From Paracoccaceae bacterium (GTDB lineage Bacteria; Pseudomonadota; Alphaproteobacteria; Rhodobacterales; Rhodobacteraceae), in NCBI GenBank assembly GCA_020446815.1, contig JAGRDY010000026.1:248001-312000 (forward strand): a DNA stretch of 64,000 nucleotides. Reading direction: 5' to 3'. The notes under the pieces are model-generated. The model searched no databases. It was given only the letters and a program-made list of their open reading frames with translations, and was not told the origin of the DNA. The translations under genes were made by a program, and so were the position numbers. Shown one piece after another: positions 1-64,000 of the stretch; position 1 is the stretch's first letter, and each line of letters opens with the position of its first letter.

Positions 1-67
1 GGTGGCGCGGCGGCTTTACGACCGCATCGGGGTCAAGACACCCTTCATCGAATACAACCGGGCCTGA
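1..67 (+). CDS. C-terminal fragment of a probable GNAT-family acetyltransferase
   Basis: The frame is open from the left edge and stops with TGA at 65-67, giving 21 visible residues ending LYDRIGVKTPFIEYNRA. An Arg-rich stretch followed by LYDRIGV and a final FIEY resembles the last strand of GNAT N-acetyltransferases, where the A-x-x-LY-x-x-x-G motif is common. Only the tail is present, so the family call rests on that short resemblance. The next gene begins 3 nt after the stop, which suggests one transcript. Confidence 0.45.
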   Translation, partial: VARRLYDRIGVKTPFIEYNRA

Positions 68-70
68 GGC

Positions 71-1450
71 ATGATCCAGCACATATATCGTTGGGCGCTT
101 TTGGGCCTTTGTCTGGGGCTTTCGGCCTGCATGGCCCCGCCACACCCCGAAGCCGCGCGCGCCTCGGCGGCCGATTTTTCACTGCCGCCGGCGCGCAGCT
201 TCGGCGCAATGAAGGTCACGCCGCCGCAAAGATCCAACGCCGAAATGGCGCGGGATTTTCTCGACCTGTCGTTTCGCCTTGAAAACGGCCGCGAAATCGG
301 CGTTTTCAGCCGGTTCGACGAACCGGTAACGGTGCGCCTGGCCGGGGCCATCCCGCCCAGCGCGCACGATGATCTTTCGCGGCTGCTGGCGCGCCTTCAC
401 AACGAAGCCGGCATTGACATCACCGAAGTGGCCGCAGGGGCTGCCGCCATCACCATCGAATTCCTGCCGCGCCAGAAAATGCAGCGGTATGTGCCGCGCG
501 CGGCGTGTTTCGTGGTGCCGCGGATAAGCTCGTGGCGCGACTATCGCACGGCGCGGCGCACGGACCTTGACTGGACCACATTGGCGCGTCGTGACCGCGC
601 GGCGATTTTCGTGCCCAGCGATACCTCGCCCCAGGAAATCCGCGATTGCCTGCACGAGGAACTGGCGCAGGCGCTCGGGCCCTTGAACGATCTCTACCGG
701 TTGCCGGATTCGGTGTTCAACGACGACAATATCCATGCCGTCCTGACCGGTTTCGACATGCTGATGCTGCGCGTCACCTATGCGCCGGAACTGGCCAGCG
801 GGATGACCCGCGATGCGGTTGCCGGGCGGCTTCCGGCAATTCTGGACCGGCTCAACCCCCGCGGGCGCGGCGCCGGTGCCGCGCCGCTGGCCGATCCGAC
901 GCCGCGCGCGTTTTCGACGGCCATCGACACCGCCCTGGGCCCCGGCGCGGCTCCGGCCAGGCGCCGGGCGGCGGCCCGAACCGCGGTCGAAATCTGTGTT
1001 GTGCAGGGCTGGCATGACGCAAGGGCGGGATTTGCCTGGATGGCGGTCGGGCGGCTGGCGCTCGGCCATTCGCCGGATGTCGCGCGCCTGGCTTTCACCC
1101 GCGCGGCGGAGATATTTCACAATAATCCCTACCTCGCGCTTCATGCCGCCAACGCAGACATGCAGCTTGCCGCTTTCGCGCTGGTTGACGGCAATGCCGA
1201 CGAGGCTCTGCGACTGACCAATGCCGCGATGCCGGTGGTGCTTGCCGCTCAAAACGCTTCGCTTCTGGCCAGTCTGATGATGATCAAGGCAGAGGCGCTG
1301 GACATGAGCGGGCGCGCATCGGAGGCGCGCCAGGTAAGGCTCGACAGTCTGGGTTGGGCGCGATATGGCTTCGGCTCTGACGCGGAGGCGCGCAAACGCT
1401 TGATGGGCCTCACATCACTGGTGTCAGCGCAAGGAACGACGCATCCATGA
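71..1450 (+). CDS. DUF2927 family lipoprotein
   Basis: 459 residues. The N-terminus is a lipoprotein signal with a hydrophobic stretch and lipobox LSAC (Cys about 20), so the mature protein is probably lipid-anchored in the cell envelope. Residues about 50-250 match the DUF2927 pattern, including a C-L-HEELAQALG-x-x-N segment near residue 195 that looks like a degenerate metallopeptidase HExx motif. The C-terminal 170 residues are Ala-rich and helical, possibly TPR-like. The family is common in Rhodobacteraceae and its function is unknown. The stop overlaps the start of the next small gene (ATGA), so they are translationally coupled. Confidence 0.75.
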   Translation: MIQHIYRWALLGLCLGLSACMAPPHPEAARASAADFSLPPARSFGAMKVTPPQRSNAEMARDFLDLSFRLENGREIGVFSRFDEPVTVRLAGAIPPSAHDDLSRLLARLHNEAGIDITEVAAGAAAITIEFLPRQKMQRYVPRAACFVVPRISSWRDYRTARRTDLDWTTLARRDRAAIFVPSDTSPQEIRDCLHEELAQALGPLNDLYRLPDSVFNDDNIHAVLTGFDMLMLRVTYAPELASGMTRDAVAGRLPAILDRLNPRGRGAGAAPLADPTPRAFSTAIDTALGPGAAPARRRAAARTAVEICVVQGWHDARAGFAWMAVGRLALGHSPDVARLAFTRAAEIFHNNPYLALHAANADMQLAAFALVDGNADEALRLTNAAMPVVLAAQNASLLASLMMIKAEALDMSGRASEARQVRLDSLGWARYGFGSDAEARKRLMGLTSLVSAQGTTHP

Positions 1451-1611
1451 TCATCATCGCCGCATTCCTGCTGGGCGCGACAGTCGGCTGGGTTCGCGCC
1501 GCGCGCCGTAATGGCAACCGGCTGGACAAGTTGCAATATGCCGCCGGTCACGCGATTTTCTTCGCCGTTGCCGGCCTTTTCGCGACGCTCGTGATCGGCC
1601 GGTTGGCCTGA
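1447..1611 (+). CDS. Small membrane protein, 54 residues
   Basis: ATG at 1447 overlaps the preceding TGA (ATGA) and the frame ends with TGA at 1609-1611. The product has two hydrophobic segments (about residues 2-16 and 33-53) separated by a basic, hydrophilic turn (RAARRNGNRLDK), so a two-helix inner-membrane hairpin with a basic loop is likely. It sits 4 nt before the GTG of the VWA gene. I recall small proteins of this kind in Rhodobacteraceae carrying unreliable labels such as apolipoprotein acyltransferase; nothing in the sequence supports such an enzyme. Function unknown. Confidence 0.7.
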   Translation: MIIIAAFLLGATVGWVRAARRNGNRLDKLQYAAGHAIFFAVAGLFATLVIGRLA

Positions 1612-1615
1612 GCCC

Positions 1616-2794
1616 GTGTTCCTGTCCTTCTATGAAGCGCTGCGCAAGGTCGGGGTTCCGGTTTCCTTGCGTGAATATCTGGGCTTTCTGGAAGGCGTGG
1701 CGGCGGGTCTGGTGACTTATGACATCGACGGTTTCTATTACCTCGCGCGCACCGCAATGGTGAAGGACGAACGCCATCTCGACCGGTTCGACCGGGCCTT
1801 TGCCGAGGCGTTCAAGGGCCTTGAGGCAATTACCGCCGATCAGGTTCTGGACGCGATCGAACTGCCCGGCGACTGGCTCAAAAAACTGGCGGAAAAGACG
1901 CTGAGCCCCGAAGAAATGGCCAGCATTCAGGCCATGGGCGGCTTCGACAAGCTGATGGACGCGCTCAAAAAGCGGCTTGAGGAACAAAAGCAGCGCCATC
2001 AGGGCGGATCGAAATGGATCGGCACCGCAGGAACATCGCCCTTTGGCGCCTATGGCTACAACCCCGAAGGCGTTCGCATGGGTCAGATTGAAAGCCGCCA
2101 CAAAAAGGCGGTCAAGGTCTGGGACAAGCGGGAATTCCGCAATCTCGATGATTCAGTCGAACTGGGCACCCGAAACATCAAGGTTGCGCTGAAACGCCTG
2201 CGCCGCTGGGCGCGCACCGGTGCGGACGACGAACTGGACCTGCCCGGCACCATCCGCGCCACCGCCGAACAGGGTTATCTGGACGTGATCACCCGGCCCG
2301 AGCGGCACAACGCGGTCAAGGTGTTGCTGTTTCTAGATGTCGGCGGGTCGATGGACCCTTTCGTCAGGGTCGTCGAGGAATTGTTCAGCGCCGCGCGAAG
2401 CGAATTCAAGCATCTCGAGTATCACTATTTCCATAACTGTCTTTACGAAGGTGTCTGGCGCGACAATCACCGCCGCTGGGACCGGCAAATTCCCACATGG
2501 GAGGTGCTGCGCACTTACGGTGCCGACTATAAATGCATTTTCGTCGGCGATGCCGCGATGTCACCCTATGAAATCGTTCATCCCGGTGGGGCCAATGAAC
2601 ACTGGAATGCCGAACCGGGAATGACCTGGCTCGCGCGCGCGCGCGAACATTGGTCGCATAATGTCTGGCTCAACCCGCTGCCCGAACCGCAATGGCACTT
2701 CACGCAGTCGGTCGGCATGATCCGCGATCTGTTCGAAGGGGCGATGTTCCCGCTGACCCTTGAGGGCATCGGGCGGGCGATGAAGGCGCTTTGA
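1616..2794 (+). CDS. VWA domain protein, CoxE-like
   Basis: 392 residues from a GTG start at 1616, 4 nt after the upstream stop. The C-terminal half carries a von Willebrand A fold with the MIDAS-like motif LFLDVGGSMDPF near residue 240; the usual DxSxS is DxGGS here, as is common in CoxE-like VWA proteins. The N-terminal half is the helical region typical of COG3552/COG3825 proteins. Family members usually act with a MoxR-type AAA+ ATPase as a chaperone pair for metal-cofactor insertion or complex assembly. No MoxR gene lies in the visible part of this cluster; it could be to the left of the window. Confidence 0.8.
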   Translation: MFLSFYEALRKVGVPVSLREYLGFLEGVAAGLVTYDIDGFYYLARTAMVKDERHLDRFDRAFAEAFKGLEAITADQVLDAIELPGDWLKKLAEKTLSPEEMASIQAMGGFDKLMDALKKRLEEQKQRHQGGSKWIGTAGTSPFGAYGYNPEGVRMGQIESRHKKAVKVWDKREFRNLDDSVELGTRNIKVALKRLRRWARTGADDELDLPGTIRATAEQGYLDVITRPERHNAVKVLLFLDVGGSMDPFVRVVEELFSAARSEFKHLEYHYFHNCLYEGVWRDNHRRWDRQIPTWEVLRTYGADYKCIFVGDAAMSPYEIVHPGGANEHWNAEPGMTWLARAREHWSHNVWLNPLPEPQWHFTQSVGMIRDLFEGAMFPLTLEGIGRAMKAL

Positions 2795-2902
2795 CGCGTT
2801 TCGGATTTACACCGATTCATCCGGTATCGCTTTGCGCATGGGAACGACGCCAGCGGCCGCGAAAAGCGTTGCAAGGCCGAGCCGAAAGGCAATAGCCCAT
2901 GG

Positions 2903-2930
2903 TTGTCATTTCAGCATGCGATCCTAGATT
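2903..2930 (+). promoter_or_regulatory. Sigma70-like promoter of the M48 protease gene
   Basis: TTGTCA at 2903-2908 and TAGATT at 2925-2930 are separated by 16 nt. The predicted transcription start falls at about 2936-2938, practically on the ATG at 2937, and no good Shine-Dalgarno sequence precedes that ATG. The message may therefore be leaderless. Confidence 0.5.
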
Positions 2931-2936
2931 GACGGC

Positions 2937-3635
2937 ATGTTGAAACTGCTCCCGATTCTGATGGCGCTCGGTTACGGGCTGATCATGTGGCAGTTTTCAG
3001 CCTGGCGCACCAGACGGGAACTGGACGAAAGATCGACCCCCCTGGCCGATCCGGCACTGCTGGCCGTCACCGGACGGCTGGCCGGGGCGCTGGGGCTGCC
3101 ACGGGTGCCGGTTCACATTTATGAAACCGATGTGGTCAACGGGTTGGCCGCCCCCGACGGGAGGATATTCCTGACACGGGGATTTTACGCGAAATTTCGT
3201 GAAGGGGCCGTAACCGCGGATGAAATGGCCAGCGTCATCGCCCATGAACTGGGGCATGTGGCATTGGGCCATTCGCGGCGGCGGATGATCGATTTTTCCG
3301 GGCAGAATGCGATCCGCGTGGTACTGGCGACAGTTCTGGGGCGGTTCTTGCCGGGCATAGGCCCTTATGTCGCCGGGTTCCTGACCTCGCTGCTGGCCGC
3401 ACGATTGAGCCGGCAGGATGAATTTGAGGCTGACGAATGGGCCTCGGCATTGCTGATCAAGGCCGGAATCGGAACCGGGCCGCAAAAGTCATTGTTCGCG
3501 AAACTGGCGGGCCTGACCGCGCTGAAGGGAAAGGCGCCCCCCGCCTGGCTCATGAGCCATCCGAAAACCGAGGCGCGAGTCCGGGCGATCGAAGTCAATG
3601 AAACGAAATGGCGGGCAAGATCCGAACCGACATGA
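2937..3635 (+). CDS. M48 family zinc metalloprotease
   Basis: 232 residues. The zinc site is plain: HELGH near residues 103-107, followed by ALGHSRRR, and a third-ligand segment EFEADEWA near residue 162. One hydrophobic segment at residues 1-16 could be a membrane anchor or uncleaved signal, and a second near residues 130-155 is also hydrophobic. This is the short HtpX/Oma1-like type of membrane protease, generally linked to membrane-protein quality control. It is monocistronic, convergent with the FTR1 gene, and may be translated from a leaderless mRNA. Confidence 0.88.
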   Translation: MLKLLPILMALGYGLIMWQFSAWRTRRELDERSTPLADPALLAVTGRLAGALGLPRVPVHIYETDVVNGLAAPDGRIFLTRGFYAKFREGAVTADEMASVIAHELGHVALGHSRRRMIDFSGQNAIRVVLATVLGRFLPGIGPYVAGFLTSLLAARLSRQDEFEADEWASALLIKAGIGTGPQKSLFAKLAGLTALKGKAPPAWLMSHPKTEARVRAIEVNETKWRARSEPT

Positions 3636-3641
3636 ACGCGC

Positions 3642-3668
3642 CCCGCGCGGCGGATCACCCCGCGCGGG
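3642..3668. terminator. GC-rich hairpin between convergent genes
   Basis: CCCGCGCGG at 3642-3650 and CCGCGCGGG at 3660-3668 form a perfect 9-bp stem with a 9-nt loop, in the 45 nt between the stops of the M48 protease and the FTR1 permease. There is no clear T-tract, so intrinsic termination is only plausible. Its symmetry would serve both directions. Confidence 0.45.
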
Positions 3669-3680
3669 CCACAGATCCGA

Positions 3681-4532
3681 TCATCCCGCCTTTTGCGCGG
3701 CACCCCGCATCCGGTGCGTCACCAGCGACAGCGCCGACAACACGAGCGCCCAGTAGACGATCCAGCCGCCCAACGTCACCCAGTCGGGCTGGGCCCGGTA
3801 GCCGGTGAGCGAGGCAATGATGCCGCCAATGCGCCCACCATCATCCAGAAGCCCGCTGGTATCCCACAAGGGCGCGGCAAAGGGCAGCACGCCGGCGCCG
3901 ATCAGATTGCCGATACCCGTGGTGAAAAGCGCGCAGCCAAGCAGCAGCAGCATCGCCTCGGACAGCCGAAAGAACCGGCTCCAGGGCAAAAGCCGGCTGC
4001 CCAGTTGCAACGCAGCGTAGGTCAGCAACGCCGCGATCAGCCCCAGTACGATGGCGGCGGCAACGGCCAGCGTACCCGTGCCGCTGGCTCCGGCCAGCAT
4101 CCCGTAAAGGAAAACCACGGTTTCGCTGCCCTCGCGGGCGACGGCGATGCCTGCCAGCAGGAACACCGTCCACCAGCGGCTGGTGCGCGCGGCCTCGGAC
4201 AGCCCGGTTTCAAGATCGCGTTTCAATGTCCGGCCATTGCGGCGCATCCAGAGCACCATCTGCACGATCAGCGCGGCGGCGATGAAAATCATCGCGGTCA
4301 TCATGTCGTCGCGCGCGCCTGCGGGCAGCACATCGGCAAAGCCCAGAACCATCAGCGCAAAGAGAAAGGCCGTCGCGAAACCCGCCGCCACACCGCCCCA
4401 GAGATAGGCGCGGGCCTGCCGGCCTTCCCTGCCGCCCGGATCGTTGCGGCTCAGCCAGCTCGACAGGATGCCGATAACCAGAAGCGCTTCGATGCTTTCA
4501 CGCCAAATGACGAAGATGATCTGCCCGGCCAT
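3681..4532 (-). CDS. FTR1 family iron permease
   Basis: 283 residues with seven predicted hydrophobic helices. It carries both REXXE iron-translocation motifs of the FTR1/EfeU family: WRESIE at residues 10-15 and AREGSE at residues 132-137. The role is high-affinity iron uptake across the inner membrane. It is the second gene of a two-gene operon with the cupredoxin-domain protein just upstream (13-nt spacing). The usual extra partners of Rhodobacteraceae FTR1 loci (P19-like protein, polyferredoxin) are absent here. This gene faces the M48 protease gene tail to tail. Confidence 0.9.
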   Translation of the reverse strand: MAGQIIFVIWRESIEALLVIGILSSWLSRNDPGGREGRQARAYLWGGVAAGFATAFLFALMVLGFADVLPAGARDDMMTAMIFIAAALIVQMVLWMRRNGRTLKRDLETGLSEAARTSRWWTVFLLAGIAVAREGSETVVFLYGMLAGASGTGTLAVAAAIVLGLIAALLTYAALQLGSRLLPWSRFFRLSEAMLLLLGCALFTTGIGNLIGAGVLPFAAPLWDTSGLLDDGGRIGGIIASLTGYRAQPDWVTLGGWIVYWALVLSALSLVTHRMRGAAQKAG

Positions 4533-4545
4533 GCCCTTAATCCCC

Positions 4546-4908
4546 TTATTCGACGACGATCACACCGCGCGCGCTGGGTTGATCTTCGTGGAATTCCTCG
4601 ACGAATTCATAGCTTCCCGCAGGCAGGGCTGGCAAGGTCAGCTCCAGGTCGGCGCCCGGCGCCACCACCTTTTCCTGTTTCAACTGCTTGCTTTCGAACT
4701 CGGCCGCGGACGCACCCGAATTGCGCAGCACGAGGGTGGTTTCCTGCCCGGCGGCCAGGTTGACCGTTTGCGGGGTGATGACACCGTCGTTGAACTCGAT
4801 CACCACCGGATCGGCGGCGTTGGCGGCAGCGGCGATCCCGATACTGCCGGTCAGGCAGAGTGCCGCCATCAGCGAGGCGCGACAAAGGATGTTCGAAGAA
4901 TGTGGCAT
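4546..4908 (-). CDS. Periplasmic cupredoxin-domain protein, EfeO-like partner of FTR1
   Basis: 120 residues from ATG at 4908, chosen because AGGAG lies 8 nt upstream; a longer in-frame reading to 4959 has no such site. A signal peptide runs to about ANAADP, followed by a single beta-sandwich of roughly 95 residues like the N-terminal domain of EfeO. The type-1 copper ligands of true cupredoxins are missing: there is no Cys and only one His (FHEDQP), with several acidic residues instead. It probably binds and hands ferric or ferrous iron to the permease encoded next. Confidence 0.82.
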   Translation of the reverse strand: MPHSSNILCRASLMAALCLTGSIGIAAAANAADPVVIEFNDGVITPQTVNLAAGQETTLVLRNSGASAAEFESKQLKQEKVVAPGADLELTLPALPAGSYEFVEEFHEDQPSARGVIVVE

Positions 4909-4945
4909 AGTTAGGCTCCTGAATGTGGACACGCGACTTTCGCCT

Positions 4946-4984
4946 GCTGGGAGATTCATTAGCCTAGCGTTTTACTCGGGTAAA
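4946..4984 (-). promoter_or_regulatory. Promoter and candidate operator of the cupredoxin-FTR1 operon
   Basis: Read on the minus strand, TTTACC and TAATGA are spaced by 17 nt and end about 40 nt before the ATG at 4908. The -35 lies inside the inverted repeat TTTAC-N4-GTAAA (4971-4984 on the plus strand). The surroundings are strikingly AT-rich for this genome. An iron-responsive repressor site is a reasonable guess from the gene content, but I cannot assign the regulator. Confidence 0.45.
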
Positions 4985-5008
4985 GATGTTTCTGATTAAA
5001 AAAGTAAA

Positions 5009-5575
5009 TTAATCGGCACCGGTCATAGGCCCGCTGCCGGCCAGCGCCTTGCCCAGCCGCGGCAGGCGCGCGCGCCTGAGCAACGCACGCACGGGCCAGG
5101 GCCGCCCTGACAGGCGTTCCGCCTCGGCGCGCACGGTGTTTACCACGGCGCTTACCCGGTCCGGTCTGTCCGACCATAGCTGCCAGAGAAAACCGTCGGG
5201 GTCGCGCCGCTCGATCCCCTCCTCTGCAAGGATTCGGCGGGGAAAATCGCTGGCGTTGAAGGTGAGGATCGCGTCGGCATGACCGGCAACCGCGGCAGCC
5301 AGGACGTGGATGTCATTTTCATCCGGCAGATGCAGGCGCGCCGCCAGCCCCGGATGAGGCAAAACAGCCGCATCGGGCCAATCTGCGCGCAGGCGCGCAA
5401 TGTCGCCGCGCGCCAGCATTTCCGCCTCGGGGCCGAGTTTGCGGGTGGCGCGGGCCCATTCCTCGAGAATGCGCTCCGACCAGAGCGGGGCATAAAGCCC
5501 CGCCCCCGCCACGCCGATCAGAATTTCCCGCAGGATCGTTGGGTAAAGCACACAGGCATCGAGCAGGACTTTCAT
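5009..5575 (-). CDS. PIN-domain protein (RSP_2648-like family)
   Basis: 188 residues from ATG at 5575, which overlaps the stop of the upstream methyltransferase gene (TGATG). The N-terminus KVLLDACVLYP contains the first acidic residue of the PIN nuclease site, and DENDIHVLAAAVAGHADAILTFNASDF supplies the further acidic positions of the fold. PIN domains are Mg-dependent RNases, many of them VapC toxins. No antitoxin gene accompanies this one and it is coupled to an rRNA methyltransferase, so a housekeeping RNA role is at least as likely as a toxin. Confidence 0.75.
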   Translation of the reverse strand: MKVLLDACVLYPTILREILIGVAGAGLYAPLWSERILEEWARATRKLGPEAEMLARGDIARLRADWPDAAVLPHPGLAARLHLPDENDIHVLAAAVAGHADAILTFNASDFPRRILAEEGIERRDPDGFLWQLWSDRPDRVSAVVNTVRAEAERLSGRPWPVRALLRRARLPRLGKALAGSGPMTGAD

Positions 5576-6774
5576 CAATCCAGCCGGAAAAAGATCGCCT
5601 TGAGATAGCCCGATTCAGCCAGTTGCGGCAGTTGCGGATGATCGGGGCCGGCGAAACCGGTATGGAGAAGCTGGGCGCGCCGCCCGGCCCGGCCGATGCC
5701 GCGCACCGACGCATTGCGAAAGGCCATGAGGTCGGCCGCGTGCGAGCAGGAACAAAGCCCCAGATAGCCGCCAGGCGCCACCAGATCGGCGGCCAGCCGT
5801 GCCACGCGTTCATAGGCGCGCAATCCCGCCGCCAGGCTGGGTTTCGAAGGCGCGAAGGCGGGCGGATCGCAAACGACGAGATCAAAGGCCTGCGCCTCAT
5901 CCGCCAGTGATTCCATCACCGCAAAGGCGTCGCCGCGCCGGGTGGCAAGGCGGTCCGCGAACCCGCTGGCGGCGGCCCCCTTTTCGGCCAGCGCCAGTGC
6001 CGGAGAAGATCCGTCGACCGCCAGCGCCGAAATCGCCCCCCCGGCCAGACAGGCCAGCGAAAAGCCCCCGACATGGCAAAACACATCGAGCACCCGCGCA
6101 CCCCGGGCCAGCGTCCGGGCAAAGGCGTGGTTGGGCCGCTGATCCAGGAAGATGCCGGTTTTCTGGCCACCCAGAACATCGGCCATATAGGTGGCCCCGT
6201 TCATCTGCACTGCCACCGGGCCGGCTACCTCACCTGACAGGATTACGGTTTCTTCGCCTAGCCCTTCAAGCGCCCGCGCCCGCCCCGATCCGTTCTTGAC
6301 GATGGTCGTCACGCCGGTGACGTCGCGCAAGGCCGCGGCCAGATCGGCGATCATGATTTCGGACCAGGCGGCGTTGGGCTGGATCACCGCCACATCGCCG
6401 AAGCGGTCAATGACCACACCGGGCAGGCCGTCCGCCTCGGCATGGACCAGCCGGTAACAGGGGTTCTCATAAAGCCGTGCGCGCAAATCGAGCGCGCGGC
6501 CGATGCGCAGGGCGATCCAGCCGCGGTCGATCACGGCACAGGCGTCGCGGTCGAGTATCCTGGCGATGATCCGGGATTTCGGGTTGACAGTAACGATACC
6601 CATGGCCTGCCGGTCGCTGTCTTCCAGCAGGGCGATGGCGCCAGAGGCCAGGGCCCGGGTGCGCCGGTCGGTGATCAGTTCATCGGCGTAGACCCAGGGA
6701 AATCCGTGGCGGATGGCACGCGCCCCGGCCTTGGGTTTGAGGCGAACAATCGGCAGGGGCGCGGCGTCGGTCAT
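5575..6774 (-). CDS. rlmI: Class I SAM-dependent rRNA (cytosine-C5) methyltransferase, RlmI type
   Basis: 399 residues from ATG at 6774. The N-terminal PUA domain (about residues 5-85) with IRHGFPWVYADEL is followed by an RlmI-like central region and a Rossmann methyltransferase domain with LDVFCHVGGFSLACL (SAM binding, near residue 220), DPPAFAPSK (near 300) and CSCSH. The last two match the catalytic motifs of m5C23S enzymes such as RlmI. Which rRNA position is modified is not determined. The gene is co-transcribed with the PIN gene by overlap. Confidence 0.82.
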   Translation of the reverse strand: MTDAAPLPIVRLKPKAGARAIRHGFPWVYADELITDRRTRALASGAIALLEDSDRQAMGIVTVNPKSRIIARILDRDACAVIDRGWIALRIGRALDLRARLYENPCYRLVHAEADGLPGVVIDRFGDVAVIQPNAAWSEIMIADLAAALRDVTGVTTIVKNGSGRARALEGLGEETVILSGEVAGPVAVQMNGATYMADVLGGQKTGIFLDQRPNHAFARTLARGARVLDVFCHVGGFSLACLAGGAISALAVDGSSPALALAEKGAAASGFADRLATRRGDAFAVMESLADEAQAFDLVVCDPPAFAPSKPSLAAGLRAYERVARLAADLVAPGGYLGLCSCSHAADLMAFRNASVRGIGRAGRRAQLLHTGFAGPDHPQLPQLAESGYLKAIFFRLD

Positions 6775-6865
6775 CGGGCTTTCCACTCGCTCATAGCTCG
6801 CCCCCCGTCTAATCCGATCCGTCCGCTGGCGAAAGGGGGCGCGGATGGCCGCGCCGCCCTTCGGA

Positions 6866-7039
6866 TCAGTGTGCGGGCCTGTGCGGCAGATGGGCAAGCG
6901 ATACCCAGCCCTGCGCGATCGACCGGCCCAGGGCACGGGCCATACCGGCCAGTACTTCGGCACGCATCTGTTGGGCGCGGGCATGGATGGTAGTGATATC
7001 CACATCCGTCTGCACTTTGGCTCTTGTTTTCGGTTTCAT
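6866..7039 (-). CDS. Small conserved-looking protein, 57 residues
   Basis: ATG at 7039 is preceded by AGGAG at 8 nt, and the frame ends with TGA at 6866-6868. The product starts MKPKTRAKVQTDVDIT and continues as an amphipathic helix rich in Arg/Gln/Ala (RAQQMRAEVLAGMARALG), ending in a short His/Pro tail. The size and helix pattern resemble small Rhodobacteraceae proteins such as the RSP_7527 group, but I am not certain of membership. It lies about 90 nt upstream of the methyltransferase gene and is divergent from edd. Function unknown. Confidence 0.6.
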   Translation of the reverse strand: MKPKTRAKVQTDVDITTIHARAQQMRAEVLAGMARALGRSIAQGWVSLAHLPHRPAH

Positions 7040-7163
7040 GTCTGGCTCCTTGCCAATACGATGTGCCTTGCTTCATGATTTAGGCACGAAAGGCGGCGCT
7101 CACCAGTTCGCTTTGCGCAGGGCTGCCATACGCAAATGGCATGGAAGATCGGCAATGGCGATG

Positions 7164-7192
7164 TTGTTAGCGCTATCATCATATGGTATGGG
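7164..7192 (+). promoter_or_regulatory. edd promoter with a LacI-type operator
   Basis: TTGTTA at 7164-7169 and TATGGG at 7187-7192 are 17 nt apart. Over the -35 lies the near-palindrome TGTTAGCGCTATCA (7165-7178; one mismatch in 7-nt arms, CG centre). That is the signature of LacI-family regulators of gluconate and sugar-acid catabolism. It sits about 60 nt before the edd start. Confidence 0.55.
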
Positions 7193-7239
7193 AAGGCAGA
7201 GCCGAAAATGCGCGCGGCCTTCAGACGGAGAAGTCGATA

Positions 7240-9045
7240 TTGCCGTTGAACCCCGAGATTGAAGCCGTCACCGAACGTATCCGCGCCCGATCATCCGTAT
7301 CGCGCGCGGCCTATCTGGAAAGGGTGGCCCGTGCCGTATCGGATGGTCCGGTCAGGGCGCATCTGAGTTGTGGAAACCAGGCCCATGCCTATGCTGCGAT
7401 GGGCAGCGACAAGAACGCGCTTGCCGCGTCCCGCGCCGCCAACATCGGCATTGTCACCGCCTATAACGATATGCTGTCGGCCCATCAGCCCTTTGAAACC
7501 TACCCCGGCCTGATCCGCAGCGCGGCCCGCGAGGCAGGCGCCACGGCGCAGGTTGCGGGTGGGGTTCCAGCGATGTGCGACGGGGTCACGCAAGGCCAGG
7601 CCGGGATGGAACTGTCGCTTTTTTCGCGCGACGTGATCGCGCTCGCGGCAGGCGTCGCCCTTTCCCACAACTGCTTTGATGCGGCGCTCTTTCTCGGCGT
7701 CTGCGACAAGATCGTGCCGGGGCTGGTGATGGCGGCCGCAACCTTCGGCCATGTCCCGGCGGTTTTCATACCCGCGGGGCCAATGACCAGCGGGCTGGCC
7801 AATGACGAGAAATCCAGGATAAGGCAGAAGTTCGCCACCGGCGAGGTCGACCGCAAGACGCTCATGGCGGCCGAGATGGCCGCCTATCACGGGCCGGGAA
7901 CCTGCACCTTTTATGGTACGGCAAACACCAATCAGATGTTGATGGAGTTCATGGGGCTGCATCTGCCGGGCGCCAGTTTCGTCAATCCCGGCACGCCTCT
8001 TCGCGATGCACTGACGGCCGAGGCGGTCCGGCGGGCGACCCGGATCACCGCCCTGGGCAACGATTTCCGCCCGGTGGGCGAGGTTCTCGATGAACGCGCC
8101 TTTGTCAACGGCATGGTCGGGCTGATGGCGACGGGCGGGTCAACCAACCTGGTGTTGCATCTGCCGGTCATGGCGCGCGCGGCCGGGATCGTGCTGGAAC
8201 TGGATGATTTCGCCGCCATATCGGCGGCGGTGCCGCTGATGGCCAAGGTCTATCCCAATGGCCTGGCCGACGTGAACCATTTTCACGCGGCGGGGGGCCT
8301 GGCTTTCATGATCGGTGAATTGCTTGCCGGCGGGTTGCTGCATGAAGATGTGAAAACCATCGCCGGGGACGGCTTGTCGCTTTATTCGCGCGAACCGAAA
8401 CTGCTGGGCGGAAAGCTATCTTATGCCGACGGCCCGACAGAGACGCAGAATGACAAGATCCTGCGCCCGGCTGGCGATCCGTTCCAGCCAACCGGCGGGT
8501 TGAAACAGCTTGACGGCAATCTGGGCCGCGGGCTTATGAAAGTCTCGGCGGTGGCGCCCGAACATCAGCTCATCGAGGCGCCGGTGCGGATATTCCACGA
8601 TCAGACCGAAGTGAAGGCGGCGTTTCAGCGTGGCGAGTTTACCGCCGATACCGTTGTCGTGGTGCGATTTCAGGGGCCGCGCGCCAACGGAATGCCCGAA
8701 CTGCATTCGCTGACGCCAACCCTTTCGGTGTTGCAGGACCGCGGGCTGAAGGTGGCGCTGGTAACCGATGGGCGCATGTCGGGGGCATCGGGCAAGGTGC
8801 CGGCGGCCATTCATGTCAGCCCCGAGGCCGCCGATGGCGGGCCGCTTGCGCGGTTGCGCGATGGCGATGTGGTCAGGCTCGACGCCGTGGCGGGAACGCT
8901 CGACGCGCTGGGTGCCGATCTTGCCGCGCGCGCACCGGTCGTGGCGGATCTTTCCAGCAATGAGTCCGGCACGGGGCGCGAGTTGTTCAGGGCGTTTCGC
9001 ACCCACACGGGCGCCGCCGTCGATGGCGCATCACTGGTGATCTGA
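7240..9045 (+). CDS. edd: Phosphogluconate dehydratase
   Basis: 601 residues if started at TTG 7240, which has GGAG about 9 nt upstream and gives the N-terminus [15 protein letters not shown] usual for the family; an ATG at 7183 would add 19 unlikely residues. It converts 6-phosphogluconate to KDPG in the Entner-Doudoroff pathway. Family marks include [15 protein letters not shown], the Fe-S cysteines in [10 protein letters not shown] and [10 protein letters not shown], and the C-terminal [21 protein letters not shown]. Length matches the usual 600-608. The gene precedes eda by 39 nt. Confidence 0.95.
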
Positions 9046-9084
9046 TCACGCCCGTCCGCTTTCGATGCACAAAGGACCCGCCCG

Positions 9085-9741
9085 ATGACCCCCGCCGAAC
9101 AAAGCCGCTTTGCCGCCGAGATTTGCGCCCGCGCGCCGGTGGTGCCTGTGCTGGTGATCGACGATCGCGCCCGGGCGGCGGGATTGGCCAAAGCGTTGGT
9201 CGCGGGTGGATTGTGCGCGCTCGAAGTCACCTTGCGCACCCCCGCGGCCCTTGATGCGATCCGCGCGATGGCAGAGGTCGAAGGAGGCGTTGTCGGGGCG
9301 GGCACCTTGCTGACCGCTGCGGATGTCAGGGCCGCGAAGGCCGCCGGGGCACGGTTCGGCGTGTCGCCGGGATCGACACCAAGGCTGCTCGAGGCCTGCG
9401 CAGAGGCCGGTCTGCCGCTGCTGCCCGGGGCGGCGACGGCATCCGAGGCGATGCGGCTTCTGGAACTGGGCTATACGGTGCAAAAGTTCTTTCCCGCGGA
9501 AAGCGCCGGCGGGGTCATGGCGCTGAAATCACTGGCCGCGCCCCTTCCGCAGATCGGATTCTGCCCGACGGGCGGGATCGGGCCGGCCAATGCGCGCGAT
9601 TATCTGGCCCTGCCCAACGTGCTTTGCGTCGGCGGCAGCTGGGTTGCCGCGAAAGACAAGGTAGAGGCAGGCGACTGGGCCGCGATCGAGGCACTGGCAC
9701 GCGATGCCGCGGCTCTGGCGCGCCTTGCGGTTGGCCACTGA
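9085..9741 (+). CDS. eda: KDPG aldolase (2-dehydro-3-deoxy-phosphogluconate aldolase)
   Basis: 218 residues, a complete TIM-barrel aldolase. Motifs include PVLVIDD, the catalytic Glu in LEVTLRTPAAL, GAGTLL, and the Schiff-base Lys in VQKFFPAESAGG followed by CPTGGIGPANARDYLALPN. It splits KDPG into pyruvate and glyceraldehyde 3-phosphate, completing the Entner-Doudoroff pathway begun by the gene upstream. The pair forms an edd-eda operon under the operator at 7165-7178. Confidence 0.95.
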   Translation: MTPAEQSRFAAEICARAPVVPVLVIDDRARAAGLAKALVAGGLCALEVTLRTPAALDAIRAMAEVEGGVVGAGTLLTAADVRAAKAAGARFGVSPGSTPRLLEACAEAGLPLLPGAATASEAMRLLELGYTVQKFFPAESAGGVMALKSLAAPLPQIGFCPTGGIGPANARDYLALPNVLCVGGSWVAAKDKVEAGDWAAIEALARDAAALARLAVGH

Positions 9742-9852
9742 GGCGCGCGCGACTTACCCCGGGGCGCGTCGAAGGGCTTTGTCGGCGCCGCTTCGGGCCT
9801 TATCGCCCCCGCGCGGCCCGGATCACCTGGCGAAGGAGAGGGCCGGGACGCG

Positions 9853-10335
9853 TCAGCGCCCCGAGTCAACCGTTGACAGGGCACGCCGGATCGCCGTCTG
9901 CGAACAGGCTGCCTCGCCGATCACGACCCATGCGACACTTACAAGGATCGATGCCAGCAATGCGCTTTGCCCCAAGCTGAATTCCATTGGCGCGAACAGG
10001 CCCAGCAAGCCAAGCGCGATCGGCGCGGCGATGGCAAAGGCCACCGCCGTCGCGGCAAAGGCAAACGCGTACCACAGGCGGTTCTTGCGCATGGCCAGAA
10101 CCCGGTGGATGGGCGGCGCGTGGTCCAGCCTCATGACACCGGGAATTTTGCCCGAGGCGGCGCAGTCAACCGCGAGCACGAATGCCAGAAAGCCAATCGA
10201 CAGGAAAATCGCCGGTGAAAGCCCGGGGGCGCTTGGCCGGGCGAAGGCCGCGGTCAGCGCGGCCATGCAGGCCCAGGGCAGAAACAGGGCCAGAAAAACC
10301 CGGAATGGCTGAAACCTTCTCGGCAAATCGTACAT
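9853..10335 (-). CDS. Integral membrane protein of unknown function
   Basis: 160 residues from ATG at 10335, chosen for a GAGAGG site 8 nt upstream; a reading from 10350 is possible. There are four hydrophobic segments (about residues 14-33, 40-58, 90-112 and 118-140) and a basic cytoplasmic loop carrying HRVLAMRKNRLWY. No enzymatic motif is visible and I do not recognise the family. It is convergent with eda and read in the same direction as the glnE cluster. Confidence 0.6.
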   Translation of the reverse strand: MYDLPRRFQPFRVFLALFLPWACMAALTAAFARPSAPGLSPAIFLSIGFLAFVLAVDCAASGKIPGVMRLDHAPPIHRVLAMRKNRLWYAFAFAATAVAFAIAAPIALGLLGLFAPMEFSLGQSALLASILVSVAWVVIGEAACSQTAIRRALSTVDSGR

Positions 10336-10522
10336 CACTGAACCTCTCACGCATCACATGAGGGGTGATAGGACAGGCCGATTCTGTCGCCACGATGGCC
10401 GGTGAACGGCCGCGAAAAGGCATTCTCATGCGACGCGGCACAGGATTATTGGGGCGGGCGCAGGCGGGTACGCCAGCACGCAGACAGCCCCGAAGCGGCC
10501 GGAACCGGGCGCGGTCGCGCGC

Positions 10523-10813
10523 CTATCCGGTATCGTCGCCATCGCGTGTCTCGACACGCGCGCCCCGTCCGCCGCGGCGCCGGGGCGTTGCCGACGGTGC
10601 CAGCCCGTCGGTCAGCACCCTGGTCATCGGATGGCCGGCCGCTTCGGCACCGTAATGCGCCAGCAAGACCCGGATTGCTTCGCGCTCATCGGTGCCACCG
10701 GCGAGGCTCAGCGCCCAGTCAAAGAATATCGACCGGCATTCAGGCGCTGAAATTCCCTCGATCGCATAGCTTTCACGGATCAGGCCCTTAGGGTCGGCCA
10801 GTGACAATTCCAT
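10523..10813 (-). CDS. Conserved-looking hypothetical protein overlapping the 3' end of glnE
   Basis: 96 residues from ATG at 10813, where AGGA lies about 7 nt upstream; in-frame ATGs at 10828 and 10843 would lengthen it by 5 or 10 residues. All options overlap the glnE stop at 10788, by 26 to 56 nt. The product begins MELSLADPKGLIRESY and contains ECRSIFFDWALSL, a compact helical core, then an Arg/Gly-rich tail. Coding outside the overlap and coupling to glnE support it as real. Function unknown; a nitrogen-control accessory role is only suggested by location. Confidence 0.6.
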   Translation of the reverse strand: MELSLADPKGLIRESYAIEGISAPECRSIFFDWALSLAGGTDEREAIRVLLAHYGAEAAGHPMTRVLTDGLAPSATPRRRGGRGARVETRDGDDTG

Positions 10814-13637
10814 GAGTTTCCTCGCCATTTTCCGATTTCCCATGTTCAGGCCCAGCCACATCGCCCCCGGCGAGCCCGGCCACGATGATCGCCCCGGCCC
10901 GGGCCGAATGCGCCTCTGCCTGCGACTTCAGGTCTTCCATATCCGACGCCCCGGTTTCACGCAGCAAAAAAGCCCGCGCGCCCTCACCGATGCTGGCCAT
11001 GTCGACGGCGCGGTCGCCAAGAAGCCGCGCGCCGACCTGAAGCCGCCAGAAAAACCGATACGCCTGTTGCAGCGCCGCGGCATCGGCCTTGGTCAGGAAC
11101 CCGGCCCTGACCCCGGCGCGCAACTGCGGCGCTACGCGGTGTGACGGATCAGCGGCGCGCAATGCGCAGGTTTGCGCCATAAGCTCGATGTCCAGCAACC
11201 GGCCGGGGCCGATCTTGGCCTCCAGCGCGCCGTCGGCGGTCTTGGCGGCAAAAATCCGGCCGCGCATTTCGGCGGTATCGGAAAGGATCGCCGCGGCGGC
11301 GCATTTGGCGGCAAGCACCGTCTTGCGCAGTTCTTCGACCTCGGCGGCAAGTTCGGCATTGCCCGCCAAGGGGCGGGCGCGGGTCAGCGCCAGATGTTCC
11401 CATGTCCAGGCCTCGTTCATCTGATAGTCCTGAAATGCCTGAAGCGATGTGGCGACCGGCCCCTGCCGCCCCGACGGGCGCAGCCGCATATCGACCTCGT
11501 AAAGGCGGCCAGAGGGCATGGGCGCGGTCAGCGCGGTGACCAGCGATTGCGTCAGGCGCGCGTAATAGGGCCGCGCGGCCAGCGGCCTTGGCCCGTCGGA
11601 CGCCTCTTTTCCGGCCGCGTCATAGATGACGATCAGGTCGAGATCGGAGCCGGCATTGAGCAGCCCCGCCCCCAGCGAGCCCATGCCCAGCACCACCGCC
11701 CCGCGCCCCGGTGGCGCCCCGTGCTTGCGCGAGAATTCGCCCACGCACGGTGGCCAGAGCGCGGCCACGCAGGCTTCGGCCAGGTCGGCGTATTCGCGCC
11801 CGGCGGTGGCGGCATCGGTCAGGCCGCGCAAAAGATGCACACCGATACGGAAATGCCATTCCTTCATCCAGCTTCGCGTGAACGTCAGCTTGCCTTCATA
11901 ATCGTCAATCGCGCTCAGCCGCCCGGCCAGCGCCCCCGTCAGCTTGCCGGCACCCGGCCAGGGAGCAAAGAAATCGCCCCCGATCACCGCGTCCAGAACA
12001 TCGGCATTGTGTGACAGATAATTCGCCAGACCGGGGGCGGTGGCACAGATATCGACGATAAGCTCGACAAGCTGAGGATTGGCCTCGAACAGCGAAAAAA
12101 GCTGAACGCCGGCCGGGAGCCCGCCCAGGAACCCGTCAAACTGGCGCAGCGCCTCGGAGCGGTTGGCGGCACGATCGAGCAGGGTCAGGATTCGCGGCTG
12201 GACGCGCTTGAAGATCGTGGTCGCGCGCGCCGACCGCAGTGCCGGATAGGAACGCCAGCCATCCACTATCTTCTGGTCCTCGCGGCTGATCGTGGGGGCG
12301 CTGGCAACCTCGCCAGGGGCGAAGAAAGCTTCGGTCAGTTCGGCGACGCGGGCAATACGCCCGTGGATGTCGCGACGCAGCCTATCGGTATCGCCCTCGC
12401 CCATCATGCGGGCCAGCCGGTCGAAACCCTCGGGCGTGGCGGGCAGATCATGGGTCTGGGCGTCGGCGATCATTTGCAGGCGGTGCTCGACCTCGCGGTG
12501 GGCGCGGTAAAGCGCGGTCAGTTCGCTGGCCTCATCGCGCGCGACCCAACCTTTTTCCGCCAGCGCCGCCAGCGCCGCAACCGTGCCGCGCTGGCGCAGA
12601 CCGGCATCGCGCCCCCCGGCGATCAACTGGCGGGTCTGGGTGAAAAACTCGATCTCGCGAATCCCGCCATGGCCGAGTTTCATGTTATGGCCTTCCAGAA
12701 CCACCTTGCCGTGCAGGCGCTTGTGATCGCGGATACGCAGCCGCATGTCATAGGCATCCTCGATTGCGGCGAAATCGAGATGTCGGCGCCAGACGAAGGG
12801 GGTGAGCGTGGCCAGAAACCGACCGCCCGCCGCAATGTCACCCGCCGCCGCGCGCGCCTTGATGAACGCACCGCGTTCCCAGGTGCGGCCCTGCGCCTCG
12901 TAATATTGTTCGGCGGCGGCCATGGAAATGCACACCGGCGTCACCGAGGCATCCGGGCGCAGCCGCAGATCGGTGCGAAACACATAGCCCTCTGCGGTCA
13001 GGTCCGACAAAAGCCCGGTCATCCGCCGGATCACCTTGATGAAGGAAGCGCGCGCATCCTGAACGTCGGCGGGATCGAAACGGGTTTCATCGAACAGGCA
13101 GATAAGGTCGATATCTGACGAATAGTTGAGCTCATGCGCCCCCATCTTGCCCATCGCCAGAACGACGATGCCGGCCGCCCTGTCGGCGTCATCGGGGACC
13201 GCACCGGGAATTTTGCCGCGGCGGATGTCATCAAAGACCAGCGCGCGCAATGCGCTTGCGACGGCGGTGTCGGCAAACCGGGTCAGGGCGCCGGTAACCT
13301 CTTCGAGCGACCAGACACCGCCAAGATCGGCAAGTCCCGTCAGCAGCGCGACCCGTGCCTTGGCGACACGAAGCGCAACCCCGAGTGTGTCGGTGGCGCA
13401 GCCATCCAGCCCGTCGAGTGCGCCGGTCATGGCTGTCTCGGGCGCTGTCTCCAGCGCCGCTTCCAGCCAGTCGGCTTCGCGCATCATCAGCCCGGCAAGG
13501 TAGGAGCTGCAGCCCGCAGCCCCTTCCAGCAGCGCCCGCAACTCCGGTGCCAGCGCGGCAAACCGGGCGCGCGGATCTTGGAGTCGCTCGGCCTCATAAG
13601 GGATCGGGCAGCGGGTCAGCCGGGATGCAAAGCTCAT
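10788..13637 (-). CDS. glnE: Bifunctional glutamine synthetase adenylyltransferase/deadenylyltransferase
   Basis: 949 residues, the normal size for GlnE. It controls glutamine synthetase by adding or removing AMP on a Tyr in response to PII. Two nucleotidyltransferase domains are visible: MGKMGAHELNYSSDIDLICLFD near residue 175 (deadenylylation half) and MGSLGAGLLNAGSDLDLIVIYD near residue 665 (adenylylation half), each followed by D-x-RLRP. A long helical linker and a C-terminal regulatory helical region complete it. The gene is divergent from the YbaK gene and its 3' end overlaps the next minus-strand gene. Confidence 0.95.
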   Translation of the reverse strand: MSFASRLTRCPIPYEAERLQDPRARFAALAPELRALLEGAAGCSSYLAGLMMREADWLEAALETAPETAMTGALDGLDGCATDTLGVALRVAKARVALLTGLADLGGVWSLEEVTGALTRFADTAVASALRALVFDDIRRGKIPGAVPDDADRAAGIVVLAMGKMGAHELNYSSDIDLICLFDETRFDPADVQDARASFIKVIRRMTGLLSDLTAEGYVFRTDLRLRPDASVTPVCISMAAAEQYYEAQGRTWERGAFIKARAAAGDIAAGGRFLATLTPFVWRRHLDFAAIEDAYDMRLRIRDHKRLHGKVVLEGHNMKLGHGGIREIEFFTQTRQLIAGGRDAGLRQRGTVAALAALAEKGWVARDEASELTALYRAHREVEHRLQMIADAQTHDLPATPEGFDRLARMMGEGDTDRLRRDIHGRIARVAELTEAFFAPGEVASAPTISREDQKIVDGWRSYPALRSARATTIFKRVQPRILTLLDRAANRSEALRQFDGFLGGLPAGVQLFSLFEANPQLVELIVDICATAPGLANYLSHNADVLDAVIGGDFFAPWPGAGKLTGALAGRLSAIDDYEGKLTFTRSWMKEWHFRIGVHLLRGLTDAATAGREYADLAEACVAALWPPCVGEFSRKHGAPPGRGAVVLGMGSLGAGLLNAGSDLDLIVIYDAAGKEASDGPRPLAARPYYARLTQSLVTALTAPMPSGRLYEVDMRLRPSGRQGPVATSLQAFQDYQMNEAWTWEHLALTRARPLAGNAELAAEVEELRKTVLAAKCAAAAILSDTAEMRGRIFAAKTADGALEAKIGPGRLLDIELMAQTCALRAADPSHRVAPQLRAGVRAGFLTKADAAALQQAYRFFWRLQVGARLLGDRAVDMASIGEGARAFLLRETGASDMEDLKSQAEAHSARAGAIIVAGLAGGDVAGPEHGKSENGEETHGIVTGRP

Positions 13638-13777
13638 GGGCCGACAGTACCGGCGCCTTGGTCCGCGTCAATGACCGGCGACGGAGAATGGCGCGAATTC
13701 ATGCGCTTCGGAATTGATTGTTCGCGCATGCCATTGCTAACTGGGGCGGCAGTGGCAAGCAGCGGCGGGCAGGACGG

Positions 13778-14248
13778 ATGAGCAAAAGCATGAAACGTGT
13801 CGAACGGGCGCTGTCAACCGCGGGGCTCTGTGCGGAAATACTCGAAATGGGGGCCGAGACACGGACGGCGCAACAGGCCGCCGATGCGGCTGGCTGCGAG
13901 CTCGACCAGATTGCCAAGTCGATCATCTTTCGCGGTGAAACCAGCGGGCATGTGGTGTTGTTCATCACCGCGGGCGGCAACCGGGTCAGCCCCGAACGCG
14001 CCGGCGCCGTGGCCCGGCAGCCGCTGGGCAAGGCCGATGCCGGGTTGATCCGGGCGGAAACCGGGTTTGCGATCGGCGGCGTCGCCCCCATCGGGCATCT
14101 GACCCCGGTGACCAGCTTTTTCGACCCGCGCTTGCTGGATTTTGAACGTGTATATGCCGCCGCCGGGACGCCACGCCACATTTTCGCCATCGCACCGGCG
14201 GCGCTGCTGAAATTGACCGGCGCGCAATTGGCTGAATTTACTGTATGA
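13778..14248 (+). CDS. YbaK/EbsC family aminoacyl-tRNA deacylase
   Basis: 156 residues from ATG at 13778 (GGACGG just upstream); a reading from 13718 adds a weak N-terminus. The YbaK fold is clear: AAGCELDQIAKSIIFRGE with the substrate-site Lys, VLFITAGGNRV, and TGFAIGGVAPIGH with the conserved G-x-x-P loop. Relatives hydrolyse mischarged aminoacyl-tRNAs (for example Cys- or Ala-tRNAPro). The exact substrate cannot be read from sequence. It is divergent from glnE. Confidence 0.85.
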   Translation: MSKSMKRVERALSTAGLCAEILEMGAETRTAQQAADAAGCELDQIAKSIIFRGETSGHVVLFITAGGNRVSPERAGAVARQPLGKADAGLIRAETGFAIGGVAPIGHLTPVTSFFDPRLLDFERVYAAAGTPRHIFAIAPAALLKLTGAQLAEFTV

Positions 14249-14292
14249 ATTCCTGCGGTGCCGCAACAAAGTAAAAAAGTTTAACATCCCCC

Positions 14293-14340
14293 TTGACGAA
14301 GATCGGCAAAATCCCGATCTTGATGATGTGAAAGGTATTT
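14293..14340 (+). promoter_or_regulatory. Inverted repeat upstream of the DUF2852 gene
   Basis: AAGATCGG (14299-14306) and CCGATCTT (14314-14321) form a perfect 8-bp inverted repeat with a 7-nt gap, beginning 1 nt after TTGACG (14293-14298). It lies about 45 nt before the ATG at 14365, which has a strong AAGGAGG site. The position suggests an operator rather than a terminator, since no T-tract follows. Confidence 0.4.
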
Positions 14341-14364
14341 ACATACACAAAAGGAGGTTACCCA

Positions 14365-14856
14365 ATGTCCACTATCGCCGCCTGGCCCGGTCGGGCAGAA
14401 AGCTGGCTCGACGATCGCGGAAAAGGCGCCTGGATCGCAGCAATGGTGCTGGGATTCATCCTGTTCTGGCCGGTCGGCCTCGCCCTTCTTGCCTATATGA
14501 TCTGGAGCAAACGCATGTTCGCCAATTCCTGTGGCCGGGGCAGCCAGAAAAACGCCCACTCCCGTATCTGCCGCATGTCGTCGCGCCGGGGCCGGTTCCA
14601 TTCTTCCGGCAATTCAGCCTTTGACGCCTACAAGGCCGACACGCTGGACCGCCTCGCGCGCGAACAGGACGAATTCGAAGCCTTTCTCAAGCGCCTGCGC
14701 GACAGCAAGGACAAGGCCGAATTCGATCAATACCTGGAAGACCGCGCCCGCCAGGCGGCTTCGCCCGACGGCAACGCGCCCGATGAAGGCGCACCTTCAG
14801 ACACCGGGCCGGCCGCGGATTCGGGCCCTGGCGGCAAGGGGACCGGCCAATACTGA
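14365..14856 (+). CDS. DUF2852 domain membrane protein
   Basis: 163 residues with a near-consensus AAGGAGG ribosome-binding site. One transmembrane helix (about residues 24-46, with FILFWPVGLALLAYMIW) matches the DUF2852 signature. A basic Cys-containing stretch follows, then a helical acidic region (FDAYKADTLDRLAREQDEFEAFLKRLRDSKDKAEFDQ...) and a low-complexity Pro/Gly/Asp tail. It probably sits in the inner membrane with a cytoplasmic C-terminus. Function unknown. The strong binding site and palindrome suggest a regulated, well-expressed gene. Confidence 0.8.
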   Translation: MSTIAAWPGRAESWLDDRGKGAWIAAMVLGFILFWPVGLALLAYMIWSKRMFANSCGRGSQKNAHSRICRMSSRRGRFHSSGNSAFDAYKADTLDRLAREQDEFEAFLKRLRDSKDKAEFDQYLEDRARQAASPDGNAPDEGAPSDTGPAADSGPGGKGTGQY

Positions 14857-14884
14857 TCCGGCGCCCGGACTGTTTCGATCCAGT

Positions 14885-14920
14885 GGCGGCCCCGATTTTC
14901 CGGGCCGCCATATTTCTTTG
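14885..14920 (+). terminator. Rho-independent terminator after the DUF2852 gene
   Basis: GGCGGCCC (14885-14892) pairs with GGGCCGCC (14902-14909) across a 9-nt loop, followed by ATATTTCTTTG. It lies about 30 nt after the stop at 14856. Confidence 0.75.
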
Positions 14921-15031
14921 TGCTGGGCCAAAGATCGCCCGATACAAACTCACTACTTGGCGGAAAGGGTTCGGCTTGTTAACGTCCGGGGCGTAGCAGA
15001 CCCGCAAATCACTGGCTGATATCGTTCGACC

Positions 15032-15868
15032 ATGCGCCATACCCTGCCCTTTGCGCCGCAATTCTATGTGACGGCACCGCAGCCCTGCCCCTATCTTGAT
15101 GGGCGCTCGGAGCGCAAGCTGTTCACCGCCCTGCAAAGCGAGAATGCCGACAAGCTCAACGATGCCTTGTCCAAGCAGGGCTTTCGCCGGTCGCAGAATG
15201 TGCTTTACCGGCCCTCCTGCGCGGAATGCGCCGCCTGCCTGTCGGCGCGGATTCGGGTGGCCGACTTCACCCCCAACAAAAGCCAGCGCCGCGTCTTGAA
15301 GCGCAACGCCTATCTGCACCGCAACGTGACCAGCCCCTGGGCGACCGAAGATCAGTACACGCTGTTCCGGCGCTATCTCGACAGCCGTCATGCCGATGGC
15401 GGCATGGCCGATATGGATGTGTTTGAATTCGCCGCGATGATCGAGGAGACGCCGGTCAAAAGCCGTGTGGTCGAATATTGCGGCGCCAAGGACGGCGACA
15501 CGTCAAAGCACGATCTGACAGCGGTATGCCTGACTGACGTGCTCGATGACGGGTTGAGCATGGTCTACAGTTTTTACGAACCGACAAAGGCCGGTGACAG
15601 CCTGGGCACCTATATCATTCTCGATCATATCGAGATCGCGCGAAAGGCCGGGTTGCCCTATGTCTACCTTGGCTATTGGGTACCCGGCAGCAGGAAGATG
15701 GGCTATAAGGCCGGTTTTCGCGCGCTGGAAATCTATAAAAAGGGCGTGTGGCAGGATATCGGCAATCCCGAAGACCATACCAGCGAAACCCATCCGCTGT
15801 CCGTCGACCCTATCGCCGAACAGGTGGCCCGGATCACTCTGCCCGACACCCAGCTTGTCAAGGGTTGA
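15032..15868 (+). CDS. bpt: Aspartate/glutamate leucyltransferase
   Basis: 278 residues. The N-terminal ATE domain has the Cys motif [16 protein letters not shown] and the C-terminal domain ends in the GNAT-like segment [28 protein letters not shown]. This is the Bpt subtype, which transfers Leu from Leu-tRNA to proteins with N-terminal Asp or Glu, marking them for ClpS/ClpAP degradation through the bacterial N-end rule. Length matches the family. It appears monocistronic, following a terminator and about 120 nt of promoter space. Confidence 0.92.
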
Positions 15869-16202
15869 ACCGGAAAAGCGCCGCAACGGTTGTCCGCTCC
15901 GTGCCCGTCCTGCCCGCCCGGCGGGCTTTCGCGCCAGACAACATCTGCGGCCGCGCCACGAGCGGGCGAGCAATCGCACCGCTCGTTTGATGAAGCGCTG
16001 CGGCGGTTTTCTCTATATGAGCCTCACCCCGTCCAGGGAAAACCGGTCGGGGCGTTGCGGATGGAAATCGAAACCGGGTTCGGGCCTTTCGGGTGCGAGT
16101 GCGGGTATTTCCCACATCAACCGGCACCTGAACCACTTTCACCCCTTGTATTGCGGATTGCCGCCCCAATCTTGAGACGACGGGCCGGTCGGGAGTGGAT
16201 TT
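15869..16202. other. Intergenic region after bpt
   Basis: 334 nt without a convincing gene; open frames on both strands show no recognisable domain. One hairpin is visible: ACGAGCGG (15958-15965) with CCGCTCGT (15979-15986), 13-nt loop, then TTTG, a weak candidate terminator for bpt. The rest shows nothing I can name. Confidence 0.5.
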
Positions 16203-17123
16203 TTGACGTATCTTTTGTTTGTGCTGGGCCTGGTTGGTCTTTCCGTGGGGGGCGAATTCCTGGTGCGGGGGGCGGTGCATGTGGCGCGGCGGTTGCATGT
16301 GCCCGCGCTGGTCATCGGGGCGACAGTCGTCGGTTTCGGAACCTCGGTGCCGGAACTTCTGGTATCGGTTCAGGCCGCGATGTCGGGCGCACCCGATCTG
16401 GCCCTGGGCAATGTCATCGGCTCCAACATCGCCAATATTCTGCTGATCCTTGGCGTGGCGGCCCTGATCTTTCCGGTTCCGCTAAGGGTGGCGGAACTGC
16501 GGCTCGAATTCATGGTGATGATCGGGTCCACGGCGATGCTCTGGATCCTGCTGCTTGGCAACAAGGTGACACGGTGGGAAGGCGCGATGATGTTCGCCGC
16601 GCTGATTGCCTATCTCTACTTCAGCCTGCGCACATCTGCCGGCTCTGCCCCGCCGGAACCTTCCGAGCCCGAGGCCATGCCGCTCTGGCGAAGCGCTGGC
16701 TGTGCCCTGGGCGGTCTGGTGATCTTGATGGTCGGGGCGCGCTTTCTGGTTGACAGCTCTACCGACATTGCCCGTACCTTTGGCGTTTCCGAGGCGGTGA
16801 TCGGCCTGACGATCGTTGCCATCGGCACATCGCTGCCCGAACTTGCCGCCTCGATCATGGCGGCGCTGCGCGGGCATTCCGATATCGCGGTCGGCAACAT
16901 TCTCGGATCATGCATTTTCAACGTGCTGGGCATTTTGGGCATCACCGCCATGGTCACGCCGATCCCGGTCGACCCCCGTTTCGCCGCATTCGACATCCGC
17001 GTGGCTGCGGTGGCGGCTCTGGTCATGCTGGGGCTGGCATTTGCAGGGCGTTCGGGGCGATTGTCGGGTGGAATTCTGTTGATTTCCTACGCCGCTTATC
17101 TGGTCTATCTGGGCCAGGGATGA
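16203..17123 (+). CDS. Calcium/sodium antiporter (CaCA family, YrbG-like)
   Basis: 306 residues from TTG at 16203 with GGAG about 9 nt upstream. About ten hydrophobic helices form two homologous halves, each with the alpha-repeat signature: GFGTSVPELLVS at residues 44-55 and AIGTSLPELAAS near residues 205-216, both followed by GNxxGS-N/C. This is the K-dependent or independent Na/Ca exchanger fold of YrbG. It probably extrudes Ca2+ at the inner membrane. The CTTTCGCGCGAAAG palindrome at 17157-17170 lies just downstream. Confidence 0.88.
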   Translation: MTYLLFVLGLVGLSVGGEFLVRGAVHVARRLHVPALVIGATVVGFGTSVPELLVSVQAAMSGAPDLALGNVIGSNIANILLILGVAALIFPVPLRVAELRLEFMVMIGSTAMLWILLLGNKVTRWEGAMMFAALIAYLYFSLRTSAGSAPPEPSEPEAMPLWRSAGCALGGLVILMVGARFLVDSSTDIARTFGVSEAVIGLTIVAIGTSLPELAASIMAALRGHSDIAVGNILGSCIFNVLGILGITAMVTPIPVDPRFAAFDIRVAAVAALVMLGLAFAGRSGRLSGGILLISYAAYLVYLGQG

Positions 17124-17221
17124 TCGCTGGATTTTTTTAATATTTCGTTCTCGACCCTTTCGCGCGAAAGAAACCGTTGAAATGGCGCGCCGCTGCGACA
17201 GATTATTGCCGATTTTCACGG

Positions 17222-17250
17222 TTGACGCTTGTTTTGGCGCCGCATAGTCT
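17222..17250 (+). promoter_or_regulatory. Promoter of the ilv leader and ilvBN operon
   Basis: TTGACG at 17222-17227 and TAGTCT at 17245-17250, spacing exactly 17 nt. Transcription would start near 17257, giving a leader of about 165 nt before ilvB. Confidence 0.6.
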
Positions 17251-17281
17251 ACGCCGCGCAGCAGCAAAAGGATCGCAGGAC

Positions 17282-17329
17282 ATGTCTGCGCTACGCGTAT
17301 TCGGGGAAAGTTGGCGTATGGGCCGGTAG
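17282..17329 (+). CDS. Putative 15-residue leader peptide of the ilvBN operon
   Basis: ATG at 17282 is preceded by AGGA-rich sequence and the frame ends TAG at 17327-17329, encoding MSALRVFGESWRMGR. It contains Leu as CTA and Val as GTA, both unusual codons in this GC-rich genome. Its last codons overlap the 5' arm of the antiterminator at 17313-17321, as expected for ribosome-mediated attenuation. The branched-chain content (one Leu, one Val) is lower than in classical ilv leaders, so the sensed amino acid is uncertain. Confidence 0.5.
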   Translation: MSALRVFGESWRMGR

Positions 17330-17381
17330 CGGCGAACACCGATGTTTTCCATACGCCCCCGATTGCTCTCGGGGGCTTTTT
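17313..17381 (+). promoter_or_regulatory. ilvBN transcription attenuator: antiterminator and intrinsic terminator
   Basis: Two mutually exclusive hairpins can form. Antiterminator: GGCGTATGG (17313-17321) with CCATACGCC (17349-17357), 9 bp. Terminator: GCCCCCGA (17355-17362) with TCGGGGGC (17369-17376), 8 bp, 6-nt loop, then TTTTT (17377-17381). They share 17355-17357, so forming one disfavours the other. The 5' antiterminator arm lies inside the leader ORF, so a ribosome finishing the leader would favour termination and one stalled early would favour read-through. Confidence 0.7.
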
Positions 17382-17421
17382 GTTGCAGATCACGGGCAAG
17401 ATGGCTGGAGAGAGTTTCAAG

Positions 17422-19176
17422 ATGTCACGGCAAATGACCGGAGCGAAGATGGTGGTTGAGGCGCTGAAGGATCACGGCGTCGATGTGGTCTTTGGATACC
17501 CGGGCGGCGCGGTGCTTCCGATCTATGACGAGATCTTTTTGCAAAACGATATCCGCCATGTCACCGTGCGCCACGAACAGGGCGCGGTGCACATGGCCGA
17601 AGGCTATGCCCGATCGACCGGCAAGCCCGGCGTCGTTCTGGTGACCTCCGGGCCGGGGGCGACCAATGCCGTGACCGGGCTGACAGACGCTTTGATGGAT
17701 TCGATCCCCGTCGTGGTTCTGACCGGACAGGTGCCTACCTTCATGATCGGCACGGACGGCTTTCAGGAAGCCGACACCGTGGGCATCACCCGCCCCTGCA
17801 CCAAGCATAACTGGCTGGTCAAGGAAACCGACAAGCTGGCCGGTACCCTGCACGAGGCCTTTCATGTGGCGACAAGCGGCAGGCCCGGCCCGGTGCTGGT
17901 TGATATTCCCAAGGATGTGCAGTTCGCCGACGGGCTCTATACGGCGCCGGACGAGGCGATACCATCGCATTACCAGCCTACCGTCAAAGGCGATCCCGCC
18001 GCCATCGAGGCTTTGGCCGCATTGATGGAAAAGGCCCAGCGCCCGGTATTCTACACCGGCGGCGGTGTGATCAATTCCGGCCCGGAAGCGAGCCGCCTGT
18101 TGCGCGAACTCGCCGAAAAGACCGGGTTTCCCGTAACCTCGACCCTGATGGGGCTTGGTGCCTACCCGGCGTCGGGCAGGAACTGGATCGGCATGTTGGG
18201 CATGCACGGGCTTTACGAGGCCAATCTGGCGATGCATGGCTGCGATCTGATGATCAATGTCGGCGCGCGTTTCGACGACCGCATCACCGGCCGTATCGCC
18301 GATTTCAGCCCCAAGTCGAAAAAGGCCCATATCGACATTGATCCGTCGTCCATCAACAAGGTCATCCACGTCGATATTCCGATCGTCGGCGACGTCGCCA
18401 ATGTGCTGGCCGATCTTCTGGCCGCCTGGGAGGCGCGCGGATCGAAGCTGAACCAGGCGGGGCTTGCCAAATGGTGGAGCCAGATCGAACAATGGAAGCT
18501 CAAAAAATGCTTGCAATACAATAACTCTGACAAGGTAATTAAACCTCAGTATGCGCTGGAACGGCTAGAGGCACTGACCAGGGACCGAGACCGCTATATC
18601 ACCACCGAAGTGGGCCAGCATCAGATGTGGGCGGCGCAATATCTGACCTTCGAAGACCCCAACCGCTGGATGACGTCAGGCGGGCTTGGCACCATGGGTT
18701 ACGGATTGCCTGCCTCGATCGGGGTGCAGGTCGCCCACCCCGAAGCACTGGTCATCAATGTTGCCGGCGAGGCGAGTTGGCTCATGAACATGCAGGAGAT
18801 GGGCACCGCCATTCAGTTTCGCGCGCCGGTCAAGCAATTCATCCTCAACAACGAACGCCTGGGCATGGTGCGCCAGTGGCAGCAATTGCTGCACGGCGAA
18901 CGCTATTCGCAAAGCTGGTCTGAATCGCTGCCGGATTTCGCCAAACTCGCCGAAGCCTTTGGCTGCAAGGGGATTCGATGCGCCGACCCGAAGCACCTCG
19001 ATGAGGCGATCATGGAAATGCTCGACTATGACGGGCCGGTGATCTTTGACTGCCTCGTCGAAAAGCATGAAAACTGCTATCCGATGATCCCGTCGGGAAA
19101 ACCGCATAACGAGATGTTGCTGGGGGATACAGGAGCCGAGGATGCCATCGGCGCCAAGGGCGCGGTGTTAGTTTAG
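17422..19176 (+). CDS. ilvB: Acetolactate synthase, large (catalytic) subunit
   Basis: 584 residues from ATG at 17422, chosen for GGAGAGAG upstream and the family N-terminus MSRQMTGAKMVVEAL; ATGs at 17311 and 17401 are in-frame but poorly placed. ThDP enzyme of Ile/Val/Leu synthesis. Motifs include FGYPGGAVLPIYDEI, the catalytic Glu in VRHEQGAVHMAEGYAR, TSGPGATN, and the C-terminal ThDP/Mg segment with NNERLGMVRQWQ. It is the first structural gene behind the attenuator and is followed 13 nt later by the regulatory subunit. Confidence 0.95.
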   Translation: MSRQMTGAKMVVEALKDHGVDVVFGYPGGAVLPIYDEIFLQNDIRHVTVRHEQGAVHMAEGYARSTGKPGVVLVTSGPGATNAVTGLTDALMDSIPVVVLTGQVPTFMIGTDGFQEADTVGITRPCTKHNWLVKETDKLAGTLHEAFHVATSGRPGPVLVDIPKDVQFADGLYTAPDEAIPSHYQPTVKGDPAAIEALAALMEKAQRPVFYTGGGVINSGPEASRLLRELAEKTGFPVTSTLMGLGAYPASGRNWIGMLGMHGLYEANLAMHGCDLMINVGARFDDRITGRIADFSPKSKKAHIDIDPSSINKVIHVDIPIVGDVANVLADLLAAWEARGSKLNQAGLAKWWSQIEQWKLKKCLQYNNSDKVIKPQYALERLEALTRDRDRYITTEVGQHQMWAAQYLTFEDPNRWMTSGGLGTMGYGLPASIGVQVAHPEALVINVAGEASWLMNMQEMGTAIQFRAPVKQFILNNERLGMVRQWQQLLHGERYSQSWSESLPDFAKLAEAFGCKGIRCADPKHLDEAIMEMLDYDGPVIFDCLVEKHENCYPMIPSGKPHNEMLLGDTGAEDAIGAKGAVLV

Positions 19177-19189
19177 GAAGGGCCGGTAA

Positions 19190-19750
19190 ATGTCTGCACT
19201 CAAAATCAAAAAAGGCGCCTCCAGTCATTCCGCCTATGACCTGCGCGACCCGAATCTGGAAATCATCGAAACCCATACCCTGGCGGTGGTGGTCGATAAC
19301 GAGGCAGGCGTCCTGGCCCGCGTGATCGGGCTTTTCGCCGGGCGCGGCTACAATATCGAAAGCCTCACCGTCGCCGAGATCGACCACAAGGGACATCTGA
19401 GCCGGATCACCGTCGTCACCCGTGGCACACGCGCGGTGATCGAACAGATCAAGGCGCAGCTGGGCCGGCTGGTGCCGGTTCACCAGGTCAACGACCTGAC
19501 CGTCGAAGGCCCTTCGGTGGAACGCGAACTGTCGCTGTTCAAGGTGGCGGGCACCGGTGAAAAGAGGGTCGAGGCGTTGCGGCTGGCCGATATCTTTCGC
19601 GCCAATGTGGTCGATTCGACGCTCGAAAGCTTTGTCTTCGAAATCACCGGAACCCCGGAAAAAATCGACGCCTTCGCCGATCTGATGCGCCCTCTGGGGC
19701 TGACCGATGTCGCCCGTACCGGGGTCGCGGCCCTGTCACGCGGCGGCTGA
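19190..19750 (+). CDS. ilvN: Acetolactate synthase, small (regulatory) subunit
   Basis: 186 residues. The N-terminal ACT domain with LAVVVDNEAGVLARVIGLFAGRGYNIESLTV (residues about 31-60) binds valine for feedback inhibition, and the C-terminal domain with VERELSLFKV matches IlvH/IlvN proteins. It partners the catalytic subunit encoded 13 nt upstream and shares its attenuated promoter. Confidence 0.95.
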   Translation: MSALKIKKGASSHSAYDLRDPNLEIIETHTLAVVVDNEAGVLARVIGLFAGRGYNIESLTVAEIDHKGHLSRITVVTRGTRAVIEQIKAQLGRLVPVHQVNDLTVEGPSVERELSLFKVAGTGEKRVEALRLADIFRANVVDSTLESFVFEITGTPEKIDAFADLMRPLGLTDVARTGVAALSRGG

Positions 19751-19862
19751 CATGGCAAGGCGCCTTGCCTTGTTCGGGGGATGCATTCGTTCGAAGGCAA
19801 GGCGCCACAAGGCCCCAAGAACCTTTATTCCGGGGCCCTGATCATCTGTTTCCGATCTGGGA
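19751..19862. repeat. Palindrome-rich convergent gap after ilvN
   Basis: GGCAAGGCGCCTTGCC (19754-19769) is a perfect 16-bp palindrome and its half GGCAAGGCGCC recurs near 19796-19806. Further on, GGCCCC and GGGGCC (about 19812-19839) can form a hairpin. Together these could end transcription from both ilvN and the facing EF-hand gene. Confidence 0.45.
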
Positions 19863-20099
19863 TCACCCGGGGAGCGTGCCGTTTTCGATCGCTGCCTGGA
19901 GTTCGTCCGCATCCACCGCACCGTCGCCATTCGCATCGATGGTCGCGAAGGTTTCGGCGTTCAAATCGGGATAGGCGGCGGTCATTTCCTCGATCGAATA
20001 GGTGCCATTGCCATCGGTATCCGTCACAACGGTCTGGGCGTTGGCTTGAAACGCAGCCAGGGCAACAAAACCGCCCAGGGCCATAACCAGCTTATTCAT
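19863..20099 (-). CDS. Secreted small EF-hand protein
   Basis: 78 residues from ATG at 20099, with GGAG about 10 nt upstream; the longer reading to 20324 is not supported. A signal peptide (MNKLVMALGGFVALAAFQANA) precedes two EF-hand loops, DTDGNGTYSIEE and DANGDGAVDADE, with normal spacing. It is probably a periplasmic calcium-binding protein or sensor. Many Rhodobacteraceae encode such peptides; partners are unknown. It is monocistronic, convergent with ilvN and downstream of nrdJ. Confidence 0.8.
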   Translation of the reverse strand: MNKLVMALGGFVALAAFQANAQTVVTDTDGNGTYSIEEMTAAYPDLNAETFATIDANGDGAVDADELQAAIENGTLPG

Positions 20100-20443
20100 G
20101 TCACTTACACTCCGCTTAAGGGGACAATGCCCCGAATCAGTGGAAATCGCTCCACCGGCATCTATTTGTGCTGTTCCGAAGGGCTGTTCAAGGGGGCGCA
20201 CGATGTCCCCACGCGCAGCCGCGACAACGCGCCCAAAACCCGGATTCGGATGCGTCGTTTTTTGCCGAGAAAAGGAAAGGGGGGGCACGATGCCCCCCAA
20301 GTTTCGCCGTTCAGGCTCACTCATTATACCGCTCGGTTTTCTGCCTGCGGCCTGAACGTCGTCGGGGGCGAGCGCACCCGCCCCGGAACCGCGCCCCGCT
20401 CGGCCCCGGACCGGATCCGGGGTCTGTCGGGGGGTGAATTTGA
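20100..20443. other. Intergenic region between nrdJ and the EF-hand gene, with repeated GC hairpins
   Basis: 344 nt without a gene. It holds three short hairpins with G4-G7/C4-C6 arms: 20120-20133, 20192-20210 and 20280-20298; the last two share CACGATG in the loop region. A fourth, CCCCGGA-N5-TCCGGGG (20404-20422), lies just after the nrdJ stop. The promoter of the EF-hand gene must be here, but I cannot place it confidently. Confidence 0.5.
20270..20298 (-). terminator. Probable rho-independent terminator of nrdJ
   Basis: On the minus strand GGGGGGCA and TGCCCCCC pair perfectly around a 3-nt loop (20280-20298) and are followed by TTTCCTTTTC. It lies about 145 nt after the nrdJ stop. Confidence 0.6.
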
Positions 20444-23400
20444 TCAGCTACATCCGCTTGTTCCCCCGCAGGTGTTGCACTTCATGCAGGTGCCGTTCCT
20501 GACCAGCGTGTAGTTGCCGCATTCGCCGCAGGGGTCGCCCTCATAGCCCTGCATCCTTGCCTTGGTGCGCGCATCGAGCCCGACCGTGCCGCTGACGATC
20601 GCCGCCGATCCGCCGCTGGCGAAAAGCGCGGTTTCGGGCACCAGCGTGTTCAGCGCCTGAACCGGATCGCCCGCCCCGGCAAAGGCCGTGGCCCCCATGC
20701 CGCCTTGCAGGACCATCAGATCCTGGGGCAGGCGTTTGCGCAGATAGCCGGTCGAGGAAACGTGCTTGAGCATTTCCAGCGATTTCGACGCTGCCAGTTC
20801 CGACACATCCGCGACATTGGCCTGGCCTTCATCCGACCCGCCGCCAAGCTCATCGAAGGATGCCCCGACCGGCTGGACATGGGCCAGATCGGTACGATCA
20901 AGATAGCTGACCGCCAGTTCACGGAAGATATAGTCAAGGATCGACGTGGCCTGCTTGATCGTCTCGTTACCCTGGACCATGCCGGCGGGCTCGAACTTGG
21001 TGAAGGTGAAGGCCTCGACGAATTCCTCAAGCGGCACACCATATTGCAGGCCAACCGACACGGCGATGGCGAAGTTGTTCATCATGGCCCGAAAGCCCGC
21101 CCCTTCCTTGTGCATGTCGATGAAGATTTCACCCAGCTGGCCGTCCTTGTATTCGCCGGTGCGCAGGTAAACCTTGTGGCCCCCGACGATGGCCTTTTGG
21201 GTATACCCCTTGCGCCGTTCGGGCAGCTTTTCGCGGTGCGACCGGACGATTTCCCTGACGATGACCTTTTCGACGATCTTTTCGGCCAGGATCGCGGCCT
21301 TTTCCTGCGCCGAACCGTTCGCCAGGGTTTCCTCGGCCTCGTCGTCATCCTCGATCAGCGCCGAAGCGAGCGGCTGGCTGAGCTTCGATCCGTCACGGTA
21401 AAGCGCGTTGGCCTTGATGCCCAGCGACCAGCTCAGCTCATAGGCGGCCAGGGTTTCTTCGATGCTGGCGTTGTTGGGCATGTTGATGGTCTTGGAAATC
21501 GCCCCCGAGATGAAACTCTGTGCCGCCGCCATCATGCGGATATGGCTTTCGACCGACAGGAACCGCTTGCCGTTCTTGCCGCAGACATTGGCGCAGTCAA
21601 AGACCGGATAGTGTTCGGCTTTCAGATGCGGCGCCCCTTCCAGCGTCATGGTCCCGCAGACGTGATTGTTGGCGGATTCGATCTGTTTGCGGCTAAAGCC
21701 GAGATGGCGCAGAATGTCGAACGCCGGGTCGTTCAGCTTTTCGGCCGGGATGCCCAGGGTTTTGGTGCAGAATTCCTCCCCCAGCGTCCACTGGTTGAAC
21801 ACGAACCGGATATCGAAGGCCGAAGGCAGCGCCGCCTCGATCTTTTCCATCTCGCGCGGGCCGAAGCCATGGCCGATCAGCGAGGTGGTATTGATGCCGG
21901 GGCAGTTGCCAAGGGACGCGTGGCCGACCGCATAGGCGATGATTTCCTCGATTTCCGCCGACCCGTAGCCCAGCGTCTCGAGCGCCGCCGGAACCGAGCG
22001 GTTGATGATCTTGAAATAGCCGCCACCGGCCAGCTTCTTGAACTTCACCAGCGCAAAGTCTGGCTCGATTCCGGTGGTGTCGCAATCCATCACCAGCCCG
22101 ATGGTGCCGGTCGGTGCGATAACCGTGGCCTGGGCGTTGCGGTAGCCGTGCTTGCGGCCCAGTTCCATCGCTTCGTCCCAGGCGCTTTTGGCAAGCGAAA
22201 CAATCGCCTGGTCGGGGCAATTGATGTGATCGAGCGGCACTGGCTTCACCTCCAGTGACTCGTATCCTTCCGCCTTGCCATGGGCGGCGTTGCGGTGGTT
22301 GCGGATCACCCGCAGCATGTGATCGGCGTTCCTGGCATAGCCCGCAAACGCCCCGAGTTCGCCGGCCATTTCGGCGGATGTGGCGTAGGACACGCCGGTC
22401 ATCAGCGCGGTCAGCGCACCGCACAGGGCGCGGCCCGCGTCGCTGTCATAGCCAAGCCCCATGGTCATCAGCAACCCGCCGATATTTGCATAGCCAAGCC
22501 CGAGAGTGCGGAAATCATAGGACCGCTGGGCGATTTCCCGCGACGGAAACTGCGCCATCGTGACCGAGATTTCCAGCGTCACGGTCCAGAGGCGCGTGGC
22601 GTGGATAAAGGCTTCGGCGTCGAATCTGCCGTCATGGTGGAAGGTCAGCAGGTTCAGCGAGGCAAGATTGCAGGCGGTATCGTCGAGGAACATGTACTCC
22701 GAACAGGGGTTCGATCCCCTTATCGCCCCGTCTTCCGGGCAGGTGTGCCAGGCATTGACGGTATCGTGAAACTGGATGCCGGGATCGGCGCAGGCCCAGG
22801 CGGCATGGCCCACCTGTTCCCAGAGGTCGCGCGCCTTGACGGTCTTGGCGACCTTGCCGTCGGTGCGGCGGATCAACTCCCAGTCGGCGTCGTCCCTGAC
22901 CGCCTGAAGAAAGGCATCGGTGACGCGCACCGAGTTGTTGGAGTTCTGGCCCGAGACGGTTGCATAGGCCTCCGAATCCCAATCGGTGTCATAGGTCGGA
23001 AACTCGATCGACCCATAGCCCTGTTTGGCATAATCCAGCACCCGCTTGACGTAGGTCTCGGGGATCGCGACCTTCTTCGCCGCGCGTATCGCATCTTTCA
23101 GCGCCTCGTTCTTGGCGGGGTCCACCGCGTCCTCGGTGGAACCGTCCCAGCGGCGGATCGCCGCGAAGATCTCGTTGAGCTGGCGTTCGTGCATCCTGGA
23201 GCCGGCGACCAGCGCCGCCACCTTCTGCTCCTCGATCACCTTCCAGTTGATGAACTGCTCGATATCGGGGTGATCCATGTCGCAGATCACCATCTTGGCC
23301 GCCCGCCGCGTCGTGCCGCCCGACTTGATGGCGCCCGCCGCGCGGTCGCCGATCTTGAGGAACCCCATCAGGCCCGAGGACTTGCCCCCGCCCGACAGCG

Positions 23401-24130
23401 CCTCACCTTCGCCGCGCAGGCTGGAAAAGTTGGTGCCGGTGCCCGAGCCGTATTTGAACAGCCGCGCCTCGCGCACCCACAGATCCATGATGCCGCCGTC
23501 GTTCACCAGATCGTCGCTGACCGACTGGATGAAGCAGGCGTGCGGCTGCGGGTGTTCATAGGCGGAATCGGATTTGGTCAGCTTGCCGGTCTTGTGATCG
23601 ACATAATGGTGCCCCTGCGCGGGGCCGTCGACGCCGTAGGCCCAGTGCAGACCGGTGTTGAACCACTGCGGAGAATTGGGCGCCGCCATCTGTTCGGCCA
23701 GCATGAAGCGCATTTCGTCGTAATAGGCCCGTGCGTCCGCCTCGGTGCTGAAATAGCCGCCCTTCCAGCCCCAATAGGCCCAGGCCCCCGCCAGCCGATC
23801 GAACACCTGCCTGGCCGAGCTTTCGCCGGTAGTGCGCTTGTCCTCGGGCAGCTTGGCCAGCGCATCTTCATCGGGGACCGAGCGCCAGAGAAATTCCGGC
23901 ACACCCTTTTCGCGCACCTTTTTCAGGCAAACGGCGATCCCCGCCTTGCGAAAGTATTTTTGCGCCAGCACATCCGAGGCAACCTGGCTCCAGCCCGAAG
24001 GTATTTCGACATGGTCATTGCGAAAGACGACCTTGCCGTCAGGATTGCGGATCTCTGACAGGGTGGTCGAAAACTCGATATCGGAATAGGCACCAGCACC
24101 GTCTTGAGTGAATTTGCGTTCGATCTTCAT
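20444..24130 (-). CDS. nrdJ: Vitamin B12-dependent (class II) ribonucleotide reductase
   Basis: 1228 residues from ATG at 24130 (MKIERKF); the open frame extends to 24295 but has no better start. It reduces ribonucleotides to deoxyribonucleotides using adenosylcobalamin, without needing oxygen. Visible marks: [23 protein letters not shown], the active-site segment [46 protein letters not shown], and a C-terminal zinc-ribbon-like Cys cluster (CGECGNY...CMKCNTCGG) for thioredoxin-linked re-reduction. Length fits the long alphaproteobacterial NrdJ. I found no cobalamin riboswitch upstream. Confidence 0.95.
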
Positions 24131-24678
24131 TTCTGCCCCGTGTTTCTTGTCGTCTTCATGTTGTTTCTTGTCGTCTTCTTGTTGGCCAATGAGGTCCTCT
24201 GTGGAACCTTGATTGCAGCGCCGGTTTGCGGGCGAGCACCGGCGCGAAGCAAGATCCTGCCGCGTTCCGAGGATGCGCCCAAGGAACCGGGCCACGCGAA
24301 TTCGTGGTCACGCAGAATTTTCGTACTTCCCGCCGCGTCAGCCACTAAATCTGGTAGCTTTGTCGCCAGCCCATACAAACTGACGTATCGCCCCCCCTCT
24401 GGTCAACCGATTTTTGACGATTTCCTCATCTGATTTTGGTTGACCTTGCGCGTTAACCACAATTTGCGAATCCGCTGGCCGATTCACCCACAGCGCCGCG
24501 CCCGTCAGCGGTGTTTGAATTATGCTGCAAACCGGCCCGCTTGGCTGGTTCCGCTGAGGCAATGCATCAATGTTGTCCACAGGCGCGCCGTTGGAATCGC
24601 GCGGCTTTCGCAGCCAAAAATAATTTTCGCGGCCCGGAATTCTGTGGCCCGGCGGTTCGTGATGCGCTGTTGCAAGCA
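24131..24678. other. Intergenic region upstream of nrdJ
   Basis: 548 nt. It contains a 17-bp direct repeat (24141-24157 and 24162-24178) immediately before nrdJ, and an 8-bp inverted repeat GGTCAACC/GGTTGACC at 24401-24408 and 24438-24445. The nrdJ promoter is presumably here. No B12-box-like element was seen and no gene could be supported. Confidence 0.5.
24141..24178 (-). repeat. Tandem 17-bp direct repeat (period 21) in the nrdJ leader
   Basis: On the minus strand GAAGACGACAAGAAACA occurs twice, 4 nt apart, ending 10 nt before the nrdJ ATG. The 21-nt period keeps the nrdJ reading frame. Confidence 0.75.
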
Positions 24679-24755
24679 TGGTCGGGGCGATAGGATTCGA
24701 ACCTACGACCTACGGTTCCCAAAACCGCCGCGCTACCAGACTGCGCTACGCCCCG
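24679..24755 (-). tRNA. tRNA-Pro (anticodon UGG)
   Basis: A full cloverleaf can be drawn on the minus strand: acceptor CGGGGCG/CGCCCCG, D-arm GCGC-AGTCTGGTA-GCGC, anticodon stem GCGGT/ACCGT enclosing loop TTTGGGA (anticodon TGG), T-loop GTTCGAATC, discriminator A and encoded CCA (24679-24681). It reads CCA and probably other proline codons by wobble. Confidence 0.97.
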
Positions 24756-24811
24756 ACGTACCTGTCTCTAGCGAAGGCCCGGCCAAAGGAAAAGCCCTAA
24801 TCCGTTTGCGC

Positions 24812-25276
24812 TCACGGCGCCGAACAGGGCCAAACGGCGGTGTCCTGCCGCAATGCCGGATGGCGCATTTCCGCGCCGCGCTCGAGGTGCAGATGCGCGG
24901 CAAGCCCGCCGTTGATTTCAAGCACCATCACCGTATCGGGTGGGCCTTCGATACCCGTCAGATCGCCGGGCACCGCGTCGGGATGAACAAGTTTTACCCG
25001 CCCCTCGGGGTCAATGAACACCATATCCAGCGGAATCAGCGTATTCTTCATCCAGAACGCGACCGGTTGCGGATGATCGTAGACGAAAAGCATCCCGGCA
25101 TCGGGCGCAAGGTGTTTTCGAAACATCAACCCGCGCGACCGTTGCGCCGCGTCGTCGGCGATTTCCACGGTGAAAACCGTTTGGCCCCCCGCCCAGCGGA
25201 ATTCAACCCGGTCCGCGGAACATTGTGCATCCGCCGCACCGGCGATCATCAGCGAAACCGCAAGGATGCGCAGCAT
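24812..25276 (-). CDS. DUF192 family secreted protein
   Basis: 154 residues from ATG at 25276, overlapping the stop of the cold-shock gene (TGATG), so translation is coupled. A signal peptide (MLRILAVSLMIAGAADA) is followed by the DUF192 fold with QRSRGLMFRKHL, GMLFVYDHPQPVAFWMKNTLIPLDMVFID and the closing VLEINGG. The family is widespread and exported, with unknown biochemical function. Confidence 0.85.
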   Translation of the reverse strand: MLRILAVSLMIAGAADAQCSADRVEFRWAGGQTVFTVEIADDAAQRSRGLMFRKHLAPDAGMLFVYDHPQPVAFWMKNTLIPLDMVFIDPEGRVKLVHPDAVPGDLTGIEGPPDTVMVLEINGGLAAHLHLERGAEMRHPALRQDTAVWPCSAP

Positions 25277-25809
25277 CAGGGTTTGGTCCGCAGCGCCGCT
25301 TCCCAGGACGCGACCTGCACGGCCATCCGGCCGCGTTTGCCGTCGACCACCCGCAGGCACACGGCCTCGCCCGCCTGCAAATCCGCGAACCCCGAACGGC
25401 GCAGAACCTCGATATGCACGAAGACATCCTCTTCGCGGCTGTAGACATTGGCAAAGCCGAAACCCTTGACCTTGTCGAACCATTTGATCCGGGCCGGTTC
25501 AAGTGGCAGGGCGGCGATCGCTTCGCCGTCACCGTCGCCCATATCCTCGATATGCGAAAAATCCTCGCCCTCGGGCGCCTGGATTTCGAGCACCTCGACC
25601 GCCTGCGCCCCGCGCGCGGTCTTTTGCACCATGACGGAAATGATTGCGTTGTCGGAAACGGAACTTTGTCCGAAATTGCGCAAGACATTGGCATGCAAGA
25701 GAATATCGCCGCCATTTTCGTCGGTAACGATAAACCCGAATCCCTTGGCCGGATCAAACCACTTCACGCGGCCCAAAACCTTGTGCTGATCCAGTTCCTG
25801 ATTGCTCAT
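25276..25809 (-). CDS. Double cold-shock-domain protein
   Basis: 177 residues with two CSDs: residues about 11-75 (GRVKWFDPAKGFGFIVTDENGGDILLH) and 106-170 (RIKWFDKVKGFGFANVYSREEDVFVHI). Each has the RNP1 motif (KGFGFI/KGFGFA) and an RNP2-like strand. An acidic linker (GEDFSHIEDMGDGDGE) separates them. Tandem-CSD proteins of this length are typical of alphaproteobacteria and act as RNA chaperones. It heads a two-gene operon with DUF192. Confidence 0.9.
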   Translation of the reverse strand: MSNQELDQHKVLGRVKWFDPAKGFGFIVTDENGGDILLHANVLRNFGQSSVSDNAIISVMVQKTARGAQAVEVLEIQAPEGEDFSHIEDMGDGDGEAIAALPLEPARIKWFDKVKGFGFANVYSREEDVFVHIEVLRRSGFADLQAGEAVCLRVVDGKRGRMAVQVASWEAALRTKP

Positions 25810-25913
25810 ACGCGCAGCTTCCCATTCGCCCCCATTCCGTTACTGGCACCAAGACAAACTCTTATTCTAGCCAAAACCAACCAAAATTGCACCGGCTAGG
25901 ATACGCTTCCCAT

Positions 25914-26519
25914 TCAGGGATTCAACCGTTCGATTTCCCACCCGACACTAGCATTGTCACGCCGCCACCGAAAGCGGTCGTGCAGGCGAAACGCGCCATC
26001 GGCCCAAAACTCAATCTCCAGCGGCACGATCCTGATGCCCCCCCAGAACGGCGGGCGGGCCGGCGCGTGCCCATGTCTGGCAGTCATTTTCGCGACTTCC
26101 GCCATGAGCGACGCGCGCGATTGCAGGGGTCGGGACTGGTGCGACGCCCAGGCCCCCAGCCGGCTTTGCAAGGAGCGGGACGCGAAATAGGCATCCGCCT
26201 GCGGCCCCTCTTCGCGGCGGGTCGCTCCGCGCACCCGAATCTGGCGGCGCAAGGATTTCCAGTGCATCACGAAGGCCGCCTTGCCGCTGGCCGCGATCTC
26301 GCGCCCTTTGGCCGAGCCGTAATTGGTATAAAAAACGAAGGCTTCCGGCTCGATCTCTTTCAGCAGGACCATCCGCGCGTTGGGCAGACCGTCGGCATCG
26401 ACCGTTGCCAGGGCGATGGCATTCGCATCGTTGATTTCGGTTCTTTCGGCCTCTTTCAGCCAGATCCGTGCGATCTCGAACGGATCGTCGCCCGCAAATA
26501 TTCCGCTTCGATTCTGCAT
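25914..26519 (-). CDS. pdxH: Pyridoxamine 5'-phosphate oxidase
   Basis: 201 residues. It oxidises pyridoxine or pyridoxamine 5'-phosphate to PLP with FMN. Motifs include [45 protein letters not shown] (FMN and phosphate binding) and the C-terminal [17 protein letters not shown]...[10 protein letters not shown] with the family Arg/His substrate residues. The normal family length is 190-220. It is divergent from fabI; a palindrome lies in its promoter. Confidence 0.93.
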
Positions 26520-26577
26520 TGACCGATTTCTGCCTGGATCGCCCTGGGTTCTCGCTCGCGTGGTTCAGCTTATCGCC

Positions 26578-26594
26578 TGTTGCAAATTGCAACA
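26578..26594. promoter_or_regulatory. Palindromic operator candidate between pdxH and fabI
   Basis: TGTTGCAA-A-TTGCAACA is a perfect 17-nt inverted repeat. Read toward pdxH, TTGTTG and TAAGCT at 17-nt spacing flank it, so it would sit within that promoter. It is about 60 nt from the pdxH start and 154 nt from fabI. Confidence 0.5.
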
Positions 26595-26684
26595 ACTGCA
26601 ATAGTGCGGAAAGAGGATGGTTTGTCGCAGTCACCCTGCGCAAAGTTGCCCGCCATGTGCAAGCGGCACTTAAGTCTAGTACTC

Positions 26685-26713
26685 TTGAAGCGGCTGAGAA
26701 CATGGCCTAATGC
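26685..26713 (+). promoter_or_regulatory. fabI promoter
   Basis: TTGAAG at 26685-26690 and TAATGC at 26708-26713 with 17-nt spacing, about 35 nt before the fabI ATG. GGGGA is the probable ribosome-binding site. Confidence 0.5.
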
Positions 26714-26747
26714 TCTTGCACTCTAAAAAAACCGCGCGGGGACAGAT

Positions 26748-27584
26748 ATGGCAAGCAAATTGATGGCGGGCAAACGCGGCCTCATCATGGGTCTGGCGAA
26801 TGACAAGTCGATCGCCTGGGGCATTGCGAAGGCCTGCGCCGATCAGGGGGCCGAAATCGCCTTTTCCTATCAGGGCGAGGCGCTGAAGAAACGTGTGGGC
26901 CCACTGGCCGCGTCAATCGGAGTGAGCGAAATGGTCGAGTGCGACGTGGCCGACGCCGCTTCGCTCGACAGGCTTTTCGCCCATCTGCAAAAGCTTTGGG
27001 GCAAGATTGACTTTGTTGTTCATGCTATTGGTTTTTCAGATAAAAATGAACTTCGTGGACGGTATGTTGATACCGGGATCGACAATTTCCGCATGACGAT
27101 GGATATCTCGGTCTATTCCTTCACCGCCGTCTGTCGGCGCGCCGCAGCGATGATGCCGGAGGGCGGCAGCCTGCTGACGCTGACCTATTACGGCGCCGAA
27201 CGTGTGATGCCGCATTACAACGTCATGGGGGTTGCCAAGGCGGCGCTGGAGGCTTCGGTGCGGTATATCGCCGAAGACCTCGGCAAGGACGGCATCCGTT
27301 GCAACGCGATCTCGGCCGGGCCGATCAAGACGCTGGCCGCCTCGGGCATCGGCGATTTCCGCTATATCCTGAAGTGGAACGAACTCAATTCGCCGCTGCG
27401 CCGGAACGTCCATCAGGACGAAGTCGGCAGATCGGCGCTTTATCTTCTGTCCGATCTCGGCTCGGGCGTCACCGGCGAGGTGCATCATGTCGATGCCGGC
27501 TATCATGTGGTGGGCATGAAGGCGGTCGACGCCCCCGATATCGATGTGGTGACCGGGCGCAACGGCAAGGGGGGCGACCAATGA
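26748..27584 (+). CDS. fabI: Enoyl-[acyl-carrier-protein] reductase (NADH), FabI type
   Basis: 278 residues. It catalyses the last reduction of each fatty-acid elongation cycle. The short-chain dehydrogenase fold has the FabI-type nucleotide loop [13 protein letters not shown] and catalytic [22 protein letters not shown] with the Tyr-x6-Lys pair. [14 protein letters not shown] and [11 protein letters not shown] complete the pattern. The stop overlaps the start of gpt (ATGA). Confidence 0.95.
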
Positions 27585-28087
27585 GCGAGCGGTTGCCGCA
27601 CGAAAAGGGGTTTCACATCTCGTGGGATCAGATTCACCGCGATTCGCGTGCGCTGGCCTGGCGGCTCGACGGGCAAGGCCCCGACAACGGAGCCTGGCGC
27701 GCCGTTGTCGCCGTCACCCGCGGCGGCATGGCCCCGGCGATGATCGTCAGCCGCGAACTCGACATTCGGGTGGTCGACACGATCAGCGTCAAATCCTACA
27801 ACCATCAGCATCAGACGATGCCGCGCGTCATCAAGGCACCGCAGGCCTCGATCATGGGAAAGGACGGCGAAGGCGTGCTGATCGTCGATGATCTCGTCGA
27901 TACCGGCAAGACACTGGAACTGGTGCGCAATCTGTTCCCCAAGGCGCATTTCGCCACGGTCTATGCCAAACCCGAGGGCCGGGGAATGGTCGACAGTTTC
28001 ATCACCGAGGTAAGCCAGGATACCTGGATCTTCTTTCCCTGGGACATGGCGCTGCAATATGTCCAGCCCTATCGCGGGACCGACTGA
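27581..28087 (+). CDS. gpt: Xanthine phosphoribosyltransferase
   Basis: 168 residues from ATG at 27581, overlapping the fabI stop. The type-I PRTase fold has the PRPP loop [15 protein letters not shown] near residues 103-117 and the start pattern [25 protein letters not shown] typical of alphaproteobacterial Gpt. It salvages xanthine and guanine to nucleotides. Why it is coupled to fabI is not evident; coupling may simply reflect expression level. Confidence 0.9.
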
Positions 28088-28099
28088 AAGACGCCGGCC

Positions 28100-28588
28100 A
28101 TGCGCAAGTTCAGCCGGCGCGCCGAACACCGCCTTCACCAGATCTTCGAATTCAGTCTTCTGGCGAAGGGTCTTTTCGCCACGGTCGAGCTTCTGTCGGG
28201 CCTTGCCGTCTATTGGGCAAACGTCGCCTGGGTGACGCGGACAATCCGCTGGCTTGCCGAAAACGATATCATCGAAGATTCCGGCGACCGTGTCGCGGGC
28301 TGGCTGATGTCGCTGGCGCAGGGGTATTCGGTCTCCACCCAGCATTTCTGGGGCTGGTATCTTGCCGTCCACGGCGTGGTGAAACTCGCCGTCGTCGCGG
28401 GACTGGCCTTCCGGCTGTTGTGGGCCTATCCGGTGTCGATGATGGTGCTGGCGGGCTTCATCGTCTATCAACTCGACCGGTTCCACACCACACATTCGCC
28501 TTTCCTGATTGCCCTGACCATCTTCGATCTGGTGGTGATCTGGCTGGTGTGGCACGAATATCGGAACATGAAGGCAAGACACGCCTGA
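28100..28588 (+). CDS. DUF2127 family membrane protein
   Basis: 162 residues with four hydrophobic segments and the DUF2127 start LHQIFEFSLLAKGLFATVELLSGLA. The loop FWGWYLAVHGVVKLAVV and the tail YQLDRFHTTHSPFLIALTIFDLVVIWLVWHEY match the family. Function unknown. It lies 12 nt after gpt in what looks like a single operon running to the aminotransferase. Confidence 0.85.
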   Translation: MRKFSRRAEHRLHQIFEFSLLAKGLFATVELLSGLAVYWANVAWVTRTIRWLAENDIIEDSGDRVAGWLMSLAQGYSVSTQHFWGWYLAVHGVVKLAVVAGLAFRLLWAYPVSMMVLAGFIVYQLDRFHTTHSPFLIALTIFDLVVIWLVWHEYRNMKARHA

Positions 28589-28612
28589 TGAGCGCCGCAA
28601 AAGGAACCCGCG

Positions 28613-29791
28613 ATGACCCTGCCCCTCAACCCCGCGATGGCCGCCACCGAAGCTCCCCCGGTCATGGAGGCGCGCCGCTGGCTCGAAGGGGTTGTCTTTG
28701 CGCCCGACCGCCCGCTGATTAATGTCAGTCAGGCGGCGCCGGTCGATCCGCCCCATGAAGGGTTGCGTCAGGCGCTGGCCGATGCCGCCCTGAACGATCC
28801 GGCGGCACATCTTTACGGGCCGGTTCTGGGGATGGACGAGCTGCGCGCCGAAGTGGCCGCCCAATGGTCGGCGGCCTATGGCGGCAAGGTGGCGGCCCAT
28901 GAAGTGGCGATCACCCAGGGCTGCAATCAGGCTTTTGCCGCGGTCGTGGCGACACTGGCCGGGCACGGGGATGAGGTAATCCTTCCAACGCCTTGGTATT
29001 TCAATCATAAAATGTGGCTGGACATGCAAGGCGTCAGTGCCGTTGCCTTGCCGGTCGGCGACGGGTTGATCCCCGATGCGGGACAGGCGGCGGCGCTGAT
29101 TACCGACCGGACCCGCGCCATCGTGCTGGTCAGCCCCAACAATCCCTGCGGTGTCGAATACCCCGCCGGAACGTTGCGCGCCTTCCATGACCTTGCCAGG
29201 GCGCATGGCCTGGCCCTGATCGTCGATGAGACCTACCGTGATTTTGACGCGCGATCGGGCGCGCCGCATGATCTGTTTCGTGATCCCGACTGGCGCGGGA
29301 CGTTCATCCAGCTTTATTCGTTTTCCAAGGCTTATCGCCTGACCGGCCACCGGGTTGGCGCCATCGTCGCCGATGCCGGCCGCCTCGCACAGGTCGAGAA
29401 GTTTCTCGACACGGTGGCGATCTGCCCCAGCCAGCTTGGCCAGATCGGCGCCCTGTGGGGGATGCGCAACCTGGCGCAGTGGGTCGCGGGCGAACGTGAC
29501 GAAATCCTCACCCGCCGCGCGGCGCTGGTGGCGGGCATGGCCCGGCTGAACGGCTGGAAGCTTCTGGGATGCGGCGCCTTTTTCGGCTATGTGGAACACC
29601 CCTTCGATATCCCTTCGCCCGAACTGGCCAGGCGGCTTGTCCGCGAAGCGGGCGTCTTGCTGCTGCCCGGTACGATGTTCATGCCCCGCGGCGATGCCGC
29701 CGCGAAACGCCAGTTGCGCATAGCCTTTGCCAATGTCGATGTGCTCGAAATCGGCCAGTTGATCGGCAGGCTGTCGGCCTTCAGGGCCTGA
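28613..29791 (+). CDS. Class I/II pyridoxal-phosphate aminotransferase
   Basis: 392 residues, fold type I. The PLP lysine is in LYSFSKAYRLTGHRVGAI near residue 239. Other ligands are VSPNNPCGVEYP (Asn) and IVDETYRDFD (Asp/Tyr), with the C-terminal Arg in RQLRIAFANVD. The substrate cannot be told from sequence; aromatic or aspartate-type amino donors are possible. It is the last gene of the fabI-gpt-DUF2127 run, with a terminator downstream. Confidence 0.85.
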   Translation: MTLPLNPAMAATEAPPVMEARRWLEGVVFAPDRPLINVSQAAPVDPPHEGLRQALADAALNDPAAHLYGPVLGMDELRAEVAAQWSAAYGGKVAAHEVAITQGCNQAFAAVVATLAGHGDEVILPTPWYFNHKMWLDMQGVSAVALPVGDGLIPDAGQAAALITDRTRAIVLVSPNNPCGVEYPAGTLRAFHDLARAHGLALIVDETYRDFDARSGAPHDLFRDPDWRGTFIQLYSFSKAYRLTGHRVGAIVADAGRLAQVEKFLDTVAICPSQLGQIGALWGMRNLAQWVAGERDEILTRRAALVAGMARLNGWKLLGCGAFFGYVEHPFDIPSPELARRLVREAGVLLLPGTMFMPRGDAAAKRQLRIAFANVDVLEIGQLIGRLSAFRA

Positions 29792-29858
29792 TTGTTGGCC
29801 GGGTCGGGTTTTGCCATGCCGTCACAGTAGCGCCACGGTTCGTTAACCCCGATTTTAC

Positions 29859-29878
29859 CGCCGATTCGCGGCGTTTTT
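29859..29878 (+). terminator. Rho-independent terminator after the aminotransferase gene
   Basis: CGCCG (29859-29863), loop ATTCG, CGGCG (29869-29873), then TTTTT (29874-29878). It lies about 70 nt after the stop and before the ppiD-like gene. Confidence 0.6.
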
Positions 29879-29952
29879 GAATTTCCCGGTTCAGATAGCC
29901 CGCGAAACGTTCTAAAGACCGCCCTGACACATCTATCGGAGAGCCCATCATC

Positions 29953-31803
29953 ATGTCGAATCCGCTGCGGAAAAAGCGCACAAATCCGGTCATCTGGACC
30001 TTGATGGCATTGATGATACTCGGGCTCGGCGGGTTCGGCGCGCGCAACTTTGGCGGCAGTGTCCGCTCCATCGGCACGGTGGGCGACCGCGACATCGATG
30101 TGCAGGATTACGCGCGTGCGCTCAATCAGGAAATTTCGGCCTTTTCGAGCCAAGTCGGTCAACCTGTCAGTTTCGCGCAGGCGCAGTCCATGGGGATCGA
30201 CGCCAATGTGCGTGCACGCGTGATGGCCACGGCGGCGCTCGACAACGAGGCAGACACCATCGGCATTTCGGTAGGCGATGACGAGGTGCGCCGCCGCATC
30301 GTCGGCATTCAGGCCTTCAAGGGTCTGGACGGCAAGTTCGACCGCGACAGCTATACCCTGGCGCTACAGCGCGAAGGGCTTGGCGAAACGGAGTTCGAAT
30401 CCAAACTGCGCGACGAAGCGGCGCGCAACCTGCTGCAAGCCGCGGTACTGGGTGCAACCGTGGCGCCGCAGGGCCAGGCGCGAACGCTGGCCGACTGGAT
30501 CTTTGAAACCCGCGATTTTACCCTGGCCAGGCTTATCCCCGCCGATTTGACGACCCCGGTACCGGCACCCTCGGAGGCGGATCTGACCGCCTATTACGAC
30601 GCCCATCCAAAGGATTTCACCCGCCCGGAAATCCGCAAGATCACCTATGTCTGGCTGACCCCGGAAATGCTTTCGGATCAGGTCAAGCTTGACGAAGCGG
30701 CGCTGCGCAAGAGCTATGAGGAAAACATCGACAAATATGTGACCCCCGAACGCCGGATGGTGGAAAGGCTGGTCTATCCGACCGAGGCCGAAGCCACCGC
30801 CGCCAAGGCCCGGCTGGATGCCGGCGAGGCCGATTTCGCCGCGCTGGCGGCGGAACGCGGACTGACGCTGGAGGATATCGACCTGGGCGAAGTATCGAAG
30901 GCCGATCTGGGGGCGGCGGGCGATGCGGTGTTCGCCCTCACGGATCCGGGGGTGGTCGGCCCGTTTCCCTCGGAATTCGGGCCCGCCCTGTTTTCGATGA
31001 ACGGCATTCTCGACGCCCGCGAGATCACTTTCGACCAGGCACGCGACGATCTTTCCGCCGAAGCCATCATGGATGGCGCAAGACGGATGATCGCCGACAG
31101 GGCCGATGGCATCGAGGATCTGCTCGCCGGGGCCGCCACCCTGGAAGAGGTTGCCGATGAAACCGATATGCGGCTGGGCACCATCGACATGGAGCCCGGG
31201 ACCGACGCGGGAATCGCCGCCTATCCGGCCTTCCGCAAGGCCGCCGAGGCCGCGACCAAGGATGCCTTTCCCACCATCGCGGCGCTCGATGACGGGGGTA
31301 TCTTCGCCTTGCGCCTCGACGATATCGTCGCCCCGGCGCTGCGCCCTCTCGACGAGGTGCGCCAGGCCGTGATCGACGGCTGGACGCAATCGGAAACGCT
31401 CGACCGGCTTTCCGCCATGGCGGCGGAAATCATCGCGCAGGTGGACAATGGTGCCCCGCTGTCCTCCACGGGTCTGGTGACCACCCGCTTTACGGGGTTT
31501 GCCCGTGGCGGCCATATCGAGGGCGCACCGGAAAGCGTCGCCAAAGAGGTGTTCAATCTCGATGCCGGATCGGCGGGCGCGGTCGAGGCGCCTGATTCGG
31601 TATTTGTCGTGTCACTCGACGCCATCACACCGGCTGACCCGGCAAGTGCCGACTATGTGGCGACTGTCGGCAACATCAAGCAACAGCTGGCGCAGGCGAT
31701 AGCGCAGGACATGTTCGCCTATTACACACAAGCCATTGAAACCGAGGCGGGCATCACCCTCGATCAAGGCGCGATCAACGCGGTTCATGCCCAGATGAAC
31801 TGA
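29953..31803 (+). CDS. SurA_N/PpiD-like periplasmic peptidyl-prolyl isomerase
   Basis: 616 residues. A single N-terminal transmembrane helix (about residues 13-33) anchors a periplasmic chaperone. A SurA-N-like helical region (about 40-180) is followed by a parvulin-type domain (VYPTEAEATAAKARLDAGEADFAALAAERG..., about 265-350) that is degenerate in its catalytic positions, then a helical C-terminus. It helps fold outer-membrane and exported proteins. In related genomes this gene is often followed by trpE; here the next gene is the reversed YibQ-like gene. Confidence 0.88.
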   Translation: MSNPLRKKRTNPVIWTLMALMILGLGGFGARNFGGSVRSIGTVGDRDIDVQDYARALNQEISAFSSQVGQPVSFAQAQSMGIDANVRARVMATAALDNEADTIGISVGDDEVRRRIVGIQAFKGLDGKFDRDSYTLALQREGLGETEFESKLRDEAARNLLQAAVLGATVAPQGQARTLADWIFETRDFTLARLIPADLTTPVPAPSEADLTAYYDAHPKDFTRPEIRKITYVWLTPEMLSDQVKLDEAALRKSYEENIDKYVTPERRMVERLVYPTEAEATAAKARLDAGEADFAALAAERGLTLEDIDLGEVSKADLGAAGDAVFALTDPGVVGPFPSEFGPALFSMNGILDAREITFDQARDDLSAEAIMDGARRMIADRADGIEDLLAGAATLEEVADETDMRLGTIDMEPGTDAGIAAYPAFRKAAEAATKDAFPTIAALDDGGIFALRLDDIVAPALRPLDEVRQAVIDGWTQSETLDRLSAMAAEIIAQVDNGAPLSSTGLVTTRFTGFARGGHIEGAPESVAKEVFNLDAGSAGAVEAPDSVFVVSLDAITPADPASADYVATVGNIKQQLAQAIAQDMFAYYTQAIETEAGITLDQGAINAVHAQMN

Positions 31804-31884
31804 ACCAGTCACAGCGCGGCCATCAGCGCCCCGGCGGGCGGATTTCACCAGCCCGCGCTTCGGTATCGTTTGGCCGACAGCCGG

Positions 31885-33786
31885 TCAGTTCAGCGGCCGC
31901 CCGGAAAGCATTGCCGCCGTGACCGGGCCGATCGCCGTACCCTTGGCCCCCGCCGCCGCCCAATCCTTCAATGCCGCGACCGTCTCGGGGTACGAATGGC
32001 CAACCACCAGAACCTGGCCGGTCTGATCGGCTTCAAAGGCGGCGCGGTCCAGATACCGGCCGATCGTCGTGGGGCTTTCGTGTTCGGCATCGAGAACACG
32101 ATAGATCGCGGCATGGGGGATACCCTCTTTGTCGGCCGCCCGCCCCGCCGGATCGAGCCCGCGCGCATAGCTGACAAGCCCGCGCCCATCCGCCGCCAGA
32201 AGCGCGGCGAGATGTTCGGCGGCCCGGCTGTTGCTTTGAAACTCGGCGTCCGGCTGACCGATCAACGCCACCGTCTCGGGCAAGATGGAGACATAGCCCT
32301 GATAGCTGACTTCCATATCCGCGGCATTGGCTCCTTGCGGAAGGTTGGGCGCCAGGATGGCAACCTCGAACCCGGCGTCGCGATATTGCGCGGCGCGTGA
32401 TGCCGCGTCCGGATCCGTCGGCGACACGGCGACGGTGATCGGCAAGCCAAGGGCGGCAAGCGCATCGGGCGCCAGCCCGCCACCGGCTTGACCGACATCC
32501 AGAATCACCACCGCGAAAATCGGTTTTCCGGGCGCAGGCCCGGGTTCGAGCGCATAGCGCATCACGGCGGGCAGGTCTTCGCGATCGTCGCTTTCAGGGG
32601 CGGCCGATTCCGCCGCCGGCGGTCCGCCTTCTTCGGTGACCGGTGCATCCGCCTCGGCCGCACCGATGGAAGGGAGCCGGTTGATCTTCACGCCCGGAAC
32701 CGTTTCGGAAAACCCCGGCTGCGGGGCGGCGGCGTCGCCGATTTCGGTGGCCGGCGCCGCGCCCGGAACGATCGGCAGGACTTCTGGCAAGGTGGCCTGG
32801 GCCTGCTTGATGCGGGTCTCGGGCTCGGGCGTCGTAACGGGCTCGGGCGTCGTCGCGGCGGGCCCGCCCGCTGATTCGACGGGCGCAAGCACCGCCGGAT
32901 CGCTTGCAGGCACCGCGGGTTTGGCCGGGGCGGCACTGGCATCTGTCAGGATCGGCGCTTCGGGCGGCTGGCTGTCTGATGTCGCCACCGGCGCGGCGGG
33001 CGCTGCGGTCTGCGTGGCCGGATCCGGCGGCGATACGCCCGCTGCGACGTTCCCCGCGTCGGCAGCGGACATGTCGGCCAATGCCGCCGCGCCAACCTTC
33101 GGGGCGCTCGGCACGGCCATTGCCTCTCCAGCCGCTGTGGTGCGTGCCGGGGGTGAGGTATCCACGCCCGGGGCGCCATGATCGTCGGCCGCGCTTTCAG
33201 CCAGAACCGGAGCCTGCGCAAGGCCGGCCGGCGGCAGCGGCGCGCTGGGCGCAAGTCCGGTTGTCGCGGCCTGCAATGCCGCTTCTTTCGGTGCCGTCAT
33301 GGATGCGGGAGCCTCGGCCTGCCCGGTCGGGGCGGCGGCCGGCGCGATATCGGCCAGTTGCGGCGAACGTTCGTCCTGCGGGACCGGCACCTTTGGGGCA
33401 CGCGAGACCGGCGGCGGCGGCTCGGAACCGGGCACGATCATGGCGCCATCCGCTTTCGGGCGGGCGAAATCGGAACCTGCGGGGATCTCGATCATGGCCA
33501 CGTCAGGCACGTCTTGCGGCGGTTGCGCGGCAGATGCCGAATCCGCCGCCCCGCCCGGGCCCGGCACCGCCGCCGTGTCGCCGTCGTCAGACACCTGCGG
33601 TGTGGATTCGGCCAGGCCCTGCGCGCTCGCTTTTTCCGTGTCAGGGCCATTTTCCGTGTCAGGACGCGCGGCCGAAACGATCACGATTTCGCTGCCGACC
33701 GGCGGGGCCATCAGCGAAACGGCCGAAAGCGTGATCGCGGCAAAGACCGCGCCAAACAGAATGCCGATCAAAAAACCTTTGCCCAA
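31885..33786 (-). CDS. Divergent polysaccharide deacetylase family protein (YibQ-like)
   Basis: 633 residues if started at TTG 33786, which has GGAGG 5 nt upstream and gives M-GKGFLIGILFG; longer readings lack this site. An N-terminal membrane helix (about 5-28) is followed by roughly 330 residues of Ala/Pro/Glu low-complexity sequence and a C-terminal polysaccharide-deacetylase-2 domain (about 400-633, with FAVVILDVGQAGGG and VLVVGHSYPETVAALKDW). The domain lacks the usual metal-site motifs, as in other YibQ proteins. The very long linker could span the periplasm or peptidoglycan. Confidence 0.8.
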   Translation of the reverse strand: MGKGFLIGILFGAVFAAITLSAVSLMAPPVGSEIVIVSAARPDTENGPDTEKASAQGLAESTPQVSDDGDTAAVPGPGGAADSASAAQPPQDVPDVAMIEIPAGSDFARPKADGAMIVPGSEPPPPVSRAPKVPVPQDERSPQLADIAPAAAPTGQAEAPASMTAPKEAALQAATTGLAPSAPLPPAGLAQAPVLAESAADDHGAPGVDTSPPARTTAAGEAMAVPSAPKVGAAALADMSAADAGNVAAGVSPPDPATQTAAPAAPVATSDSQPPEAPILTDASAAPAKPAVPASDPAVLAPVESAGGPAATTPEPVTTPEPETRIKQAQATLPEVLPIVPGAAPATEIGDAAAPQPGFSETVPGVKINRLPSIGAAEADAPVTEEGGPPAAESAAPESDDREDLPAVMRYALEPGPAPGKPIFAVVILDVGQAGGGLAPDALAALGLPITVAVSPTDPDAASRAAQYRDAGFEVAILAPNLPQGANAADMEVSYQGYVSILPETVALIGQPDAEFQSNSRAAEHLAALLAADGRGLVSYARGLDPAGRAADKEGIPHAAIYRVLDAEHESPTTIGRYLDRAAFEADQTGQVLVVGHSYPETVAALKDWAAAGAKGTAIGPVTAAMLSGRPLN

Positions 33787-33839
33787 GTCTGCCTCCGGGG
33801 TTTTTTGTTGTAGCTTCGAGGCCGCTTCATGCCCTTGAC

Positions 33840-33886
33840 CTGACCGCGCGGCTGCGGGCAAGTATAACCCGACACACGTCGGGGTT
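33840..33886 (+). promoter_or_regulatory. trpG promoter region with a hairpin at the predicted start
   Basis: CTGACC (33840-33845) and TATAAC (33863-33868) are 17 nt apart. From 33866 AACCCGAC can pair with GTCGGGGTT (to 33886) across ACAC. This lies at the expected transcription start, 40-60 nt before trpG. No leader peptide with Trp codons is seen. Confidence 0.45.
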
Positions 33887-33925
33887 CACCCCCTGATCGC
33901 CAACCGGCATGACGAAAGACGGGCC

Positions 33926-34519
33926 ATGTTGCTTCTGATCGATAACTACGACAGCTTTACCTATAATCTTGCGCATTACCTGGGCGAACTGGGCGCGGAG
34001 GTGGTGGTTCGCCGCAACGATGCCGGGGGTGTGGCGGACGCCATGGCGTTGCATCCCTCGGCCATTGTCCTCTCGCCGGGTCCCGGTGATCCGTCGGGGG
34101 CGGGAATTTGCCTCGAACTGACCAAGGCCGCCGCCGCCGCCGGGCTGCCGCTGCTGGGTGTGTGCCTGGGGCATCAGACGATCGGCCAGGCTTTCGGCGG
34201 CCAGGTCGTGCGCTGTCATGAGATCGTGCACGGCAAGATGGGGGTGATCCACCACGATGGCGGCGGCGTTTTTTCGGGCCTGCCCTCGCCGTTTCAGGCG
34301 ACGCGCTATCATTCGCTGATCGTGGACCGGGCGACACTGCCCGATTGCCTGGAAATCACCGCATGGCTCGAAGAGGGGACGATCATGGGCCTGCGGCACC
34401 GCGAACTGCCTCTCGAGGGGGTTCAGTTTCACCCCGAATCGATCGCCTCAGAACACGGGCACAGGTTGTTGCGGACGTTCCTGGAAACGGCAAAGGTGCC
34501 GTTGGCGGTGCCGGCATGA
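33926..34519 (+). CDS. trpG: Anthranilate synthase component II (glutamine amidotransferase)
   Basis: 197 residues. The class-I amidotransferase triad is present: Cys near residue 80 in [13 protein letters not shown], and His/Glu near 170 in [13 protein letters not shown]. The N-terminus [19 protein letters not shown] is diagnostic. It supplies ammonia to anthranilate synthase component I (TrpE), but trpE is not adjacent and is not in this window. The stop overlaps trpD (ATGA). It could also serve PabB. Confidence 0.93.
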
Positions 34520-35532
34520 GCGACGATCTGCGCCCGCTGATCGGCCTTGCCGCCGACCGGCCGCTGACCCGCGCCGAGGCCGAACTGGCGTTCGAGGCTC
34601 TGTTTGAAGGCGCGGCCACGCCCAGCCAGATGGGCGGGTTGCTGATGGCGCTGCGGACCCGCGGTGAAACCGTCGCGGAAATCGCCGCCGCCGCGCGTGT
34701 GATGCGGGCCAAATGCCATGCCGTGCGCGCCCCCGAAGGGGCCATGGATATCGTCGGAACCGGCGGCGACGGCAAGGGTACGCTGAACATTTCCACCGCT
34801 ACCGCCTTTGTCGTGGCCGGTGCGGGGGTGGTGGTGGCCAAACATGGCAACCGCAATCTGTCATCGAAATCCGGCGCGGCAGATGCCCTGACCCAGATGG
34901 GCGTCAACGTGATGATCGGCGCGGAATCCGTTGAAAAGGCATTGGAAACATGCGGCATCGCCTTCATGATGGCGCCCATGCACCACCCCGCCATTCGCCA
35001 TGTGATGCCAACCCGTTCGGAACTGGGCACCCGCACCGTCTTCAACCTGCTGGGCCCATTGACCAACCCCGCCGGTGTCAAGCGCCAGTTGACCGGCGCG
35101 TTCTCGCGCCGCTGGATTCGCCCGATGGCCGAAACCCTGGCGGCGCTCGGCTCCGAACGCGCCTGGCTGGTGCATGGCTCGGACGGCACCGACGAACTGT
35201 CGATCTGCGGGCCAAGCTGGGTGGTGGCACTGGAAAACGGCACCATATCCGAGTTCGAACTGCACCCCGAGGAGGCGGGTCTGCCGCCGCACCCGTTCGA
35301 GGCCATTATGGGCGGCAGCCCCGAAGCGAACGCCGCGGCGTTCCGCGCCCTTCTGAACGGCCAAAAAGGGGCCTACCGCGATGCCGTCCTGCTGAACGCG
35401 GCGGCGGCGCTGGTCATCGCGGGCAAGGCGGACGATCTGCGCGAGGGTGTCGCCATGGCCGCCGAAAGCATCGATTCCGGCGCGGCCAGGACGCGGATCG
35501 AGTCGCTGGCCCGGTTCACCGCGGCCCTATGA
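34516..35532 (+). CDS. trpD: Anthranilate phosphoribosyltransferase
   Basis: 338 residues from ATG at 34516, overlapping trpG. PRPP-binding [22 protein letters not shown] is near residue 80, and [22 protein letters not shown] and the substrate loop ...[31 protein letters not shown] follow. It joins anthranilate to PRPP in tryptophan synthesis. The stop overlaps ung (ATGA). Confidence 0.95.
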
Positions 35533-36194
35533 CGGCGCGCGTTCCGGCGGCCTGGGCGCATCTGCCCTTCTTTGCGCAGCAATGGCCGAGGATAGAGACG
35601 GACCTGCGCGCCGAAATCCGCCCCGTCCTGCCCCCCGAACCCCGGCGCTTTGCCGCGCTTGACCTGACCCGCCCGGACGAGGTTCGCGCCGTCATCCTCG
35701 GGCAGGATCCCTACCCCACACCCGGTCACGCCAACGGGCTGGCGTTTTCCGTCGAACCCGATATCGCCCCGCTTCCGAAATCGCTGGCCAATATCTTTCG
35801 CGAAATGCACAGCGATCTGGGCACCGCCCCCCGCAATGGCGATTTGCGCCATCTGGCCCGGCAAGGGGTGCTTTTGCTCAATACCGTTCTGAGCGTGCCC
35901 GCAGGCTGCGCGCGGGGTCATGTCGGGCTGGGCTGGCAGCGGCTGGCGTCCGAGGTTCTGGCCGAAGTCGCCGCCCGGCCTATCGCCTTTCTGCTCTGGG
36001 GGCGCGATGCCTGGGCGATGGCGCCCGCCGACCCATCGGGCCATCTGGTCCTTTACAGCACGCATCCCTCTCCGCTGGGGGCTGCCAACACCCGCGCACG
36101 GCACCCGCCGTTTCTTGGCTCGCGTCCGTTTTCCGCGGTGAACCTCTGGCTGGCTGGGCGCAACCGGCCGCCCATCGACTGGGCCGGGCCCTGA
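35529..36194 (+). CDS. ung: Uracil-DNA glycosylase (family 1)
   Basis: 221 residues from ATG at 35529, overlapping the trpD stop. The catalytic water-activating loop [19 protein letters not shown] is near residue 56, and the Leu-intercalation loop [15 protein letters not shown] near residue 178; [11 protein letters not shown] supplies the uracil-binding segment. It removes uracil from DNA. It is inserted between trpD and trpC with overlap upstream and 48 nt downstream, so it is probably transcribed with the trp genes. Confidence 0.93.
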
Positions 36195-36242
36195 AACCGC
36201 TAGTGTCTTCCCTTGGCCGATGCGGAAGGCTATGAGAGGCAT

Positions 36243-37046
36243 ATGGATATTCTCGACAGGATCAAGGCCTACAAGCTTGACGAAATCGCCGCCGCAAAGG
36301 CCGCCCGCCCCCTTGCTTCGGTCGAGGCGGCGGCGCGCGATGCCGACCCGGCAAGGGGCTTTCACGCGGCGCTGAAGTCAGCGGCACGGACGGGTTATGG
36401 GCTTATCGCCGAGATCAAGAAAGCCAGCCCCTCCAGGGGGCTGATCCGCGCCGATTTCGACCCGCCCGCACTGGCGCGGGCCTATGAGGCGGGTGGCGCC
36501 GCCTGCCTGTCAGTCCTGACCGATACACCCTCGTTTCAGGGCGCGCCGGCCTATCTGGTCGCCGCGCGCGCGGCCTGCACGCTGCCGGTGCTGCGCAAGG
36601 ATTTTCTTTACGATCCCTATCAGGTGGCCGAAGCGCGCGCCTGGGGCGCCGATTGCATCCTGATCATCCTGGCCGGTGTTTCGGATGCTCTGGCCCGCGA
36701 ACTGGAGGATGCGGCGGCGCATTGGGGCATGGATGCGCTGATCGAGGTGCATGACGCCGCAGAAATGGCCCGCGCCTTGCAGCTCAAATCACCACTGATC
36801 GGCATAAACAACCGCAATCTCAGGACGTTCGATGTTACACTTGATACAACGCGCAAACTGGCGCCGATGGTGCCCGCCGACCGGGTGCTGATCGCCGAAA
36901 GCGGCCTTTTTGCGCCCGCGGATCTTGCCGATATGGCCCGGCATGGCGCGCGCGCCTTCCTGATCGGCGAAAGCCTGATGCGCCAGCAAGACGTCGCGGC
37001 GGCCACCCGCGCCCTGCTGGCCGCCCCGATTCCCGCCAGGGTATGA
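36243..37046 (+). CDS. trpC: Indole-3-glycerol phosphate synthase
   Basis: 267 residues from ATG at 36243 (GAGAGG just upstream); a reading from 36213 adds ten atypical residues. TIM barrel with catalytic Lys/Glu in [49 protein letters not shown] and VLIAESGLF. It closes the indole ring in tryptophan synthesis. Monofunctional here, not fused to TrpF. moaC follows after 4 nt. Confidence 0.95.
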
Positions 37047-37050
37047 GCCC

Positions 37051-37524
37051 ATGCCCCTGACCCATTTCGATGAAAAAGGCGATGCGCATATGGTCGATGT
37101 GTCGGGCAAACCGGTGACGGACCGGGTGGCCCGGGCCGAAGCGCGCGTGCTGATGCGGCCCGAAACACTTGCGCTCGTCAAGGAAGGCCGGGCCAAGAAG
37201 GGCGATGTTCTGGGGGTTGCCCGGATTGCCGCGATCATGGCGGCCAAGCGCACCGCCGATCTGATCCCGCTGTGCCACCCCTTGCCGATCACCCGGGTTG
37301 CCGTCGAGCTTTGGCCCGATGACACGCTTCCCGGCGTAAGGATCGAGACGACCGTGCGCACCACAGGCCAGACCGGAGTCGAGATGGAGGCGTTGACCGC
37401 CGCCTCGGTGGCGGCGCTGACCGTCTATGACATGCTCAAGGCCGCCGAGAAGTCGATGCAGATCGACGGGCTGCGGGTTATCCTTAAAGATGGCGGCAAA
37501 TCAGGGCGTTATGACGCGACGTGA
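37051..37524 (+). CDS. moaC: Cyclic pyranopterin monophosphate synthase
   Basis: 157 residues. The family signatures [32 protein letters not shown] and [25 protein letters not shown] are complete. It acts with MoaA in the first step of molybdenum cofactor synthesis. It sits between trpC and moeA in one run, a linkage known in Rhodobacteraceae. Confidence 0.95.
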
Positions 37525-37545
37525 AATGAGCTCCGGAGACTGGCG

Positions 37546-38730
37546 ATGATTTCGGTTGACGAGGCGTTGACCCGGCTGTTCGGGCTTTGCGGCACCCTGC
37601 CCGGTGAGACGGTACCGCTGCGCCAGGCCGCCAACCGGGTTCTGGCGGAACCGCCCGTAGCCACCCGCGACCAGCCGCCATTCGCCGCCTCGGCGATGGA
37701 CGGCTATGCGATCCGCGAAAGCGACCACGAACCGGCGGCTCGGCTGCGCGTCATCGGCGAGGCGGCGGCCGGGCACGCCTTTTCGGGCCATGTCGGTCGC
37801 GGCGAAGCGGTGCGCATCTTCACCGGTGCCCCTCTGCCCGCCGGGGCCGATCGCGTGGTCTTGCAGGAGGATGTGCGCCGTAGCGCCGACCGGATCATCC
37901 TTGGCGATCGTCTCGATGAAGGCGGCAACGTGCGCGCCCGGGGGCAGGATTTTCGCCTTGGCGACCGGCTTGCCGCGCCGCGCCTGCTGCGCCCGGCCGA
38001 TCTTGCCCTGATCGCCGCGATGAACGTTGCGGAAGTCAAGGTTGCCCGGCGCCCGGTGGTGGCGCTGATCGCGACGGGGGATGAACTGGTGATGCCGGGC
38101 GCGCAGCCGCGCCCCGACCAGATCATCGCCTCGAACAGTTTCGCGCTGGCCGCGATGGCCGAGGCGGCGGGGGCGGAAGTGCGGATGCTGCCCATCGCCC
38201 CCGATGGCGAAAAGGCGCTGCGCTTCACGCTCGATCTGGCCCGCGGGGCGGACGTGATCGTCACCATAGGCGGGGCCTCGGTCGGCGATCATGATCTGGT
38301 CGGGCGTGTGGCGGGAGATGCCGGGCTGAAACAGGCGTTCTACAAGATCGCCATGCGTCCGGGCAAACCACTCATGGCCGGAAAGATTGATCGCTCCATT
38401 CTTCTTGGCTTGCCGGGAAATCCTGTATCGGCAATCGTTTGCGGGCATTTGTTCATGTGTCCGGTACTGCGCGCCCTGCAAGGCCTGCCACCGCAACCCG
38501 CGCCAAGCCGTCTGGCCGAACTGGCCACCCCGGTTCCCGCGAACGGGATGCGCGCCCATTACATGCGCGCCCGTGTCGACGATACGGAGGGCAAGGCATA
38601 TATACATCCCTTCGAGCGTCAGGACAGCGCCCTGTTGCGGGTTCTGTCCGAAGCCAATGCACTGCTCATCCGGCCGGTCGATGACCCGGCCAGAGACAGG
38701 GGCGCGAAGGTTCGCTACATCGCGCTTTAG
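37546..38730 (+). CDS. moeA: Molybdopterin molybdenumtransferase
   Basis: 394 residues. The MoeA order is visible: N-terminal segment with PPFAASAMDGYAI, the middle GEAVRIFTGAPLPAGADRVVLQED, the MPT-binding domain with VALIATGDELVMPG and TIGGASVGDHDLV, and a C-terminal beta domain. It inserts molybdate into molybdopterin-AMP to give active cofactor. It lies 21 nt after moaC. Confidence 0.94.
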   Translation: MISVDEALTRLFGLCGTLPGETVPLRQAANRVLAEPPVATRDQPPFAASAMDGYAIRESDHEPAARLRVIGEAAAGHAFSGHVGRGEAVRIFTGAPLPAGADRVVLQEDVRRSADRIILGDRLDEGGNVRARGQDFRLGDRLAAPRLLRPADLALIAAMNVAEVKVARRPVVALIATGDELVMPGAQPRPDQIIASNSFALAAMAEAAGAEVRMLPIAPDGEKALRFTLDLARGADVIVTIGGASVGDHDLVGRVAGDAGLKQAFYKIAMRPGKPLMAGKIDRSILLGLPGNPVSAIVCGHLFMCPVLRALQGLPPQPAPSRLAELATPVPANGMRAHYMRARVDDTEGKAYIHPFERQDSALLRVLSEANALLIRPVDDPARDRGAKVRYIAL

Positions 38731-38761
38731 GTGCCCGCCTGCCCGCGCCTGGCGGAGCCGA

Positions 38762-38801
38762 TTGACACAAAAAGTGAACAGGGATAGAACGTGATGAGAA
38801 C
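38762..38801 (+). promoter_or_regulatory. lexA promoter with three phased SOS half-sites
   Basis: TTGACA (38762-38767) and TAGAAC (38785-38790), 17 nt apart. GAAC occurs at 38776, 38787 and 38798 with exactly 7 nt between copies: two overlapping alphaproteobacterial LexA boxes (GAAC-N7-GAAC) covering the -10. This predicts autorepression. Confidence 0.85.
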
Positions 38802-38833
38802 ACGGTGACTATCGGCAAAGGAAAACAGGCGCC

Positions 38834-39520
38834 ATGCTGACCCGCAAACAACTGGAACTGCTCGATTTCATTCAAAAACGCACTCTGCGCGACGGTGTGC
38901 CGCCGTCTTTCGACGAAATGAAGGACGCGCTGGATCTGCGGTCGAAATCCGGCATTCACCGGCTGATCACCGCGCTGGAGGAACGCGGCTTCATCCGCCG
39001 CCTCGCTCACCGGGCGCGGGCGATCGAAATCGTCAGGCTGCCCGATGTGATGGACAACCCCGGATTCCGCCCCAGGATCATCGAGGGCGACCGGACCGAC
39101 CCGCCCAAGGGCGCGATGGATGTATCGTCGGCCCATGCCATCGAATTGCCGGTCATGGGGCGCATCGCGGCGGGCGTCCCCATCGAAGCCATCAGCGAGG
39201 TGTCGCATCATGTGGCGGTTCCCGGGTCGATGCTTTCGGGGCGCAGCCAGCATTACGCGCTGGAGGTCAAGGGCGATTCCATGATCGAGGCCGGAATCAA
39301 CGACGGCGATGTCGTGGTGATCCGCGAACAGGACACCGCCGAAAACGGCGATATCGTCGTGGCGCTGGTCGAGGGCCATGAGGCGACGCTGAAACGCTTT
39401 CGCCGCAAGGGTGGCATGATCGCGCTGGAGGCAGCCAATGCCGCCTACGAAACCCGTGTCCTGCCCGAAGATCACGTCAAGGTCCAGGGCCGTCTGGTCG
39501 GGCTGATCCGCAGTTATTGA
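38834..39520 (+). CDS. lexA: SOS regulator LexA
   Basis: 228 residues. A winged-helix DNA-binding domain (residues 1-70, [32 protein letters not shown]) is followed by the S24 self-cleavage domain: cleavage site Ala-Gly in [12 protein letters not shown], catalytic Ser near 149 in [17 protein letters not shown], and Lys near 187 in EATLKRF. It represses DNA-damage genes until RecA stimulates autocleavage. The SOS box array just upstream shows autoregulation. Confidence 0.96.
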
Positions 39521-39541
39521 ACCGGCCATCCGGTGAACTGC

Positions 39542-41635
39542 TCAGTTTCCTCTGGCATCCGCGGTCTTGACGGGCCGCTTCCTGCGTGCCGGCGTGTTCC
39601 ACAGCCGCCGGCCGGCGATATCGCGCGCCGCGACGATCGTGAAACCGGCCTTGCCTGCGTAGATGGCCAGCGCCCCGCTGAGGGCTAGCGCCCGGGCGTC
39701 GATGATGCGGCATCCGTCCGGCGGGTCAGGCTCCGGCCAGTTCGAAGACAGAATCACCAGGGCACCGTCCTTGCAGACGGATCGCGCGGCCGAGGCGGCG
39801 GCCTTTCCGGTGAAATGGAAAACCGGCCTGCCCAGGAGCGCCGCCTGCAACGCACCCTTGCGCCCCGAAAAACCGGGGCGCGCATAGGCCGCCGGCTGAT
39901 CGCCAAGATCGCCGTCATCCTCGAGCCAGCTTTGCGCGACAAAGCCCGCGCCCCTGGGTTTCGACAAGGCGCGGCCCGCGGGGGTCATCAGCCCGACAAG
40001 ACTGCCATCACCGGAAATCAGCAGCGCGGGACGCTCGGCCAGGCTCCACAGCGCCAGCGCCCCGGCCAGCACCGACACGCCAGCCCCGCGCAGCCAGGCG
40101 GCGCGCGTGATCAGCGCAAGCAATCCCCCGATGGCGATCAATGGCAGAACCGACGCGGGCGGTGCCGGCACGGGCAGCAGCGCACCCTCGAGACCGGCCA
40201 CCCAATGGGCGATCGCAAGAATCGCCGCCGTGCCCCGTTCCATCACCCAAAGCGCGGGGCCGGCCAGCCCGAAGGGCGCCGACATTGCCGCGATGACACC
40301 GGCGGGCATCACCACCGTGCCCATCAGCGGCACCGCCAGCAGGTTGGCCAAAAGCCCGTATTCGGCGATGCGGTTGAAATGCGCCGCCGCGACAGGCGCG
40401 GTGGCAAGCCCGGCGGCAAGCGAGGATGTCAGCAGCATGGCCACGGGCCGCACCGGCTTCGGGATGCGCCGCTGCACTTTTGTCCAGTGCTCGAATACCG
40501 CGATCAGCGCCACCGTCGCCGAGAACGACATCTGAAACCCCGGCTCGACCAGGCTTTCGGGCTGCAAGAGCAGGCAGATGAGGGCGGCAATCGCCACCGA
40601 GCGCATGGAAATCGCCCGCCGGTCCAGCAGGACCGCGACCAGCATGACCGCCATCATGATGAAGGCGCGTTGTGTGGCGATATTGGCCCCGGCAAGGATC
40701 AGGTAGAGTGCCGCGGCGTGCAGCGCCACGATGGCGGCCACCTTTTTGCTGTTGATGCGCAGCGCAAGGGGCGGGATGAGCGCCAGCCCGTAGCGCGTCA
40801 TGGCAAAGACGAAACTGGTCAAGAGCCCCATGTGCAGGCCCGAGATCGAAATCAGATGCGACAGGTTCGCCGCGCGCAGGGCATCGGTGGTTTCGGCCTC
40901 GACCCGCGATCGGTCGCCCGTCATCAAGGAGGCGGCAAAGGCGCCGGGCTGGCCCGCCATCCGGCTCGACATCGCCCGCGACGCGGCCATTCTGGCGCGA
41001 AACGCCAAAAGCGACAACCCGCCTGAAGGCGCGGCCAGCGCCAGCACCGGCGTGCGGGTGTAGCCAACCGCCCCCAGACGGTCAAACCAGGCCAGCCGCT
41101 GAAAATCGAAACCGCCGGGTTCGACCGGCCCCTCTGGCGGCGACAGATGCGCCGTCAGGATAACCCGCAACCCCGGGACAGGGTCGATGTAGCCCTGCTC
41201 GCCGTGCAGGGCGACGCGCACCCGGCTCGGGGTGCGGGCGGGCGACAGGCGTTTGAGCACGACCCGATCGAGCGTCAGGCGTATCTGATCCGAAAACGAG
41301 CGGTCGATATTGACGATCCGCCCCTCGACCGGGCCGTAATAGCGAAATCCCAGCACCGGCGCCGCGACCGAATGGGCGCGCCAGCCCGCCAGCAGGATGC
41401 CAAACACGATCCAGGCAAGCGCCATGGCCGGCACCTGCCCCGGTTCCGGCCCCCTTACGGCAAGAAGGACAAGGCCCAGCAAACCCGCCAGCCCGGCTGC
41501 GAAAACACCAGCGCCGGGCTCGGCGGGCAACGCGAAATAGGTGCCTATGCCCAGGCCCAGGAAAACCGGTGCCCAAAGCATGAGCCTGCCCCGTGCCGCC
41601 GCCACCATGTCAAGAGTGTTCGCAACCAGACGCAC
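39542..41635 (-). CDS. comEC: ComEC/Rec2 family DNA-uptake membrane protein
   Basis: 697 residues from GTG at 41635 with AGGG upstream (an ATG at 41608 is an alternative). The DUF4131/OB-like N-terminus (to about 220) precedes the competence domain with LRAANLSHLISISGLHMGLL, many transmembrane helices and FQMSFSATVALIA. The C-terminus lacks HxHxDH, so the metallo-beta-lactamase nuclease domain of longer ComEC proteins is missing or decayed. It would translocate single-stranded DNA in transformation, and GTA recipients may use it too. Convergent with lexA. Confidence 0.88.
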   Translation of the reverse strand: MRLVANTLDMVAAARGRLMLWAPVFLGLGIGTYFALPAEPGAGVFAAGLAGLLGLVLLAVRGPEPGQVPAMALAWIVFGILLAGWRAHSVAAPVLGFRYYGPVEGRIVNIDRSFSDQIRLTLDRVVLKRLSPARTPSRVRVALHGEQGYIDPVPGLRVILTAHLSPPEGPVEPGGFDFQRLAWFDRLGAVGYTRTPVLALAAPSGGLSLLAFRARMAASRAMSSRMAGQPGAFAASLMTGDRSRVEAETTDALRAANLSHLISISGLHMGLLTSFVFAMTRYGLALIPPLALRINSKKVAAIVALHAAALYLILAGANIATQRAFIMMAVMLVAVLLDRRAISMRSVAIAALICLLLQPESLVEPGFQMSFSATVALIAVFEHWTKVQRRIPKPVRPVAMLLTSSLAAGLATAPVAAAHFNRIAEYGLLANLLAVPLMGTVVMPAGVIAAMSAPFGLAGPALWVMERGTAAILAIAHWVAGLEGALLPVPAPPASVLPLIAIGGLLALITRAAWLRGAGVSVLAGALALWSLAERPALLISGDGSLVGLMTPAGRALSKPRGAGFVAQSWLEDDGDLGDQPAAYARPGFSGRKGALQAALLGRPVFHFTGKAAASAARSVCKDGALVILSSNWPEPDPPDGCRIIDARALALSGALAIYAGKAGFTIVAARDIAGRRLWNTPARRKRPVKTADARGN

Positions 41636-41716
41636 CCTTGTTTCCCTGCCAGCCTTTGCCCTATGAACACATGCCAGCCTGGCCCTTCATGGTTAGCGAA
41701 AGGTTAACATCGCCTG

Positions 41717-43114
41717 ATGCCCGAGATTGTCACCCGCTTCGCCCCGTCACCCACCGGCTATCTGCATATCGGCGGGGCACGGACGGCCTTGTTCAACTGG
41801 CTCTTTGCCCGTGGTCGCGGCGGAAAGTTCCTGCTGAGAATCGAGGATACCGACCGCGCCAGATCGAAGCCCGAGGCGACGGCGGCGATCCTGCGCGGGC
41901 TGAAATGGCTGGGGCTCGACTGGGACGGCGATGCCGCCAGCCAGTTCGCGCGGCGCGACCGCCATGCCGAGGTGGCCCATGAAATGCTGGCGCGTGGCAG
42001 CGCCTACAAATGCTATTGCACACAAGACGAGATCGAGGCCTTTCGCGAATCCGCCCGCGCCGAAGGCCGCTCCACGCTGTTTCAAAGCCCCTGGCGCGAT
42101 GCCGATCCGGCAACCGCGCCCGACCGGCCCTTTGTCATCCGCCTGAAGGCCCCGCGCGACGGCAAGACGGTGATAAGGGACGCCGTGCAGGGTACGGTCA
42201 CTTTCGGCAATGAGCAGCTCGATGACATGGTTTGTTTACGCTCCGATGGTACGCCCACCTATATGCTGGCCGTCGTCGTGGACGACCATGACACGGGTGT
42301 CAGCCATGTGATCCGGGGGGACGATCATCTGAACAACGCCGCGCGCCAGACCCAGCTTTGTCACGCCCTGGGCTGGCAGGTGCCAGTCTGGGCGCATATC
42401 CCGCTGATCCACGGGCCTGACGGCAAGAAGCTGTCAAAACGCCATGGTGCCGTGGGCCTGGAAGAATACCGGGCGATGGGCTATCCGGCGGCGGGGATGC
42501 GCAACTATCTGGCACGCCTTGGATGGGCGCATGGCGATGACGAATTTTTCTCGGATGCGGATGCCTTGCGCTGGTTCGACCTGCCCGAGATAGGCCGCGC
42601 ACCGGCGCGGCTCGACTTCAAGAAGCTGGAAAACCTGTCGGGCCGGCATATCGCCGCGACGAGCGACGCGGATCTGATGCCCCAGATCGTCGCCTATCTG
42701 GACGCCGCCGGACACCCACCTCTTTCGCAGGCGCAGCATGCCGGGCTGTCAAGCGCCCTTTTCTGCCTGAAGGACCGCGCCAAGACATTTTCGGAACTTA
42801 TTGAAAAGGCGCATTTTATATTGACCAGCCGGCCCATCGTGCCGGATGCGAAATCGGCCAGGGCGCTCGACGAGGTATCCCGTAGTATACTGAAAGAATT
42901 GACGCCGCAACTGCAAAATGATAGCTGGGGCCGCGATATGCTGGAAGCCACCGTGACCGGCATTTGTGCCGCTCATGGAATCGGCCTCGGCAAGATTGCT
43001 GGCCCGCTGCGTGCTGCACTCGCGGGGCGAACCGTCAGCCCCAGCGTCTTTGATATGATGCTCGTTTTGGGACGAGAGGAAACACTCGCCCGATTGCGGG
43101 ATGCGACGGCCTGA
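41717..43114 (+). CDS. gltX: Glutamate--tRNA ligase
   Basis: 465 residues. Class-I synthetase with HIGH-type [21 protein letters not shown] at residues 6-26 and KMSKS-type [17 protein letters not shown] near 237-253. It charges tRNA-Glu. The gene is divergent from comEC (81 nt) and followed by gltA after 93 nt. Confidence 0.95.
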
Positions 43115-43207
43115 ATGCGCCTGCAAGGGCGCGGCCGTAAGGATTGCCGCCGGCCGGACACCAACGCCCGGCACGGGAGGAAAGAACGACAGGAAAGGGG
43201 TACTGAC

Positions 43208-44509
43208 ATGGCCGAATCGACCAAATCCGCGACACTCACCTTCGATGGAAAATCCATCGATCTGCCGATGATGTCCCCGACCGCCGGGCCGGATGTCATC
43301 GACATTCGCAAGCTCTACGCGCAGGGCAATGTCTTTACCTATGACCCCGGCTTCACCTCGACGGCGGCCACCGACAGCGCCATCACCTTCATCGACGGCG
43401 ACAAGGGCGAATTGCTTTACCGCGGCTACCCGATCGAACAGCTTGCCGACAAATCGCATTTTCTGGAAGTGTGCTATCTTTTGCTTTACGGCGAATTGCC
43501 CACCGCGGTCGAGATGGTCGATTTCGAGGCGCGCGTGACGAAACACACCATGGTGCATGAACAGATGCACTATTTCTTCCGCGGATTCCGCCGCGACAGC
43601 CACCCCATGGCGACCTTGGTGGGGGTTGTCGGGGCCATGTCGGCCTTCTATCACGACAGCCTCGACATCAGCGATCAGTGGCAGCGCGAGGTGGCCGCGA
43701 TCCGCATGATCGCCAAATTGCCGACGATTGCCGCGATGGCCTACAAATATTCGGTTGGCCAGCCGTTCGTCTACCCCAGGAACGGCCTCGATTACGCATC
43801 GAACTTCCTGCACATGTGCTTTGCCGTGCCATGCGAGGACTATCAGGTCAGCCCGACGCTGGCCAAGGCGCTTGACCGGATCATGATGCTGCATGCCGAT
43901 CACGAACAGAACGCCTCGACGTCGACGGTGCGGCTGGCCGGCTCCTCGGGGGCAAACCCCTTTGCCTGCATCGCCGCCGGCATCGCCTGCCTTTGGGGCC
44001 CCGCCCATGGCGGCGCCAATCAGGCCTGCCTGGAAATGCTCCGCGAAATCGGCTCGCTCGACCGCATCCCCGAATTCATCGCCCGCGCCAAGGACAAGAA
44101 CGATCCGTTCCGCCTGATGGGCTTTGGCCACCGGGTTTACCGGAATTTCGATCCGCGCGCCAAGGTCATGAAGGAAAGCGCCGACGAGGTGCTCGATCTG
44201 ATGGGCATTCACAACAACCCCTTGTTGCAGATCGCCAAGGAGCTTGAGAAGATCGCATTGGAAGACCCCTATTTCATTGAGAAAAAGCTTTATCCCAATG
44301 TCGATTTCTATTCCGGGATCATTCTCGAGGCGATGGGGTTCCCGACCTCCATGTTCACGCCGATTTTCGCGCTGTCGCGCACGGTCGGCTGGATTTCCCA
44401 GTGGAAGGAGATGATTACCGATCCGAACCAGAAGATCGGCCGCCCGCGGCAGCTCTACATCGGCAAGACGACGCGCAACTATGTGGATGTCGCAGACCGG
44501 GTGAAATGA
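43208..44509 (+). CDS. gltA: Citrate synthase
   Basis: 433 residues from ATG at 43208 (GGAAAGGGG upstream). Type-II hexameric-like citrate synthase with [32 protein letters not shown] and [16 protein letters not shown], which carry the catalytic His, His and Asp. It condenses acetyl-CoA and oxaloacetate at the entry of the TCA cycle. A long inverted repeat follows. Confidence 0.96.
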
Positions 44510-44517
44510 TCGCCCCT

Positions 44518-44562
44518 TTGCATGGGCGCAATCGCCATCACCGGTGGCCTGTGCCCATGCAA
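44518..44562. terminator. Inverted repeat between gltA and the EF-G-like gene
   Basis: TTGCATGGGC (44518-44527) and GCCCATGCAA (44553-44562) are a perfect 10-bp inverted repeat in the 78-nt convergent gap. Within the loop CCATCACCGGTGG (44535-44547) can form an inner hairpin. A bidirectional terminator is likely, though no long T-tract is present. Confidence 0.55.
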
Positions 44563-44587
44563 TCGCGGGCTGTGGCGCGTGAACCAA

Positions 44588-46510
44588 TCACTCGGCGTGT
44601 TCCTTGCTGATCCGTTCCGCCTCGCGGCCGTAAAGCTCTTCGTAATGATCGAATTCGGCCTCATGCCAGGCCGTGCCCTGGGTTGCCGACCCCAGCGCCA
44701 GATTCAGCTCCTCGGCTGAAGCGGCAGGCAGCAGGGCGCGAAAGATATCCCAGCCGCGATGGGCCGGATCCCGGTCGAACCCCAGCACCTGCCCTTTCAG
44801 CGACGAAACGACCGAAACCATGGCCCCGGAATGGATCGAGGGCACATGAATCGCGACCCGTTCGATCGGTTGCAGCAGCACCGGCCCGGCGTGGTTCATC
44901 GCTTCGCGAAGCGCCATGCGTCCGGCGGTCCGGAAGGCAAAGTCGGAACTGTCGACCGCGTGATGCTTGCCGTCGGTCAGCGTCACCGACACATCGGTGG
45001 CGCGAAATCCCAGCGGCCCCTTGTCGAGCGCCTCGCGCGCACCTTCCTCGACCGACGGGATATAGTTTTTCGGCACCGCACCGCCCTTGACGGTTTCGGC
45101 GAATGAAAATCCCTCGCCGCGGGGCGCGGGCCGGACAATGATGCTCACATCGGCGAACTGGCCCGCCCCGCCCGATTGCTTGCGGTGACGATAATGTTCC
45201 TCGACCTCCGACGAGATGGTTTCGAGATAGCGCGGTGCCACCGGCTCGGCGCGCACGGCAATGCCGAAATCATCCTTGAGGATGGCCAGCGCCTCGCGCA
45301 GATGCATCTGCCCCTGAACCCGCAACACCGCATGCCCCGTTTCGCTGTCCGGCACGATTGCCAGCATCGGGTCGGCTTCCGCCAGCCGCGTCAATGCCGC
45401 CGACAAGCGCACTTCGTCGCGCTCGTGCTCGGGCACCACGATGCGCGCCAGCGTCGGCGGGCAGCCCGTGCACCAGGCCGGCGCGGGCATCGCGGCGGCC
45501 GCGGAAAACACCCGCCCCGCATTGAGCTGATCGGATTTGACCGCAAGCCCGATTTCACCCGTTCCCAACTGGGTCAGCCCCGCCTTGCCGCCAATGCCGG
45601 CCAGACCGCCGAGGCTGTCGCCGCCAAGCTGGCCACCCTGTGCGACAGCTTCCGCCAATACGCGGATATAGGTGCATTTGCCCAGATGCTTGCGGTTCTG
45701 GGCATGAAACCCGACGGCGATCGCATCCTTGTGGCCCAGCCGCGCCCGCAGCGCCGATTCATCGGGCACTTCATGGCGCAACGCCTTCATCAGCCGCATC
45801 ACACCGTTCTTGTGGCTGGCCGCCCCCAGGAAGGCCGGGATCACCGCCCTGTCCTGGGTTTCGCGCCGGGCGATGGCGAAAAGCGCGCCGGTAGGGGGCT
45901 CGCGATCCTCGATCAGCTCTTCCAGCAATGCGTCATCGTAATCGGACATATGTTCGAGCAGTTCCACACGCGCCTCATGTTCCCTGTCGGTGGCGCTTTT
46001 CGGCATCTCGACCAGCACCGAGCTCTGGCCTTCCCGGTATCGCCAAGCGCGTTCGGAAATCAGATCGACCGCCCCCACGACCCTGTCGCCTTCACGGATC
46101 GGGATCTGGCGCAGGACGATCGTATGGCTAGTATAGTCCTGAAGGGCCGCTGTGATATCGCGCACCCGGCCCTTGGCGGCGTCCATCTGGTTGATGAAGA
46201 TGAAACAGGGCGTGCCCGCCGCTTCAACCGCGCGCAGCCAGGGCGCGGCAAGGACCGCCTCGTGGGGGTCTGGCGCCACGCAGATCACCGCCGCATCGGC
46301 GGCCAGAAGCGGGCTACCGGCCATGCGCGCGTATTCCGGCCCCCCCGGCATTTCGATCGCGCACCAGGCATCGCCCATGAAATCGAAACAGCTCAGCCCC
46401 ATGTGGCCTGCCGCTTCGCTGCGCGCCGGTTCCGGTTCCAGTGCGGCCAGCGCCCGGACAAGCTCGCTTTTGCCCGATTGAGACGGCCCGAGTACAGTGA
46501 TGCAGCGCAT
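44588..46510 (-). CDS. EF-G-like protein with a degenerate GTPase domain
   Basis: 640 residues from ATG at 46510 (GGGGGAAG upstream). The overall order is that of EF-G (G domain, domain II, III, IV, V). The G domain departs from consensus: P-loop GPSQSGKS is kept, but G3 reads EMPGGPEYA instead of DTPGHxDF and G4 reads NQMD rather than NKxD. Domains IV-V are present (GGAVPKNYIPSVEEGAREA...). Canonical EF-G is about 690-700 residues, so this is a shorter paralogue, unlikely to be the main translocase. A role in recycling or stress is only inferred. Confidence 0.82.
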   Translation of the reverse strand: MRCITVLGPSQSGKSELVRALAALEPEPARSEAAGHMGLSCFDFMGDAWCAIEMPGGPEYARMAGSPLLAADAAVICVAPDPHEAVLAAPWLRAVEAAGTPCFIFINQMDAAKGRVRDITAALQDYTSHTIVLRQIPIREGDRVVGAVDLISERAWRYREGQSSVLVEMPKSATDREHEARVELLEHMSDYDDALLEELIEDREPPTGALFAIARRETQDRAVIPAFLGAASHKNGVMRLMKALRHEVPDESALRARLGHKDAIAVGFHAQNRKHLGKCTYIRVLAEAVAQGGQLGGDSLGGLAGIGGKAGLTQLGTGEIGLAVKSDQLNAGRVFSAAAAMPAPAWCTGCPPTLARIVVPEHERDEVRLSAALTRLAEADPMLAIVPDSETGHAVLRVQGQMHLREALAILKDDFGIAVRAEPVAPRYLETISSEVEEHYRHRKQSGGAGQFADVSIIVRPAPRGEGFSFAETVKGGAVPKNYIPSVEEGAREALDKGPLGFRATDVSVTLTDGKHHAVDSSDFAFRTAGRMALREAMNHAGPVLLQPIERVAIHVPSIHSGAMVSVVSSLKGQVLGFDRDPAHRGWDIFRALLPAASAEELNLALGSATQGTAWHEAEFDHYEELYGREAERISKEHAE

Positions 46511-46676
46511 GTCGCTTCCCCCGTTCGGCACGTCATTGGATGCGATCGCCGCGCAGGCGCCCCGTGCCATCGAGCCCTGCGCCCCCTGCCCCAACTTTCC
46601 GCTGCCCGGCGGTTGGGGTCAAGCATGTTGCGCAGCTGTCCGGCCTGCCGGGGGCCGCGCCTGCCGGCGGCAACAC

Positions 46677-47453
46677 CTACTTGCCGGTGAACCGGGCCGC
46701 CCGCTTTTCCAGAAACGCCGCGACACCCTCACGAAAATCCGCGCTTCGCCCGCAGGTGCCCTGCAATTCCGCCTCGAGCGCCAGCTGCGTGTCAAGGTCA
46801 TTGGCAAAGCTGGCCCGCAGCGCGGTTCTGATATGCCGGTAGGCCACCGTCGGCCCACCTGCCAGATGTTGCGAGCGGGCCCGCCACGCGGCGTCGAATT
46901 CGTGATCGGGCACCGCCTGCCAGATCATCCCCCAGTCGGCGGCTTGCCTGGCGCTGATCTTCTCGGCAAAAAGCGCAGCCCCCATCGCCCGGGCAAAGCC
47001 GATCTGCCTGGGCAGCCAATAGCTGCCCCCCGCGTCGGGAATAAGGCCGATGCGCGCAAAGGCCTGGACAAAGCTCGCGGTCTCGGCGGCGATGACCACA
47101 TCCGCGGCCAGCGCCAGATTGGCCCCCGCCCCCGCCGCCACGCCGTTGACGGCGGCGATCACCGGAACCCTGGCGTCGAAAATCGCCCGCAGCATGGGTT
47201 CATATTCGTCGCGCAGGGTTCTTTGCAGATCCATGCCCTCGGCGCTGCCGGCATCGGCCAGATCCTGGCCCGAACAAAACGCCCGTCCGGCACCGGTCAG
47301 CACGATCACCCGCGCCGATCGTTCGGCCGCCCTGACCGCCGCCGTCACCTCCTCGCGCATCACGCGGTCAAGCGCGTTCATGACCTCGGGCCGGTTGAGG
47401 GTGACAACCGCCACGCCGTCGTTTTCGCTGAACAGAATTTTCTGAAATATCAT
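46677..47453 (-). CDS. Enoyl-CoA hydratase/isomerase family protein, PaaG-like
   Basis: 258 residues. The crotonase fold shows the oxyanion hole in TGAGRAFCSGQDLADAG and GVAAGAGANLALAADVV, and the catalytic segment RIGLIPDAGGSYWLPRQIG. An Asp in the last motif, rather than the Glu pair of classical hydratases, favours a PaaG-type 1,2-epoxyphenylacetyl-CoA isomerase, but other paa genes are not nearby. It may instead act in general fatty-acid degradation. Confidence 0.82.
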   Translation of the reverse strand: MIFQKILFSENDGVAVVTLNRPEVMNALDRVMREEVTAAVRAAERSARVIVLTGAGRAFCSGQDLADAGSAEGMDLQRTLRDEYEPMLRAIFDARVPVIAAVNGVAAGAGANLALAADVVIAAETASFVQAFARIGLIPDAGGSYWLPRQIGFARAMGAALFAEKISARQAADWGMIWQAVPDHEFDAAWRARSQHLAGGPTVAYRHIRTALRASFANDLDTQLALEAELQGTCGRSADFREGVAAFLEKRAARFTGK

Positions 47454-47528
47454 GACACGTTGATCCTGCGGGCTGAGACACCCGGCCAGACTAACCGATC
47501 GCGGCCTTCAGGACAGCAAAACCGAGCG

Positions 47529-47990
47529 TCACTTTCCGAGGATTTCGCGCAGCCGCGCCGTCTCGGCCTCCGACAACGCCCGCGGCGGCTCATCGGCAGT
47601 GGCGCGGCGGCGGCGCAGATACATCCCCGCACCGGCCAGCGCCAGCAGGAACATCACCGGCCCGGCGATCCACAGGATCAGGTTCGATCCCGATGCCGTG
47701 GGGCGCAAAAGGACATATTCGCCGTAACGGTCGACCAGATAGGCGATGGCCTCGGCGTCGCTGTCGCCCGCCACCAGCCTTTCGCGCACCAATAGCCGCA
47801 GGTCGCGGGCAAGGTCGGCATTGGATTCGTCGATGTTCTCGTTGCGGCAGACCAGACAGCGCAGCCCCTGGCTCAGTTCGCGCGCCCGCGCCTCCAGTAC
47901 CGGGTCGGCCAGCATCTCGTCGGGTTGCACCGCCAGCGACGGCGCGGCAAGCGGCAAGAGCAGCAGCACAAGCAAAACCATGACGCGCAT
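47529..47990 (-). CDS. ccmH: Cytochrome c maturation protein CcmH
   Basis: 153 residues. A signal peptide (1-20), the redox pair LRCLVCRNE (Cys45, Cys48), a helical periplasmic domain with RYGEYVLLRP, and one C-terminal transmembrane helix (about 105-124). It reduces apocytochrome c thiols for heme attachment and works with CcmF. Lies 4 nt downstream of ccmF. A separate CcmI is not seen here. Confidence 0.93.
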   Translation of the reverse strand: MRVMVLLVLLLLPLAAPSLAVQPDEMLADPVLEARARELSQGLRCLVCRNENIDESNADLARDLRLLVRERLVAGDSDAEAIAYLVDRYGEYVLLRPTASGSNLILWIAGPVMFLLALAGAGMYLRRRRATADEPPRALSEAETARLREILGK

Positions 47991-47994
47991 CAGG

Positions 47995-49965
47995 TTACTC
48001 CGCCGCGATTCCGGCCGCGCCCGCGCCGCGCCGCGCCTTGCGCGCGCCCGCGGCGACCCGGAACCGCCGGTCGGTCAGACTGACCGCGCCACCCAGCGCC
48101 ATGATGATGGCCCCGGCCCAGATCCAGTTGGCGAAAGGCTTGACATAGGTACGTACCGCCCAGCCGCCGCCGGTCTGCGGATCGCCGATGACCAGGTAAA
48201 GATCGCGCCAGACACCATTGTCGATGGCGGCCTCGGTGGTGGGCATTCGCGCCACCGGATAAAGCCGCTTTTCGGGGTGCAGCACGGCTACCAGCCTGCC
48301 GTTGCGGCTGATGCGCATGGTGGCCATGGTGCTTTGGTAATTCGGCCCGTCGACGCGCTCGACATTCGCCAGCGTCACGTCATAGCCCGCCACATCGAAG
48401 GTTTCGCCCAGTTGCGCCACGCGGATGTCCTCCACATCCCACGCGGTCAGCAAGGATATCCCCAGGATCGACACGCCGAAACCGGCATGGGCCAGCGCCT
48501 TGCCCCAATCGGCGCGCGGCAGCCGGGCCAGCCGCACGGTGCGGCGCCCGGCACGGTGCCAGAGTTCGCCCAGCGCCCCGCCGATCAGCCATACCCCCAG
48601 CACCACCCCGACCGGCGCCAGAACGGATCGTCCCGTCTGCATGACATAGGTCAGCGCGGCAAGTGCGAGCGCCAGCGCCAGCGCCCCCCAGAGCGGGCGC
48701 AAGCTCTGGCCGATGCGCGCGCGTTTCCACGGCATGATCGCCCCGAGCGGCAGAATGACCGCCAGCAGCACCATGAAGGGCGTGAAGGCCTGATTGAAGA
48801 ACGGCGCGCCGACCGACAGTTTCCGCCCGAAGGCCAGGTCCGCCACCAAGGGCCAAAGCGTGCCGACAAACACCACGAACGCCGCCACCGCCAGCAGAAC
48901 ATTGTTGAGCACCAGCGCCGATTCGCGGCTGACAAGCCCGAAAACGCCCCTAGCCTCCATCGCGCTGGCCCGGAACGCATAAAGAGTCAGCGCCCCGCCG
49001 ATGAAGACGGCGAGGATCGCCAGAATGAAGATGCCCCGTGCCGGATCGTTGGCAAAGGCATGAACGCTGGTCAGCACCCCCGATCGCACGATGAACGTGC
49101 CGGTCAGCGAAAAGGCGAAGGCGAGGATGGCCAGCAGGATGGTCCAGGCTTTCAGCGCCTCGCGCTTTTCCACCACGATCGCCGAATGCAACAGCGCCGT
49201 GGCGATCAGCCAGGGCATGAAACTGGCGTTTTCGACCGGATCCCAGAACCAGAAGCCGCCCCAGCCCAGCTCATAATAGGCCCACCATGATCCGAGAGCG
49301 ATGCCGATGGTCAGGAACATCCAGGCCGCCAGCGTCCAGGGCCGCACCCAGCGCGCCCAGGCCGCATCGACACGCCCCTCGATCAGGGCCGCTACGGCAA
49401 AGGAAAACGCCATGGATAGACCCACATAACCGAGGTAGAGAAAGGGCGGATGGAACGCCAGGCCGGGGTCTTGCAGCAGCGGGTTGAGATCCTCGCCGTT
49501 GAACGGCGGCTCGGCCAGCCGCAGGAACGGGTTCGAGGTGAAGATGATGAAACCCAGAAACGCCACCCCGATCATCGCCTGAACGCTCAGCACCCGCGCC
49601 TTGAGTCGGGGCGGAAGCCCTGCCCCGAACCACGCCGCCGACGCACCAAAACCCGACAGGATCAGCACCCACAAGAGCATCGAGCCTTCGTGATTGCCCC
49701 AGACACCCGCCACCTTGTAAAGCAGCGGCTTCAGGGTGTGCGAGTTAAGCACCACCAGGCGCAGCGAAAAATCCGATGTGACAAAGGCATAGGTGAGCGC
49801 CGCGAAGGAAAAGCCCAGACACAGGAACTGGGCCGTCGCGGCCGGCGTGGCCATCGCCATCCAGCCGCGCCATCCCTTCTGCGCCCCGATCAACGGAATC
49901 ACCGCCTGCAACGCGGCAATCGCCATCGCAAGGATCAGGGTGAAATGGCCGAGTTCCGCAATCAT
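47995..49965 (-). CDS. ccmF: Heme lyase CcmF
   Basis: 656 residues with about 14-15 hydrophobic helices. The heme-handling WWD domain is clear: LGSWWAYYELGWGGFWFWDPVENASFMPWL near residues 226-255, with flanking conserved His. It ligates heme to apocytochrome c at the periplasmic face. ccmH follows directly. Upstream, two lysis genes separate it from ccmE. Confidence 0.95.
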   Translation of the reverse strand: MIAELGHFTLILAMAIAALQAVIPLIGAQKGWRGWMAMATPAATAQFLCLGFSFAALTYAFVTSDFSLRLVVLNSHTLKPLLYKVAGVWGNHEGSMLLWVLILSGFGASAAWFGAGLPPRLKARVLSVQAMIGVAFLGFIIFTSNPFLRLAEPPFNGEDLNPLLQDPGLAFHPPFLYLGYVGLSMAFSFAVAALIEGRVDAAWARWVRPWTLAAWMFLTIGIALGSWWAYYELGWGGFWFWDPVENASFMPWLIATALLHSAIVVEKREALKAWTILLAILAFAFSLTGTFIVRSGVLTSVHAFANDPARGIFILAILAVFIGGALTLYAFRASAMEARGVFGLVSRESALVLNNVLLAVAAFVVFVGTLWPLVADLAFGRKLSVGAPFFNQAFTPFMVLLAVILPLGAIMPWKRARIGQSLRPLWGALALALALAALTYVMQTGRSVLAPVGVVLGVWLIGGALGELWHRAGRRTVRLARLPRADWGKALAHAGFGVSILGISLLTAWDVEDIRVAQLGETFDVAGYDVTLANVERVDGPNYQSTMATMRISRNGRLVAVLHPEKRLYPVARMPTTEAAIDNGVWRDLYLVIGDPQTGGGWAVRTYVKPFANWIWAGAIIMALGGAVSLTDRRFRVAAGARKARRGAGAAGIAAE

Positions 49966-50044
49966 CCGCGCATCTTAATGCGCCCTGCCGCCAAGGCCAA
50001 TGCCCTGCGCGCCGATGTCGCGGCAATGTGTGCGGGCGCGGCGT

Positions 50045-50530
50045 TCAGCCGTCACCCCGGCCGCGCCATTCGGAAAGGGCGGCATTCTCGGCGGGCTTCG
50101 CCGGGCGCCGCTGACCGGCAGCCGCGGCGGGCGGCTTGACGCGCAGATAATGCGCCTCGCGGGCCCCGAAATAAAACCCCACGATCGCCGCCAACAGCCA
50201 CCAGAGCGGTTCAGGCACATAGTTCAACCCGATCATGCGTTCGGCGAAACTGGCCGGATCGACCATCGCATAGACGAAAAGCCCCAGTGTGCCCAGTGCC
50301 AGCATCGGCCGGGGCAACCGGTTCAACCCGTTGACCAGACGGTCGAAGAATCCGGGCCGCAGATATTGAAACTCGTCTCCGTGCTCGTCCAGCGCGGCCA
50401 GATAGGCGTCATGCCCGACCTGCATACTCCGGGTGGCGTTGGGGGTGAACACTTCGGCAACGTCCCGGGCCGCCCGCGCCAGCGCGGTGGTGGCGGCCGG
50501 CCCGCCGATGACGCGCGAAATCAGGCCCAT
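50045..50530 (-). CDS. Holin of the GTA three-TM family
   Basis: 161 residues from ATG at 50530, giving MGLISRVIGG as in relatives; ATG at 50539 is an alternative. Hydrophobic helices are PMLALGTLGLFVYAMVD (about 85-102) and WWLLAAIVGFYFGAREAHY (about 122-141), with a weaker amphipathic N-terminal segment and a basic tail. This fits holins used to release gene transfer agents. It overlaps the 3' end of the muramidase gene by 10 nt. Holins form pores that let the muramidase reach peptidoglycan. Confidence 0.78.
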   Translation of the reverse strand: MGLISRVIGGPAATTALARAARDVAEVFTPNATRSMQVGHDAYLAALDEHGDEFQYLRPGFFDRLVNGLNRLPRPMLALGTLGLFVYAMVDPASFAERMIGLNYVPEPLWWLLAAIVGFYFGAREAHYLRVKPPAAAAGQRRPAKPAENAALSEWRGRGDG

Positions 50531-51132
50531 CTGGCGCATCTTTCGCGGTGCTCGGCCTCGCTCAGGCGAAACCGGGGGCTGATGAATTCCTCGGCGCGGG
50601 TGATCCACCCCCCCTTGCCGCCATCGCGCCGGCGGGCATATTTGCGGCTGGCGGGGCGGGCGTCGGCCAGCGCGTAATAGTAGTTGCGCCGGGCGATCCC
50701 ATAGGCATCGGCGATCAGATCGGGGGCGGCATCGGCCGCGGCACGGGCGGCGCCGATGGTGCGTGCACCGATGATCCCGTCATCGGCAAGGGCGTGGCCC
50801 ATCTCGACCAGCAGGCGTTGGAGGACCTTCACCGCATTTGCCCCGGCGTTGACATACATGTCGAAAACCGGCGGTTGCAGCATGTCGGGCAATTCGGCGA
50901 TCCGCGGGCGCCGCCAGTAGTGCTCGATGAAAATCTCCACCGCCTGCGGCCTTGTCAGCTTCCTGACATCCGCCACGCCGATCCTGCCATCACCCGTCAG
51001 GTCGAGCCCCAGACGGCGCAGGGTGTGCAGCGTGACACCATATTTCGTTGCCCCGCCCGGATCATCGGGGTCATTGGCATAGCCGCCTTCACGGGCAATG
51101 ATGGCGGAGGCGATTTCGCTGACGCTCTGCAT
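50521..51132 (-). CDS. GH108 N-acetylmuramidase (holin-associated endolysin)
   Basis: 203 residues. The GH108 catalytic segment IIAREGGYANDPDDPGGATKYGVT (catalytic Glu near 15) starts the protein, and the C-terminal half resembles the PG-binding-3 domain (LLVEMGHALADDGIIGARTIGA). A DLTGDGRIGVAD segment near residues 44-55 matches an EF-hand/dockerin calcium loop. No signal peptide, as expected for a holin-dependent endolysin. It is followed directly by the holin. Confidence 0.85.
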   Translation of the reverse strand: MQSVSEIASAIIAREGGYANDPDDPGGATKYGVTLHTLRRLGLDLTGDGRIGVADVRKLTRPQAVEIFIEHYWRRPRIAELPDMLQPPVFDMYVNAGANAVKVLQRLLVEMGHALADDGIIGARTIGAARAAADAAPDLIADAYGIARRNYYYALADARPASRKYARRRDGGKGGWITRAEEFISPRFRLSEAEHRERCARWA

Positions 51133-51177
51133 GGGCCTCTCCTCGATCAGAACCGGGGCGAGCCTGCGAAAGAATGG

Positions 51178-51636
51178 TTAATTCGTCACTGCATCGGCGT
51201 TCGGATCGACATAGACGCCTTGTTCCTTCAAGGCGTCTATGACTTCGCGGGGCATGTATGTTTCATCGTGTTTCGCAAGTATTTCAGTGGCTTCGAACGT
51301 GCCGTCAATCAACCGGCCGGTCGCCACCAGGCCTTGTTTCTCGGCAAAGAGATCGGGAAGAACGCCGGTATAGGTCACCGGCACGGTGGCGTTGCCATCG
51401 GTCACGCGAAAGGTGATCGACGTACCTTCGCCGCGCACCAGGCTGCCTTCCTCGACCAGCCCGCCCAGCCGAAACACCTCTGCCTCCGGCGGCGTTTTTT
51501 CGGCCACTTCGGTCGGCGAGCGGAAAAACTGCAAGGCGTCCGGGGCGGCCAGATAGAAGGCGGCGAAACTGGCCGCCATCGCCACGGCGGCGATGGCGAT
51601 GATCTGGATGCGGCGCTGTTTTTTCAGGCTTTTCAT
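51178..51636 (-). CDS. ccmE: Cytochrome c-type biogenesis protein CcmE (heme chaperone)
   Basis: 152 residues from ATG at 51636. One N-terminal membrane anchor (about 10-31) and a periplasmic OB fold ending in LAKHDETYMP, where His123 is the covalent heme ligand and Tyr127 the axial ligand. It receives heme from CcmABC and passes it to CcmF. argC lies 7 nt upstream; the lysis pair separates it from ccmF. Confidence 0.94.
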   Translation of the reverse strand: MKSLKKQRRIQIIAIAAVAMAASFAAFYLAAPDALQFFRSPTEVAEKTPPEAEVFRLGGLVEEGSLVRGEGTSITFRVTDGNATVPVTYTGVLPDLFAEKQGLVATGRLIDGTFEATEILAKHDETYMPREVIDALKEQGVYVDPNADAVTN

Positions 51637-51643
51637 GGCTGGC

Positions 51644-52669
51644 TCACGGGAAGACCGGCGACAGGGCAAGACCGGCGGTTTCGTCAAGACCCAGCATGAT
51701 GTTGGCATTCTGCACGGCCTGGCCCGACGCCCCCTTCATCAGGTTGTCGAGCACCGAAACGATGATCACCCGCCCGCCCGTCCGGTCGGCCACAACCCCG
51801 ATATGGCACTGGTTCGACCCCCTGACATGCAGCGTCGCGGGATGCTGGCCCAGCGGCAGCACCTGCAGGAACGGCTCGTCACCGTATCTGTCGGCCAGCG
51901 TCCGGTGCACCTCGCCGGCATCGCCCGCCGCATAGATGGTGGCCATCATGCCGCGGCTCATCGGCAGCAGATGCGGGGTGAAGCTGGCGGTCACCGGCCT
52001 GCCGGCGGCCAGTGACAATTCCTGATCCAACTCGCCCATATGGCGGTGATGGGCGACGCCATAAGCGGAAAAGCCGTCATTGACCTCGCAAAAAAGGTTG
52101 CCTTCGCGCAGCGCCCGCCCGGCCCCCGAAACCCCCGACTTGGCGTCGATGACAATGCCGTCGCCACTGATCGCACCGGCCTGCAAAAGCGGGACAAGCG
52201 GCAGAAGCGACGTGGCGACATAGCAGCCGGTATTGGCGGTGATGCGCGCGCGGGCGATCTGGTCGCGGTAAATTTCGGGCAGGCCAAAGGCCACTTCGGG
52301 CTGCAGATCCATCGCGCCATGCTCCAGCCCGTACCATTTCTTGTATGCCGCGCCATCGCGAAGCCGGAAATCGGCCGACAGATCGACGATTCTGACCCGC
52401 CCGCCGACGCTCTTGGCAAATCCGTGGGTCACTCCGTGGGGCAACGCACAAAAGGCAAGATCGATGGCGGAAAAATCGATCTCCTCGATCGTCGTCAGTC
52501 CTGGCAGCTTCAGATGGCGCAGATGCGGGAAAACCTCCGCCATGTCCTGCCCGGCCTTGCGGTCGGCGGAAAGGGCGGCGATCCGCATCGCCGGATGGGT
52601 GGTGATCAGGCGCACAAGCTCGGCGCCGGTATAGCCCGAAGCGCCCAGGATGGCGATCTTGTGGGACAT
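51644..52669 (-). CDS. argC: N-acetyl-gamma-glutamyl-phosphate reductase
   Basis: 341 residues from the second ATG, at 52669, which has GGGAG at 6 nt; the first ATG (52675) is too close to it. N-terminal NAD(P) fold KIAILGASGYTGAELVRL, catalytic Cys in ITANTGCYVATSLLPL and a C-terminal HRHMGELDQELS region with catalytic His. It is the third enzyme of arginine synthesis. The 5' region holds an Arg-rich short ORF. Confidence 0.94.
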   Translation of the reverse strand: MSHKIAILGASGYTGAELVRLITTHPAMRIAALSADRKAGQDMAEVFPHLRHLKLPGLTTIEEIDFSAIDLAFCALPHGVTHGFAKSVGGRVRIVDLSADFRLRDGAAYKKWYGLEHGAMDLQPEVAFGLPEIYRDQIARARITANTGCYVATSLLPLVPLLQAGAISGDGIVIDAKSGVSGAGRALREGNLFCEVNDGFSAYGVAHHRHMGELDQELSLAAGRPVTASFTPHLLPMSRGMMATIYAAGDAGEVHRTLADRYGDEPFLQVLPLGQHPATLHVRGSNQCHIGVVADRTGGRVIIVSVLDNLMKGASGQAVQNANIMLGLDETAGLALSPVFP

Positions 52670-52720
52670 GTCCATCTCCCTTCAGGGTCGCGCGTTAGAT
52701 GTCTGAACGGGGGGCGGGAT

Positions 52721-52801
52721 TCAATGGCTTTGTTGGCCGCGCCGTTCAAATCTGCCGGCGCACGGCACCTGCCGGCGATCGCGCCAGCGCCCGTATTGCA
52801 T
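52721..52801 (-). CDS. Putative Arg-rich upstream ORF of argC, 26 residues
   Basis: ATG at 52801 with AAAGGA about 8 nt upstream; stop TGA at 52721-52723. The product begins MQYGRWRDRRQ and has seven Arg in 26 residues. It ends 52 nt before the argC start. Arg-rich content just upstream of an arginine-synthesis gene suggests a leader peptide, but there is no clear terminator hairpin with a T-tract, and Arg-rich frames are common by chance at this GC content. Confidence 0.35.
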   Translation of the reverse strand: MQYGRWRDRRQVPCAGRFERRGQQSH

Positions 52802-52884
52802 GACCTTCATCCTTTAATCCGTTGAATAAAGGGTCGTTTCTCTTTTTATCCTGCCGCCGCACCCGGCACCCCCAACCGCAACGC

Positions 52885-53697
52885 TCAGGCCGCCTCGAAG
52901 ACAACGCCGCGCCGAAAGAACTGGGTCGCCTTCACTGACACGCGTTCCGGCGATCCGGTGGTCAGCAGTCTTGTGGTGGTGCCGGAGCCGATGAATTCCG
53001 GGTGGCGCTCCAGATAATCGGCAAGACTCGCGGCCACCAGATCGGCTTGCGAATACATCCTCACCTCCGGGCCCAAGGCTTCCTGAAAGGTCTCTTGCAA
53101 AAGCGGGTAATGCGTACAGCCCAATACCGCCGCCTGCGGATGCGGCATCCGCCGTTTCAAGGCCTCGACATGGGCGCGCACCAGCGTTTCGGCCAGCATC
53201 TCGTCGCCCTCCTCGATGGCATCGACGACGCCGCCGCAGGGCTGCGCCTCGACATCGACCCCGACGGCGCGAAAGGCCAGTTCGCGCTGAAAGGCCCGGC
53301 TGGCCACGGTCGCCGGCGTGGCAAAAAGTGCCACATGCTTAATCGCCACTTCACGCGGCGGGCTGTTGTCGCCCCATTGCCGTTCGGTCAGCGCCTCGAT
53401 CAGCGGCACGAAAACGCCCAGCACGCGCTTGTCTTCGGGCACCCAGCTTTCCTGCATCCGCCGCAGCGCGGCAGCCGAGGCGGTATTGCAGGCCAGCACC
53501 ACAAGGTCGCAGCCTTCGGCCCAAAGCCGTTCGACCCCGGCGCAGGTCAGATCGAAAATATCCTCGGCGGTGCGCACGCCGTAGGGCGCATGGGCATTAT
53601 CACCAAGATAGACGAACGACATCGCCGGCATGGCCCGCGCCACCGCATCAAGAACCGTCAGACCGCCCAACCCAGAATCAAAGATGCCAATTGCCAT
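52885..53697 (-). CDS. murI: Glutamate racemase
   Basis: 270 residues. Both catalytic Cys motifs are present: [13 protein letters not shown] near residue 69 and [10 protein letters not shown] near residue 193. The N-terminal [14 protein letters not shown] with Asp-Ser is diagnostic. It makes D-glutamate for peptidoglycan. About 26 nt separate its start from the stop of the upstream oxidoreductase, so the two may share a transcript. Confidence 0.95.
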
Positions 53698-53723
53698 GTC
53701 GCGTTTCCTTATGGGGGGTGGAT

Positions 53724-56700
53724 CTATTCCGCCGCCGCTTGCCGAGGCGCGCCCCCGGCGCGGATCACGGCCAGCAATTCTTCGCGCCGTCTGGCCGCGC
53801 GGGCCGCCGCGGCCAGCTTGACCGGGCCGAACCCGCGGATGTCAAGCGGCAATTCGGCAAGGGCGCGGGCGGCATCGAGTGTTGCCGCACCTGTCTTGGG
53901 CCATATCTCGGCCATGTCGGCTTCATACTGAGCGATCAGGGCGCGTTCCACTTTCCGCTCCTCGCTGCGCGCGAACAGATCCCACCGCGTGCCCCGCAGG
54001 CGTTTCATCCGCGCCAACACCCAAAAGACCTGCCGCATCCAGGGGCCGAAGCTGCGTTTTGCAGGGCGCCCGTCGGGGCCCGGTTTCGACAGGATCGGCG
54101 GCGCGAGGTGAAAGCGCATGGTGAAGGATCCGTCGAATTCGGCACGCGCCTTTTGCAGGGTTTCCAGATGCAGCCGCGCCACCTCGTATTCGTCCTTGTA
54201 GGCCAAAAGCTTGTGATACCCCGCGGCCACCGCGTCGCGCAGCGATGCGGGCGCGGCATCGACCAGATGGCGGTAGCGTTTGGCGTAAGCGGCGTTCTGG
54301 TAGCGCGTCAGATGATCGGCCCGATAGCCGATCTTTTCTTCCAGCGACAGCGGTTTGTCCAGGGTTGCGCGCAGCAGATCGGCGGCCTCGCCCGGAAATG
54401 CCGCCGCCCAGCGGCCGATATCGAATGCCGAGAGATTCCTGCTCACCGCCGTTGCGTTCAGTTCGATCGCCTGCCGGATGGCCGCCCCGGAAAGCGGGAT
54501 CAGCCCCTTTTGCCAGGCCGCGCCCAGAACCAGCATGTTGGAAAAGATCGAATCCCCCATCAACCGCAGCGCCAGAGCCGTGGCATCGAAAAAGCTGACC
54601 CTGTCGCGCAACCGCGCCTCGAGCGCCAGCCGCAATTGCGGGGTCGGCAGGTGGAATTCACGGTTGCGGGTGAATTCGCCGGTAATGATCTCATGGGCGT
54701 TGACCACCGCACCGGTGCGCCCGGTGGTCATCAGCCCCAGCATCGGCGCGCCGCCCGTCACCACCAGATCGCCGCCGATGACCGTGTCCGCCTCGCCCGT
54801 CGCCACCCGGATGGCGCTGATGTCTTCGGGCTTTTCGGCCAGGCGCAGATGGATCAGCACCGCGCCGCCCTTCTGGGCCAGCCCGGCCATTTCCATCATC
54901 CCCGCCCCCTTGCCGTCGCATTGGGCGGCCTGCGCCAGCACCGCCCCGATGGTGACGATGCCGGTGCCGCCGACACCGGTGATGACGATGTTATGGGTTC
55001 CGTTGATGGCCGGCAGGACGGGTTCGGGCAGTTCCGGCAGGCTGAAATCGGCCGCCTCGGGTTTTCTGACCGTCGCGCCGCTCAGCGTCACGAAGGACGG
55101 GCAAAACCCGTTCAGGCAGGAAAAATCCTTGTTGCAGGACGATTGGTCTATCGCCCGCTTGCGGCCCAGTTCGGTGTCGACCGGCACGATCGACACGCAG
55201 TTCGACTGCACTCCGCAATCGCCGCAGCCTTCGCAGACATCGGCATTGATGAAAACCCGCCTGTCGATATCTGGGAAGGTACCGCGCTTGCGGCGGCGGC
55301 GTTTTTCGGCGGCGCAGGTCTGAACATAAATTATCGCGGACACACCTTTGATTTCACGATATTTCTTTTGAACAATCGGCATTTCCGCACGTTCGAACCT
55401 TTCGATCCCCGCGGGAAAGCCGGCAAAGTCGATATCTTCCTTCTCATCATAGACGAGCGCGATGTGCTGCACCCCCATCGCCTGAATTTCGCGGGCGATC
55501 CGCTGGGCCGTCAGGCCGCCTTCATTGGCCTGCCCGCCGGTCATTGCCACGGCGTCGTTGAACAGGATCTTGTAGGTGATGTTGGTTTCCGCCGCCAACG
55601 CCGCGCGGATCGCCTGAACACCCGAATGGTTATAGGTGCCGTCGCCGAGATTCTGAAACACATGCGGTGTGTTGGAAAAGACCGACTCCCCGATCCAGTT
55701 GGCCCCTTCACCGCCCATGTGCGTGAACCCGGTTGTCGACCGGTCCATCCATTGCACCATGTAATGGCAGCCAATTCCGGCATAGGCGCGTGACCCGTCG
55801 GGAACCTTGGTGGATATATTGTGCGGACAGCCCGAACAGTAATAGGGCAGCCGCGCGGCCAGTTGCGGCGCATTATCGGCTTTGCGCGCGTCTTCAAGGC
55901 GTTGCAGACCGGCCTTGATGTGGTCCGTTCCGCGGCCTTCCTCGATCAGGATGGCGCCGAGTTTCTCGGCGATGCCGATCGGATCCAGCGCATAGCGGGT
56001 CGGGAAAAGCTCCAGCCGCCGGCCGTGTTCCCAGTTGTCGCCCTTGTGCCAGCCATAAACCCGCCGCCCGCCGCGGTCGTCGAAAATCGCCTCTTTCACC
56101 TGCACTTCGATCAGTTTGCGCTTTTCTTCCACCACCACGATCAGATCGAGCCCCGCCGCCCATTCGTGAAAGCTGTCCATGTCAAGCGGGAAAGTCTGGC
56201 CCACCTTGTAGGTGGTCAGCCCCAGCCGCTCGGCCTCGGCGCTGTCGATGCCCAGCAGGCTCAGTGCGTGAACCAGATCGAGCCAGTTCTTCCCCGCCGC
56301 CACAAAACCGATCCTGGCGCCCGGCTTTCCCCAGATACGGTGATCAATTCTGTTAGCGCGGGCAAAGGCTTCGGCGGCGAACCTCTTGTAATCTATCATC
56401 CGCGCTTCCTGCGCAACAGGGGTATCCTGCAAGCGAATGTTCAGCCCCCCCCGCGGCATGTCGAAATCGGGCGCCACGAACGACAGCCGGAAAGGATCGC
56501 CATCGACGATCGAGGTCGCCTCGACCGTATCCTTCATGGTCTTCAGCCCGACCCAAAGCCCCGAAAACCGGCTGAGCGCCCAGCCGTAAAGGCCGAAATC
56601 CAGAACTTCCTGAACCCCTGCCGGGGATACCACCGGCATATAGGCATCGACCATCGCCCAATCGGACTGGTGCAGCACGGTCGAACTTTCGCCGGTGTGA

Positions 56701-57140
56701 TCGTCGCCCATTGCCATCAACACACCGCCATGAGGCGAGGTGCCGGCCATATTGGCATGGCGCATCACATCGCCCGAGCGGTCAACCCCCGGCCCCTTGC
56801 CGTACCACAGCGCGAAAACCCCGTCGTATCGGCCCTCTCCACGCAGTTCGGCCTGCTGGGTGCCCCAGATCGCCGTGGCGGCCAGATCTTCGTTCAATCC
56901 GGGCTGAAAGCGGATGTCATTCGGCTCCAGCAGCTTTCCGGCCCTGGCCATTTGCAGATCGACCCCCCCCAGAGGCGATCCGCGATAGCCCGATACATAG
57001 CCCGCCGTGTTCAACCCGGCCGCCCGGTCGCGCGCCTTCTGCATCAGCATCAGGCGCACCAGGGCTTGTGTGCCATTCAGCAATACCGGCGATTTTTCGA
57101 GATCGAACTTGTCCGCAAGGCTGATATCGTGCCGCGTCAT
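53724..57140 (-). CDS. Fused indolepyruvate:ferredoxin oxidoreductase
   Basis: 1138 residues from ATG at 57140 (GGGAGGG upstream). IorA- and IorB-like parts are fused. Visible are the N-terminal pyruvate-oxidoreductase-like domain ([22 protein letters not shown]), a ThDP-binding segment ([14 protein letters not shown]...[11 protein letters not shown]), 4Fe-4S Cys motifs ([17 protein letters not shown]) near residue 650, and the gamma-type domain ([22 protein letters not shown]), then a C-terminal extension. It oxidatively decarboxylates aryl- or branched-chain 2-oxoacids to acyl-CoA. The divergent LysR gene is its probable regulator. Confidence 0.9.
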
Positions 57141-57169
57141 GCTGCCCTCCCCGGCGATGATCGTCCTTC

Positions 57170-57198
57170 ATTATAGGTCAAATAAGCTGACCTAACAA
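57170..57198 (-). promoter_or_regulatory. Oxidoreductase promoter with LysR-type operator in the spacer
   Basis: On the minus strand TTGTTA (57198-57193) and TATAAT (57175-57170) are exactly 17 nt apart. The perfect inverted repeat TAGGTCA-N7-TGACCTA (57174-57194) fills the spacer and overlaps the edges of both elements. This is a plausible LysR box for the divergent regulator. Confidence 0.7.
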
Positions 57199-57222
57199 CT
57201 TTTAAATTTGGCCGCCCGGCAT

Positions 57223-57250
57223 TTGTTTGCTTTGCGCAAAGCACTATTTC
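57223..57250 (+). promoter_or_regulatory. LysR gene promoter with palindrome
   Basis: TTGTTT (57223-57228) and TATTTC (57245-57250), spacing 16 nt. The spacer starts with GCTTTGCGCAAAGC (57229-57242), a perfect 14-bp palindrome, which may be an autoregulatory or second factor site. Confidence 0.45.
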
Positions 57251-57289
57251 GGCCATAACTGCGGCGCCTGTGATGGCGAAGGGCGGAAA

Positions 57290-58186
57290 ATGGATTGGGA
57301 CAAGCTGAGAATCTTTCACTCGGTCGCGGATGCCGGGTCGCTCACCCACGCGGGCGAGACGCTGCACCTGTCGCAGTCCGCCGTCAGCCGTCAGATCCGC
57401 GCCCTGGAAGAGAGCCTGAACACGACGCTGTTTCATCGCCACGCGCGCGGCCTGATCCTGACCGAACAGGGGGAGTTGCTGTTCGAGGCGACATCTTCGA
57501 TGAACAAACGCCTGGAAACCGCCGCGGCCCGCATCCGCGACAGCGAAGACGAGGCCTTCGGCGAACTCAAGGTAACCACCACCATCGGCTTTGGCACGCT
57601 CTGGATCGCCCCGCGCCTGCCCAAGCTTTATGAAAGATACCCCGATCTCAAGATCGACCTGATGCTCGAGGAACGGGTGTTGGATCTGCCGATGCGCGAG
57701 GCCGATATCGCCATCCGCATGAAGGAACCCAGCCAGGCCGACCTGATCCGACGCCGGCTGATGAATATCCGCATGCGCCTTTACGCAACGCCCGAATATC
57801 TGGCCGGGGCCGGCATTCCCGACGATCTCGAAGACATCGCCGCCCACCGCCTGATCAGCCAGAACCCCAGCACCCCGCAGGTCGCCGCCGGCGCCGATCT
57901 GGTGCATGAACTCATGCAGCACGACATCCGGTCGACGCTGACGGTGAACAACTACTACGGGGTCTTGCAGGCCGTGCTTAACCATCTGGGCATCGGGGTC
58001 CTGCCGGATTACCTGACCGACGATTTTCCCAATCTGGTGCGTGTCCTGCCCAGCCTCGAATCAAGCGAAGTGCCGGTTTTTCTCGCCTATCCGGAAGAAT
58101 TGCGCCAATCCAAGCGGATCGCCGTATTTCGCGATTTCGTGCTCGATGAAATCATCGCCTATCGCAAAAGGCGAAACGACGGCTGA
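57290..58186 (+). CDS. LysR family transcriptional regulator
   Basis: 298 residues from ATG at 57290 (GAAGGGCGG upstream). An N-terminal winged helix-turn-helix (residues 1-60, with SLTHAGETLHLSQSAVSRQIRALEESLN) precedes the periplasmic-binding-like effector domain (about 92-295). It is transcribed away from the fused oxidoreductase and the inverted repeat between them fits a LysR site, so that gene is its likeliest target. The effector may be an aromatic 2-oxoacid or its amino acid, which is inference. Confidence 0.9.
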   Translation: MDWDKLRIFHSVADAGSLTHAGETLHLSQSAVSRQIRALEESLNTTLFHRHARGLILTEQGELLFEATSSMNKRLETAAARIRDSEDEAFGELKVTTTIGFGTLWIAPRLPKLYERYPDLKIDLMLEERVLDLPMREADIAIRMKEPSQADLIRRRLMNIRMRLYATPEYLAGAGIPDDLEDIAAHRLISQNPSTPQVAAGADLVHELMQHDIRSTLTVNNYYGVLQAVLNHLGIGVLPDYLTDDFPNLVRVLPSLESSEVPVFLAYPEELRQSKRIAVFRDFVLDEIIAYRKRRNDG

Positions 58187-58254
58187 ACACAATTCAGGGT
58201 TGCCGTGAGGCATGTTGGCAACGCATAGCGGCCATGTTCGTAAATAAACACTAT

Positions 58255-58376
58255 TTCTCTTGATCGGGAAGCATCCGCGACCTAATTGGTGAATCGAAGG
58301 CGATGATTGGGGAAACCTGAACTCGCCTTCTACCTCCCTGTTGGACTTGGCCGGGCTTTGCTCGGCCATTTTTTTT
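58255..58376 (+). ncRNA. Candidate small RNA (or leader) with two hairpins and intrinsic terminator
   Basis: The 5' end is approximate. GAAGGCGA (58296-58303) pairs with TCGCCTTC (58323-58330). A single-stranded stretch with TACCTCCCTGTTGG follows, complementary in part to ribosome-binding sites. Then comes GGCCGGGC-TTT-GCTCGGCC (58349-58367, one G-T pair) and eight Ts (58369-58376). The order of hairpin, anti-SD-like region, terminator is typical of trans-acting sRNAs. It could instead be an attenuated purL leader. No promoter was clear. Confidence 0.5.
58349..58376 (+). terminator. Strong rho-independent terminator
   Basis: An 8-bp stem (GGCCGGGC/GCTCGGCC) with a 3-nt loop and an 8-T tract, the best intrinsic terminator in the window. 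It lies 163 nt after the LysR gene stop and 167 nt before purL. Confidence 0.85.
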
Positions 58377-58390
58377 GCCCGCCGGGTGCC

Positions 58391-58430
58391 GGCACTGCGG
58401 GCCACTGCGGGCCACTGCGGGCCACTGCGG
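58391..58430. repeat. 10-bp tandem repeat, four copies
   Basis: Three exact copies of GCCACTGCGG (58401-58430) follow one copy with a single change (58391-58400). There are no spacers, so this is not a CRISPR array. Slippage-prone. Confidence 0.9.
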
Positions 58431-58543
58431 CCCCTTGCGCCTGCGCGGCGCGATAAAGGCCTCGCCTGGCGGTGGATTTGGTCCTTCCCTATCCGCCCCG
58501 TCCCCCCTAAAACACCCGCCAAGCACGAACCCTGGGGAACGCC

Positions 58544-60706
58544 ATGCCAGAACCGATGATCACCGAGGAACTGATTGCCGCCCACGGCCTCAGTCCCGAT
58601 GAATATGCACGGATCCTCGAAATCATCGGCCGCGATCCCACCTATACCGAATTGGGCATCTTTTCGGCGATGTGGAACGAGCATTGTTCCTACAAGTCGT
58701 CGAAGAAATGGCTTCGCACCCTTCCGACCACCGGCCCCCGCGTCATCTGCGGACCGGGCGAAAACGCCGGCGTCGTCGATATCGGCGATGGCCAGGCGGT
58801 GATCTTCAAGATGGAAAGCCACAACCATCCCTCCTACATCGAGCCGCACCAGGGCGCGGCAACCGGTGTGGGCGGCATCCTGCGCGATGTCTTCACCATG
58901 GGCGCGCGGCCCATCGCGGCAATGGATTCACTGTCATTCGGCATGCCGTCGCACCCCAAGACCGCACATCTGGTCAAAGGCGTGGTTGAAGGCATCGGTT
59001 CCTATGGCAACTGCTTTGGCGTGCCAAATGTCGGCGGCGAGGTACGTTTTCACCCCAGCTATGACGGCAACTGTCTGGTCAATGCCTTTGCCGCCGGTCT
59101 GGCCGATACCGACAGGATATTCTATTCGGCTGCTTCCGGCGTGGGGATGCCGGTCGTCTATCTTGGCGCGAAAACCGGCCGCGACGGCGTCGGCGGGGCC
59201 ACCATGGCCAGCGCAGAATTCGATGACACCATCGAGGAAAAGCGCCCCACCGTTCAGGTCGGCGACCCTTTCACCGAAAAGCGCCTGCTCGAGGCCTGCC
59301 TCGAACTGATGGCCTCGGGTTCGGTCATCTCGATTCAGGATATGGGCGCGGCGGGGCTGACCTGTTCGGCGGTCGAGATGGGCGACAAGGGTGGGCTGGG
59401 CATCCGCCTCGATCTCGATCGGGTGCCGACCCGCGAAAGCGCCATGACCGCCTATGAGATGATGCTCTCTGAATCGCAGGAACGCATGTTGATGGTGCTC
59501 AAACCGGAACGCGAGGCCGAGGCGCGGGCGATATTCGACAAATGGGATCTGGATTTCGCCGTGGTCGGCGAAACCATTGCCGAAGACCGGTTCCTGATCA
59601 TCCACGGCAATGAAACCAAGGCCGACCTGCCGCTGTCGAAACTCGCCTCCAGCGCCCCGGAATACGACCGGCCCTGGGTGCCGACGCCACCGGTTTCCCG
59701 ACCTGTCGCCGAAGTTCCGCAGATCGGCCCGATCGCTGGCCTGAAGGCGCTGATCGGCAGCCCGAATTACGCCGCCAAGGCCTGGGTCTGGGAACAGTAT
59801 GACACTTCGGTGATGGCCGATACCGTCCGCGCCCCCGGCCTGGGCGCCGGCGTGGTACGGGTGCATGGCACCCCCAAGGCCCTGGCCTTCACCTCCGACG
59901 TCACCCCGCGTTATGTGATGGCCAACCCCTATGAGGGCGGCAAACAGGCCGTCGCCGAAGCCTTTCGCAACCTGACCGCGGTGGGTGCCCTGCCGCTGGC
60001 GGCGACCGACAATCTCAACTTCGGCAACCCCGAAAAACCGCGGATCATGGGCCAGCTCGTCGGGGCGATCAAGGGAATCGCCGCGGCCTGCAAGGCGCTC
60101 GACATGCCGATCGTGTCGGGCAACGTGTCACTTTACAATGAAACCGACGGCACCGCTATTCTGCCCACCCCGACCATCGGCGCGGTGGGGCTGCTGGCCA
60201 CCCTCGACGAAATGATCGCCGGTCATCCGGTGACGGGCGACAGTGTCATGGTCGTCGGTGCGACGGCCGGCCATCTCGGTCAATCGGCCCTGCTCGCCGA
60301 GGCGGTCGGGCGCGAGGAAGGCGACGCGCCCCCGGTCGATCTCGCCGCCGAGCGCGCCAATGGCGACTTTCTGCGCGCCAACCGCCAGTTGCTGCGCGCC
60401 GCCACCGATCTGTCCGACGGCGGCCTGGCGCTCGCCGCGTTCGAAATGGCCGAGGCGGCGGGCATCGGCGTGACACTTGACGCCAAGGATATCGGCCAGC
60501 TTTTCGGCGAGGATCAGGCCCGCTACCTCGTGGCCGTGGCCCCCGAGAACCTGGCCGCCCTGACCGCCGCCGCGGATCGCGCCGGGGTGCCCCTGCATCG
60601 CGCCGGAAGCTTTGGCGGGCCGGACGTCCGGCTGGGCGGCGACACGGCGCCGCTGGCCGAACTGTCGTCTCTTTACCGCACCGCTTTTGCCAAAGCGGTG
60701 GGGTGA
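58544..60706 (+). CDS. purL: Phosphoribosylformylglycinamidine synthase subunit PurL
   Basis: 720 residues, the short PurL that works with PurS and PurQ. Features: [16 protein letters not shown], the metal/ATP segment [50 protein letters not shown] and ...[25 protein letters not shown]. It forms FGAM in purine synthesis. Start ATG with GGGGAA upstream. It faces doeB tail to tail. Confidence 0.96.
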
Positions 60707-60749
60707 CACGCCCGGCAGGGCAGAGTCGCGGAGTTGCGGAATTTTTCGC

Positions 60750-60773
60750 AAAACGCCATGGCCGGGCCATGGC
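60750..60773 (-). terminator. Perfect inverted repeat between purL and doeB
   Basis: GCCATGGCC-G-GGCCATGGC (60755-60773), a 9-bp perfect stem with a single-base centre. On the minus strand it is followed by GTTTTGCG, which suits doeB; a tight centre means only part of the stem can close. Confidence 0.5.
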
Positions 60774-60801
60774 CTGGCAAAGCGATGCGCCACAGGCCCT
60801 G

Positions 60802-61794
60802 TCAGCCCATCCGGATCGCGACCACAGCCAGACAGTCGCCCGCCTTCACCAGCCCGGGGAAATGCCGCGCCGCAAGAAGCCCGTCGCGCCCGGCAAGGCA
60901 ATCGACGGGGGCAACGCCGGTTCTGTCGGCAGGCCAGATGCGGGCCACGGGCTGGCCCCCGCGCACCGCCCCGCCAAGATCGACCAGCGGTTCGATCACC
61001 CCGTCATGGCCGGCAAAGGTAAAGCAATCGCCATCGGGCATGTCGAGCCGCAGCGTCGCCTCCACTTCCGGCTCACCCCGCAATATGCCGGCATGGATCA
61101 GCAGGTTGCGCACCCCCTTGCGGGCAATGCCGATCGACCGGGCAGTCGCGGTGCCGCCGCCGCCCAGTTCGGTGGTCACGAAGGTCTTGCCCAGCGATTC
61201 GACCGCCGTGTCGTACATGCCGACATTGTCGATTTCCACAAGCATCATCGAATAGGGCGCGTTGAAGGCCTGCATCGCCGCCACGCAGGCGGCCTCCTGG
61301 CGTTTGTCGGGCTGGACATGCGCCGCCGCGAAAGGCAGAAAATCGAGCGTCCTGCCTCCCGAATGAAAGTCAAGCACGATATCGGCCATCGGCAGCAGCG
61401 TGCGCTGCACATAATCGGCGATCTTTTGCGTGACGGTGCCATCCGGCGCCCCCGGAAAGATCCGGTTCATGTTGCCCTTGTCGATCGGCGAGGTGCGTGT
61501 TCCGGCGCGGAAGGCCGGATAATTCATTGCGGGCAGGATGATGACCCGTCCGGTGAGCGCATCCGGCTCAAGGCTCTGGGCAAGGTGAAACAGGGCCAAC
61601 GGCCCTTCGTATTCATCGCCATGATTGGCGCCGGTCAACAGCGCGGTCGGCCCCGCGCCGCGCTTGATGACCGTGATCGGCAACATCACCGACCCCCAGG
61701 CGCTGTCGTCGCGGCTATGGGGCAGGCGCAGGAACCCGTGGTGAACGCCGTCTTCATCGAACGGGATGGTCGGCACGATCGGATTGGGCTTCAT
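60802..61794 (-). CDS. doeB: N(2)-acetyl-L-2,4-diaminobutanoate deacetylase DoeB/EutE
   Basis: 330 residues from ATG at 61794, 5 nt after the doeA stop. Zinc carboxypeptidase-like AstE/AspA fold with LTGANHGDEYEGPL and DFHSGGRTLDFL supplying His, Glu and His zinc ligands, and GTRTSPIDKGNMNRIFPG. It deacetylates alpha-ADABA released from ectoine by DoeA, giving diaminobutyrate. Succinylglutamate desuccinylases are related, but pairing with DoeA decides the call. Confidence 0.92.
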   Translation of the reverse strand: MKPNPIVPTIPFDEDGVHHGFLRLPHSRDDSAWGSVMLPITVIKRGAGPTALLTGANHGDEYEGPLALFHLAQSLEPDALTGRVIILPAMNYPAFRAGTRTSPIDKGNMNRIFPGAPDGTVTQKIADYVQRTLLPMADIVLDFHSGGRTLDFLPFAAAHVQPDKRQEAACVAAMQAFNAPYSMMLVEIDNVGMYDTAVESLGKTFVTTELGGGGTATARSIGIARKGVRNLLIHAGILRGEPEVEATLRLDMPDGDCFTFAGHDGVIEPLVDLGGAVRGGQPVARIWPADRTGVAPVDCLAGRDGLLAARHFPGLVKAGDCLAVVAIRMG

Positions 61795-61799
61795 CGGCG

Positions 61800-62987
61800 T
61801 CAGTCCTTTACCAGCATCCGGCGCGGCACATCGGCCAGACATTCCGGCGCGCCCTTGCCGATGACGATACTTTCGGTGATCTCCAATCCCCAGTCCTCCA
61901 TCCACAGCCCGGTCATGAAATGGAAGGTCATGTTTTCCTCCAGCACGGTCTTGTCGCCGGGGCGCAGCGACATGGTGCGTTCGCCCCAGTCGGGCGGATA
62001 GGAAAGCCCGATCGGATAGCCGGTGCGGTTGTCCTTGGTGATGCCATGCTTCTTCAGAACCCCAAAGAAGGCAATCGCGACATCCTCGCACAAATTGCCG
62101 GCGCGCGCCGCCTCCAGCCCGGCCTCCATGCCTTCCAGCACCGCCTTTTCGGCGTCGAGGAAAGTCTGCGTGGGCTTGCCAAGATAGACGGTGCGCGACA
62201 GCGGGCAGTGATAGCGGTGACAGGCCCCGGCGATTTCAAAGAAGGTGCCTTCACCCGATTTCATCGGCCTGTCATCCCAGGTCAGATGCGGGGCGGCGGC
62301 ATCGGCCCCCGACGGCAACAGCGGCACGATCGCCGGGTAATCGCCACCCGCGCCGATCGCCGCGTCATAGCGAAGCCCCGCGTCATAGATCTCGGCCACA
62401 AGATCGCATTTGCGCATCCCCGGTTCGACCCGTTCGAAAATCCGCCGATGCATTTTGGCCACCAGCTTTCCGGCCACCCGCATGTAATCAAGCTCGCGCG
62501 CCGATTTGACCGCGCGCTGCCAGTTCACCAGCGCGGTGGCATCGGCAAAGCCGGCGTTGGGCAGGTGGTTTTGCAAGGCGGCAAAAGCGGCGGCGGAAAA
62601 ATAGTAATTGTCCATCTCCACCCCGATCCGCGCCCGCGACCAGCCGCGCTCGGCGATGCATTGCGACAGGAAATCCATCGGGTGGCGTTCGGTCGATTGC
62701 ACATAATGATCGGCGTAACCGATGATATCGTCATGGCCCATGAACACCGTGCGTTTCGCGCCATTGGCGTCCTGGCCGCGGCCGAACCACACCGGATCGC
62801 CCGCCATCCCCACAAGCACACATTGATGCACATAAAAAGACCAGCCGTCATAACCGGTCAGCCAAGCCATGTTCGACGGATCGCTGACGATCAGAAGATC
62901 AATCCCCCTTGCCTCCATCGCCTGCCGGGTCCTGGCGATGCGGGCGCCATATTCGGCCTTGGTGAAATGCAGTGTCGGGCTGACCAC
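61800..62987 (-). CDS. doeA: Ectoine hydrolase DoeA/EutD (M24 peptidase fold)
   Basis: 395 residues from GTG at 62987 with GAGGG about 10 nt upstream; the open frame runs further but without a better start. The pita-bread M24 fold is visible, but the usual metal ligands are altered: the position of the DxxRT segment reads YHCPLSRTVYLG after FFEIAGACHR. That agrees with EutD-type ectoine hydrolases, which open the ectoine ring through a covalent intermediate rather than a dimetal centre. It forms a bimodule with doeB. Confidence 0.92.
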   Translation of the reverse strand: MVSPTLHFTKAEYGARIARTRQAMEARGIDLLIVSDPSNMAWLTGYDGWSFYVHQCVLVGMAGDPVWFGRGQDANGAKRTVFMGHDDIIGYADHYVQSTERHPMDFLSQCIAERGWSRARIGVEMDNYYFSAAAFAALQNHLPNAGFADATALVNWQRAVKSARELDYMRVAGKLVAKMHRRIFERVEPGMRKCDLVAEIYDAGLRYDAAIGAGGDYPAIVPLLPSGADAAAPHLTWDDRPMKSGEGTFFEIAGACHRYHCPLSRTVYLGKPTQTFLDAEKAVLEGMEAGLEAARAGNLCEDVAIAFFGVLKKHGITKDNRTGYPIGLSYPPDWGERTMSLRPGDKTVLEENMTFHFMTGLWMEDWGLEITESIVIGKGAPECLADVPRRMLVKD

Positions 62988-63327
62988 TCTGCTACATCCC
63001 TCTGGTTCAACTGTGAAAAACCGGTGCCATTCCGGCCCGGCCGGCGCGCAGACACACCGCATCGCGCGATTCTTCCGCCCGGCTACCATCGGCCTTTCAC
63101 GGCCAACAGGCAATGCGAAATCGCGCGCCCCGGTCCTTGCCACGGCAGGGCGCGCGGGAAAGGCGCTTCGGGCGGCGGCCGCCACGCGGCCCGGGCCAGG
63201 CAAATCCGTGGCTTTGCGGATGTGACGGATGCGCGCGCAGGCCCGCACCGGGCGATTGCCGGGTGCCAACCGGGATTTCCGGCGCTAAGTTGATGGCATC
63301 GGAAACCGGCAAGGGCAGATAGGGTAC
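62988..63327. other. Divergent intergenic region between doeA and cls
   Basis: 340 nt. No gene, clear promoter pair or strong repeat was recognised. It must hold the promoters of both divergent genes, and possibly an EnuR-type site for ectoine control, which I could not identify. Confidence 0.45.
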
Positions 63328-64000
63328 ATGAGCTGGCTACTGGTTCATCTCGAGACGGTCATCCTCACGCTTCTGGCGCTTGTCGCGGCGGTGGTGATCT
63401 TGCAGCAGCGCCGCACCCCCCAGTCGGCTGTGGCGTGGCTTTTGTTCATCGTGGTGGTGCCCTATGTCGGCATCCCGCTGTTTCTGGCGCTCGGCTTTCG
63501 CAAACGGGCGCACCATTTCAAACCGGTCACATTCGCAGCAACCGGCCCTGACACGCCGGTGGCCAGCGCGCCGCACCTGACGGCCATCTTTCAGCACTAC
63601 GATATTCCCCGGGCGAGCATCGGCAACGGCTTTCGGCTCCTGCCGACCGGCGAATCGGCCTATCGCGAACTGATCGACCTTTGCCGTTCGGCCACCACCG
63701 ATCTCGACGCCCTGTTCTATATCGTCGCAAACGACCGGATCGGCCGCGCCTTCGTCGACGAACTGACGCAATGCGCCCAACAAGGCGTTCGGGTCCGGCT
63801 GCTGATGGACGGGCTCGGCAACCTGTTTCCGCCACGCGCCGCTCTGGCCGCGCTGCGCGAGGCGGGCGGCCAGGTGGCGTATTTTTCGCCGCTGTTCCAG
63901 ATGCCCCACAGGCTTCACCTCAATCTGCGCAATCATCGCAAGATGGTGATCGCCGACAACGCGCGGGTGTTTGCCGGCGGCATGAATGTCGGCGCCGAAT
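63328..64000 (+). CDS. cls: Cardiolipin synthase, N-terminal part (runs off the right edge)
   Basis: ATG at 63328 begins MSWLLVHLETVILTLLALVA and the frame stays open to the end (224 residues seen). Two N-terminal membrane helices (about 4-24 and 32-53) precede the first PLD domain, whose HKD-type motif appears as LNLRNHRKMVIADNARVFAGGMNVG near residue 210. Bacterial Cls joins phosphatidylglycerols to cardiolipin. The second PLD domain lies beyond the window. Confidence 0.88.
   Translation, partial: MSWLLVHLETVILTLLALVAAVVILQQRRTPQSAVAWLLFIVVVPYVGIPLFLALGFRKRAHHFKPVTFAATGPDTPVASAPHLTAIFQHYDIPRASIGNGFRLLPTGESAYRELIDLCRSATTDLDALFYIVANDRIGRAFVDELTQCAQQGVRVRLLMDGLGNLFPPRAALAALREAGGQVAYFSPLFQMPHRLHLNLRNHRKMVIADNARVFAGGMNVGAE

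Follow-up and report, generated by a model that had tools for sequence, protein, structure and literature searches.

The window analysed here, a 64,000-nucleotide stretch of DNA from a Paracoccaceae bacterium, carries on its forward strand the complete anatomy of a ribosome-mediated transcription attenuator (positions 17222–17386), 5′ of a branched-chain biosynthetic operon made up of ilvB (17422–19176; acetolactate synthase large subunit, NCBIfam NF006581, 1116 bits) and ilvN (19190–19750; small subunit, NCBIfam NF008864, 220 bits), both identified from NCBIfam and Pfam. A calcium/sodium antiporter gene on the same strand (16203–17123) ends about 100 bases before the ilvBN promoter. The promoter itself (17222–17248) is predicted from a TTGACG –35 element (17222–17227) and a CATAGT –10 element (17243–17248), and is backed by a conserved TTGAC motif: of 156 distinct family leaders, 154 carry it 20–85 nt 5′ of their start, compared with a mean of 8.2 of 156 in mononucleotide shuffles. 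This pair is absent from the output of a consensus promoter scan, because its 15-nt spacer lies outside the scanned range of 16–18. We note that the window species is represented by one draft genome, such that a local sequence error is possible, though the leader ORF and the stems are intact.

The leader ORF (17282–17329, MSALRVFGESWRMGR) comprises 15 codons and a TAG stop, a length shared by 135 of 157 distinct family leaders, and its translation is predicted from this fixed length, a purine-rich Shine-Dalgarno sequence, and its conservation in relatives; codons 12–15 read Arg-Met-Gly-Arg, each residue being found in 128 of the 135 leaders. The peptide contains a single Leu, at codon 4 (CTA, 17291–17293), and a single Val, at codon 6 (GTA, 17297–17299), as the sequence-only reading that preceded this work had pointed out, and these candidate control codons occur at the same positions in 28 and 83 of the 135 leaders, respectively (window included). 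That reading was also right in calling them rare, since they provide 0.85% of the Leu and 4.7% of the Val codons in 38 long window ORFs. The antiterminator 5′ arm (GGCGTATGGG, 17313–17322), which occupies leader codons 11–14, pairs with the 3′ arm (TCCATACGCC, 17348–17357) through nine Watson-Crick pairs and one G-U, as supported by a compensatory U17317-A17353 pair and by pairing in relatives. Between the two arms, a small hairpin, CCG-GUAG-CGG (17323–17332), holds the leader stop codon in its loop, and its assignment draws on a varying outer pair and on mutual information. The last three bases of the 3′ arm also belong to the terminator stem-loop (17355–17376; 8 bp with a 6-nt loop, then T5), which was recognized by a terminator scan and by covariation; with these three bases common to both, antiterminator and terminator are mutually exclusive. 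The full set of parts that had been read from the sequence (promoter, leader ORF, antiterminator, and terminator with T5) was found, phased as described, with the antiterminator 5′ arm inside the ORF and the 3′ arm overlapping the terminator stem. The stop-codon hairpin and the long-range helix described below are additions to that reading. The fold of 17256–17390 is more stable than expected by chance (z = –3.06), and a search of window positions 15000–20000 against Rfam gave no covariance-model match at E up to 1.

In the enterobacterial leu and ilv attenuators, a stalled ribosome decides between an antiterminator and a terminator. Compared with these by description rather than by sequence, the present type differs in its 15-codon leader, which in relatives has a five-codon mixed block, in the hairpin loop that contains the stop codon, and in a closing helix that reaches the tail beyond the terminator. 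The enterobacterial leu attenuator likewise uses rare CUA control codons, and a theory paper citing the experiment states that changing CUA to CUG control codons lowered sensitivity (PMC1183508). The kind of attenuator seen here is already known, as alphaproteobacterial ilvB leader peptides are in print: Corbino et al. 2005, citing Vitreschak et al. 2004, refer to such a peptide, also upstream of ilvB in Alphaproteobacteria, as one described before (PMC1273637). The window leader lacks most of the control codons of its relatives, and the leader of Vitreschak et al. is compared here by its description in the citing paper only. Attenuation of ilvBN in Caulobacter crescentus, again with a leader peptide before ilvBN, in this case with tandem Ile and Val codons, is attributed to Tarleton et al. 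1994 in a later paper (PMC4117421), and is likened to the present element by that description only. Within the same order, the uORFC-8-2 motif of Rhodobacterales is described as having features of a ribosome-mediated attenuator, but precedes another gene, cysS, and uses cysteine codons (PMC8632094; likened by description). Anatomy alone is no proof of attenuation, because altering candidate control codons in the Streptomyces coelicolor ilvB leader is reported to have had no effect (PMC1262725). In the literature searched by title and abstract start, we found no paper treating the Rhodobacteraceae element.

Relatives were collected by an IlvB scan of a species genome collection, from which the best 80 loci were used, and by a genus search of 22 genomes (the window's own included), which gave 20 further loci. 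With L038 dropped as being without the IlvB motif, 100 upstream regions (the window and 99 loci) were examined, which are mostly close relatives by choice. A leader ending in RMGR-stop was recognized by pattern in 90 of these 100 regions, and the addition by eye of L034 and L096 brings the number to 92; the eight regions without the element are six Paracoccus loci, L068, and the truncated L069. Neither the pattern nor the scan found an attenuator of the ilvBN type at any of the six Paracoccus ilvB loci (L037, L048, L051, L055, L067, and L073). We then trained a covariance model (R1) on 83 distinct leaders, and of 296 genomes sampled from the family, 258 contain a match to it. In the window's own genome, R1 matches the ilvB site with E = 4e-20, while its other matches (E = 0.08 to 0.9), which show no like anatomy by eye, were taken as chance. 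The leader set is non-random, being composed of the 80 best IlvB matches, the genus loci, and best- and weak-scoring family matches, and the leader scanner missed 41 of 224 sources, some with real leaders (e.g., L012, L063, and L163). One leader, L187, is a wrong ORF pick; it was excluded from the leader codon counts (as were the window and L096) and from the mutual-information, closing-helix, and Shine-Dalgarno exposure sets, and was retained in the 157-leader set, the stop-codon counts, the 15-codon position table, and the 135. Four weak family matches before ilvB (L212, L214, L216, and L218) have, by eye, degenerate leaders and altered antiterminators, perhaps reflecting further erosion. 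Some genomes seem to carry two ilvB copies, each with its own attenuator, as in L021 and L059, which share a bin label; L263 (genome G427) is likewise a second ilvB with an attenuator, the leader of which equals that of L059. L013 and L019, both Defluviimonas loci, have leader peptides identical to those of L099 and L102 in the window's genus, which thus seems to be the genus that includes these Defluviimonas loci.

Across the 135 distinct 15-codon leaders, window included, codons 4–8 contain five Leu, Val, or Ile codons in 95 cases, four in 35, three in 2, two in 2 (the window and L192), and one in 1 (the mis-picked L187). A run of four or five control codons is therefore present in 130 of 135 leaders, and the window retains a remnant of two. 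Its codons 4–8 read CTA (Leu), Arg, GTA (Val), Phe, and Gly, with Gly at codon 8 in 17 of the 135 leaders. In the distinct family leaders GTA makes up 57% of the Val and CTA 24% of the Leu codons, as opposed to 2.2% and 0.9%, respectively, in the 99 ilvB genes of relatives. This over-use, and the fact that the survivors in the window are these very codons at positions 4 and 6, lend partial support to the earlier suggestion that sensing depends on rare codons. The accompanying idea, that the atypical peptide represents a working mode of its own, found no support, as the relatives carry a classical Leu/Val/Ile block and the window peptide is a local erosion of it.

How recent this erosion is can be judged from the nearest relative, L085 (IlvB 91% identical), the leader of which (MTAIVVLGGEWRMGR) has four of the five block codons and the same Gly at codon 8. 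As the IlvB tree joins the window and L085 as sisters (100/99), block residues 5 and 7 were lost since the two split. Over half of the usual sensing codons are gone in the window species, although the RNA folds are retained. A second member of the genus, L096 (MNGTVSAGIRRMDR; from an 87% complete assembly), has also lost the block, and the IlvB tree requires two separate changes for the two erosions, making that of L096 an independent loss. Over codons 2–10, the window and L085 leaders are alike at 52% of bases, a value at the lower quartile when set beside 377 other pairs with comparable IlvB identity, and a two-residue block difference such as theirs is seen in 3 of those 377 pairs.

The folds themselves were assessed over 83 distinct sequences, bearing in mind that the shuffles used for comparison do not keep relatedness. 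The antiterminator and the stop-codon hairpin together have 96.5% standard pairs, and three of their pairs have both partners changed, whereas 500 shuffles gave a mean of 0.4 and in no case as many as three. For the terminator, the share of standard pairs is 96.1%; here 34 cells have both partners changed (500 shuffles: mean 12.4, none as high), and one C-G pair is swapped to G-C in 12 of the 83. Two of the five covariation measures applied to the terminator are weak: 45 of 500 shuffles attained the observed number of doubly changed pairs, and 25 of 500 attained that of pair types. The sequence-only reading had staked the attenuator on covariation of its two stems, and, since both covary over these 83 distinct relatives, it came through that test. 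The pair 17317-17353 is U-A only in the window, C-G in 79 sequences, and U-G in 3, so that a compensatory replacement of C-G by U-A preserved the antiterminator fold even as the peptide diverged. In the register-free test, no signal comes from the antiterminator arms (z = –0.6), which hardly vary.

The outer pair of the stop-codon hairpin is C-G in 73 of the 83 sequences, U-A in 4, U-G in 4, G-C in 1, and unpaired in 1, and its corrected mutual information is the fifth highest among all column pairs (z = 9.2); the loop reads G-U-A-A or G-U-G-A, with the stop codon inside, in 86 of 90 leaders. We count this covarying hairpin, with the leader stop codon in its loop, as new here, the earlier alphaproteobacterial ilvB leaders having been considered through citing papers. 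TAG is rarer as a leader stop (7 of 157) than as an ilvB stop (12 of 99; p = 0.03). A preference for GNRA loops would fit this scarcity, yet is a weak explanation for the window copy, the leader of which itself stops at TAG.

Taking these data together, we consider it likely that the locus is a ribosome-mediated transcription attenuator of ilvBN, of a kind already known, whose sensor has shrunk recently. The sequence itself shows which parts are present, that they are conserved and covary, that codon use in the leaders is biased, and that codons 5 and 7 have disappeared from the block; from this we infer the function of the attenuator as a whole. A ribosome at the leader stop codon would cover the antiterminator 5′ arm, allowing the terminator to form and keeping ilvBN off; if charged Leu- or Val-tRNA for the rare codons were short, the ribosome would stall at CTA4 or GTA6, leaving the 5′ arm free, such that the antiterminator would form and ilvBN would be transcribed. 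We modeled this by masking the ribosome footprint in a transcript ended before the terminator 3′ arm, and scoring the pairing of the shared antiterminator 3′ arm bases. In the window, these bases are paired upstream with a probability of 0.35 with the ribosome at the stop codon, 1.00 with codon 4 in the A site, and 0.98 with codon 6 (0.98–1.00 over codons 4 to 7, and 0.67 at codon 8); the medians for other family leaders are 0.63 at the stop codon and 0.99 at codons 4 to 7. In this folding model, the antiterminator can thus form ahead of the finished terminator when the ribosome stalls at codon 4 or codon 6. For the complete window transcript, the terminator probability is 0.93 without a ribosome, 0.99 at the stop codon, and 0.99, 0.88, 0.70, 0.22, and 0.83 at codons 4, 5, 6, 7, and 8, respectively, and the terminator mostly wins in relatives too; because the complete transcript favors the terminator in most states, the switch would need to be decided during transcription. 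We also considered a second antiterminator arm within the leader (GCGTAT, codons 5–6, copying the true arm) as a bypass, and dropped it because the duplex energy of this pairing places the window no higher than 11th among 157 leaders.

Among the observations that count against a working switch in the window, only two control codons are left, and the model antiterminator also forms in the absence of a ribosome (1.00). The sensor could be dead, with the hairpins remaining, the control codons too few, and ilvBN expressed at an unchanging basal rate that depends on terminator leakage or failed leader translation, a reading we regard as rather unlikely but as the most serious competitor. It gains from the loss, since the split from L085, of codons 5 and 7, both among the four block codons that the sister has, from the independent block loss in L096, which implies that sensing may be dispensable, and from the absence of any element found by pattern or scan at all six Paracoccus loci. 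The IlvB branch of the window is also long (0.11, compared to 0.039 in its sister), and its IlvB/NrdJ path ratio is the highest found (1.09, compared to 0.67–1.02 in the other 16 genomes). Fast IlvB evolution as a sign of a relaxed need for ilvBN is, however, not decisive: IlvB and NrdJ are both fast in this lineage, which leaves the specificity of the long branch in doubt, and the ratio for L096 does not stand out (0.76). Against a dead sensor speak an antiterminator preserved by compensatory change, and surviving codons that are the rare ones, in register. We retain the shrunken but working sensor as our preferred reading, in which the window copy would still answer to Leu and Val, probably more weakly than its relatives.

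It is very unlikely that the leader now senses stress on translation in general, for example from slowed ribosomes or from inhibitors, instead of branched-chain supply: rare codons may slow translation anyway, and homologous attenuators precede Bcr/CflA efflux-family genes (see below), where drug sensing is conceivable, but the element precedes ilvBN in the family with a Leu/Val/Ile block, and there is no sign of a stalling peptide. The probability that an ordinary terminator and a meaningless short ORF came together by chance is negligible in view of the family-wide conservation, covariation, and codon bias, even if terminator-like sites are expected at 1.2 per 901 bases (the scan found three, the attenuator terminator among them).

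Beyond the classical parts, a covarying long-range helix appears to join the leader ribosome-binding site to the U-tract and the tail that follows the terminator. In the window, it consists of 11 contiguous pairs between a 5′ arm (GCAGCAAAAGG, 17261–17271), located just before and within the Shine-Dalgarno purines of the leader, and a 3′ arm (17376–17386) formed by the last terminator C, the U-tract (17377–17381), and the tail GTTGC. The pairing is maintained by differing sequences, for example, GCAGC/GUUGC in the window, ACGCG/CGCGU in L076, and CGCAC/GUGCG in L032. When native duplexes were compared with permuted ones in 156 leaders, we obtained z = –8.6 with the U-tract included and –7.0 when the tail was taken with only the final three U of the tract; the five pairs of control segments gave –0.7 to +1.5. 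With one leader per tail type (48 types), the corresponding values are –7.1 and –5.8, with the terminator arms as positive control at –7.0 and four controls at –0.7 to +1.9. Helices of at least 10 pairs are found in 52 of 156 native combinations, compared to 9.8% of cross pairs. This signal is clear over the set and not for each sequence, because a mean of 31% to 35% of tails from distant leaders match the native tail in pairing strength, and the helix is not universal in simple form, as 73 of the 156 leaders have fewer than seven contiguous pairs. Column-wise mutual information on the whole alignment did not recover the helix, which is seen in register-free tests only, probably because the 5′ leader and the U-tract vary in length.

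In folds of the 156 leaders, the mean exposure of the Shine-Dalgarno sequence falls from 0.31 to 0.23 with the leader's own tail, and to 0.28 with foreign tails; exposure is lower with the own than with a foreign tail in 73 leaders and higher in 37 (p = 3e-5). The own tail lowers it from 0.76 to 0.41 in the window, and does not lower it in the sister L085 (0.33 to 0.34). The tail lies mostly past the release point expected of intrinsic terminators, and the full closing helix should hence form in read-through RNA, where it may latch leader translation off or protect the 5′ end. We did not find this helix described, although the earlier alphaproteobacterial ilvB leaders are known to us via citing papers only, and we present it as new here.

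The same core occurs before genes of another kind. In a draw of 387 genomes from the class, R1 matches 26, six of which belong to the family and have an IlvB-like frame downstream of the match; the other 381 genomes were taken as other families. Among the 20 remaining matches, 13, from 10 families, precede genes of MFS transporters of the Bcr/CflA kind (TIGR00710), comprising 10 proteins assigned by TIGR00710 (three of them 1.0 to 5.3 bits below the cut-off), two more, and L116 by translation only; the other seven are weak (E = 1.5e-5 to 9e-4), with neither gene downstream by eye. In 11 family genomes with two R1 matches, the second precedes a transporter in five (L262 and L264–L267), a second ilvB in one (L263), and an unassigned neighbor in five; L213 is also of the transporter type, by eye. 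The transporter-type loci are then L114–L126, L213, L262, and L264–L267. A second model (R2), trained on 18 transporter-type leaders and no ilvB leader, picks up the leaders in all six family genomes from the class draw, with E values of 1e-16 to 7e-27, which argues for homology of the two types. With E values of up to 1e-4 admitted, R2 matches 36 of the 387 genomes, namely, the six family genomes, the same 13 (12 of which had gone into R2), and a further 17 with weaker matches (E = 5e-8 to 1e-4), where most of those with a place given match the terminator end only.

The transporter-type leaders contain 2 to 7 Leu, Val, or Ile codons, mostly Val (e.g., MNPKSVVVVVSRRCMVR), with only two in 2 of the 18. 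Homologous, mostly Val-rich putative attenuators thus precede Bcr/CflA genes in 13 of 381 other-family genomes, which we count as new; among the titles and abstract starts of the literature searched, no paper tying CflA to a leader-peptide attenuator was found. The closing helix finds no support in the 18 transporter-type leaders (z = –1.0 and –0.5), a small sample. The nearest Bcr/CflA homologue in the window genome has 47% identity, and the region upstream of it has no terminator-like site or leader ORF of the attenuator type. A short attenuator-core-like piece (CTGCGCCCCCG, L274) lies 5′ of this homologue, and is perhaps a remnant.

Tentatively, and with more doubt than confidence in the combination as a whole, these strands could be joined into one reading, in which the U-tract and the bases that follow pair with the ribosome-binding site, closing the leader into a single domain as a third switch element after read-through, the core has been exchanged in evolution between ilvBN and Bcr/CflA genes (the transporter leaders, in ten other alphaproteobacterial families, being mostly Val-rich), and the RNA switch outlives its amino acid sensor in the window species.

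Judged by its anatomy, the window element is a genuine attenuator and belongs to a known kind; its sensor has undergone local erosion, and its family conserves a further helix. Attenuators are usually described by their competing hairpins, and a helix that is fully formed only after read-through would add a step that follows the decision, which is testable with point mutants. The shared core before Bcr/CflA genes offers a regulatory clue for these transporters, pointing to valine supply or the slowing of ribosomes. Finally, the family provides a natural series, from full control-codon blocks through two codons to no element, which could show how many control codons such a switch needs.
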